Shown: positions 1 to 37,735 of the stretch, piece after piece
Numbering within the stretch: the stretch's first letter is position 1
How the letters are laid out: each line of letters starts with the position of its first letter
Assembly (NCBI GenBank): GCA_003241845.1
Contig: QBMN01000019.1
Coordinates: 1 to 37,735, forward strand
Source of the DNA: Shackletoniella antarctica
GTDB taxonomy: Bacteria; Cyanobacteriota; Cyanobacteriia; Phormidesmidales; Phormidesmidaceae
Reading direction: 5' to 3'
DNA length: 37,735 nt
Translations under genes and position numbers: made by a program
Notes under the pieces: model-generated
What the model was told of the DNA's origin: nothing
The model's database searches: none
The model's input: only the letters and a program-made list of their open reading frames with translations

Positions 1-260
1 GCGGAGATCGGGGTGCGGGTGGTGAGGGGCTCTGTCGGCTGGGCGGCGGTAAAGGGAGCGCGATCGCCCCAGGTGTTTGCCTGAGCCACTAGGTCGGGCT
101 GGCGAAGGGCGGCGATCGCCAGCAGTCTGCGGGCGGTGGCCACGCGCTCCTGGGCGGCAGCGGCCTCCTGGCTCAGGTGCTGGCTAATGCCCTGCATCTG
201 ACGGGCTAGCTTCATCAGGTCGAGCATCGTATCGGCAATTTGGTACGCCCATACTAACAT
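1..260 (-). CDS. Partial unknown protein, N-terminal 86 residues
   Basis: An open frame starts at an ATG at 260 on the minus strand and runs off the left edge of the window with no stop. The product begins MLVWAYQIADTMLDLMK and continues as an Ala/Gln/Arg-rich, probably helical segment, then becomes Pro/Thr-rich near the edge. I do not recognise the family. It is divergent from the amidase gene, with about 107 bases between the two starts, so the two may share a promoter region. The composition matches the neighbouring genes, which supports a real gene, but the start could also be the in-frame ATG at 227 and no function can be given. Confidence 0.5.
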   Translation of the reverse strand, partial: MLVWAYQIADTMLDLMKLARQMQGISQHLSQEAAAAQERVATARRLLAIAALRQPDLVAQANTWGDRAPFTAAQPTEPLTTRTPIS

Positions 261-367
261 TCCTGTTCTATATTTTTTGTCAGAACTTGGCCCCTACGGA
301 TGCCACCCTGCCCCGCATCGCTATACTGTCGTGTGGCTCGTGTCTTGGTCGTGTTTTGGTCGTGCTT

Positions 368-1900
368 ATGGAGTCAAGATGGCTCACTTTAGGGCTTATC
401 TCCGGGGCAGTGGGAACGTTAGGTGCCCTGGTGGTGGCTGCCCCCGCTCGCGCTGCAACCCTACAGTACTGGGCGTTTGACGCCCAGACTAATCAGCTGG
501 TCTTCACCACTGACAGCGAGGTACAGCCTCGGGCGCAGCTGCTGGTCAACCCCACGCGCATCGTGGTCGACTTGCCCAATACCCAGCTGGGCAGCACCGG
601 CACCAGCCAGACCGTAGGCGGTGCCGTTCGAGAAGTGCGGGCCGGGCAGTTTGACCGCCAAACCGCCCGTCTGGTAATAGAACTCGCGCCGGGCTACAGC
701 ATTAATCCCCAAGATATTCGGGTGCAGGGCCAGCGCCCCAACCAGTGGGTGGTGCAGTTGCCCCCCCTCAGCCCTGGCACTGCGCCACCTGCGGGGGCGA
801 TTCCGGCCCCTACCGTCACGGCAAACCGAGTGCAGGGCAACACGGGGGCTGCCGCCTCGGCCACCCTCGACGGCATCGTCACCGGCCGGGATGGTTTTGT
901 CATTCAGTTCAGCGGCGACGCTCCCACCCCTGAAGTGCAGTACAGCACCGACGGTGCCGACAACCGCTTCGCCCTGATCGATTTGCCCAACACCTCTGTG
1001 GCGGCCAATCTCAGCCCTGACAACCTGCCCAACTACCGCTACAGCATCATCGCTTGGGATGTGGCTCAGCAGCCCACCAGCCCCCCTTCCACGCGGGTTA
1101 CCCTGCGCCTTGGCCCCACCAGCCCTGACTGGCGCGCCCTGCGCAGCAGCATCGGTGTGCTGGTGCTGCCCCCCAGCGGCCTGCTGATCGGCACAGTGTC
1201 CGACGAGCCACCGCCCCTGGCCACCGCCTCGGCCACTCCGGCTCCCCCGGTGCAGGGGCAGACCCCGCCGCCGACTCAGACAACTCAGACTCCTCCAGTG
1301 CAGCAGACGCCGCCGCCCGCCGCCCAGCCTGTGGAGCTGCCTCCGGTGCGGCAGTCGACCAACGGGCGTACGGTAGTTGTCATCGACCCCGGTCACGGAG
1401 GCCGCGACCCTGGGGCCGTCGGCATCGGCGGTCTGCAAGAAAAACAGGTGATCTTCCCCATCTCCCAGCGGGTGGCCCAGCTGCTCGAGGCCCAGGGAAT
1501 TGTGGTGGTGATGACCCGCCGCGAAGACGTGGCGGTTGACCTCCAGGCCCGCGCCGATATTGCCAACCGCGCCCAGGCCAATGTGTTTGTCAGCATCCAC
1601 GCCAACGCCATCAGCATGAGCCGCCCCGATGTCAACGGCATTGAAACCTACCACGCCTCCGAGAGCGGGCGACGGCTGGCGGCAACCCTCCAGGCCAGCA
1701 TGCTGGCGGCAACGGGCATGCGCGATCGCGGCGTTAAGCAGGCCCGCTTTGTGGTGCTGCGCCAGACTACTATGCCTGCTGCCCTGGTGGAGGTGGGCTT
1801 TGTCACCGGAGCCGCAGATGCCCCCCGCCTGGCTGACCCCGCCTGGCGCGAAACCATGGCCCAGGCGATCGCCCGAGGCATTCTGCAATATCTCCAATAG
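368..1900 (+). CDS. N-acetylmuramoyl-L-alanine amidase with AMIN domain (AmiC type)
   Basis: A periplasmic zinc amidase that cleaves the bond between MurNAc and the peptide stem, used in cell separation and, in filamentous cyanobacteria, in making septal channels. The frame is open from a TTG at 287, but the ATG at 368 is preferred because it places a signal peptide at the N-terminus (MESRWLTLGL... cut near APARA-ATLQY). An AMIN domain follows at about residues 35-130, a second beta-rich AMIN-like segment at about 160-260, a Pro/Gln/Thr linker at about 280-325, then Amidase_3. Expected zinc ligands and catalytic residues are visible: His343 (DPGHGG), Glu358 (LQEK), His411 (SIHAN), Glu475 (VEVGF). 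The length of 510 residues and the domain order fit cyanobacterial AmiC-type enzymes. Family assignment is firm; the exact paralogue is not. Confidence 0.92.
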   Translation: MESRWLTLGLISGAVGTLGALVVAAPARAATLQYWAFDAQTNQLVFTTDSEVQPRAQLLVNPTRIVVDLPNTQLGSTGTSQTVGGAVREVRAGQFDRQTARLVIELAPGYSINPQDIRVQGQRPNQWVVQLPPLSPGTAPPAGAIPAPTVTANRVQGNTGAAASATLDGIVTGRDGFVIQFSGDAPTPEVQYSTDGADNRFALIDLPNTSVAANLSPDNLPNYRYSIIAWDVAQQPTSPPSTRVTLRLGPTSPDWRALRSSIGVLVLPPSGLLIGTVSDEPPPLATASATPAPPVQGQTPPPTQTTQTPPVQQTPPPAAQPVELPPVRQSTNGRTVVVIDPGHGGRDPGAVGIGGLQEKQVIFPISQRVAQLLEAQGIVVVMTRREDVAVDLQARADIANRAQANVFVSIHANAISMSRPDVNGIETYHASESGRRLAATLQASMLAATGMRDRGVKQARFVVLRQTTMPAALVEVGFVTGAADAPRLADPAWRETMAQAIARGILQYLQ

Positions 1901-1967
1901 GGGAGGTAGTCATACCCCTAACAACCAGTAGCAAGCCCTCTATCGCGGCACACCCTCTAGACCTTGG

Positions 1968-2063
1968 CACTGGTTCGTTAACCTGTAATCCCCTATGGCC
2001 TATAGCCTGTCCTACCGCTATGGAAGCATTCGAGAAGACATCCTAACTTTAGGAAACCAGTGC
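1968..2063. repeat. Inverted repeat GCACTGGTT / AACCAGTGC between the amidase and the HNH pair
   Basis: Two perfect 9-base arms, at 1968-1976 and 2055-2063, lie 78 bases apart in the 265-base gap downstream of the amidase. There is no T-run, so it is not a simple terminator. It may be chance, a long-loop hairpin, or ends of a small remnant. I see no gene in this gap. Confidence 0.3.
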
Positions 2064-2130
2064 TTTTCGGCAGCACCGGAGCGCATTGAACGGCACTCTC
2101 CAAACTAAATCAGCTCAAAGATAAAATTTC

Positions 2131-2136
2131 TATAAT
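2131..2136 (+). promoter_or_regulatory. Candidate -10 box TATAAT
   Basis: A perfect TATAAT lies in an AT-rich patch 30 bases before the start of the unknown gene at 2166. No good -35 is visible at the usual spacing. Its position fits a promoter for the two-gene unit of the unknown protein plus HNH nuclease. Confidence 0.4.
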
Positions 2137-2165
2137 TAAGTCAATTTTCCTACTCCAAACTTGCT

Positions 2166-2567
2166 ATGGCACAAATCACCATCGACATCCCCGACGACCT
2201 AGCCCAACAGTTGGCCCCCTTTCAAGGCCAGTTTTCTGACCTCTTCACCCGCCTTATAGCTACCACCCTGCTGGGGCAACCCGCCTCAGGGCAGAGCACT
2301 GTCGCCCCTAACCTGCTCAGCACCGCTGGCACCCACCAAGAAATTCTCGACTTTCTCATTAGCCAACCCACCTCAGCACAGATCATCGGCTTCAAAGTGT
2401 CAGAAACATCCCAAAGTCGCCTACAAACCCTGCTGCAAAAAAATCGCGAAACCACCCTCACCCCCTCAGAAACTGCCGAGTTAGACCTGTACGAGCAGCT
2501 AGACACCCTTATCGGTTTCCTCAAAATTCGCGCCTACACCACCCTTAACGCGGCTCCCCAAACCTAG
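2166..2567 (+). CDS. Unknown 133-residue protein paired with an HNH nuclease
   Basis: The product starts MAQITIDIPDDLAQQLAPF, an opening like small antitoxin or DNA-binding proteins with a short beta strand followed by a helix. The rest is predicted helical, with Gln/Thr/Ser-rich turns and a conserved-looking LTPSETAELDLYEQLDTL segment. I recognise no catalytic motif or membrane segment. Only 8 bases separate its stop from the HNH gene, so the two are probably co-transcribed and co-translated. By context it could be a partner or inhibitor of the nuclease, but that is inference. A candidate TATAAT lies 30 bases upstream. Confidence 0.75.
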   Translation: MAQITIDIPDDLAQQLAPFQGQFSDLFTRLIATTLLGQPASGQSTVAPNLLSTAGTHQEILDFLISQPTSAQIIGFKVSETSQSRLQTLLQKNRETTLTPSETAELDLYEQLDTLIGFLKIRAYTTLNAAPQT

Positions 2568-2575
2568 CCCCGCCC

Positions 2576-3013
2576 ATGACCGACTACATCTCGGCATCAC
2601 TGCGCCAACTCGTCACCCAAAGGGCAGCGGGTACCTGCGAGTACTGCCTGATCCATCAGACCTTTTCCATCTACCGCCATGAAGTTGACCACGCCATCGC
2701 CCTAAAACATGGCGGACAGACTACCTCAGAAAACTTAGTGCTGGCCTGCCTACCCTGCAACCGCCACAAAGGGTCTGACCTCACCAGCCTCGATCCCATC
2801 ACGGGTGTCATTACGCCGCTCTTCAACCCGCGCAATCAAACCTGGTCAGAGCATTTCCAGCTAGACAGAGGATTGATCCAAGGCTTAACCGCGATTGGGC
2901 GCACCACCCTATTTTTGCTAAAAATGAATGAGGCCAGCCGACTTCAGCTGCGCCAAGCCTTAGCTGCCCAGAGACTCTACCCAGGCTTACCCGATATCCT
3001 ACCAATCGGGTAA
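2576..3013 (+). CDS. HNH endonuclease family protein
   Basis: A small stand-alone nuclease of 145 residues. A CxxC pair (CEYC, about residues 21-24), the core HEVDHAIALKHGG (about 37-49), an Asn in TSENLVLAC and a second Cys pair (CLPCNRHKG, about 60-68) form the classic zinc-stabilised beta-beta-alpha metal finger of HNH enzymes. The remaining C-terminal 75 residues hold a conserved-looking FNPRNQTWSEHF segment. The substrate is unknown; such genes are common in cyanobacteria and may act in DNA processing or defence. The gene lies 8 bases after the unknown gene at 2166 and is followed by a 53-base gap rich in CCCTCAC repeats before the aminotransferase gene. Confidence 0.88.
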   Translation: MTDYISASLRQLVTQRAAGTCEYCLIHQTFSIYRHEVDHAIALKHGGQTTSENLVLACLPCNRHKGSDLTSLDPITGVITPLFNPRNQTWSEHFQLDRGLIQGLTAIGRTTLFLLKMNEASRLQLRQALAAQRLYPGLPDILPIG

Positions 3014-3066
3014 TTGCCCTGCTCCAAAACCATCGTCCCTGTCGTTACCCCTCACCCCTCACCCCC

Positions 3067-3891
3067 ATGCCCCACTGGTTCGACGGCACCTACTTTCCCG
3101 GTGACGACCTCACCCTGTCCACCAACGACCCGGCCCTACTCTACGGCGCGACAGTGTTTACCACCCTGCAGGTCTACGGCAATAATCTCGATCATCCCCT
3201 GACCCACTGGGCGGCCCACCAAAATCGCCTGACCCAGGCTCTAGGAGACTTTAGCTGGCCCCAGCCCAACTGGGTTCAGGTGCGGCAGGGGGCCGCAGCC
3301 GTGATGGCAGACTACCCCGTGGTGAGAATTACCTGCTTTCCCGATGGCCGTGAACTGGTGACCGGACGCCACCTATCGCCGGAGCTAGACCAGATGCAAG
3401 CCCAGGGAATTGCGGTGTGGATAGCTAAGGGCGAACTATACCAGCGATCGCACCCCGGCTACAAAACCGGCAACTACCTGGGGGCCTGGCTCGCCCTACA
3501 GGCCGCCCAAAATCACAGCGCTAAAGAAGCCATTCTGACCGACTCTCAGGGGCAGTGGTTAGAAACTAGCACCGGCAACCTTTGGGGCTGGGCTGTGGGC
3601 CAGTGGCATACCCCCGCGTTGGGGGCTGGTCTGCTGCCGGGGGTGACCCGCCTGCACCTGGTGCATTACCTGAGTCAGCGGGGCCAGCCGATCCGAGAAG
3701 ACCCCTGGCCCGCCGCCATGATCCAAACCTTTGAGGCCCTGGCCTACAGCAACTCAGGGGTGCAGGTGGTGCCGATTCACACAGTTCTAGGCGATCGCAG
3801 TAGACTGGAGTTTGACCCCAAGCACCCTGCCCTAGAGGTTTTGCAGGCTGCATTCAGGGAAAATCAGCCGCCAGTTCCGGCATCTCATTAG
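3067..3891 (+). CDS. pabC: Class IV aminotransferase, probable 4-amino-4-deoxychorismate lyase
   Basis: A PLP-dependent fold-type IV enzyme. The cyanobacterial branch of this family is usually annotated as aminodeoxychorismate lyase, which releases pyruvate to give p-aminobenzoate for folate. Visible signatures are the Lys133 Schiff-base candidate in GYKTGNYLGAW, the acceptor-loop ETSTGNLW and the downstream LPGVTR segment, all in the expected order. The length of 274 residues is typical. Branched-chain or D-amino-acid aminotransferase activity cannot be excluded because these share the fold, so the symbol is tentative. The gene ends 143 bases before ftsH and is probably transcribed separately from it. 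Confidence 0.8.
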   Translation: MPHWFDGTYFPGDDLTLSTNDPALLYGATVFTTLQVYGNNLDHPLTHWAAHQNRLTQALGDFSWPQPNWVQVRQGAAAVMADYPVVRITCFPDGRELVTGRHLSPELDQMQAQGIAVWIAKGELYQRSHPGYKTGNYLGAWLALQAAQNHSAKEAILTDSQGQWLETSTGNLWGWAVGQWHTPALGAGLLPGVTRLHLVHYLSQRGQPIREDPWPAAMIQTFEALAYSNSGVQVVPIHTVLGDRSRLEFDPKHPALEVLQAAFRENQPPVPASH

Positions 3892-3948
3892 CCCATTCCG
3901 ACAGATGGCGTTAACATAAGTTAATATCTTTCTAATCTTTCCAGTCTG

Positions 3949-3954
3949 TATAAG
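3949..3954 (+). promoter_or_regulatory. Candidate -10 box TATAAG upstream of ftsH
   Basis: The AT-rich stretch 3911-3970 between the aminotransferase and ftsH contains TATAAG about 80 bases before the ftsH start. It is preceded by TG-like context (CTGTATAAG), but no strong -35 is seen. It would give a leader of roughly 70 bases. Confidence 0.3.
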
Positions 3955-4034
3955 ATTCGGCTCTAAAAACAGTCTCTTAGAAATGATCTCTGAGAAACGG
4001 TTTATTCCAAGACATTAGTGGAGGCATTAGCCCG

Positions 4035-5876
4035 GTGAACAAACGGTGGAGAAATGCAGGCCTATACGCCCTGCTGGTCGTTGTAGTCATTGCCCTGGCG
4101 ACCGCAATTTTTGATGGTTCTGGCCCCGAGACCCAGACCTGGCGCTACAGTCAGTTTCTAGATGCGGTGCAAAATAATCAGATCGAGCGCGTCAGCATTA
4201 GCGCTGATCGCACCCGCGCCCGCTTCACAGACCCCGAGGGCAACGGCCAGGTGATCGTCAACCTGCCCAACGACCAAGAGCTGATCAGCACCCTTGAGGC
4301 CAACAACGTCGATATCGTCGTCACCCCCCAGAGCGACGACAGCGTTTGGGTGCGGGCCTTTAGCACCCTGCTGATTCCCATTTTGCTGCTGGGGGTGCTG
4401 TTCTTTGTGCTGCGCCGCGCCCAGAGCGGCCCCGGCAACCAGGCGATGAACTTTGGCAAATCCAAAGCCCGCGTGCAGATGGAGCCCCAAAGCCAGGTCA
4501 CCTTTGGCGACGTGGCCGGTATTGAGCAGGCCAAACTAGAGCTGACCGAAGTGGTCGACTTCCTCAAGAACGCTGATCGCTTCACCGCCGTCGGCGCGAA
4601 AATTCCCAAGGGCGTGCTGCTGGTTGGCCCTCCCGGCACCGGCAAAACCCTGCTGGCCAAGGCCGTTGCAGGCGAAGCAGGCGTCCCCTTCTTCTCCATC
4701 TCCGGTTCTGAGTTTGTCGAAATGTTTGTCGGTGTGGGTGCCTCCCGCGTCCGTGACCTGTTCGAGCAGGCCAAGGCCAACGCCCCCTGTATCGTGTTTA
4801 TCGACGAGATCGACGCCGTCGGTCGTCAGCGGGGTGCAGGCCTCGGCGGCGGCAACGACGAGCGCGAGCAGACGCTCAACCAGCTGCTCACCGAGATGGA
4901 TGGTTTTGAGGACAACACCGGCATCATCATCATCGCCGCCACCAACCGTCCCGACGTGCTCGATGCGGCCCTGCTGCGCCCCGGTCGCTTTGACCGCCAG
5001 GTGGTGGTTGATCGCCCCGACTACGCCGGTCGCCTCGAAATTCTCAATGTCCACGCCCGCGGCAAGACCTTCTCTAAGGATGTCGACCTGCAAAAGATCG
5101 CCCGTCGCACCCCAGGCTTTACCGGGGCCGACCTGTCGAACCTGCTAAACGAGTCCGCCATTCTCGCCGCCCGCCGCAACCTCACCGAAATTTCGATGGA
5201 TGAGGTTAATGATGCGATCGACCGCGTTCTGGCTGGCCCCGAGAAGAAAGACCGCGTCATGAGCGAAAAGCGCAAGGAGCTAGTCGCCTACCACGAGGCC
5301 GGTCACGCCCTAGTCGGTGCCCTGATGCCCGACTACGACCCGGTGCAGAAAATCAGCATCATCCCCCGGGGTCGCGCTGGTGGTCTGACCTGGTTTACCC
5401 CCAGTGAAGATCGCCTGGAGTCAGGTCTGTATTCTCGCTCTTATCTGCAAAACCAGATGGCCGTGGCCCTCGGTGGTCGCATTGCTGAAGAGATTATCTT
5501 CGGTGAAGAAGAAGTCACCACTGGTGCTTCCAACGACCTTCAGCAGGTGGCCCGCGTTGCCCGCCAGATGGTCACTCGCTTTGGCATGAGCGATAAGCTC
5601 GGCCCCGTGGCCCTGGGTCGCCAGCAGGGCAACATGTTCCTGGGCCGCGACATCGCTGCCGAGCGCGATTTCTCTGAAGAAACCGCCGCTACCATCGATT
5701 CCGAGGTACGGGGTTTGGTTGACCAGGCCTACACCCGCGCCAAGCAGGTGCTCATCAACAACCGCCATGTGCTAGATCAGCTGGCCCACATGCTGGTCGA
5801 CAAAGAAACCGTCGATTCGGAGGAGCTGCAACAGCTGCTGGCCACCAACGATGTCAGCATGGCCTCGATTGTGTAG
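4035..5876 (+). CDS. ftsH: ATP-dependent zinc metalloprotease FtsH
   Basis: A membrane-anchored AAA+ protease that, in cyanobacteria, degrades damaged photosystem II D1 and other membrane proteins. Two membrane segments (about residues 8-26 and 110-127) flank a lumenal or periplasmic domain. The AAA core has Walker A GPPGTGKT, Walker B IVFIDEID and the second region of homology ending [10 protein letters not shown]. The protease site is HEAGH at about residue 420. The 613-residue length is normal. The start is GTG with a good TGGAGG ten bases upstream (4019-4024). The N-terminus [14 protein letters not shown] recalls the FtsH3-type cyanobacterial paralogue (Slr1604), but this is from memory and needs a tree. 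A strong terminator follows 35 bases downstream, so the gene is a single-gene unit. Confidence 0.97.
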
Positions 5877-5910
5877 CCATAGCCCAGCGCTCGGTTAGTT
5901 AAATACATTG

Positions 5911-5944
5911 AGGGGGATGTCCACACTGGGCATCCCCTTTTTTG
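5911..5944 (+). terminator. Intrinsic terminator of ftsH
   Basis: GGGGATG (5913-5919) pairs with CATCCCC (5931-5937) around an 11-base loop and is followed at once by seven T residues. Two further pairs extend the base of the stem. Confidence 0.9.
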
Positions 5945-5950
5945 ATGTGG

Positions 5951-5969
5951 GGGCGAATTGTATTCGCCC
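5951..5969. repeat. Short perfect palindrome GGGCGAAT-TGT-ATTCGCCC
   Basis: Two perfect 8-base arms around a 3-base loop, directly after the ftsH terminator. Palindromes of this GGGCGAAT type are dispersed between genes in many filamentous cyanobacteria, so this is likely one copy of such a repeat. A second small hairpin (CCCG...CGGG) follows at 5967-5982. Confidence 0.6.
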
Positions 5970-6097
5970 GGTTGAATCGGGAATAGCTCAGCAGGATTAG
6001 GGCTTGAACCCTCCAGCTAGGGAAATGGAGGAATGCACCGTTTAACCCCACGGGCTGGCGTTGTTAAGAACGGGTGCTTGTTGATCTCAACGCTGGA

Positions 6098-6580
6098 TTA
6101 GCGGCTACTCCAGGGCTTGAGGCAGCGGGGGTCTGGCAGGGTTGATTTCTCAGGCTCGCGGGGAAACCAGAAGGCAGTGCGCTTGCAAAGCTCCACCAGC
6201 ATCAGCATGACGGGCACTTCGATCAGGACACCGACCACCGTGGCTAACGCCGCACCGGAGTTGAGGCCAAAGAGGGTGACGGCGGTGGCGATCGCCACCT
6301 CGAAGTGGTTACTGGCCCCAGTCAGCGCCGCCGGGGCCGCATCTTCGTAGGCCAGGCCCAGCTTTTGCCTCGCCACGTAGGAGATTAGAAAAATAAAGTT
6401 GGTCTGAATAATCTGAATAAACAGCGGCACCGCAATTAGCAGAATGTGAAACGGGCTGCGCACAATCAGGTTGCCCTTGAAGGCAAACAGCAGCACCAGG
6501 GTGGTGAGCAGGGCGATCGTGGCCACCGGGCTGAGGTATTTAAGAAACACCTGCTCAAACCAGGCTTTGCCCCTGTTTCT
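6098..6580 (-). pseudogene. 3' fragment of an ACR3-family arsenite efflux transporter
   Basis: The minus-strand frame encodes the C-terminal half of an ACR3-type membrane carrier. It begins at [18 protein letters not shown] and keeps the hallmark segments [26 protein letters not shown] and a final helix ending VELCKR. The N-terminal half with its five or so helices is missing. Upstream of Asn at about 6577 the translation stops resembling the family and reads antisense through a phosphatase gene. The frame is open to 6712, but those residues are the complement of the phosphatase HCX5R region. A start and full transporter function are therefore unlikely. The break lies near 6575-6590, at the same point where the facing phosphatase fragment begins. 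Confidence 0.85.
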
Positions 6581-6851
6581 CAGAATCCATGATGACGAAC
6601 TGCCCACGTCTCTAGAAACCTTTACGGCCCTGGTCGATCGCATTTTGGTGGCCACAGCGGCGGGAGAAACCGTGGCGGTGCACTGCCGGGGCGGTACCGG
6701 GCGCACGGGCACAGTGGTGGCAGCCTGCCTGGTGAAGCTGGGCTACAGCGCTGAAGATGCGATCGCCGCCGTGCAGCAGGTGCGATCGGGTGCTCTGGGC
6801 GTCGCCTCCCAGCGAGACTTTATCCATCGCTTTGATGCGGCCCAAACTTAA
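6581..6851 (+). pseudogene. 3' fragment of a dual-specificity/CDKN3-like protein phosphatase
   Basis: The plus-strand frame encodes the C-terminal half of a cysteine phosphatase: [13 protein letters not shown] (resembling a general-acid loop), then [17 protein letters not shown], an intact HCX5R phosphate-binding loop, and a helical tail to a stop at 6851. Residues before about 6581 are the antisense of the ACR3 fragment, so the N-terminal half is lost. An ATG at 6471 keeps the frame open, so a chimeric peptide could be made, but it would lack the N-terminal half of the fold. A strong hairpin follows the stop directly. Confidence 0.8.
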
Positions 6852-6881
6852 AAACCGCAAAGGCTTGAGCCTTTGCGGTTT
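6852..6881. terminator. Bidirectional hairpin terminator
   Basis: Arms AAACCGCAAAGGC (6852-6864) and GCCTTTGCGGTTT (6869-6881) enclose the 4-base loop TTGA. On the minus strand it is followed by a T-rich run, so it best serves as the end of the thrC/sulfur-carrier unit. On the plus strand it also follows the phosphatase fragment. Confidence 0.88.
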
Positions 6882-6923
6882 CTAGATGCGATCTGGGCCA
6901 GTCTAATCACGCGGCAAAGTGCC

Positions 6924-7199
6924 TCAGCCCCCAGCGACAGCGGGCACAATACTGACCTCGTCCCCATCGCCGAGGGCGGTGTCTTTGCCGTCAAGGAAGC
7001 GGATATCTTCGCTGTTGACGTAGAAATTGATGAAGCGACGCAGTTCGCCAGTGTCATCGCAGAGCCGGGCTTTAATGCCGGGGTAGCTAGTTTCTAAAGC
7101 ATCTAGCAGTTCGATAATGTTGCCGCCACCGCATTCAATGGTGGCCTGATCTTTGGTGAACTTTTGCAGCGGGGTGGGAATGAGTACTTTTACAGCCAT
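6924..7199 (-). CDS. CysO/MoaD/ThiS-type sulfur-carrier protein
   Basis: A 91-residue ubiquitin-like protein ending in AVAGG, the di-glycine tail that is adenylated and converted to a thiocarboxylate in sulfur carriers. The internal pattern (IPTPL near the start, [35 protein letters not shown]) is closer to what I recall of mycobacterial CysO, the carrier for the O-phosphoserine sulfhydrylase CysM, than to molybdopterin MoaD. It lies 119 bases downstream of thrC on the same strand and is followed by a strong terminator, so the two probably form one unit. ThrC belongs to the same PLP fold type as CysM. The activating E1-like enzyme is not in the window. Family is firm; the partner is inference. 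Confidence 0.88.
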
Positions 7200-7252
7200 A
7201 GCAGTGAGTAACGTGAATTTAAAAAACTAGGGACTGGAGGGTACAGAGTTTG

Positions 7253-7311
7253 CGGTTTACGGTAAAAGGTTTAAGGGTAAGAACCCGCCTTGAGCCTTAC
7301 ACCGTAAACCG
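7253..7311. repeat. 11-base inverted repeat between thrC and the sulfur carrier
   Basis: CGGTTTACGGT (7253-7263) and ACCGTAAACCG (7301-7311) are perfect arms enclosing a 37-base loop that contains further ACCGT/GGTAA-like pieces. There is no T-run. It could be an intergenic repeat, an mRNA-stabilising hairpin or an attenuating structure within the unit. Confidence 0.6.
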
Positions 7312-7318
7312 TGAACCT

Positions 7319-8623
7319 CTAAACAGACACCGGCTGCCACTCTAGGCGACCCAGCGTGCGGGAGCGCTCTAGGGCGCGCTCAAAGCTGTCCAGCTTAGGC
7401 TCGATGGTGAATGGCTCGCCAATGTAGCCCTGGATCGCTTCTTGGGTCTTGAGTCCGTTGCCGGTAATGTAGACCACTGTTGACTCATCGGGATTGATTT
7501 TACCGGCTTCCACCAGCTTTTTGAGCACCGCGATGGTGGTACCGCCAGCGGTTTCGGTAAAGATGCCTTCGGTTTCAGCCAGCAGCTTCATGCCCGCAAT
7601 GATCTCGGCATCGGTGACGTCTTCAATATTGCCGTTGGTCTTGCGGGCAATGTCGAGGGCGTAGATGCCGTCAGCGGGGTTGCCGATGGCAATCGATTTG
7701 GCGATGGTGTTGGGCTTCACCGGGGTGACAAAGTCGCGGCCTGCTTTAAAAGCCTGGGAAATGGGGGAGCAGCCCTCGGCCTGGGCACCGCTGAAGCGCA
7801 CGGGCTTGTCGTCGACTAAGCCCACCTTCACAAATTCTTGGAAGCCCTTGTAGATCTTAGTAAATAGCGAACCCGAGGCCAGGGGAGCGACGATGTGGTC
7901 GGGCAAGCGCCAGCCCAGCTGCTCGGCCACTTCGTAGCCCAGAGTCTTTGACCCCTCAGAATAGTAGGGGCGCAGGTTGATATTCACAAATCCCCAGCCC
8001 TGGGTGTTGGCCACCTCAGAGCACAGGCGGTTGACCTGGTCATAGTTGCCCTGCACCGCCATCACCGTGGGGTTGTAGATCAAGGTGCCCAGTATTTTAC
8101 CGGCTTCCAAATCAGCGGGGATGAAGACGCAGCAGTCGAGGCCAGCATGGGCGGCGATCGCCGCCGTAGAGTTGGCCAAATTACCTGTGCTCGCGCAGGA
8201 AACTGTCGTAAAGCCCAGCTCGCGCGCCCGGGTCAGGGCCACCGACACCACCCGATCTTTAAAGCTCAGGGTGGGCATGTTGACGGCATCGTTCTTTATA
8301 TAGAGTTCTTTGAGACCCAGCTGCCGCGCCAGGCGGTTGGCCCGCACCAAAGGCGTCATCCCCGTGCCGACATCAATGGGGTTTTCGCCAGTGACCGGGA
8401 GAAAGTCTTTGTAGCGCCAGATCGACAGCGGCCCCGCCTGAATCGTCTCGCGGCTAACCCGCTGGCGAATCGCGTCGTAGTCATAGGCCACTTCTAGGGG
8501 GCCAAAACACACGTCTTCGCACACGTGCTTGGGGCCTAGGTCATAGGTTGCACCGCACTCTCGGCACTTGAGCGCTGAGAACGTCGGCGTGGTGGCGATG
8601 GAGCGTTCGAGGGACTGCGTCAT
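7319..8623 (-). CDS. thrC: Threonine synthase
   Basis: A PLP enzyme that converts O-phospho-L-homoserine to threonine. The ATG at 8623 (MTQSLERSIATTPTF) is preferred over upstream in-frame starts because the conserved domain begins soon after it and upstream residues look non-coding. A CRECGATYDLGP...C zinc-ribbon-like N-terminus leads into the fold-type II core: TPLVRANRLA, the Schiff-base Lys in TLSFKDR, the STGNLANS phosphate/PLP loop and the ITGNGLKT loop near the C-terminus. The length of 434 residues is normal. A TTGACC box (8731-8736, minus strand) suggests a promoter directly beside the 25-bp palindrome at 8739-8763. The CysO-like gene follows on the same strand. Confidence 0.95.
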   Translation of the reverse strand: MTQSLERSIATTPTFSALKCRECGATYDLGPKHVCEDVCFGPLEVAYDYDAIRQRVSRETIQAGPLSIWRYKDFLPVTGENPIDVGTGMTPLVRANRLARQLGLKELYIKNDAVNMPTLSFKDRVVSVALTRARELGFTTVSCASTGNLANSTAAIAAHAGLDCCVFIPADLEAGKILGTLIYNPTVMAVQGNYDQVNRLCSEVANTQGWGFVNINLRPYYSEGSKTLGYEVAEQLGWRLPDHIVAPLASGSLFTKIYKGFQEFVKVGLVDDKPVRFSGAQAEGCSPISQAFKAGRDFVTPVKPNTIAKSIAIGNPADGIYALDIARKTNGNIEDVTDAEIIAGMKLLAETEGIFTETAGGTTIAVLKKLVEAGKINPDESTVVYITGNGLKTQEAIQGYIGEPFTIEPKLDSFERALERSRTLGRLEWQPVSV

Positions 8624-8738
8624 GGCGTTTTCTCTAGGTTCTCTTTCTCGGCGGTTTTTGGGCGGCTGATGAATTAGCTGGCAAATTAATCGACTGTGTG
8701 AATAAGAACGTAGCACTAGTAACAATACCGGGTCAAAT

Positions 8739-8763
8739 ATACCCGACTATTTTAGTCGGGTAT
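8739..8763. promoter_or_regulatory. Perfect palindrome matching the IscR type-1 (Rrf2 family) operator
   Basis: Ten-base arms ATACCCGACT and AGTCGGGTAT flank five A/T bases, and the symmetry extends one base further on each side. Every position agrees with the published E. coli IscR type-1 consensus as I remember it. It lies 115 bases upstream of the thrC start and 2 bases outside a TTGACC -35-like box on the minus strand, and about 246 bases before ntcA. It is most likely the binding site of an Rrf2-type Fe-S or sulfur-responsive regulator controlling thrC and the sulfur carrier. No Rrf2 gene is in the window. Confidence 0.75.
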
Positions 8764-8800
8764 AAGTCAAGGCCATAATTTCAGCTCATAGCGCAACAAA

Positions 8801-8843
8801 GTAGTGTGTTATACAAACTCTCCCCTGGCAGTTGGGGTTAAGT
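8801..8843 (+). promoter_or_regulatory. NtcA-activated promoter of ntcA
   Basis: A perfect GTA-N8-TAC NtcA box occupies 8801-8814. The -10-like TTAAGT at 8838-8843 starts 23 bases after it, close to the usual 22-base spacing of class II NtcA-dependent promoters. Autoregulation of ntcA is known in other cyanobacteria, so the site is likely functional. The leader would be about 160 bases. Confidence 0.75.
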
Positions 8844-9009
8844 GATTTAAAGTCATGGAACGTTTGCATTATCCGATGTGCCGGACTGCTAAAACTGCTC
8901 TATGCTTGACGCCCAATAGCGTCCCACATCATCGGCTTAGCCAGGGGTGTAGGTTCGCAGTCAGGCAGTGCAGTGCATGTTGTTTCTGTGATGCTCTTAG
9001 CAGAACGTT

Positions 9010-9681
9010 ATGGTAGTGACCCAAGATAAGCCCCTCGCCAATGTCTTTCGTCAGCTGTCTGGGGGAGCCTTTCCTCCGGTGGTTGAGTCCTACGAGCGGG
9101 GTAAGACAATTTTCTTCCCCGGTGACCCGGCGGAACGGGTCTACTTTTTGCTCAAAGGGGCCGTCAAGCTGTCGCGGGTCTACGAGGCCGGAGAAGAAAT
9201 TACCGTGGCCCTGCTGCGCGAAAACAGCGTCTTTGGGGTGCTGTCGCTGATTACCGGCAATCGGTCTGATCGCTTTTATCACTCCGTTGCCTTTACGCCG
9301 GTAGAGCTGCTGTCGGTGCCAATCGAGCAGGTCGAGCAGGCTTTAGAAGAAAATCCAGAGCTAGCCCTGCTGATGCTGCGCGGCCTGTCATCGCGCATCT
9401 TGCAAACTGAAATGATGATTGAGACCCTGGCCCACCGCGACATGGGGTCGAGACTGGTGAGTTTTTTGCTGATTCTCTGCCGCGACTTTGGGGTGCCTAG
9501 CCAAGATGGCATCACCATTGACCTGAAGCTATCTCACCAGGCGATCGCCGAGGCCATCGGCTCGACCCGCGTCACCGTGACCCGGCTGCTGGGCGATCTG
9601 CGCCAGGAGGGCATGATCTCCATCTATAAAAAGAAAATTACCGTGCACGACCCGGTCAACCTGAGCCAGCAGTTTACCTAG
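9010..9681 (+). CDS. ntcA: Global nitrogen regulator NtcA
   Basis: A CRP-family activator that binds 2-oxoglutarate and controls nitrogen assimilation. The N-terminal effector-binding beta barrel (about residues 20-120) contains [20 protein letters not shown] and GEEITVALL, and the long dimer helix is [17 protein letters not shown]. The C-terminal helix-turn-helix (about 168-205) carries [21 protein letters not shown]. The 223-residue length and sequence match known NtcA proteins closely. A GTA-N8-TAC site lies about 200 bases upstream. The DUF3084 gene downstream is 130 bases away. Confidence 0.97.
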
Positions 9682-9811
9682 GGATGCCCTGGGGGTTGAT
9701 CTGCGCCAGGTGCAGTGGCTTAGGTGGCCAACTCGACTATCGGCCAGATTGGGGCGTTCAGGGCCGTAACCCATGCAGTAGAGTAAATGCAAACTCCCCT
9801 GTGGCAGGTGC

Positions 9812-11224
9812 ATGGCTTCTGGTTACGTACTAATTTTGGCGGTTTTAATGCTGGGGGGCTTGATCGCCACTCTGGGCGATCGCGTGGGCACTAGAGTGGG
9901 CAAGGCTCGCCTGAGCCTGTTTAATCTGCGCCCGCGCCAAACGGCCACTTTAGTCAGCATTGCCACCGGCAGCATGATTTCGGCCTCTACCCTGGCGCTG
10001 CTGTTTGGGGTGAGCAGCCAGCTGCGCACGGGGGTGTTTGAGCTGGGTAAAATTCAGGCCAACCTGGCCAATGCTGAAGCCAACCTGGCCCAGGCCCAGG
10101 CCACCCAGGCGGGGGTAGAAGCCGATCTAGAATCGGCCACCGACGAGCGGCAGCGTGCCCTATCTCGGCTGCAAGACATTAACCAATCGCTCAATCAGGC
10201 CATAACCCAGCAGGAGGCCACCGAGGGCCAGCTGCGCCAGACCCGCGACCAACTCGAGGCGGTGTCTCAGCAGGCCGCCACCCTGCGCCGGTCGACCGAT
10301 GACCTCAGGGTGCAGCGCGATCGCCTGCTTGAGCAGCAGTCGACCATTGGTGCTAAGATCGCCCAGCGCGACCAGCAAATTGCCCAGCTTGACCAGCAGA
10401 TCGCCCAGCGCGACGAACAAATTACCCAGCGAGAGCAGCTGCTAGTCAGCCTTGAGGCTGAGCAAGAGTTTTTAGAACAGCAGGTAGCCGATCTCCAAAA
10501 TCAGTTCCAGGGTCTCTTTCGCGGCAATATCGCCCTCAACCGCAACCAGGAAATTTTGGTGGGGCAGGGGCGAGCCGAGAACCGAGCACAGGCCGAAGAG
10601 TTTGTGACGGGTTTTTTGGTTGAGGCCAATCGTTTGGTCTATCGGGCGATCGCCCCCGGAGCCTTAGTCGATCAGCAGGTCTTGCTAATCGGCAACCGAG
10701 AGGTCGAAGCGCTGATTGGCCGTCTGGCCACTGGCGAAGACTATGTGGTGCGTCTGCTGTCTGCGGCCAACTATATTACGGGCGAACCCTGCGTGGTACA
10801 GCGGGGCGAACCCTGCGTACAGGTCTTTATTGACGCCACTCCCAACGAGCAAGTCTATGCCCGAGGTGAGCGTTTAGCCACCGTGGCTTTAGAATCACCG
10901 CCCTTGGGCGATCGCCAGCTGGTTGAGCGACTCAACCTGCTGCTGGCGGCAACTCAGTTCCGCGCCCGCCAAGATGGCGTCGTCAGCGATACGCTCCAGG
11001 TGGCCGACAACCGGCCCGAAACTATCCTCAGCTTTCTTGAAACCATTCAGCAGTCGGAGCAGGCCGTAGATCTTCAGGCCATTGCCGCCACCGATATTTT
11101 TACTGCCGGGCCAGTGCAGATCAACCTGGCGGCGGTGCGTGATGGCCGCATCCTATTTCAAACCAATAACCCCTCAGCGCCGCTGCCAAATGAGAGTGGA
11201 ATGCGCGATCTCGATCAGCGCTAA
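9812..11224 (+). CDS. DUF3084 membrane-anchored coiled-coil protein
   Basis: A 470-residue protein found beside ntcA in many cyanobacteria; its function is unknown. Residues 3-20 and about 47-66 are hydrophobic and probably membrane-spanning. The charged stretch between them contains LGDRVGTRVGKARLSLFNLRPRQTA, typical of DUF3084. A long Gln/Ala-rich coiled coil fills about 80-235, including degenerate heptads of QRDQQIAQLD type. A globular C-terminal domain (about 240-460) contains GEPCVVQRGEPCVQV, a short internal duplication. The ATG at 9812 has a purine-rich GGCAGG before it. No catalytic motif is seen; a scaffold or envelope role is a guess. Confidence 0.85.
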   Translation: MASGYVLILAVLMLGGLIATLGDRVGTRVGKARLSLFNLRPRQTATLVSIATGSMISASTLALLFGVSSQLRTGVFELGKIQANLANAEANLAQAQATQAGVEADLESATDERQRALSRLQDINQSLNQAITQQEATEGQLRQTRDQLEAVSQQAATLRRSTDDLRVQRDRLLEQQSTIGAKIAQRDQQIAQLDQQIAQRDEQITQREQLLVSLEAEQEFLEQQVADLQNQFQGLFRGNIALNRNQEILVGQGRAENRAQAEEFVTGFLVEANRLVYRAIAPGALVDQQVLLIGNREVEALIGRLATGEDYVVRLLSAANYITGEPCVVQRGEPCVQVFIDATPNEQVYARGERLATVALESPPLGDRQLVERLNLLLAATQFRARQDGVVSDTLQVADNRPETILSFLETIQQSEQAVDLQAIAATDIFTAGPVQINLAAVRDGRILFQTNNPSAPLPNESGMRDLDQR

Positions 11225-11464
11225 CCTCGCCAAAGGATCCAGTGGTAATTATCGCTGGCGGCGAATATTTAATAATGTCTAAAAAAATTTGCAGATAGTT
11301 ACCATCTGCCTCGACTTCGATACCTTTGGGATCACCTGTGCTTAGAATTAGCCTATCTCACAAGTAACTGCACATCGCTGCTAAGTAGGTGGCTGCTGAG
11401 TAGGTTGCCGTTAACTCTGGCCTGCCCTGGGGTGGGCAAACTTTAAAATATCTGGAGTGATCCC
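11225..11464. other. Intergenic region with a tandem 15-bp repeat and a small hairpin
   Basis: No gene is seen. GCAGAT (11291-11296) and ATCTGC (11304-11309) form a short hairpin after the DUF3084 gene, with a run of A residues before it that would be a T-run for leftward transcripts. At 11377-11391 and 11392-11406 two 15-base units (GCTGCTAAGTAGGTG and GCTGCTGAGTAGGTT) sit in tandem 60-90 bases before the PadR-type gene, a reasonable place for regulator binding. Confidence 0.5.
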
Positions 11465-11854
11465 ATGAAATTTGAGAATATCTATCAGTTCTTCGAGGAT
11501 CCACCGCCCACCTACCTCAATAAAGAGCTGGCCGTCTGCTATGTGCTATCGGTACTGCTCCAGCAAGATTCCTATGGCACCGAGCTGATCCAGCGGTTAA
11601 CCCATCAGTATCCCCACTATCGTCTGTCGGACACGGTGCTCTATGGAGCACTTAAATTCTTAGAAGACGAAAACGCCATTGACGGCTACTGGAAGAAGGT
11701 AGAAGGCCGGGGGCGTCCCCGACGCATGTATCGTCTTAACCCCGACTGGCGCTTGCAGGCCGAAGAACTGGCCGAATTCTGGAAAACCTACATGGGTGAT
11801 CCAGTGCGGCCTGCCTCCACCCATAGCCCTGCCTTTTCCTCTCCCCGGCGATAA
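11465..11854 (+). CDS. PadR-family transcriptional regulator (Pex-like)
   Basis: A 129-residue winged-helix regulator. Residues about 18-100 hold the PadR fold: LAVCYVLSVLLQQDSYGTELIQRL (first helices), SDTVLYGALKFLEDENAI (recognition helix) and the wing EGRGRPRRMYRL. The GRGRPRR wing and the DSYGTELI motif resemble the cyanobacterial Pex group, which in Synechococcus represses kaiA and lengthens the circadian period. I cannot verify orthology. Two tandem 15-base repeats upstream may be its own operator. The CCB2/CCB4-like gene follows after 73 bases on the same strand. Confidence 0.82.
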   Translation: MKFENIYQFFEDPPPTYLNKELAVCYVLSVLLQQDSYGTELIQRLTHQYPHYRLSDTVLYGALKFLEDENAIDGYWKKVEGRGRPRRMYRLNPDWRLQAEELAEFWKTYMGDPVRPASTHSPAFSSPRR

Positions 11855-11927
11855 TCTGAGTGATCTATAGCTACCGGAATGCACCAACATTCCGTACCCT
11901 AGAAGGGTTCCTCCGCTTGTCCCAGCC

Positions 11928-12449
11928 GTGACCCAAACCGTAACCTACTCCACTCTCTTACTAACCTTGCTGATGATGGTGGGGTTAGTCTTTTTTATTC
12001 GGGCCTCTACCAAAGACCGCATCGAAACGCTGACGCTAGTCCGCCCGGTGGAGCCGCTGGCCCTCTTGCAAGAGCTAACCGGGTACTTTGAAGAGCGAGC
12101 CTACAGCATAACCGCCGCTGAAGCCGAACCCCAGCGCATCACCCTGCGGGGGCGGGTGCGCCCAAGTCTATTTATGGCGAGCTTTCTGACGGTGCTGGCG
12201 GCGGTTGGCACCCTCTGTTTCGCCCTGGTGCTCACCAACCTCTGGCCCGCCTACGGGGCTGGGTTCTTAGGTCTGTTGGGGTTAGCGCCAGCGGCGGGGT
12301 GGTTTTACTGGCGCGGCTCTGATCGAGACGAAGAAATCAAGCTAGAGGTGCGTTCTACCCCCGCCGCTGAGCCATCAGCTACGGTTACCGTGACGGCCCA
12401 TCGCGATGAACTCATTGCCCTAGAGCAAGTTCTGGGTCGCCAGAGTTAA
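11928..12449 (+). CDS. CCB2/CCB4-like cofactor assembly of complex C protein
   Basis: A 173-residue membrane protein with hydrophobic segments at about 8-25, 85-105 and 110-130. The pattern of a first helix, FIRASTKDRIE, a soluble stretch with TGYFEERAYSI and RGRVRPSLFMASFLTVLAAVG, then two close helices, recalls the cofactor-assembly-of-complex-C subunit B family (CCB2/CCB4), which helps attach haem ci to cytochrome b6. This is from memory; the family is divergent and a search should confirm it. The start is GTG at 11928, and no strong ribosome site is visible. It lies downstream of the PadR-type gene and may be co-transcribed with it. Confidence 0.65.
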   Translation: MTQTVTYSTLLLTLLMMVGLVFFIRASTKDRIETLTLVRPVEPLALLQELTGYFEERAYSITAAEAEPQRITLRGRVRPSLFMASFLTVLAAVGTLCFALVLTNLWPAYGAGFLGLLGLAPAAGWFYWRGSDRDEEIKLEVRSTPAAEPSATVTVTAHRDELIALEQVLGRQS

Positions 12450-12486
12450 CGCGATGGCGATCGCGCCAGGGATACTAGGTCACGTC

Positions 12487-12515
12487 CTAAGTGGCTAGCA
12501 AATAAATCAGGTACC
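12487..12515. repeat. Candidate terminal inverted repeat of a decayed insertion sequence
   Basis: This 29-base stretch starts CTAAGTGGC and ends CAGGTACC, just beyond the stop codon of the transposase remnant. Two related copies occur at 12633-12661 (same orientation, 21 of 29 positions identical by eye) and at 12748-12775 (inverted). The last 14 bases with flank (12503-12516) are a perfect inverted copy of 12747-12760. Confidence 0.6.
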
Positions 12516-12625
12516 GTTTAGGTCGGGGACATGGAGATATTCCATTTAGGCAGGGTTTCAGAACGTTGCCACTGTTGTGCAAATGCCTTCAACACCTGCT
12601 TGGGAACCGATATTTGCATGAAATA

Positions 12626-12764
12626 GGTACCCCTAAGGGACGCGCAAGAAAATAACGTACCCATTGCCATCTTTCCAATTGGTGCATTGCTTCGCGTTGG
12701 CGGAGCCTCGCCTTAGCGTTATGCACCCTACAGCGATCAACGCTTCCGGTACCTGATTTAGACG
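12626..12764. mobile_element. Small nested element, MITE-like
   Basis: About 139 bases split the transposase remnant between Val and Tyr codons. Its two ends carry imperfect inverted copies (12633-12661 and 12748-12775) of the 29-base sequence found at the end of the host insertion sequence. The core is a nested palindrome (12681-12727). It has no coding capacity. It could be a non-autonomous element of the same or a related family. Exact borders and a target duplication are not clear, since the right copy extends into the transposase codons. Confidence 0.5.
12681..12727. repeat. GGTGCAT...ATGCACC nested palindrome
   Basis: Outer arms GGTGCAT (12681-12687) and ATGCACC (12721-12727) enclose an inner GGCG...CGCC hairpin and GCGTT/AGCG steps. 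This resembles the dispersed 'GTAGGGTGCAT' palindromes common in filamentous cyanobacterial genomes. Confidence 0.65.
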
Positions 12765-12883
12765 CACGTCCCTAACCAAATGCATGAAGGGAGAGACGCC
12801 ATTCCAGGTCACATTGGCCGCCCATCGCAGCGCCTCGTCAACGGTGGTGAGCAGCGTGCCATTCCAGTAGTTTTCCAACGCGG

Positions 12884-12940
12884 CCCAATACCGCTATGAC
12901 GGGGGTCACGAATTTGTTTTAATTGCTCTATGAGGGACAT
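12884..12940 (-). pseudogene. N-terminal scrap of an ISAs1-like transposase
   Basis: From an ATG at 12940 the minus strand reads MSLIEQLKQIRDPRHSGIG, then loses similarity exactly where the other transposase remnant begins in a different frame. The IRDPR pattern after a short helix is typical of ISAs1-type transposase N-termini as I recall them. Only about 19 codons remain. Confidence 0.45.
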
Positions 12941-13245
12941 GGACAGATTGCTTTTGAAATGACTCAGTCCATCCTCATTTTTCTACGCCTGTATGAAACC
13001 ACCCTGCCTCTCTATCAGGGGCAGGGGTGAGGGGTGAAGGCTATGGCAAATGAATATTTTTCTCATAGAGTACTCTTACCCTGGTGGCGCTCTGTGCCGC
13101 GACCATGCCGGGGGCGCAGCTATCCGCGCTGTCAGGCTAAACTGAGAAACAAATCAGCGCTATTTTTGTTTAATCTTACGTTGGTCAATTTTAAAGACGA
13201 ATGAGCGCCATCGCCGATCATTACCCTGCCTAGGAATAGCTTGCT
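12941..13245. other. Non-coding stretch before the Uma2 gene
   Basis: No convincing gene on either strand. It holds a GGGGTGAGGGGTGA run near 13025-13038 and an AAACAAA / TTTGTTT pair at about 13147-13172 that could fold into a hairpin. An AT-rich patch (13158-13200) ahead of the ATG at 13246 is the likeliest promoter site. It may include the eroded outer end of the transposase remnants. Confidence 0.4.
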
Positions 13246-13983
13246 ATGGTTCAGGCACAGCCCCGCACTGGCCCGACAATCACCTGGCCACCTCTGCCCG
13301 ATGACTTTCAGCTAATCGACGACCCAGTGGAAAATATTCAGCAACCGCCCCTGGCCGCCGCTCTCACCGATGCCCTCGGTGCCGCCCAGCGCATTCAGCC
13401 CGAGATGCTAATTGGCTCTAACTTTGGCCTGGTAGCCGGGGTAGAAGGAGAAACCGTCGTCAAAGCGCCCGACTGGTTCCACGTGCCTCGGGTAAATCTA
13501 CTGCCTGAGGGCATGGTGCGCCGCAGCTACACCCCCAGACTAGAGGGCGACCCGGTATCCGTGGTCATGGAGTTTCTCTCCGCCGATGACAATGGCGAGC
13601 TATCGATTCGGTCGATTGTGCCCTACGGCAAGCTCTACTTCTACGAACAAATTTTGCAGGTGCCCACCTACGTCATCTATGCCCCCCAAAGGGCCAGATT
13701 AGAAGTCCGTCACCTGCAAACCGGCCGCTATGAGCTGCAACAGCCCGATGCCACTGGACGATTTTGGATTGAACCGCTAGACCTGTTCTTAGGGGTCTGG
13801 GACGGAGAACGCCTGGCCCAAACCCTCAGCTGGCTCCGCTGGTGGGATGCCGACGGTAACCTGCTGCTGTGGAGTTCAGAACAGGCCGAAACCGAACGCC
13901 AGCGGGCAGAGACAGAGCGCCAGCGGGCTGATCGCCTGGCCGATCTACTGCGTGCCCAGGGCATTGACCCCGATCAGGCCTAG
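13246..13983 (+). CDS. Uma2-family (DUF820) restriction-endonuclease-fold protein
   Basis: A 245-residue member of the Uma2/DUF820 family, very expanded in cyanobacteria and of unknown biological role, with a PD-(D/E)XK-like nuclease fold. Seen in order are KAPDWFHVP (the usual PDW), VVMEFLSADD (the VxEF strand with the acidic residue), SIVPYGKLYFYEQILQVPTYVIY (the conserved K-x-x-x-Y-x-x-x-x-V-x-x-Y helix region), and a C-terminal charged tail. The tail contains a tandem ETERQRA repeat, also visible in the DNA at about 13890-13928, and ends LLRAQGIDPDQA as in many paralogues. It follows the transposase graveyard, consistent with an accessory region. Confidence 0.9.
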   Translation: MVQAQPRTGPTITWPPLPDDFQLIDDPVENIQQPPLAAALTDALGAAQRIQPEMLIGSNFGLVAGVEGETVVKAPDWFHVPRVNLLPEGMVRRSYTPRLEGDPVSVVMEFLSADDNGELSIRSIVPYGKLYFYEQILQVPTYVIYAPQRARLEVRHLQTGRYELQQPDATGRFWIEPLDLFLGVWDGERLAQTLSWLRWWDADGNLLLWSSEQAETERQRAETERQRADRLADLLRAQGIDPDQA

Positions 13984-14010
13984 CGCTGCCGGTGCCCCAG
14001 AGCTAGGCGA

Positions 14011-14055
14011 CTGAGGCCAAGTGGCTAGAGAGAAAGGCCAGCTGGGTGGCCTCAG
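14011..14055. terminator. Hairpin between convergent genes
   Basis: CTGAGGCCA (14011-14019) and TGGCCTCAG (14047-14055) are perfect 9-base arms, with an inner TGGC/GCCA pair. It lies between the converging Uma2 and GntR-type genes. There is no T-run, so termination is inferred from position and structure only. Confidence 0.5.
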
Positions 14056-14066
14056 GGTTGTAGAGC

Positions 14067-15053
14067 CTAATCTAGCCCCAGCTCCCGCTTGAGCAGCAGA
14101 ATAGACTTTTCGCCAATGTAGTTGTCACACACCACCAGCTTGGGGGGGCGAATGAGTTCTTCGCGGGCTTCGGCGATCGCCTCTTTGACCGTCGGCAGGC
14201 TGGCTTCGTCAAATACCACAATGGTCTGGGCGCTGTGGATCACGGCGCTGAGCTTGTAGGGGTCGTCGGTTTGGGCGGTCATCAGCAAGACTTCGTCGCC
14301 CCGCAGGCTGTAGCTGATCACCTCAGCGGCGCGCAAAATACCAGTGCTGACGCTGACCATGCCCAAGCAGGTGCCCTTGGGCAGGTCTTTGAGCAGGCCC
14401 AGCTCTTTTTTGTAGTCGTAGATATCGACCGGAATGACGCGCACCGACTTGGGGGCAGCGATCGCCTCAGCCTCGCTAATAAAGTAGCGGCTGGTCACCA
14501 CCGTGCCCGATCGGGTCTGGGCCAGAATAGTATCCAGCTCTTCGAGGGGCACCAGCTGCACCGGAATGTGCAGGGCATTCTCTAGCTCTCGCACCATCAG
14601 CTCGCCCGCGCCAATGTCTTGCTTGGGGGCGGTGACCAGCACGCGAGCGCTACAGCGCAGCCGCCAGTCAATTTCGGCTAAGAATAGCTCCCTTGCCTGG
14701 TTGAGCGAGCAGCCCTGGTGCAGCAGCTCGTCGAGACCGGTCTCCACTACCTCCCGCGCCTGGGGAAACTCGGCCCACAGCAGAGTCTGGGGCCGGGCGC
14801 TCTCGGTGCTGTTTTGCTCGCGCACGTAGATGCCCGAGCCGGGCATGGCCTCGACCACCCCAGCATCTTCGAGCTGGCGGTAGACCTTGCTGATGGTGTT
14901 GCGGTGCAGGCCCGTTTGCATGGCCAGCTGCCGGGTGCTGGGCAGCCGATAGCCGGGCGGATACTGCCGGGATGCGATCGCAAACCAGATCTGACCATAG
15001 AGCTGGGTCGACGCCGGTATTTCGCTTTCGGGCTGAATATGAAACTGCACCAC
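14067..15053 (-). CDS. GntR-type transcriptional regulator with a novel-looking C-terminal domain
   Basis: A winged-helix GntR domain fills about residues 8-78: STQLYGQIWFAIASRQYPPGYRLPSTRQLA, TGLHRNTISKVYRQLEDAGVV and PGSGIYV. The 250-residue C-terminal part is neither an aminotransferase (MocR) nor a typical UTRA or FCD domain that I recognise. It has repeated Rossmann-like hydrophobic strands (ARVLVTAPKQD, TVVTSRYFIS, TIVVFDEA, KLVVCDNYIGE). A cyanobacterial family of this kind includes Sll1961, implicated in photosystem stoichiometry; similarity is from memory. The frame opens with TTG at 15056, but GTG at 15053 has GGAGG seven bases upstream (15061-15065) and is preferred. It is divergent from the hydrolase gene. 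Confidence 0.8.
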   Translation of the reverse strand: MVQFHIQPESEIPASTQLYGQIWFAIASRQYPPGYRLPSTRQLAMQTGLHRNTISKVYRQLEDAGVVEAMPGSGIYVREQNSTESARPQTLLWAEFPQAREVVETGLDELLHQGCSLNQARELFLAEIDWRLRCSARVLVTAPKQDIGAGELMVRELENALHIPVQLVPLEELDTILAQTRSGTVVTSRYFISEAEAIAAPKSVRVIPVDIYDYKKELGLLKDLPKGTCLGMVSVSTGILRAAEVISYSLRGDEVLLMTAQTDDPYKLSAVIHSAQTIVVFDEASLPTVKEAIAEAREELIRPPKLVVCDNYIGEKSILLLKRELGLD

Positions 15054-15226
15054 CAAACTACCTCCAGGCTGTTGCTAGATAAATCATGATGTCCCTTTAC
15101 GGTCAGACCAGCAGGGTCAAACCAGGGCTAACTCAAGACTAGATACACCGGCTATATTGCCAATTTAGGACGATTCTAGAAAAGTCGCTGGGTTTTGGTG
15201 GTCGCCCCCGGCCCCCGCAATGATTT

Positions 15227-15267
15227 TTGACAATTGTAGCTACCCCAACGCTAAGGTAGGGTAGCTA
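15227..15267 (+). promoter_or_regulatory. Promoter with overlapping inverted repeat upstream of the hydrolase
   Basis: A perfect -35 TTGACA at 15227-15232 is followed by an inverted repeat: TAGCTACCC (15237-15245) and GGGTAGCTA (15259-15267), 13 bases apart. A weak -10 (TAAGGT, 15252-15257) lies inside the repeat. The repeat occupies the spacer and -10 region, the classic place for a repressor operator. The divergent GntR-type protein is a natural candidate binder. Confidence 0.6.
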
Positions 15268-15284
15268 ATACGGACGAACTTGTC

Positions 15285-16034
15285 ATGACATCCCTGGTGC
15301 GCACCGAGACCATCCCCATCCCCAGCGGTGATACCGAAATTTTGGCCTACCTGGCCGAGCCTTCTCGCCCTGGGCGCTTTGGGGCCGTGGTGGTGATTCA
15401 AGAGGTATTTGGGGTCAACAGCCACATCCGCGAGGTGGCGGAGCGGATTGCTGGAGCGGGCTATGTGGCGATCGCCCCTCATATTTACCACCGCCAGGCC
15501 CCCGGCTTTGAGGCGGGCTACACCACCGAAGATCTAGAACAGGGTCGCCGCTACAAGCAGGGTACCAGGGCAGCAGAATTGCTGGCGGATCTAGAGGGTG
15601 CGATCGCCCGTCTTTACACCAAACCCAACGTCATCTCAGGGGGCGTCGGCTGCATCGGCTTTTGCTTTGGCGGCCACGTCGCCTACCTGGCCGCCACCCT
15701 GGCTGAGGTCAAGGCCACGGCCTCGTTCTACGGGGCGGGCATTGCCACGATGACGCCCGGCGGCGGTGAGCCCACCCTCAGCCGCACCGCTGAAATTAAA
15801 GGTACTCTCTACGGCTTCTTCGGCGAAAAAGATCCGCTAATTTCCTCGGAGGAAGTGAATCAAATCGAAGCGGCGCTAACAGATCACGGCGTGCCCCACC
15901 AACTCTTTCGCTACCCCGATGCTGAGCACGGCTTTTTTTGCGACCAGCGCTACAGCTACAACCCCGAAGCCGCCCGCGACGCCTGGGAGCAGGTGCTGCA
16001 ATTGTTTAAGACCACGCTGCCCACAGAACAGTAG
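15285..16034 (+). CDS. Dienelactone hydrolase family protein
   Basis: A 249-residue cytoplasmic alpha/beta hydrolase. The expected triad is visible: nucleophile Cys in GFCFGG (about residue 127), Asp in GEKDPLIS (about 186), His in DAEHGFFC (about 214). The N-terminal VVVIQEVFGVNSHIREVAERIA contains the conserved Glu that positions the Cys. The natural substrate in cyanobacteria is unknown; the family name comes from chlorocatechol degradation, for which there is no other gene here. Transcription probably starts from the TTGACA promoter with the inverted repeat. It is divergent from the GntR-type gene, which may control it. Confidence 0.9.
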   Translation: MTSLVRTETIPIPSGDTEILAYLAEPSRPGRFGAVVVIQEVFGVNSHIREVAERIAGAGYVAIAPHIYHRQAPGFEAGYTTEDLEQGRRYKQGTRAAELLADLEGAIARLYTKPNVISGGVGCIGFCFGGHVAYLAATLAEVKATASFYGAGIATMTPGGGEPTLSRTAEIKGTLYGFFGEKDPLISSEEVNQIEAALTDHGVPHQLFRYPDAEHGFFCDQRYSYNPEAARDAWEQVLQLFKTTLPTEQ

Positions 16035-16178
16035 ATCTGCCTCGACAAGCAAGGGACCCCAAAGCTTCAACGCAAAGGCCTGTATGAACGTGCCCACGGG
16101 CCGATTCGAGATGCCTTTGAGCAGCGGGGACTGAAGTCGACCGAAGCACGTCTCCCGCAGTTGCTGGAGGACATTTGA
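16035..16178 (+). other. In-frame open continuation after the hydrolase stop, possible gene remnant
   Basis: After the TAG of the hydrolase the same frame stays open for 47 more codons to a TGA at 16176-16178. The reading includes LQRKGLYERAHGPIRDAF and LKSTEARLPQLLEDI, which has a protein-like, helical composition. There is no ATG or GTG start with a ribosome site. It may be the tail of a lost gene whose front was removed when the hydrolase arrived, or chance. I cannot name a family. Confidence 0.3.
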
Positions 16179-16260
16179 GCGATAGGGCCTGATGATTTGA
16201 CGGCAGGCTTCAGCGGTGAAAAGATGCAGGGGCTGAAGCTGGTAAAAACCAGCCCAGGGG

Positions 16261-17346
16261 CTAGTCTGGCAATGCCACTCGCACGATGGTCTGCTGCCCA
16301 GGAATGCTCTCAATGAGCACGTCACCCCGGTGCAGCTCGACCAGGCGTTTGGCAATGGTCAGGCCCAGGCCGGTGCCGGTGGCTTCTGACTCGGGTTCAA
16401 ACTGTAGGTAGGCACCGACGTGGGCGATCTCGTCAGCGGTCATGCCCTGGCCGTAGTCGATCACGTAGAAGGTGACCTTGCCGTCGCTGTGCGACCCAAA
16501 TATTTTGATCGGGGTGCCCACCTCAGAAAACTTAAAGGCGTTGTCGAGCAGCTCTTCGCAGACCTTGCGCAGCTGCGCTTCGGACATGGGCACTTCTAGG
16601 CGCTCTAGGGAGATCTCCAGGTCGTCCTCGCGTAGGTAGTCGGCGGCGAGGGTTTGGGCAATCTCGGTGATCACGCTGTCGGCGCGATCGGTACGCTGGT
16701 GCTGTAGAGTCTGGGCAGAAATTTGCTCGGGGCTGAGCCGCTCAAGCTTGGCAAACAGCATTACGTTTTGGGTCAGGCGGGCGGTGCGCTGGGCACTGCG
16801 GTGGATGGCCTTAGCCAGGGTGACCACCTCTTCAGGCCCTAGGGTCTCGGCCTCTTCGATCAGGGTGGTGGCTAGCCTGAGCACTTCGCGCATGGGGGCA
16901 CCCAGCTCGCGGGGCAGGGCGGTGCTAATGCTGCTGCGCAGGGCGCTGAGCTGCTGCTGGGTTTTGTCTTCCACCGCGCTCTTGGCCCCCAGGCGGGTGT
17001 GAATCATGCGCAGCAGGTCGTCGTGGGTGAAGGGCTTGGTGAGGTAGTCATCGGCCCCTAGATCCATACCGCTGCGAAAGTCGACCCGTTCGGCCTTGGC
17101 GGTGAGAAACACAAAGGGCAGGGTGGCCAAGTCGGGATCTTGACGGATCTGCTGCAAGACGCCGAAGCCGTCGAGCACTGGCATCATCACGTCGCAGATC
17201 ACCAGGTCGGGCTTGAACTCGCGGATCTGCCGCAGCCCTTCTTCGCCGTTGGCGGCGCTGTCAACGATAAAGTCTTCGGCATTGAGAATATCAACGATGC
17301 TGTCGCGTACCCCAGCTTCGTCTTCGATTACCAGAATCTTAGCCAT
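16261..17346 (-). CDS. Response regulator with C-terminal HATPase, H-box His replaced by Arg
   Basis: A 361-residue REC-HATPase protein. The ATG at 17346 (MAKILVIEDEAG) has GGAG eight bases upstream and starts exactly at the receiver domain. REC residues are complete: acidic Glu8/Asp9, phospho-acceptor Asp52, Thr82 and Lys104 (LTKPF). After a linker, the region that in sister proteins reads like a HELRTPL H-box is here LPRELGAPM, with Arg146 (codon CGC at 16909-16911) where His should be. The catalytic domain keeps the N box (LLDNAFKFSE), G1 (DYGQGM) and G2 (GTGLGLTIAKRL). It may bind ATP but should not autophosphorylate at this site. The start overlaps the stop of the upstream kinase gene by 8 bases, so the two are coupled. 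Confidence 0.9.
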   Translation of the reverse strand: MAKILVIEDEAGVRDSIVDILNAEDFIVDSAANGEEGLRQIREFKPDLVICDVMMPVLDGFGVLQQIRQDPDLATLPFVFLTAKAERVDFRSGMDLGADDYLTKPFTHDDLLRMIHTRLGAKSAVEDKTQQQLSALRSSISTALPRELGAPMREVLRLATTLIEEAETLGPEEVVTLAKAIHRSAQRTARLTQNVMLFAKLERLSPEQISAQTLQHQRTDRADSVITEIAQTLAADYLREDDLEISLERLEVPMSEAQLRKVCEELLDNAFKFSEVGTPIKIFGSHSDGKVTFYVIDYGQGMTADEIAHVGAYLQFEPESEATGTGLGLTIAKRLVELHRGDVLIESIPGQQTIVRVALPD

Positions 17347-20300
17347 GATGGTCACTCCATAGTAAAAGGGGTAAAACAACGGTAAAGGTGGTGCCTACAC
17401 CCACTTCACTGACAAATGAGATGCTCCCCTGGTGGGCCTCGGCGGCCCGCTTGGCAATCACCAAGCCAAGGCCAGTGCCGGAGATATTCCCCACGTTGTC
17501 GGCCCGGTGAAAGGCTCCGAAGAGCTGGGACTGGTCGGCGGGGGGAATGCCAATGCCGCGATCGCTCACCTGAAATACGGTCTGCTCTGCATCACAGTTG
17601 AGATTGAACGAGACCGGGCTGTGCTCAGGGGAATATTTCACCGCGTTGGAGAGCAGGTTGAGCAAGATGTGGCGCAGCAGTTTTTCGTCGGCCAGCACTG
17701 GCCTGCTCTCGCCCATGGCGGTAAACTCGATGGCGCTGGCGGTGCCGAGCTGGGCAAACTGCACCTCTTCGGCCAAGTCGCGGCAAAACTGCTGTAGATC
17801 CATCGGCGTTGTGATGCAGTCAAGCTTACCCGCTTCGGCCTTGCCCACGGTGAGTACGTCGTTGAGCAGACCAATCATATAGTGGACGGAGGTTTGAATG
17901 CGCTTAAGTACGGTCTGCTGTTTCTCGGGGGTGAATTTGTGGCTGTAGCGCTCGAGGGTTTCGGCTGAGGCCAAAATGGTGGTCAGCGGGGTGCGAAACT
18001 CGTGGGAAGCCATGGAGATAAAGCGGGTCTTGAGGTTGGTGAGCTCTTTTTGGCGGGTCAGAGCTTTGCGAATGTCAACCTCGATCTGCTTGCGCTCGGT
18101 GATGTCGCGGGTGATGCCCCGGTAGCCCTGAAACTCGCCTTCGGTGCTAAAGATGGGGGAACCGCTGATTTCCAGGGTGACGGTTTCACCCCCAGGCCGC
18201 AGGCAGTTGGCTTGGAGCTGGGTGAAGGGCTGGCGCTGCCCCACGAGCAGGGCCAAAATGGTGCTAAACCGCACCGCCTCGTCTGCGGCCATGAAGTCGG
18301 TGAACCGGTGGTTAAGAATCTCTTCGGCGGGGCAGGCGAGAATTTCGGTGGCGCGGGGGTTGATATAGCTAAAGGCAAACTGGCGGTCGATCTCCCACAC
18401 CCAGTCGTTGGTTTGCTCGACCAGGCTGCGGAACTTAATTTCGCTGGTTTGCAGGGCGGCTTTGGCCTGCTCGCGATCGCTGATATCTAGCCCCACAAAC
18501 ACCGCCGCGCCGCCCTGGTCATATTTTTGGGCCACCAGCAGCCAGTGGCTCGCCACTCCCTTGGCCGAGAACTGCATCTCTTGGCTGATCAGGTTGGCGT
18601 CGCCGGCTAAGAAGTCTTGGGCAAACTGGCTGAAGGGCGATGCTTGACCCAAAAAGCCCACATGCTGGCCGATGAAGTCGGCGGGGAGAATGTCAAAGGA
18701 GGCGGCCAGGCGGTGGTTGCAGCCCAGGTATAGCCCGTCTTTGCTCACCCACGACACCATGGCGGGCACCGCGTTGAGCACGGCCTGAAGCTGCTGGTTG
18801 GTTTGGGCCAGAGTTTGCTCGGCCTGGCGGCGCTGGTCAACTTCCTGACGCAGCTTTTCGGTGACCTGCCGCCAGGAGGCGGTGCGTTCTTCCACCCGCT
18901 GCTCTAGCTCGTCGTTGAGCTGCTGCAAATGAATTTCGTACTGCCTGCGGGCTTCGAGATCTTCCTGGAGCTTTTGGTATAGCCCTGACTGGCGCACGGC
19001 AATGGCCACCGATCGCGCCAGCTGCTTTACCAGACGAACTTCCCAATCGCGCCAGCGGCGGCTGCTACCGCACTGGTTGATTACCAGTAGCCCCCAGAGC
19101 TGATGGTCGTACACAATGGGCACCACCAAGTTGGCCCGAATCTGAAGGCCTTTGAGCAGGCCAATGTGACAGGGGCTAAAGCCCGCCTGCTCAATGTCAT
19201 CCACCGCTTGAATGCGCCCGTAGCGATAGGCCTCGGCCCAGTGCTTAGCAAAGGTTTTGTCTTCGATGGTGTAGCCTAGCAGTGACTTCCACGGGGGCAC
19301 CACCGCCTCTACGGCTACGGTGCCGCTGGCGGCGGTGTCAAACCGGTAGATCAAGGCCCGATCGGCCTGGAGCAGCTGCCGCACTTCTCCTACCGTGGTG
19401 GCGAGAATGTCTTGCACATCGAGGGATTCGTGGATGCGCTGGGTCAAGGTAGTGAGCAGGCGATCGCACTTGGCCTGTTCTTCGAGCTGCTCGGTGCGCC
19501 CCTGCATCAGGCGCTCTAGCTCTGAGCTGTGGCTTTTCCAGATCTCAACCTTTTGACTGTCAGACTGCTTAAAAGACTGCCACAGATGGCTAAAGGAGGT
19601 TTGCAGCTCGCGCAGGTCGAGGCTGTAGAGCAGGTCTGACTGGCTAATCACCCCCAGGGGCCGCTGCTCGGGGGTCACTACCACCAGGCAGGGGAGATGG
19701 TGCTGGCTCATTTCTTGGTAGGCCAGCCACAGCGAATCGTTGAGTTGGAGACAGCGTTGTGGATCGCGCATAATCGCCTGCGCCGGCAGCTCAGCCAGGT
19801 TGAGCTGTCGCGCCTGAAAGCGCAGTACATCCTGCCGCAGCACCAGCCCGAGCAGCACCCCGGCGGCGCTGGGGTCAACCACAGCGACACAGCTGACCTG
19901 ATATTCTGCCAGCAGCGTGGCGGCGGTGAGGGCCGTGTCGGTGGGGTGGACGGTCACTAGATTGGTGGTCATGCGCGACTGTGCTTGCTGTAGCTTGAGC
20001 ACGTGGGGCGGCTGGAGCGCCTGCTGCAGCGAGCCGATGGTAATTAACCGCACCGGGCGCTGATCGTCATCGACCAGGGGCAAATGGTGAATCTGCCGCT
20101 GGCGCATCAGGTCTAAGACGTTGAGGGCGCTGAGGGGTTTGTTGACCGGCAGCACCGTTAGCGAGTCGGTCATGATCTCGCACACCGGAGTGGCGAGATC
20201 TACCCCCTTGACCACCAGGCGAATGGCATCGCGATCGGTGACGAGGCCCACCAGTTTTTGCCCCTGCACCACCAGCACACAGCTGTGCCCCCGCACTGAG

Positions 20301-20431
20301 TCGTCGCCCAGGTAGTCAATCACCTCCCGCAGGGTGGCGGTTTGAGGCACCATCACCGGAGTTGTGCCGAGGGCCCATAGGGCCTCGGGCTGGCGACTCT
20401 GGGCAAAATCTGCGGTTTTTAGGTTAGGCAT
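17339..20431 (-). CDS. CBS-CBS-GAF-PAS-PAS sensor histidine kinase, candidate bilin-binding GAF
   Basis: About 1030 residues from ATG 20431; an in-frame ATG at 20506 adds 25 unconserved residues. The order is two Bateman modules (four CBS motifs, about 20-275), a phytochrome/cyanobacteriochrome-like GAF (about 325-485), a coiled coil (485-545), PAS (545-655), PAS (665-780), HisKA with phospho-His810 in SMASHEFRTPL, and HATPase with GTGLGLVIAKR. The GAF keeps the Cys421-His422 pair in SPCHIGLLKGLQIRANLVVPI, where bilin attaches in cyanobacteriochromes, but has DKTF in place of a DXCF motif and NQC where HQC is common. CBS modules usually sense adenosine nucleotides, so light and energy status may be combined. 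No membrane segment is seen. The REC-HATPase gene overlaps its end. Confidence 0.9.
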   Translation of the reverse strand: MPNLKTADFAQSRQPEALWALGTTPVMVPQTATLREVIDYLGDDSVRGHSCVLVVQGQKLVGLVTDRDAIRLVVKGVDLATPVCEIMTDSLTVLPVNKPLSALNVLDLMRQRQIHHLPLVDDDQRPVRLITIGSLQQALQPPHVLKLQQAQSRMTTNLVTVHPTDTALTAATLLAEYQVSCVAVVDPSAAGVLLGLVLRQDVLRFQARQLNLAELPAQAIMRDPQRCLQLNDSLWLAYQEMSQHHLPCLVVVTPEQRPLGVISQSDLLYSLDLRELQTSFSHLWQSFKQSDSQKVEIWKSHSSELERLMQGRTEQLEEQAKCDRLLTTLTQRIHESLDVQDILATTVGEVRQLLQADRALIYRFDTAASGTVAVEAVVPPWKSLLGYTIEDKTFAKHWAEAYRYGRIQAVDDIEQAGFSPCHIGLLKGLQIRANLVVPIVYDHQLWGLLVINQCGSSRRWRDWEVRLVKQLARSVAIAVRQSGLYQKLQEDLEARRQYEIHLQQLNDELEQRVEERTASWRQVTEKLRQEVDQRRQAEQTLAQTNQQLQAVLNAVPAMVSWVSKDGLYLGCNHRLAASFDILPADFIGQHVGFLGQASPFSQFAQDFLAGDANLISQEMQFSAKGVASHWLLVAQKYDQGGAAVFVGLDISDREQAKAALQTSEIKFRSLVEQTNDWVWEIDRQFAFSYINPRATEILACPAEEILNHRFTDFMAADEAVRFSTILALLVGQRQPFTQLQANCLRPGGETVTLEISGSPIFSTEGEFQGYRGITRDITERKQIEVDIRKALTRQKELTNLKTRFISMASHEFRTPLTTILASAETLERYSHKFTPEKQQTVLKRIQTSVHYMIGLLNDVLTVGKAEAGKLDCITTPMDLQQFCRDLAEEVQFAQLGTASAIEFTAMGESRPVLADEKLLRHILLNLLSNAVKYSPEHSPVSFNLNCDAEQTVFQVSDRGIGIPPADQSQLFGAFHRADNVGNISGTGLGLVIAKRAAEAHQGSISFVSEVGVGTTFTVVLPLLLWSDHHG

Positions 20432-20564
20432 GGTTGAGACCGCCGACAAAGTAGGGGAACTGGGACAAGGTCGCTGCGGCTGCCTTATGGCACAACCGCA
20501 CGGCATCAGGGATCTATCTGGCTTCTCCCTTTCTTTAAGCTACGGGTAAAGCATCGGATGTCGT

Positions 20565-20603
20565 ATCAGGGGATACCTGAGATCTCCGCCGAAATCCCCT
20601 GAT
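20565..20603. repeat. Inverted repeat upstream of the CBS/GAF kinase
   Basis: ATCAGGGGAT (20565-20574) and ATCCCCTGAT (20594-20603) are perfect 10-base arms 19 bases apart, and the right arm is followed by a second CCCCTGA copy (to 20610). It lies about 135 bases before the kinase start, so it could be an operator or a terminator-like structure for the upstream kinase gene. Confidence 0.45.
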
Positions 20604-20672
20604 CCCCTGAGGCGCTGGGGCTAAGACAGCGCTCTATGGGTCACACCAAGTCAGCCCTGAAGCTTTTTAAGC

Positions 20673-23171
20673 TCACCCTAGCCTCCCAGACACCCTGCCC
20701 TCGGCCCGCATCGGCACCCGCAGCGAGATCTGGGTGCCCTCTCCCGGCGCAGAGGTAATCGTCAGCTGCCCGCCGATCAGCAGGCTCCGTTCTTCCATGC
20801 CCAGCAGGCCCAGGCTGGTGCCTTCAGTTTTGGCCCGGCCAATGGCCTCTAGGTTAAACCCCACGCCGTCGTCTTGAATCGAGAGGTGCAGGGTGTGGTC
20901 AGTTTGCCCCAGGGCAATGGTGACGGTGTGGGCCTGGGCGTGGCGGGCAATGTTGGTCAGGGCCTCTTGCACAATGCGAAAACAGGCGGTTTCGGTGGCA
21001 GCAGGCAGCCTCTCGGGGGGCGGGTCGCACACCAGGGTTTCTTGCAGACCGGTGCGATCAGCGTGGCGGTTGATGTACCAGCGCAGGGCGGGCACCAGGC
21101 CCAGGTCGTCGAGCATGGAGGGCCGCAGGTCGAGGGAGAGGTTGCGCACCTGCTGGAGCGCGCCATCGACAATCGAGAGGCAGTCTTGCAGGGGGTCGCT
21201 GGCCCTGGTGTTATCGACGATGCGATCGAGGCGGTGCAGGTTGAGCTTGACGGCGGTGAGGGCCTGGCCCACCTCGTCGTGCAGCTCGTGGGCCAAAAAG
21301 CGGCGCTCGGTCTCCTGGGCCTCTAATAGCTGGCTCGAGAGGGCGTGGAGGCGGGCGCGATCGCGCTTAACCTGCTCAAACAGTCGGGCATTTTGCAGGG
21401 CAATGGCCAGGTGGTTGGCCACCTCCTGGGCGATTTCTTCATGGTCGTCGCTAAAGTGGGCCGGGGATGGCGAGGTCAGGGTAATCTCGCCGATTACATC
21501 CCCGTTGACCACTAGGGGAATCGCCATCACCGACTGGATCGGGGTCGCCGTCAACCGCTGCAAAATGGCCGGGGGCGACGGCAGCTGCTGGGGGCTTTGC
21601 ACCCGAATAACCGAGGTGGAGTGGTGGCTCTGGGCCAAGACAAAAGCCTCTAGGGGCAGCACCAGCCGGTGGGGAAATAGCGTCGTGGGGGCCTGGCCCT
21701 GGAGGTTGGTATCGGCCAAGATTTCTCCCAGCTGCATATCTTGGTCAAACAGGGCCACAATGCCCTGGGAGCAGCTGAGCAGATGGCTGAGCAGCTGTAG
21801 GGCAGACTGGGCAATATCCTGCGGTTCAAAGTTGGTGAGAATGGCCCGATCCATATCGTGTAGCCCCCGCAGGCGGCGGGCGTACTGCTGAAGGGTGGTT
21901 TCGGCCTGCTTGGCCAGGGTGATGTCTTGCAGCACCACGATGAAGTATTGGGGCTGCTGCCTCGGGTTGCGCACCAGCGACACGGTTAGATTGGCCCAAA
22001 TTAAGCGGCCATCTTGGCAAAAGTAGCGCTGCTGCCAGGTGTAGCTTTGGCGCTGACCCTGCAACATCTCGTCGAGGTAGCGCTGGTCGTCGGCCCGGTC
22101 GTCAGGGTGAATGGTCTCCTGAAACAATTCTCCAATTAGCTCGTAGTGGGGGTAGCCGAGAATTTTGCTCAGGGCGGGGTTGAGCCACAGCAGCATGCCG
22201 TCGGGGGCCACATGGGCGATGCCCACCGCTGCCTGCTCAAAGGTGGCGCGGAAGCGAGTTTCGCTCTCTATCAGGGCGGTTTCGGCCAGCTTGCGCTCGG
22301 TAATGTCTTGAATGGTGGTGACAAAACAGTCGGGGCTGCCGTCGTCTCTGAGAATGACTCTGATCTCTAAAGACGTGTAGATGATCAGGCCGTCTTGGCG
22401 CAAAAACCGGGTTTCGAGCATGCTGCTATCGACGGTGCTGGCAGAGAGTTGAGCCACCTGGTCAAGAACTAGAGGCCGATCGTCGGGGTGGGTGAGATCT
22501 GTCCAGATCAGCTGCTGCATGTCGTCGCGGCTGTAGCCCAGCATGTCGCAGAGGCGATTATTGAAGCGCACCCAGGTCTGGGTGTCGGCGGCAATGATGG
22601 CCATGCCCAAAAACGGCAGGTCGTAAAAGAGGCGCAGGGTGGCTTCGGTCTGCTGGAGCTGAAGGTTAACGGCCTGCAGGTCTTCCATGCGCTGCTGGGC
22701 CTGGGTGCGAAGCCCGTGATTGCTGGCCCGCAGGACGGTTTCGGCCTGGTAGCGCTGGGTGATGTCGTAGAGGCCCATGACCGCCCCCAGGGTTTGGCCG
22801 CAGTTGTCGAGCAGGGGGTGACTATTGACCAGCACCAGGTAGCGATCGCCCCCCGGATGCACGATCGCCAGCTCCAGATCGCCTAGGGTTTCGCCCGCTA
22901 GCCCCCGCACCAGCGGCAGCTGATCGCTGGGCAACGGGGTGCGATCGCCCGGTAGGTAAATGCTCACTGCCTCAGTCAGACCAGCGGCGGCCAGATCGCC
23001 AGCCCCTAGTTCGCCAGTTCCCAGGCCCAGCAGGTGGCGGGCGGCGGCGTTGATCAGGGTAATGGTCTGGTTGCGATCGCAAACCACCAGACCCTGGTTC
23101 AAGGTTTCAACCACCGTGCCCAGATCAAACCCGGCGATACCGCCGTTGCCAGCGGAGAAAGGTTGGGACAT
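20673..23171 (-). CDS. PAS-GAF sensor histidine kinase of the NarL/DegS (HisKA_3) type
   Basis: 832 residues and no membrane segment. There are three PAS domains (about 15-130, 170-290 and 305-420; motifs such as GYSRDDMQQLIWTDLTHPDD and GYPHYELIGELFQETIHPDD), then a GAF (about 430-590). The HisKA_3 dimerisation domain carries ETERRFLAHELHDEVGQALT, the first His being the expected phospho-acceptor, followed by a short HATPase with QDDGVGF and GLLGMEER. The GAF lacks a bilin Cys-His. Such kinases normally pair with LuxR/NarL-type regulators, yet none is present nearby, so its output partner lies elsewhere or within the island by cross-talk. It is in the same direction as its neighbours, 102 bases from the cyclase gene upstream. 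Confidence 0.9.
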   Translation of the reverse strand: MSQPFSAGNGGIAGFDLGTVVETLNQGLVVCDRNQTITLINAAARHLLGLGTGELGAGDLAAAGLTEAVSIYLPGDRTPLPSDQLPLVRGLAGETLGDLELAIVHPGGDRYLVLVNSHPLLDNCGQTLGAVMGLYDITQRYQAETVLRASNHGLRTQAQQRMEDLQAVNLQLQQTEATLRLFYDLPFLGMAIIAADTQTWVRFNNRLCDMLGYSRDDMQQLIWTDLTHPDDRPLVLDQVAQLSASTVDSSMLETRFLRQDGLIIYTSLEIRVILRDDGSPDCFVTTIQDITERKLAETALIESETRFRATFEQAAVGIAHVAPDGMLLWLNPALSKILGYPHYELIGELFQETIHPDDRADDQRYLDEMLQGQRQSYTWQQRYFCQDGRLIWANLTVSLVRNPRQQPQYFIVVLQDITLAKQAETTLQQYARRLRGLHDMDRAILTNFEPQDIAQSALQLLSHLLSCSQGIVALFDQDMQLGEILADTNLQGQAPTTLFPHRLVLPLEAFVLAQSHHSTSVIRVQSPQQLPSPPAILQRLTATPIQSVMAIPLVVNGDVIGEITLTSPSPAHFSDDHEEIAQEVANHLAIALQNARLFEQVKRDRARLHALSSQLLEAQETERRFLAHELHDEVGQALTAVKLNLHRLDRIVDNTRASDPLQDCLSIVDGALQQVRNLSLDLRPSMLDDLGLVPALRWYINRHADRTGLQETLVCDPPPERLPAATETACFRIVQEALTNIARHAQAHTVTIALGQTDHTLHLSIQDDGVGFNLEAIGRAKTEGTSLGLLGMEERSLLIGGQLTITSAPGEGTQISLRVPMRAEGRVSGRLG

Positions 23172-23273
23172 AGCAACAGCAGCACGTTACAAGACATTGA
23201 CAAAGAGATCTACCTAGAGGGTGCCTACCAGAGCCGCGCTTGACCACCCCGAAGACCAAACCGTTATGGAACG

Positions 23274-26200
23274 TCACGATTGCTGTGCCTGCTCGGCGAC
23301 AAACACCTGGAAGCGATCGCGCCCCTGCTGCTTGGCGGTGTAGAGGGCCGCATCGGCCTGGTCGATCAGGGTTTGAGCTTTTTGACCCGCCGTCGGAATG
23401 ACGCTGGCAATGCCCAGGCTGAGGGTAATGTGCTGGCCCAGGGGCGAGGCCCCGTGGTACAGCCCCAGCTCAGCAAGGGCCTGCTGAATGGCGCGGGCGA
23501 TCGCCTCGGCCCCAGCGAGATCGGTGTCGGGCAGCACGATGGTAAACTCTTCGCCGCCATAGCGGGCCACCAGGTCGGCGGGGCGCTGGGCCACCTGCTC
23601 TAGGGCCTGGGCCACCTGCTGCAAACACACATCCCCGGCGGGGTGGCCGTAGGTGTCGTTGTAGGGTTTGAAGTAGTCGATGTCGCACAAAATCAGGCTC
23701 AATGGAGCCTGATCCCGCAGCAGGCGACTCCACTCCTGCTGAAGGTGAATATCAAAGCTGCGGCGGTTGGCCAGCTGGGTGAGGCCGTCGTGGGTGGCCA
23801 GGTGTTCGAGCTGGCGGTTCGCGGTCTGAATGTGCTGGTACAGCTGCGACTGCTGAATTGCGATCGCCAGCTGGGTGGCCAGTCGCTTGAGCACATCTAG
23901 CTCAGAGGCTTCCCAGGGGTGGGGGCTCTGGCCGTGGTAGGCCAGCAGCAGACCCCACAGGCTATTGCCCTGCACAATCGGCACAGTCACTTTGGCCTGA
24001 GCCTGGGTAAGGCGATCCATCGGGCAAAGAATCGTCTCTTCTGTCGGGATGTCGGCACAGGCTCTGACCTCGCCCCGTTGATAGCTCGTCAGGCGGGTTT
24101 CGTCGACGGTGGTTTGGATGCTTTGACCCAGCAGAGATGGCAGCCCCGGCGTGACCGCCTCGGCAATCACCATGCCGCTGCCATTGGCCTCAAACCGATA
24201 GATGATCACTCGGTCGGTGCGCAAAAACTGCTGCACCTCGGTCACTGTAGTCGTGAGAACGGCCTCTAGATCAAGGGTCTGGCGAATGCGCTGGGCAATC
24301 TCGCTGAGCAACCGCTCCTGCTCGGCCCGCCGCCGCAGGGCCGCCACCTCCGAGCGCCTCAGCTCGGTAATATCGGTAAACGACAGCACCACCGCGTAGG
24401 GCAGGGGGGCATCTGGGTGCTGCAGGGGGCGAGTGTTGCAGGAAATCCAGGTGGTGCCTTGGGTTTTGACTAGGCCCAGCACCCGATTGTTGACCGGCTG
24501 CCCGGTGCGCAGGGTGATGCAGACCGGGTGGTCGTCGTCGGGGCAGGGGGAACCATCGTCTTGAATGAAGGTTAGGGCCATGTCAGCCAGCGATCGCCCC
24601 ACGATCTGCCCGCTTTGCAGGCCCACGATCTGGGCGGCGCTGGCATTGCAGGTCAGCAGGGTGCCATCGGCCTGTACTACAGCCACCCCCTCAGACAGCG
24701 CCGCCACCACCGAACGATAGCGCTCTTCGCTGTCTTGCAGGTCTCGCAGCAGAGTCGTTTTGGCCTCAAATTCTTTAGCCAGGTGCAGGCTAGCCGCCAA
24801 AAAGCCAGCCATTAGCTGTAGGGTTTGCTTGTCTGACTCAGTAAAGGCGTCGGGCTGGCGCGAGAAGACTTTGATCACGCCGACCCGCTCTGCCTGGTAC
24901 GTCAGCGGTACCACTACCATCGACCGCAGCCCCAGGGCCTGAACAATAGGAAGATTGCCATACCCATCGCGATCCATATCTGCACAGTAGAGCGCTCGGC
25001 CCTCGGTAAGGCACTGCCCGCCCAGACTGTCGGCCAAGGGCAATCGCTCGCCCAAATGGTCTTGGGCAATGCCGCTGCCGGTGTGCCACACCAACTCATT
25101 GCCCTCAATCAGCTCAACAGCAGTGCCATCGGCTCGGGTCAACGACAGAGCGCTCTCTGCGATCACCGTCATCACCTGCTCTAGGTGAGGGTTGACCAGG
25201 GCGACCCTTTGCTGGGTATCTACAACCTCAGACAGGCGCTCTAATTCTTGTTGCAGAGCAATTTTGGCCTGCTTGCGGTCAGCTTCGAGCTGGGCGCGTT
25301 CGCTAATGTCTTTCATAAAGCAGTAGTGGCCGCAGCTCTGCTGCTGGTCGTCGTAGGCCATCACCATAAACAGCTGCTTATGAAAAATCGAGCCATCTTG
25401 ACGGATTCCCCGAGCTTCGACGTTCACCTTGCCCTCGACCAGCATCTGCTCGTAGGCCAGGGCGACTCGTTCTAGATCGTCAGGGTGAACGGTAATTTGC
25501 CAGCTTTGGCCCACCATTTCGTCTGGGGTGTAGCCCGCCATGGTGGCATAGGCCTGGTTGACGCTGAGGTAGCGCCCGGCGCTGTCTAACCGAGAAATAC
25601 CTTCGACGGCATGGGCTAGGGCAGTGCTCGTCTCTCGCAGCTCGCGCTCGGCCTGCACGCGATCGGTAATGTCTTGGGCGATGCCAAACAGGCGCACGAT
25701 ATCGCCCTGGGCACTGCGTTTGGCCTGGCCCCGATCTTCGAGGTAGCGAATCGTCCCGTCGCTGCGGGTGCATTTGAGCCGGATGCTGTAGGGCTCGCCG
25801 GTCGTCAGGGTGTGCTCTACTGCCTGGCGCAGGCGATCGCCATCCTCGGGGTGGTAGAGCCGCAGCAGATCGTCAAAGCTGGGTGCGCCTAGGGCGGGGT
25901 CGCGGCCCAAAATGCGAAATTTTTCGGCGGACCAGGTAGTGGCTTGGGTGGTGACGTCGTACTCCCAGCTGCCAATGTGGCCCATCGCCTGCGCTTCGAG
26001 CAGCATGGTCTGGCTCTTGTGCAGGGCCAGCTCTGCCTGCTTGCGCTCGTTGATATCCTGAATTTGGGCCACAAAATAGAGCGGCACCTGTCTCTCGTCA
26101 GTCACAATCGACACGCTGAGCATGGCCCAAATCCAGTGGCCCTGCTGGTGGCGGTATCGTTTTTCGAGGTGGTAGTGGCGAATGTCTTGACTGAGCAGCT

Positions 26201-27383
26201 GCCTCATCAGATCTAGATCGGCGTCTAGGTCATCGGGGTGGGTGATGGCCTGAAATGTGGTGGCGAGCAGTTCGGCTTCGCCATAGCCCGTGATTTCACA
26301 GAGCGAGCGATTCACCTCTAGCCAGTGGCCCTCTAGGCCGACTAGAGCCATGCCAATGCCGGCGTAGTCAAAGGCGTTGCGAAAGCGCAGGTTGCTCAGG
26401 TGCAGGGCCTGGTTGCTGGCCTCTAGCTCGGCGTTGCGATCGGCCAGTTCGGCGGTGCGATCGGCCACCTTGGCTTCTAAAGACTGGTTGAGCTGTCGCA
26501 GGGCCAGCTCGGTGCGCTTGCGATCGCTAATGTTGTACGCCGTCGAGCGGCTGCTCACGTAGTTGCCCTGCTCGTCGTAGTCAGCGATCGCGCTGATCAA
26601 AATCCACTGGCTAGCGCCATCGGCCCGCACCAGCTCAAACTCTAGATCGTCGATGCGGCCCTGCTGCTTAAACCGGGGAAAGCTGACGGCAAAGGTGGCC
26701 TGGCTGGCGGGGGTCAGCACATCGGTGAAGCGCAACTGCCCCACCACCGCCTCGCGGCTAAGACCCAGCCACCCCAGCTCGGTGTCGTTGATTTCAATAA
26801 AGACCCCGTCGGCATCCAGAGAGTGGTAGCCGCAGGGAGCCCTATGGTAGAGGGTGTCGATGGCCACCCGCTGGGCGGCGGTGGTGGCCACCAGCTGGCG
26901 GGCCGACAGCCGCAGCTCCAGTTCATCCATCACCACGGCGGCCAGATCGACCAGGGTTTGGGTTTCGTCAGCGGTGATCTGGCGGGGCTGGCGATCAATA
27001 ACGCACAGGGTGCCGAGGTTGTAGCCATCGCGGGTGGTAAGGGGGGCAGCGGCATAAAACCTGAGGCCAAACTCGCCCCGCACCAGAGAATTTGTCAGCG
27101 TGCGCGGGTCTTGCAGGGCGTCGGCAATGGCGTAGACTTCGCCCTGCAAAATTGCCGAGGCGCACAGCCCTGGCTCTCGATCAATTTGTTCTACGGCCAG
27201 CCCGTGGCGCGACTTAAACCAAATGCGATCGTGATCAACCACCGTAACCAGCGCGATCGGCACCTGAAACAGGCGAGCTGCGATCGCCGTAATGCGGTCA
27301 AAGGCACCATCCGGCGGCGTATCTAAAATGTGGTATCGCTGCACCGCTGCTAGCCGTTCAGCGTCGTCGGGTGAGTCATTCAT
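23274..27383 (-). CDS. Multi-PAS/GAF diguanylate cyclase (GGDEF)
   Basis: A 1369-residue cytoplasmic sensor cyclase making c-di-GMP. In order: a GAF of the 'RYHILDTPPDGAFDRI' type (about 15-165), PAS (about 175-290), coiled coil, PAS (330-450), PAS (460-575), PAS (580-700), GAF (715-860), PAS (870-990), phytochrome-like GAF (1000-1180) and GGDEF (1195-1360). The active site is an intact GGEEF (23544-23558). An RPAD inhibitory I-site lies five residues before it (23574-23585), so product inhibition is expected. The second-to-last domain resembles bilin GAFs, but the Cys in ETILCPMDRL is not followed by His and is two places off, so bilin binding is doubtful. No EAL is attached; the next gene downstream on the strand is a kinase, and the phosphodiesterase gene lies directly upstream. 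Confidence 0.93.
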   Translation of the reverse strand: MNDSPDDAERLAAVQRYHILDTPPDGAFDRITAIAARLFQVPIALVTVVDHDRIWFKSRHGLAVEQIDREPGLCASAILQGEVYAIADALQDPRTLTNSLVRGEFGLRFYAAAPLTTRDGYNLGTLCVIDRQPRQITADETQTLVDLAAVVMDELELRLSARQLVATTAAQRVAIDTLYHRAPCGYHSLDADGVFIEINDTELGWLGLSREAVVGQLRFTDVLTPASQATFAVSFPRFKQQGRIDDLEFELVRADGASQWILISAIADYDEQGNYVSSRSTAYNISDRKRTELALRQLNQSLEAKVADRTAELADRNAELEASNQALHLSNLRFRNAFDYAGIGMALVGLEGHWLEVNRSLCEITGYGEAELLATTFQAITHPDDLDADLDLMRQLLSQDIRHYHLEKRYRHQQGHWIWAMLSVSIVTDERQVPLYFVAQIQDINERKQAELALHKSQTMLLEAQAMGHIGSWEYDVTTQATTWSAEKFRILGRDPALGAPSFDDLLRLYHPEDGDRLRQAVEHTLTTGEPYSIRLKCTRSDGTIRYLEDRGQAKRSAQGDIVRLFGIAQDITDRVQAERELRETSTALAHAVEGISRLDSAGRYLSVNQAYATMAGYTPDEMVGQSWQITVHPDDLERVALAYEQMLVEGKVNVEARGIRQDGSIFHKQLFMVMAYDDQQQSCGHYCFMKDISERAQLEADRKQAKIALQQELERLSEVVDTQQRVALVNPHLEQVMTVIAESALSLTRADGTAVELIEGNELVWHTGSGIAQDHLGERLPLADSLGGQCLTEGRALYCADMDRDGYGNLPIVQALGLRSMVVVPLTYQAERVGVIKVFSRQPDAFTESDKQTLQLMAGFLAASLHLAKEFEAKTTLLRDLQDSEERYRSVVAALSEGVAVVQADGTLLTCNASAAQIVGLQSGQIVGRSLADMALTFIQDDGSPCPDDDHPVCITLRTGQPVNNRVLGLVKTQGTTWISCNTRPLQHPDAPLPYAVVLSFTDITELRRSEVAALRRRAEQERLLSEIAQRIRQTLDLEAVLTTTVTEVQQFLRTDRVIIYRFEANGSGMVIAEAVTPGLPSLLGQSIQTTVDETRLTSYQRGEVRACADIPTEETILCPMDRLTQAQAKVTVPIVQGNSLWGLLLAYHGQSPHPWEASELDVLKRLATQLAIAIQQSQLYQHIQTANRQLEHLATHDGLTQLANRRSFDIHLQQEWSRLLRDQAPLSLILCDIDYFKPYNDTYGHPAGDVCLQQVAQALEQVAQRPADLVARYGGEEFTIVLPDTDLAGAEAIARAIQQALAELGLYHGASPLGQHITLSLGIASVIPTAGQKAQTLIDQADAALYTAKQQGRDRFQVFVAEQAQQS

Positions 27384-27751
27384 CCTGGGGCTTCATAACG
27401 ACTGGCAGCAAATGTCTGGGATTGCAGGTCTTCTTTATAATGCCCTTACCTGTCTGAGGGCGATCAACACCCCCCATGACCTTCACAGTCTGTATCGCAT
27501 GTAACAAAAAAACGGGGCGTTCCGCCAGGAGACACTGTTGGCCTTTCGCCCTAAAGCCCTCAGCCATCCAACCCATAGGGCAGCTGGCAATTTTCGACCG
27601 GTGTGGGCTAGGGATAGCTCATCTTGAGATACTAGCTTCCCGCCGTCCCGCTCTAAATCCCCCCCAGGGCATAGCACTCTAGCTCCAATCCAAGGACGCA
27701 GGCTCTGCGTCCCTACTGGGGGTATTTTCTTCCCTGGAGATCTCCTTAGGG
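27384..27751. other. Intergenic region between the phosphodiesterase and cyclase genes
   Basis: 368 bases with no convincing gene. Short frames exist on both strands, but their products look like repeat-derived sequence. A TATAAT lies on the plus strand at 27436-27441 with no gene to serve. The minus-strand complement, ATTATAAAG, could act as a -10 for the cyclase gene about 50 bases further on. A perfect hairpin is at 27694-27712. Confidence 0.4.
27694..27712. repeat. Perfect hairpin GGACGCAG-GCT-CTGCGTCC
   Basis: Eight-base perfect arms around a 3-base loop, 40 bases after the stop of the REC-EAL gene on its strand. There is no clear T-run. Palindromes of this GGACGCAG type are common dispersed repeats in cyanobacteria and may also stabilise or end transcripts. 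Confidence 0.6.
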
Positions 27752-29014
27752 CTAGCTGGGCCGGGAGGCTAGCCAGAGGCAAAAATCGTCCCCGGTCAGG
27801 GGGCGGGCAATGTAGTAGCCCTGGGCCAGGTCGCAGCCAATGTTGGTCAGGTACTCCAGGGTTTTGGCGTCTTCAACCCCCTCGGCGGTGCAGCGCAAAC
27901 CCAGGCTGTGGCCCAGGTCAACAATAAATTTGACCACCGTGCGCGACTCGGGGGAGGTCATCGCCGTCATCACAAAAGACTTGTCGACCTTAATCTCAGA
28001 AAAGGGCAGCCGCACCAGCTGTAGCATCGACGAAAACCCGGTGCCAAAGTCGTCGATCGACAGGTGAAAGCCAATCATCCGCAGCCGGGTGAGCAGGTCG
28101 AGGGAGGCCACGGGGTCATCCATGGCGCTGGTTTCGGTGAGTTCAAAGATTAGCCGGGTGGGATGAACGCGGTGGGCCTGGCAGCGCTCCTGCACGCGCT
28201 CAAACAGGGCCACGTTGGTCAGGGTGCGGGCCGAGATATTCACCGCCAGCATCAGGCGATCGCGGGTGGTGGGCGACAGCTGGGTGGCCCCGGCGCAGAG
28301 CGGCCCAAACCAGGCCAGCGCCTGATCGATCACCTGGTCGGTGAGGCGGTCGATCAGATCGCAGCTCTCCGCCAGGGGAATAAACTGCCCCGGCTGCAGC
28401 AGGCCATAGCTGGGGTGAACCCACCGCACCAGGGCCTCAACCCCGGCCAGTTCGCCCGTGGCGCAGAGCACCTTGGGCTGGTAGGCCACCACAAACTCTT
28501 GGCGATCAAGGGCCTGGTGCAGGTCGGCCAGGGTGATCTCCGGCAGGTAGGCCGGGGCCTCGGCAGGCAGCGCCGATGACACCGCACCCCCGTGGTCTAG
28601 CAGCATTTCTCGCAGCTGAGAGGGCGAGAATGGTTTGGCCAGCACCCCGGCAATGTCGAGGCCGTGTTCGACCGCCGAGCGCCCGGCGGCGTCGAGCACC
28701 CGACTGCCCACGCCGCTGGTGATAATAATTTTGGCCCGGCACGACAGCTTGGCCAGCCGGGCCATCACCTGCATGCCGTCCATGGTGGGCATTACCAGGT
28801 CGAGGGCAATGTGGGTGGGGTGCCAGTTGTGGAGCAGGTCAAAAAATCGGTCGGGGTCGGGGGTAAAGCACACCTCTAGACCGGCAAATTCAGCAATTCG
28901 CTGAATGGTTTCCCCGGTCATGGGGTCGTCATCTAAAACCAACAGTCGGCGATCGCCCATCCCGTTACCACTCTCTCCACTCGACTGTGGTGTATGAACC
29001 TGGCATTGCTCCAT
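27752..29014 (-). CDS. Response regulator with EAL domain, c-di-GMP phosphodiesterase
   Basis: 420 residues: REC (about 20-140) with acidic DDD at the N-terminal end, phospho-Asp in HIALDLVMP and Lys in LAKPFS, then an EAL domain (about 160-415). Catalytic signatures are intact: EALVRW, NISARTL, ELTETSAM, the DDFGTG loop, VDKSFV and AEGVED, ending QGYYIARPL. It should therefore hydrolyse c-di-GMP, gated by phosphorylation. The start could be ATG 29014 or ATG 28960, just before the receiver; the first is kept. It lies only 28 bases after the stop of the hybrid kinase gene at 29043, so that kinase is the natural phosphodonor. It antagonises the cyclase gene next to it. Confidence 0.93.
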   Translation of the reverse strand: MEQCQVHTPQSSGESGNGMGDRRLLVLDDDPMTGETIQRIAEFAGLEVCFTPDPDRFFDLLHNWHPTHIALDLVMPTMDGMQVMARLAKLSCRAKIIITSGVGSRVLDAAGRSAVEHGLDIAGVLAKPFSPSQLREMLLDHGGAVSSALPAEAPAYLPEITLADLHQALDRQEFVVAYQPKVLCATGELAGVEALVRWVHPSYGLLQPGQFIPLAESCDLIDRLTDQVIDQALAWFGPLCAGATQLSPTTRDRLMLAVNISARTLTNVALFERVQERCQAHRVHPTRLIFELTETSAMDDPVASLDLLTRLRMIGFHLSIDDFGTGFSSMLQLVRLPFSEIKVDKSFVMTAMTSPESRTVVKFIVDLGHSLGLRCTAEGVEDAKTLEYLTNIGCDLAQGYYIARPLTGDDFCLWLASRPS

Positions 29015-29042
29015 CCTCTATATTCCCCCATTCGCGCCCTGC

Positions 29043-32000
29043 TTAAGCTTGCCCATTAACGCTTTCATCCAGCACATCGCGCACTTTTTGGGCCAGATCG
29101 GCGCGCCGGTAGGGCTTGCTCAGCAGCTTGATGCCGGGGTCAAGCCGCCCGTGGTGCACGATCGCCTGCTCTGAATAGCCCGAGGTGTAGAGAATCTTGA
29201 GGTTGGGTCGCAGTCGCCGGGCGGCATCGCCCAGCTCTCGGCCACTCATGCCGCCGGGCATGACCACATCGGTAAACAGCAGGTCGATCTCGTGCTGCTG
29301 CTGAATGATTTCTAGGGCCGCCGGGCCGCTGCTGGCCACCGTTACCCGATAGCCCAGCTGCTCTAGCTGGTTTTGCACATAGCTGCGCACCAGATCGTCG
29401 TCTTCGACTAAAAGAATCCGCTCGTCACCACCTACCGTCCCGGTAATAGCCATAATCTCAGAAAAATCTCCTTCAGCCCCCAAATATCTAGGTAGATACA
29501 GCCTGATCGTCGTGCCCTGTCCCAATTCCGAATAAATTGTAATGTGGCCGTTGGACTGCTTGGCAAAGCCATACACCATACTAAGCCCGAGCCCGGTCCC
29601 TTTGCCTGTCTCTTTAGTGGTAAAAAAAGGCTCAAACACGCGGGGTAGATTGTTTGCGGCAATGCCCACACCGCTGTCTGAGACAGTGATCAGCACATAC
29701 TGACCCGCCTGGGCCTCGACATGCTGGGCGGCATAGTTTAGATCGAGGTAGACATTGCTAGTCTCGATCATCAGCTCGCCGCCCTGGGCCATGGCATCGC
29801 GGGCGTTGAAGCAGAGGTTGAGCAGGGCGTTTTCGAGCTGGGCAGGGTCAGCTAGGGCGGGCCACAGACCGTCTGCGGGCAGTCTCACCACTTCGATGTG
29901 CGCGCCCAGGGTGCGGCACAGCAGGTTGGTCATGGTGGTAATCAGCTGGTTGACGTCAACGGGCTTGGGGTCGAGGGCCTGGCGGCGGGCAAAGGCCAGC
30001 AGCCGCTGGGTGAGCTCGGCCCCGCGCTGGGCGGCGCTGCTGATCATCTCGGCCAGGGGGCGCAGGGGCGAGTCGGGGGCGAGGGTTTCGGCCAGCAGAT
30101 CGGCATTACCCACGATCACGGTGAGCAGGTTGTTAAAGTCGTGGGCCACGCCGCCGGTCAGCTGACCCAGCGACTCTAAACGCTGGGCCTGGCGCAGCTG
30201 ATCTTCGAGGGCAATGCGATCGCTAATCACCCGAAAGTACACCGCCAGACCGTCGGTGGAGGAGTAGGCATTGATGTCGAACCACTCGTGCAGCGGCGCG
30301 TAGTACAGCTCAAAGTGTCGAGACTGATTTTTGTCCACCGCCGCGTGATACTCAGCATAGAGCTGAGACTGTCGCGCCTCAGGAAACGCTTCCCACACCA
30401 CCTGGCCAATTAGCTCTCCCGGCGGCCGCTGGAGCACGCGCTCGGCCTCGCTATTGAGGTAGGTGAAGCGCCACTGGTCATCGAGCAGGTAGAAGGCGTC
30501 GGTCATGCTTTCGAGGGTGGTGCGCAGCCGGGTGGCAAACCGCGCTAGGGCCGACTCGGCCTGCTTCTGGGCCGAGATGTCTTGCAACGCCCCAATCACT
30601 CGCACAATGTTGCCCTCGGCGTTGCGCTCGGCTTCGCCTATGGCCCTGGCCCACAGCCGTCGCCCGGTGGCGGTGTTTAGCTCAACCTCCAGATCAAAGG
30701 GGGTGCCGTTCTGGGCGCAGGTGGCAATGGCCGCGCTCACCCGCTGTCGATGCTCAGGAGGGTAGAGACTGAGGGCGTTTTCTAGGGAGGGGGCATTGTC
30801 GCTCGCCCACTCTAAAATGTGAAAGATTTCCTCTGACCAGTACACCTGGTTGCGGTCAATATCGGCGGCCCAGCCCCCCAGCCGCCCCAGCCGCCCGCCA
30901 ATGCGGGCCAGGGCGCGGCTCTCTTGCAGCTGCTGGTTGGCCCGCTGCTCGCGGGCCAGACCGGCGGCGATCGCCTGCTCTGCCTGCACCCGCTCGGTGA
31001 CATCGAGCACCAGCGAAAAAATTGAGATCAAGCTGCCGTCGGTGTCGAGCCGCGCCGAGTTGTGCCACTCGCAGTGCACCACCGCGCCGCTGCGGGTTAG
31101 GTTGCGGTTGCGGCTGAGGTTACGCCGGGCTTCGCCGTTGATCAGCTGGGCCATCACTTGCTCCACGGCAGGGGCGTCGTCGGCGTAGACAAAGGGCCAG
31201 TCGCCGGGGTGCCGCCCCCGCATCTCGGCTTCGCTCCAGCCAAACAGGGCGGCGGCATGGGGCGACCAGTGGGTGACCCGAAAGGCCCAGTCCCACTCCA
31301 CCACCGCCAGGGGGGAGTTGTCGATGTGAAAGCTGAGGGTGTCGTGGGCGTAGCGCAGCTCTTGCTGCTGGGCCTGCTGCTCAGCCTGGGCCTGCTTGTC
31401 GGCGGTCAGGTCTTGCAGGGTGCCCACCAGCAGAGGGGGAAAGGCGCTGTCGCCGGCAAAGCTCTGGCCCTGGAGCCGCACCTGGCGCACCTCGCCGTCG
31501 GGGCGCACCAGCCGGTGCTCTAGGTCGAGGGGCTGGCCCTGCACCGCCTGGACCAGGGCGGCGGTGACCGCGTCGCGATCGCCGGGGTGCGCCAGCGCCA
31601 CAAAGGCCTCCAGGGTTTCGTCAAAGCTGTCGGCGGTCAGGCCGGTCAGATGGTAGATGCCCTCGGTCCACAGCAGGCGGTTCTCGGCGATGTAGAGCTG
31701 CCAGGTGTCCATCTGGCTAAACCGCTGGACCACGGCCAGGCGCAGGGCGGTGAGGCGATGGTGAATGCGCTCAAACCGCAGCTCTAGCTGGGCCATGACC
31801 TGCTGGGCCAGGGCCTCTAGCAGGCGCATTTGCTCGGCGGTGAGGGTGCGGGGCACCCGGTCAAACACCGCCAGAGTGCCCAGGGTCACCCCCAGGGGCG
31901 ACCTGAGCGGCAGCCCTGTGTAAAAGCGCAGGTGGGGCTGACCCACCACAAAGGGGTTGTCGGCAAAGCGGGCATCTTGGTGGGTGTCGGCCACCACCAG

Positions 32001-32264
32001 GGGGGCATCGCTATCGACCACATGGGTGCAAAAGGAGATGTCGCGGGGGCTTTCAAACCGCTCTAGGCCCACGGTGGCCTTAGACCACTGGCGGCGCTCG
32101 TCGATCAGGTTGACCACGGCCATGGGCACCTGGCACAGGTGGGCCGCCAGCCGCACCAGGTCGTCGTAGGCGGTCTCGGCGGGGGTGTCGAGCAGGTAGT
32201 GCGATCGCAGCACCTGCAGCCGCAGCTGCTCTGAAATGGGTGGCGGAAGGGCGGGTCGGGTCAT
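29043..32264 (-). CDS. GAF-PAS hybrid histidine kinase with C-terminal receiver (CckA-like)
   Basis: 1073 residues, cytoplasmic. GAF (about 15-165, 'SHYLLDTPAETAYDDLVRLA' type), four PAS-like domains (185-290, 305-430, 455-570 and 580-695), HisKA with SLGQLTGGVAHDFNNLLTV (His acceptor in AHDFNN), HATPase with DSGVGI and GTGLGLSMVYGF, and a REC (about 945-1065) with EDDD, phospho-Asp in FTDVVMPGG and Lys in LSKPY. The kinase-REC half is strongly similar to that of the next gene upstream, so the two arose by duplication. Its ATG overlaps the stop of that gene as ATGA (32261-32264), meaning translational coupling. It is followed closely by the REC-EAL gene, suggesting a kinase-to-phosphodiesterase relay. 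Confidence 0.93.
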   Translation of the reverse strand: MTRPALPPPISEQLRLQVLRSHYLLDTPAETAYDDLVRLAAHLCQVPMAVVNLIDERRQWSKATVGLERFESPRDISFCTHVVDSDAPLVVADTHQDARFADNPFVVGQPHLRFYTGLPLRSPLGVTLGTLAVFDRVPRTLTAEQMRLLEALAQQVMAQLELRFERIHHRLTALRLAVVQRFSQMDTWQLYIAENRLLWTEGIYHLTGLTADSFDETLEAFVALAHPGDRDAVTAALVQAVQGQPLDLEHRLVRPDGEVRQVRLQGQSFAGDSAFPPLLVGTLQDLTADKQAQAEQQAQQQELRYAHDTLSFHIDNSPLAVVEWDWAFRVTHWSPHAAALFGWSEAEMRGRHPGDWPFVYADDAPAVEQVMAQLINGEARRNLSRNRNLTRSGAVVHCEWHNSARLDTDGSLISIFSLVLDVTERVQAEQAIAAGLAREQRANQQLQESRALARIGGRLGRLGGWAADIDRNQVYWSEEIFHILEWASDNAPSLENALSLYPPEHRQRVSAAIATCAQNGTPFDLEVELNTATGRRLWARAIGEAERNAEGNIVRVIGALQDISAQKQAESALARFATRLRTTLESMTDAFYLLDDQWRFTYLNSEAERVLQRPPGELIGQVVWEAFPEARQSQLYAEYHAAVDKNQSRHFELYYAPLHEWFDINAYSSTDGLAVYFRVISDRIALEDQLRQAQRLESLGQLTGGVAHDFNNLLTVIVGNADLLAETLAPDSPLRPLAEMISSAAQRGAELTQRLLAFARRQALDPKPVDVNQLITTMTNLLCRTLGAHIEVVRLPADGLWPALADPAQLENALLNLCFNARDAMAQGGELMIETSNVYLDLNYAAQHVEAQAGQYVLITVSDSGVGIAANNLPRVFEPFFTTKETGKGTGLGLSMVYGFAKQSNGHITIYSELGQGTTIRLYLPRYLGAEGDFSEIMAITGTVGGDERILLVEDDDLVRSYVQNQLEQLGYRVTVASSGPAALEIIQQQHEIDLLFTDVVMPGGMSGRELGDAARRLRPNLKILYTSGYSEQAIVHHGRLDPGIKLLSKPYRRADLAQKVRDVLDESVNGQA

Positions 32265-34903
32265 GGGCGGTGCGGTGCGGCCAGCGCATCACGAATTTTT
32301 TGCGAGAGTTCGGCCCTGCCGTAGGGCTTGCTCAAGAGCTGCACCCCAGGGTCTAATCGGCCATGGTGGACGATGGCATTTTCGGTATAGCCCGAGGTGT
32401 AAAGCACATTTAAACCTGGTCTGAACCGCCGGGCCAGGTAGGCTAGCTCGCGCCCGCTCATGCCGCCGGGCATCACCACATCGGTAAATAGCAGGTCAAT
32501 GTCGTCTCGCTGACGCAGCAGGATCAGGGCGGTGGGGCCGTTGGTGGCCACCAGCACCCGGTAGCCCAGATTTACCAGCTGATCGTGGGCGTAGCGGCGC
32601 ACTAGCTCGTCGTCTTCGACCAGCAAAATTAGCTCTGAGCCACCCACTACCGAGCTATCTACCGGGTGGGGCTGAGGCTCGGTGTCGCCCCAAAAGCGGG
32701 GTAGATACATTTTAATGGTGGTGCCCTGACCCAGCTCAGAGTAAATTTTAATGTGGCCCTCCGACTGCTTGATAAAACCGTAGACCATGCTCAGCCCCAG
32801 GCCAGTCCCCTTGCCCGTTTCTTTGGTGGTAAAAAAGGGCTCAAACACCCGCTCTAGATTTTCGGGGGCAATGCCTAGGCCCGTGTCTGACACGGCCACC
32901 ATGACGTACTGCCCCGGCACTACCTCCACATGCTGGTCGGCGTAGTCTTGGCTGAGGTGGGTATTGGCGGTTTCAATCGTCAGTCGGCCGCCCTGAACCA
33001 TGGCGTCGCGGGCGTTGAGGCAGAGGTTGAGCAGGGCGCTTTCGAACTGGGCAGGGTCAACCAGGGCGGGCCACAGCCCGGCTCTGCGCCCGTTCTCAAT
33101 CTCAATATGCTCTCCCAGGGTGCGGCGCAGCAGCCCATCCATGGTGGCAATCAGCTGGTTGACCTCTACAGCCTCGGGGTCGAGGGCCTGGCGACGGGCA
33201 AAGGCCAGCAGCCGCTGGGTGAGGTCGGCTCCCCGCTGGGCGGCGCTGCCAATCATCTCCGCTAAGTGCTGAAGTTTGGGGTCGGGTTTGAGGATTTCGC
33301 TGAGCAACTCGGCGTTGCCCAAAATCACGGTGAGCAGATTGTTAAAGTCGTGGGCAATGCCGCCGGTAAGCTGCCCCACCGACTCTAGCCGCTGGGACTG
33401 TTGCAGCTGCTCTTCTAGGACAATGCGATCGCTCACGTCTTGAAAATACACGGCCAGGCCCTCACTGGAGGGGTAGGCCCGCACCTCAAACCAGCTGTTA
33501 AGGGTCGGATAAAATTCTCGAAACTCGACCGATTGCCCCTCGTTGACGGCCTGTCTATACTGCTGCTCAAAAACGGTGCCCACCGCCTCTGAAAACTCAT
33601 CCCACAGACAGTTACCCAGCAGATCGGCCCGCTGGCGATGCAAAAGCCGCTCGGCCTGGCGGTTGAGAAAGGTGAAGCGCCACTCGTGATCGAGGGTAAA
33701 AAAGGCGTCGGTGATGCTCTCTAGGGTGGTGTTGAGGCGATCGGCAGTTTGGCGGGCTTCATGGGCAAGCTGCTTTTGCTCGTGAATTTCGATCGCGGTG
33801 CCGTACCACTTAATAGTTATGCCGTCCTGATCTCGAATGGGGACGGCCTGCACCAGGTGCCAGCGGTAGTCGCCGTCGTAGCGCCGCAGCCGAAACTCAA
33901 AGCGGTAGGGGTGGTTGGTTTGCACCGCCGTATTCCACACCGATAGGCAGGGGGCGCGATCGTCGGGGTTCAGCAGGGTCGTCCAGGTTTGGCTGGGGTG
34001 GGGTTCGGGTTCATAGATGCCGGTGTAGACCCGCAGGGCCTGGCTGGCGTAGTCAACGGTGCCGTTGGGGTCAGCGGTCCACACGATCAGGGGCATGGCG
34101 TCGGCCAGCTGGCGAAACCGCTGTTCGCTGCGCTCTAGGGATGCTGCGGCCTGTTTTTGGGCCGTGATGTCTTGGAAGGCCCCCTGCACCGCCATAATTT
34201 CTCCCTGGTTGTTGCGCACGGGCTGGCCAATGGCGCGCACCCACACTCGGCGCTGGCGGGCGGTGATAATTTGCAGCTCTTCGTCAAAGGGCCGGCCAGT
34301 TTCGGCACAGGCGGTAAAGACGGTGGCAATGAGATCGCGGTACTCGGGCGCATAGAACTCAATGCCCTGGGCTACGGTGGGGGAAAACCCCGGCTCGACC
34401 TCGTGGATGCGGCACACCTCTTCCGACCAGCTACAGATGCCTTCGGGCAGAGGCACCAGCCAGCCCCCAAAACGGCCAATTTCGCTAGCGATTTGCAGCA
34501 GGGTCTGCTGCGACCTGAGAGTTTCGTAGGTGTCGCTAAGCGCCTGCTGGGCGTCGTTTACCTGCCTGATGTACCGCAAAATAACCAGGGTAAGGCTGCC
34601 GGTTGTGGCGATCGCCACAGCCGCCAGCAGTCGATTGGCAATCACATAGGCGAGGGCAAAATTGGCGGGAGCTGGCGGCGCCACAAAAAAACCCGCCGCC
34701 GTTAGGCCCAGACTGGCGACGGCAACCATGACTACCCAGCGATCGCTGCGAGAAAAGCCCGCCACCGCGACAAACAGCGGGTACAGGCCAGCGTGGCTAA
34801 ACCCCAGGGGCGTTGCGGTATCGGTGACAAACACCACCACCAGCCCGGCGAGGGCGAACCCTTTGGCCAGGCGCGGCGAGGGTATGGGCATTGGGGAGGT
34901 CAT
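32261..34903 (-). CDS. Membrane-anchored PAS hybrid histidine kinase with C-terminal receiver
   Basis: 880 residues from ATG 34903. The frame is open to 35029, but those 42 extra residues are the off-frame reading of a receiver relic and repeat, so they are rejected. The N-terminal 120 residues hold four hydrophobic helices (FALAGLVVVFVTD..., HAGLYPLFVAVAGF, WVVMVAVASLGLTAAG, LLAAVAIATTGSLTLVIL). Then come a coiled coil, PAS (about 155-270), PAS (280-400), PAS (410-530), HisKA (SVGQLTGGIAHDFNNLLTV), HATPase (DTGLGI, GTGLGLSMVYGF) and REC with phospho-Asp in FTDVVMPGG and Lys in LSKPY. It is a sister of the 1073-residue kinase but with a membrane input in place of the GAF. No clear ribosome site is seen at 34903. 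Confidence 0.9.
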   Translation of the reverse strand: MTSPMPIPSPRLAKGFALAGLVVVFVTDTATPLGFSHAGLYPLFVAVAGFSRSDRWVVMVAVASLGLTAAGFFVAPPAPANFALAYVIANRLLAAVAIATTGSLTLVILRYIRQVNDAQQALSDTYETLRSQQTLLQIASEIGRFGGWLVPLPEGICSWSEEVCRIHEVEPGFSPTVAQGIEFYAPEYRDLIATVFTACAETGRPFDEELQIITARQRRVWVRAIGQPVRNNQGEIMAVQGAFQDITAQKQAAASLERSEQRFRQLADAMPLIVWTADPNGTVDYASQALRVYTGIYEPEPHPSQTWTTLLNPDDRAPCLSVWNTAVQTNHPYRFEFRLRRYDGDYRWHLVQAVPIRDQDGITIKWYGTAIEIHEQKQLAHEARQTADRLNTTLESITDAFFTLDHEWRFTFLNRQAERLLHRQRADLLGNCLWDEFSEAVGTVFEQQYRQAVNEGQSVEFREFYPTLNSWFEVRAYPSSEGLAVYFQDVSDRIVLEEQLQQSQRLESVGQLTGGIAHDFNNLLTVILGNAELLSEILKPDPKLQHLAEMIGSAAQRGADLTQRLLAFARRQALDPEAVEVNQLIATMDGLLRRTLGEHIEIENGRRAGLWPALVDPAQFESALLNLCLNARDAMVQGGRLTIETANTHLSQDYADQHVEVVPGQYVMVAVSDTGLGIAPENLERVFEPFFTTKETGKGTGLGLSMVYGFIKQSEGHIKIYSELGQGTTIKMYLPRFWGDTEPQPHPVDSSVVGGSELILLVEDDELVRRYAHDQLVNLGYRVLVATNGPTALILLRQRDDIDLLFTDVVMPGGMSGRELAYLARRFRPGLNVLYTSGYTENAIVHHGRLDPGVQLLSKPYGRAELSQKIRDALAAPHRP

Positions 34904-34931
34904 AGCGGTACGGCGAGAAAATATCCCATGG

Positions 34932-35156
34932 TTAACCTCTGGTAAGGGCCTGACGGATTTTATGGGCCAGCTCGGCCCGCTGGCAGGGTTTGTGCAGCAA
35001 TTGTATCTCGGCCTCTGGCCCCTCCCCATGGATCCCCATGGATCCCTATGGATCCCTATGGGTCAAGACGTTATCGGCATAGCCGGAGGTGTACAGCACC
35101 CGTAGCTGGGGCAGCAGCCAGGGTAAGCTCCCATGGCAGCGAACTAACCCTCTCCC
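34932..35156 (-). pseudogene. Relic of a third hybrid kinase: C-terminal part of a receiver domain
   Basis: On the minus strand, from about 35120, the reading is LPQLRVLYTSGYADNVLTH, then a stop within a short tandem repeat, then EAEIQLLHKPCQRAELAHKI and RQALTRG to a TAA at 34932. This aligns with the receivers of the two kinases downstream (VLYTSGYTENAIVHH...QLLSKPYGRAELSQKI). Lys of the LxKP motif is kept. The kinase part is gone; upstream there is a TAG at 35157. The relic sits in the position expected for the 3' end of an additional upstream copy in the same tandem series. Confidence 0.8.
35024..35063. repeat. Four tandem 10-bp units CCC(C/T)ATGG(A/G)T
   Basis: Units at 35024-35033 and 35034-35043 (CCCCATGGAT), 35044-35053 (CCCTATGGAT) and 35054-35063 (CCCTATGGGT). 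Ten is not a multiple of three, and the repeat introduces a stop on the minus strand in the receiver relic. Expansion by slippage is likely. Confidence 0.9.
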
Positions 35157-35159
35157 CTA

Positions 35160-35465
35160 TCATCGCAAGCCAGAGCGTCTGTGAACGATACTCATGAGCA
35201 CCTTAAAACTAGGCGTCTGCCCTGGCCCTGTTTGGGTCAGACCAGCGACAATTGCAATTAGCCAGGCCGCTGGCGATCGCCCCACCAAAAACAAAAAACA
35301 GGCGATCGCCCGATGGGGCAAACCGGGCCGAGTTCGGGCCGCAACCCCAGCCAAATTCACCGCCGTCAGCGGCCAGATCAAGGCGTAAAAACTGGCTAGG
35401 CATTCTAGACGCAGTGGCCATCGCTATCCATTGCTCAAGCAGCCTTGAGAGCGATCGCCCAGTCT
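35160..35465. other. Region downstream of the ArsA-type gene with a hydrophobic minus-strand frame
   Basis: No confident gene. On the minus strand a frame stays open from about 35436 to 35160 and reads ASFYALIWPLTAVNLAG, then CFLFLVG and AAWLIAIVAGLTQTGPG, two hydrophobic segments. It has no ATG near its front (possible TTG at 35381) and no ribosome site. It might be the eroded membrane part of the lost kinase or of another gene. Two GGCGATCGCC palindromes lie at 35273-35282 and 35301-35310. Confidence 0.35.
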
Positions 35466-36647
35466 CTACCCCAACGTTGCAAAGCGAATCTTTAGATAGT
35501 CATCTTCCATCTTTGCGCCCGAGGGTTGCAGCGCCGCCAGGGCCTGGGGCAGCACCAGGTTGCGGCGGTGGTTGCCGATGCGCACATTTAGCTCATCCGC
35601 CGACTTGCTCAGCTCAATCTGATCTTTAGGAATGCCCGGCAGGTATAGCTCCAGGCTGTAGCCGCCGTCCTCCTGCACCACCCGCAGCGTGGTTTCTTTG
35701 TAGTAGACCTGGGCGGGGTCTTCGTCGGCGTAGAGGGTTTCTTTAAGGCGCTGGAGCGATTCTAGGCCGCAGAGCTCTTCGGCAAACAGGGGCACTTCTT
35801 TTACCGGCAGGGGGTGAAAGTTCTCGTGAATTTCGTGCTTGTACTGCTGCTGCTTTTCTTTCATGCGCTGAAAGAAGGGGTCTTGCACCTCGTCGGGAAT
35901 GATGCGGTTGGCGATTACCAGGTCGGTGCCCACGTTGTAGAGGCTGAGGTAGGCGTGGGCGCGCAGCGATTCTTTGATCACCATCTTTTCGGGGTTGGTG
36001 ACCAGGCGCACTGAGGTGGTAGTTGTGTCGGTGAGCACTTTCTCTAGCTCGATCAGCTGCTCATAAAACTCGTAGGGGGCATCCATCACCTCTTTGGTGG
36101 GCAGGTTAAAGCCCGCCACCGGGCGAAAGAAGGGCTGCACCAGGGGCCGCAGCGCTTCAGAAACCGCCTGGAAGGGTTTGTAGAGTTTGCGCATATACCA
36201 GCCCGCCACCTCGGGCAGGCTGAGCAGCCGCAGGGCGGTGCCGGTGGGAGCCGAGTCGATGATCAGCACATCGTACTCGCCTTCGTCGTAGTGGCGCTTC
36301 ATGCGCACCAGGCTAAAGATTTCATCCATGCCGGGCAAAATGGCCAGCTCTTCGGCCTCAATGCCATCTAGGCCTCGGGCTTGCAGCACGTCGGTGATGT
36401 AGCGCTTCACCGCGCCCCAGTTGCCTTCGAGTTCCATTAGGGCGTCGAGTTCGGCCCCCCAGAGGTTGGGCTGCACCAGGCGCGGGTCGTGGCCGAGTTC
36501 TATGTCAAAGCTGTCGGCCAGGGAGTGGGCCGGGTCGGTGCTGAGCACTAGGGTTTTGTAGCCTAGCTCGGCGCAGCGCAAGCCTGTGGCGGCAGCTACG
36601 GAGGTTTTACCTACGCCGCCTTTGCCGGTCATTAACAATACCCGCAT
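35466..36647 (-). CDS. ArsA/GET3-family ATPase with C-terminal HSP20-like domain
   Basis: A 393-residue cytoplasmic ATPase. The P-loop is GKGGVGKTS (about 8-16) with the deviant Lys of the GET3/ArsA/MinD group; switch I is [12 protein letters not shown] and switch II is [12 protein letters not shown]. The middle helical part (about 100-200) includes [11 protein letters not shown], a hydrophobic-groove-like region. The last 90 residues ([20 protein letters not shown]...[15 protein letters not shown]) are the alpha-crystallin-like domain seen in cyanobacterial members. The cellular role in cyanobacteria is unclear, perhaps membrane-protein targeting; no arsenite-binding Cys cluster is seen and the ACR3 relic lies 29 kb away. 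The start is supported by AGAGGA eight or so bases upstream. Confidence 0.92.
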
Positions 36648-36752
36648 GTGGGTGTCCTCTTTTCTTTATGGTTCCCTATTTTTTAATCTATAGGGTTTTT
36701 AAGGTTTCCGCAGATAGAGATGAGGAGCAAGGTAAGGGGGTGATCCCGTTGA

Positions 36753-37697
36753 TCAGCCCAGCAGGTCGGCGCGGGGACGAAAGCGCTCGGTTTGGCGAAG
36801 TTCTTCGTAGAGGGCTTTTTCGCGATCGCCCAACCCCGTCGGCACCACCACCTCTAGCTCGATAATCTGATCGCCCCGGCTGTCTCTGCCGATGGGGTAG
36901 CCCCGCCCCGCCAGCTGAATGATTTGCCCGGTCTGTGCCCCCTGGGGCAGGGTGGTGCGCACGGGGCCATCGAGGGTGGGGATATCGATGGTGCTGCCCA
37001 GGGCGGCTTCGCTGGGGGTGATGGGCACCCGGCAGTACACGTCGTTGTCGCGCAGGCTGTAGAAGGGGTGCGGGTCGACCTGGATACGCAGGTAGAGGTT
37101 GCCGCCGCCTACGCCCTGGCCCCGCAGGCGAATGCGCTGACCGGTGATCATGCCAGCGGGCATGTTGACTTCGAGCGATCGCCCGTCCTCTAGCCGAATG
37201 CGCTCGCGCCCGCCCCGAAAGGCTTTTTCTAGGGGAACGGTGAGATCGGCTTCGGCATCGCGGCTGGCGGCGGTTGAGCCATAGGCCTGACTGCCGTTGC
37301 CCTCGGGGGCTGCGGGGGGATCTCGGCGGGCGCTGGGGCGACGGTTGAGCAGCTGATCGACAAAGACGTTGAAATCGGGAAATTCCCCAAAGCCAAAGTC
37401 TTCGAGGGAGATGCGCCCGCCAAAGATATCGCTGACGACCGACTTCCCCTGCCCCTGCTTAAACCCTTCCTGCTGCCAGTACTCGCTAAATTTCTCGTAC
37501 TGCGCGCGCTTTTCGTTGTCGAAGAGCACGTTGTAGGCTTCGCTGACCAGCTTAAACTGCTCTTCTGACGCCTGGTCGCCGGGGTTGAGGTCGGGGTGGT
37601 ACTGCCGGGCTAGCTTACGGTAGGCCTGCTTGATGTCGCCAGCGGCGGCTGCTCTAGATACCCCCAAAATGTCGTAGTAGTTCCGAAAGTTCTCCAT
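36753..37697 (-). CDS. dnaJ: DnaJ/CbpA-type co-chaperone without zinc finger
   Basis: A 314-residue J-domain protein that stimulates DnaK ATPase. The J domain occupies about 6-70 with the HPD motif at residues 34-36 (KLARQYHPDLNPG). A Gly/Phe-rich linker (GRISLEDFGFGEFPDF) follows, then two beta-barrel substrate domains (about 150-300) with RIRLRGQGVGGGNLYL and PITPSEAALGSTIDIPTLDG. No CxxCxGxG zinc repeats are present, so it is type II/CbpA-like. It is on the same strand as, and 105 bases before, the ArsA-type gene. The start ATG at 37697 has no clear ribosome site; the 38 bases left in the window before it carry CACCC-rich repeats. A dnaK gene often lies upstream in cyanobacteria but is outside this view. 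Confidence 0.93.
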   Translation of the reverse strand: MENFRNYYDILGVSRAAAAGDIKQAYRKLARQYHPDLNPGDQASEEQFKLVSEAYNVLFDNEKRAQYEKFSEYWQQEGFKQGQGKSVVSDIFGGRISLEDFGFGEFPDFNVFVDQLLNRRPSARRDPPAAPEGNGSQAYGSTAASRDAEADLTVPLEKAFRGGRERIRLEDGRSLEVNMPAGMITGQRIRLRGQGVGGGNLYLRIQVDPHPFYSLRDNDVYCRVPITPSEAALGSTIDIPTLDGPVRTTLPQGAQTGQIIQLAGRGYPIGRDSRGDQIIELEVVVPTGLGDREKALYEELRQTERFRPRADLLG

Positions 37698-37735
37698 CGA
37701 GGGGTGGGTAAATAGAGGGTGGGTAGGTGAGGGGG

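Follow-up and report, generated by a model that had tools for sequence, protein, structure and literature searches.

Why should a gene annotated as threonine synthase (thrC) be followed, in the cyanobacterium Shackletoniella antarctica, by a gene for a ubiquitin-like sulfur carrier? Related partnerships are known from other bacteria: in the cysteine synthesis of mycobacteria (CysM/CysO/Mec+) a fold-type II PLP enzyme works together with a carrier, and the methionine synthesis of Wolinella makes use of a protein thiocarboxylate, with HcyS and MetY. In a further system thiocarboxylated MetO is reportedly the sulfur donor for the enzyme MetM. According to the sections of Kim et al. (2025; PMC12172450) covered here, Hasebe et al. 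(2024; doi 10.1128/aem.01247-24) described MetM of Streptomyces, a homocysteine synthase that acts on O-phosphohomoserine, together with its companion gene metO, an upstream SAM riboswitch and cyanobacterial homologues. A protein thiocarboxylate pathway is also mentioned in the portion of PMC5764234 considered here, and for Synechocystis a review from 2020 called the homocysteine-forming steps before MetH undetermined (PMC7133116, in the part available).

Organization of the locus

The window, i.e. the whole stretch of 37,735 nt analyzed here, encodes the gene pair on the minus strand, as read from its open reading frames. The metM-like gene, annotated as thrC type (7319..8623, minus strand), codes for a 434-aa fold-type II PLP enzyme when read from a conserved ATG; a second in-frame start, a TTG, lies 102 bases upstream of this ATG. 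The protein contains an N-terminal CxxC...C stretch, which we take to be zinc-ribbon-like, and an SFKDR motif, presumably the catalytic one. After a spacer of 119 bp (7200..7318, minus strand) follows the metO-like gene (6924..7199, minus strand), which starts with ATG and encodes a 91-aa ubiquitin-fold sulfur carrier with the C-terminus VPAVAGG, so that a carrier ending in GG lies directly downstream of the MetM-like gene. A hairpin terminator 3' of metO (6849..6884, minus strand) consists of a 16-bp stem and a UCAA loop, and its U tract is located partly in the stem, which is probably the reason why a simple terminator scan did not call it. Folding of the stretch 6835–6895 (minus strand) yielded −25.3 kcal/mol and the 16-bp stem in the centroid structure, with a z-score of −4.8 and 0 of 200 shuffles as good. 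These data confirm the layout given in a first-pass annotation of the sequence, namely thrC, a gap of 119 bases, a 91-residue carrier ending in AVAGG and then a terminator. The same annotation let the unit end at position 8764, which is the end of an inverted repeat (8738–8764) upstream of the metM-like gene.

Beyond the terminator, the ACR3 arsenite efflux model is hit below its cut-off by a 204-aa frame (6098-6712, minus strand), and the match is confined to the C-terminal end of the model (195-326 of 327). The 204-aa frame overlaps a phosphatase-like frame on the opposite strand (6471-6851, plus strand; judged by eye) and has the appearance of a gene that was truncated or rearranged.

Distribution of the gene pair in cyanobacteria

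Both genes were followed in a first sample that covered 79 genomes from the phylum, with 31 from the class of the window, and in a second sample of 26 more class genomes, giving 57 class genomes in total. In the first sample 30 of the 31 class genomes carry both genes (MetM with at least 82% identity), adjacent within about 500 bases in 29 of them; metM and metO are 18 kb apart in G076, and neither gene is present in G051. Among the 48 genomes outside the class no MetM match exceeded 41% identity, and a weak carrier match occurred in one. The pair is adjacent within about 670 bases in 23 of the 26 genomes of the second sample, three of these from partial genes only (G084, G097, G103); it is cut off at a contig end in G092, and G091 and G095 are without both genes. 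For the 57 class genomes this means that the pair is adjacent in 52, separated in one, cut off in one and missing with both genes in three. The adjacency of thrC and carrier is therefore a class-wide feature and no peculiarity of this strain, a possibility that the first-pass annotation had raised. Downstream of the metM-metO region of G070 a glutamine riboswitch (RF01739, 57 bits) was detected at 3802-3875 of locus L016.

Relationship of the enzyme to MetM and to canonical threonine synthases

In profile searches the best models for the window enzyme are threonine synthases and not cysteine synthases, and it passes the threonine synthase model TIGR00260 with 344.6 bits (cut-off 167.1). The S. 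antarctica genome encodes a second, canonical-looking ThrC-like protein of 377 aa on contig C155, which is 36% identical to the window enzyme. Of the 29 other class genomes of the first sample that bear MetM, 28 likewise show a second ThrC-like match, with at least 160 bits (exception: G048). With MetM of Nonomuraea gerenzanensis the window enzyme shares 58% identity. A tree of 45 rows, comprising 20 of the 51 cyanobacterial MetM, 21 actinobacterial MetM and only 4 ThrC2, split MetM, including the window and the actinobacterial proteins, from the four cyanobacterial ThrC2 at 100/100. L149, R218, Y221 and ASGS249-252 are found in 72 of 72 MetM; at the same positions all 4 ThrC2 have T, N, R and GNAG. 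By identity and tree the window enzyme is thus distinct from the other ThrC of its genome; it neither groups with that protein nor keeps the ThrC2 residues, as judged with four ThrC2 rows. In the midpoint-rooted tree the actinobacterial rows join beside the genus of the window, inside the cyanobacterial rows, for which transfer and artefact are both possible explanations. The N-terminal zinc-ribbon cysteines are replaced in the cyanobacterial MetM of L015, L016, L028, L031 and L032, with SKEGG for CKECG.

Gene order points in the same direction as the tree. The window resembles the MetM/MetO locus of Streptomyces albulus in that a ThrC-like PLP enzyme is followed by a sulfur carrier; the actinobacterial sequences used for tree and gene order come from Nonomuraea and other actinobacteria and not from S. 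albulus itself. The Nonomuraea gerenzanensis operon contains a SAM riboswitch, MetM and MetO in a row, and in 80 of 80 actinobacterial loci the carrier lies directly downstream of MetM on the same strand. One or two residues follow the GG in 15 of these 80 carriers, and residue(s) after GG occur in one cyanobacterial carrier (G054). All 20 actinobacterial loci tested (of the 80), as well as the Nonomuraea locus L110, have a SAM riboswitch upstream of metM, which assigns the actinobacterial metM-metO operon to the methionine regulon there. A SAM riboswitch was found neither in the window nor in 17 cyanobacterial metM loci.

The sulfur carrier and its candidate charging enzymes

The window carrier matches the Pfam family ThiS at 64.4 bits (cut-off 22.5) and is therefore not a chance ORF. 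Its best NCBIfam matches are SAMP1 and moaD_arch, both slightly under the cut-off, and TIGR01682 (moaD) is absent among its profile matches. Identity amounts to 47.8% with each of two solved CysO proteins and to 46–47% with three actinobacterial MetO (46% with that of Nonomuraea gerenzanensis); together with the 58% identity of the enzyme and the MetM tree, this indicates orthology of the pair to actinobacterial MetM and MetO. Two other carriers are encoded in the S. antarctica genome, a MoaD-like one on C273, whose best match is TIGR01682 with 54 bits (below the 66-bit cut-off), and a ThiS on C55, located after a thiE-like frame (thiE by eye). The window carrier shares only 27.8% and 25% identity with these two, respectively, and given these separate carriers a MoaD or ThiS identity is disfavoured. 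Clustering with MoaD, which the first-pass annotation had named as the outcome contrary to its proposal, was not observed, as the window carrier does not group with the MoaD-like carrier of the genome. As to the CysO-like character suggested by the same annotation, the carrier is closer to CysO than to the MoaD-like protein and ThiS; the tree, with 91 columns, is poorly resolved and leaves MetO and CysO unseparated. Besides its metM-linked carrier, G082 has another copy about 180 kb away on the same contig (C23, 190919-191170), which shares 71% identity with the window carrier.

Regarding the E1 and JAMM partners that the first-pass annotation expected, a MoeB–rhodanese E1 (PRK07411, 778 bits, cut-off 633) and a JAMM gene adjoin on contig C259, separate from the contig of metM-metO. 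The genome thus encodes a candidate E1 for charging the carrier, MetO being a putative substrate. At the window locus itself the carrier is linked neither to CysM nor to JAMM (Mec+). JAMM was present in 16 of the 20 genomes tested; G014 and G070 gave no JAMM match and have the metM-metO pair, and G091 has JAMM without the pair. On these grounds JAMM is not supported as an obligate partner, and its gene distribution suggests that JAMM-mediated release is not obligatory. Locus L240 (G098 C1, 1626-3862) contains an operon-like run of a JAMM protease, a second carrier and a MoeB-rhodanese-like E1 (the E1 by eye); this carrier is 44% identical to the window carrier, ends in AGGL and lies apart from the metM-metO pair of G098. 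In G058 (C1, 1498396-1499934) the canonical ThrC2 match is followed, after about 190 bases and without a change of strand, by a JAMM match.

A conserved palindrome and putative promoter upstream of metM

The inverted repeat at 8738..8764, which has no strand of its own, is a proposed operator of 27 bp with the sequence TATACCCGACTAAAATAGTCGGGTATA on the metM-sense strand, and the gene divergent from the pair across it is ntcA (TIGR03697 match). The inner 25 bp (8739-8763) fit the IscR type-1 consensus ATASYYGACTRWWWYAGTCRRSTAT, as printed in the part of PMC6599224 used here, with 0 mismatches, and no site with up to 3 mismatches to this pattern appeared in 100 shuffles of the window. When up to 2 mismatches to a 25-bp pattern are allowed, the whole S. 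antarctica genome contains a single site, and a repeat element was rejected for this reason. Right after the palindrome follows the inferred promoter of metM (8707..8736, minus strand), composed of TTGACC (−35), an 18-nt spacer and TACGTT (−10), although a plain sigma-70 consensus scan of 6700–9020 called no promoter.

A comparison of 54 cyanobacterial metM loci, reduced to 53 by the exclusion of L105, in which the 5' end of the gene is missing, revealed a site within 3 mismatches of a 23-bp core in 52 of 53 loci (24 perfect, 16 with one, 10 with two and 2 with three mismatches) against 40 of 1080 shuffled controls. As the core was derived from the palindromes of the same loci, this count is not independent of the motif and the shuffles control for chance only. 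The arms of the sites are fixed, and between them lies an A/T-rich centre that occurs in both orientations. Past the site, a TAnnnT element is placed at 25 or 26 bases in 52 of 52 cases (any other offset in at most 9 of 52), and 48 of the 52 have TTGAC or TTGAT a few bases past the site, a 17- or 18-base spacer and TG before the −10 box. No site within 3 mismatches exists in L006; in the operator position of this locus (L006/L243, G036) stands a diverged palindrome, AGACTTTTTTAGTCT, before a similar TTGAAG ... TAACAT promoter, and the regulator may have co-evolved.

Since the −35 and −10 boxes are placed in a conserved manner right after it, the palindrome, which abuts the −35 box, is most simply interpreted as a DNA operator. 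A role as terminator or leader hairpin is disfavoured by its position upstream of the inferred −35, by the A/T centre in either orientation and by the divergent ntcA. The stem can fold as RNA, but folding of the whole upstream stretch is hardly better than that of shuffled sequences, with a z-score of −1.75 and 9 of 200 shuffles as good. The regulator is possibly of the Rrf2/IscR type; this family assignment is an inference because species differ in how well the site fits the IscR consensus, with 0 mismatches in one of the 52 sites, 1 in 4, 2 in 12, 3 in 14, 4 in 9 and 5 to 7 in 12. Unlike the window site, the remaining 51 sites therefore differ from the IscR type-1 site by 1 to 7 positions, and the predicted target of the putative binding protein is metM-metO and not isc genes. 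In Synechocystis, Slr0846 is listed as IscR (PMC7058544, in the part considered). A looser pattern, WACCCGA-N9-TCGGGTW with 1 mismatch, gave mostly background in 45 genomes, and a read-backwards control had equal or more matches in 35 of the 45, including S. antarctica (3 against 10). Among the places listed for 23 of these 45 genomes, 17 have a Y-W7-R centre (by eye), 16 of them beside metM and one elsewhere (G030 C39). Within a limited literature search, such a regulator or site upstream of metM apparently has not been in print.

Other routes to homocysteine

The MetB, MetY, MetZ and CGS routes require PF01053 enzymes. The S. antarctica genome contains no full-length PF01053 enzyme; there are 8 partial matches, the best with 31 bits over about one third of the model, and several of them (27 to 31 bits) pass the family cut-off and were taken for other PLP enzymes. 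Accordingly, no MetB/MetY/CGS route is visible in S. antarctica, and this distinguishes it from Wolinella, where the carrier thiocarboxylate likewise serves as sulfur source for homocysteine but is used by a PF01053 enzyme. A full-length PF01053 enzyme occurs, among the matches listed, in 9 of the 31 class genomes of the first sample, and in a tenth, G048, it is fragmented and contains a stop.

HcyBio (DUF39) forms homocysteine from aspartate semialdehyde in other organisms. According to the portion of PMC5764234 considered, Desulfovibrio and a methanogen depend on HcyBio for making homocysteine. It was detected in all 31 class genomes of the first sample and in 25 of the 26 of the second, i.e. 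in 56 of 57 with G095 as the only exception, and also in G051 and G091, which are without MetM/MetO. Therefore, MetM/MetO is not needed for homocysteine everywhere, and its distribution makes it probably one of two homocysteine routes and not the sole one. As G051 has neither the metM-metO pair nor a full-length PF01053 enzyme, its gene content suggests that HcyBio can suffice. The genome G095 (1.7 Mb, 100% complete) gave no match to MetM (besides ThrC2), MetO or HcyBio.

Discussion

We consider it likely that the window pair is the cyanobacterial MetM–MetO homocysteine synthase, with a catalysis predicted from orthology. The first-pass annotation had proposed that carrier-bound sulfur is passed to phosphohomoserine to give homocysteine. 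This core of the proposal agrees with the published Streptomyces MetM/MetO route, to which the pair is related as an orthologue by sequence, tree and gene order; the proposal as a whole is only partly supported, since the chemistry was already in print, the genome has a second ThrC-like gene and HcyBio is a second candidate homocysteine enzyme. MetM/MetO is hence not new in kind, and the window pair is its cyanobacterial member, for which no demonstration of homocysteine formation was found in the literature searched. Compared with Streptomyces, the cyanobacterial loci have a conserved palindromic operator-promoter in the place of the SAM riboswitch, HcyBio co-occurs in nearly all genomes sampled and the activity is a prediction from sequence.

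In mechanistic terms, an E1, most likely the MoeB–rhodanese fusion on C259, would adenylate MetO at its C-terminal GG, after which the adenylated MetO would be converted to the thiocarboxylate by a sulfurtransferase. MetM would bind O-phosphohomoserine, eliminate phosphate and take sulfur from MetO-COSH instead of water, yielding homocysteine for methionine, and threonine would be made by the separate ThrC on C155. Transcription would start from the conserved promoter, the −35 box of which abuts a palindromic operator bound by a regulator possibly of the Rrf2/IscR type. What counts against the MetM–MetO reading is that TIGR00260 is well passed, that 56 of the 57 class genomes have HcyBio and that the carrier is equally similar to CysO and to actinobacterial MetO.

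Expression and activity data are available for Microcystis, whose ThrC and carrier are like the window pair in lineage and arrangement as described in the covered sections of Kim et al. (2025; PMC12172450), from which the following Microcystis results are taken. With threonine, expression of thrC increases 10.5-fold and that of the adjoining carrier 6.8-fold, and thrC goes back to the control level when methionine is supplied together with threonine; this pattern is expected of a methionine-controlled operon and was counted in favour of MetM–MetO. We read the response as derepression of the methionine operon when threonine chokes the aspartate pathway. However, this expression argument is not specific, because threonine toxicity is relieved by alanine as well, which has a stronger effect than methionine in restoring many transcripts. 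Kim et al. read the protein, which we read as MetM, as a moonlighting threonine deaminase and called the link to the neighbouring carrier unclear; neither a carrier assay nor an operator is described in the sections covered. Applied to the window, a moonlighting threonine synthase/threonine deaminase with a carrier that is an incidental neighbour or serves something else seems rather unlikely to us. Both activities were measured in vitro for the Microcystis ThrC protein, methionine did not rise in threonine-treated cells, Na2S gave only an unassigned HPLC peak, and the window enzyme passes TIGR00260. But such a protein hardly accounts for a pair that is adjacent in 52 of 57 genomes and jointly missing in three, for the separate ThrC in S. 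antarctica and the further ThrC-like match (160 bits or more) in 28 of 29 additional first-sample class genomes with MetM, for the SAM riboswitch on the actinobacterial orthologues, for the MetM-specific replacement of residues kept by all 4 ThrC2 or for the reversal of the induction by methionine.

The carrier invites two further explanations. Its 47.8% identity to both solved CysO proteins and the JAMM gene in the genome would fit a route like that of mycobacterial CysM/CysO/Mec+, which shares with the window a fold-type II PLP enzyme and a CysO-like carrier ending in GG, and in which cysteine would be made from O-phosphoserine and released by the JAMM protease. We regard this as very improbable, as the partner enzyme belongs to another family, with threonine synthases and not cysteine synthases as best models, and the JAMM gene is unlinked, on another contig, and without a match in the pair-bearing G014 and G070. 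It is hardly credible that the carrier functions as MoaD in molybdopterin synthase, or as ThiS, and stands beside thrC by chance: membership of the Pfam ThiS family and the SAMP1 and moaD_arch matches slightly under the cut-off are compatible with it, but the genome has its own MoaD-like protein (54 bits with TIGR01682, under the cut-off) and a ThiS located behind thiE, to which the window carrier is only 27.8% and 25% identical, TIGR01682 is not among the matches of the window carrier and the pairing is class-wide.

Going beyond the MetM–MetO assignment, we tentatively suggest, as an idea that may well prove wrong, that cyanobacteria run HcyBio and MetM/MetO, the latter starting from O-phosphohomoserine, side by side as routes to homocysteine, and that they have a dedicated Rrf2/IscR-like regulator of metM-metO, which would tie methionine synthesis to Fe–S or sulfur status and replace the actinobacterial SAM riboswitch. 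In such a two-route scheme the metM-metO promoter would be the only recurrent target of the regulator seen, with places listed for 23 of 45 genomes. The coexistence of MetM/MetO and HcyBio was not found in print within our limited literature search. The near-universal HcyBio would explain a possible lack of phenotype in a single knockout. Orthology, class-wide pairing and the conserved operator together give a definite and testable assignment for cyanobacterial metM-metO, and the operator provides a handle on methionine control in cyanobacteria.
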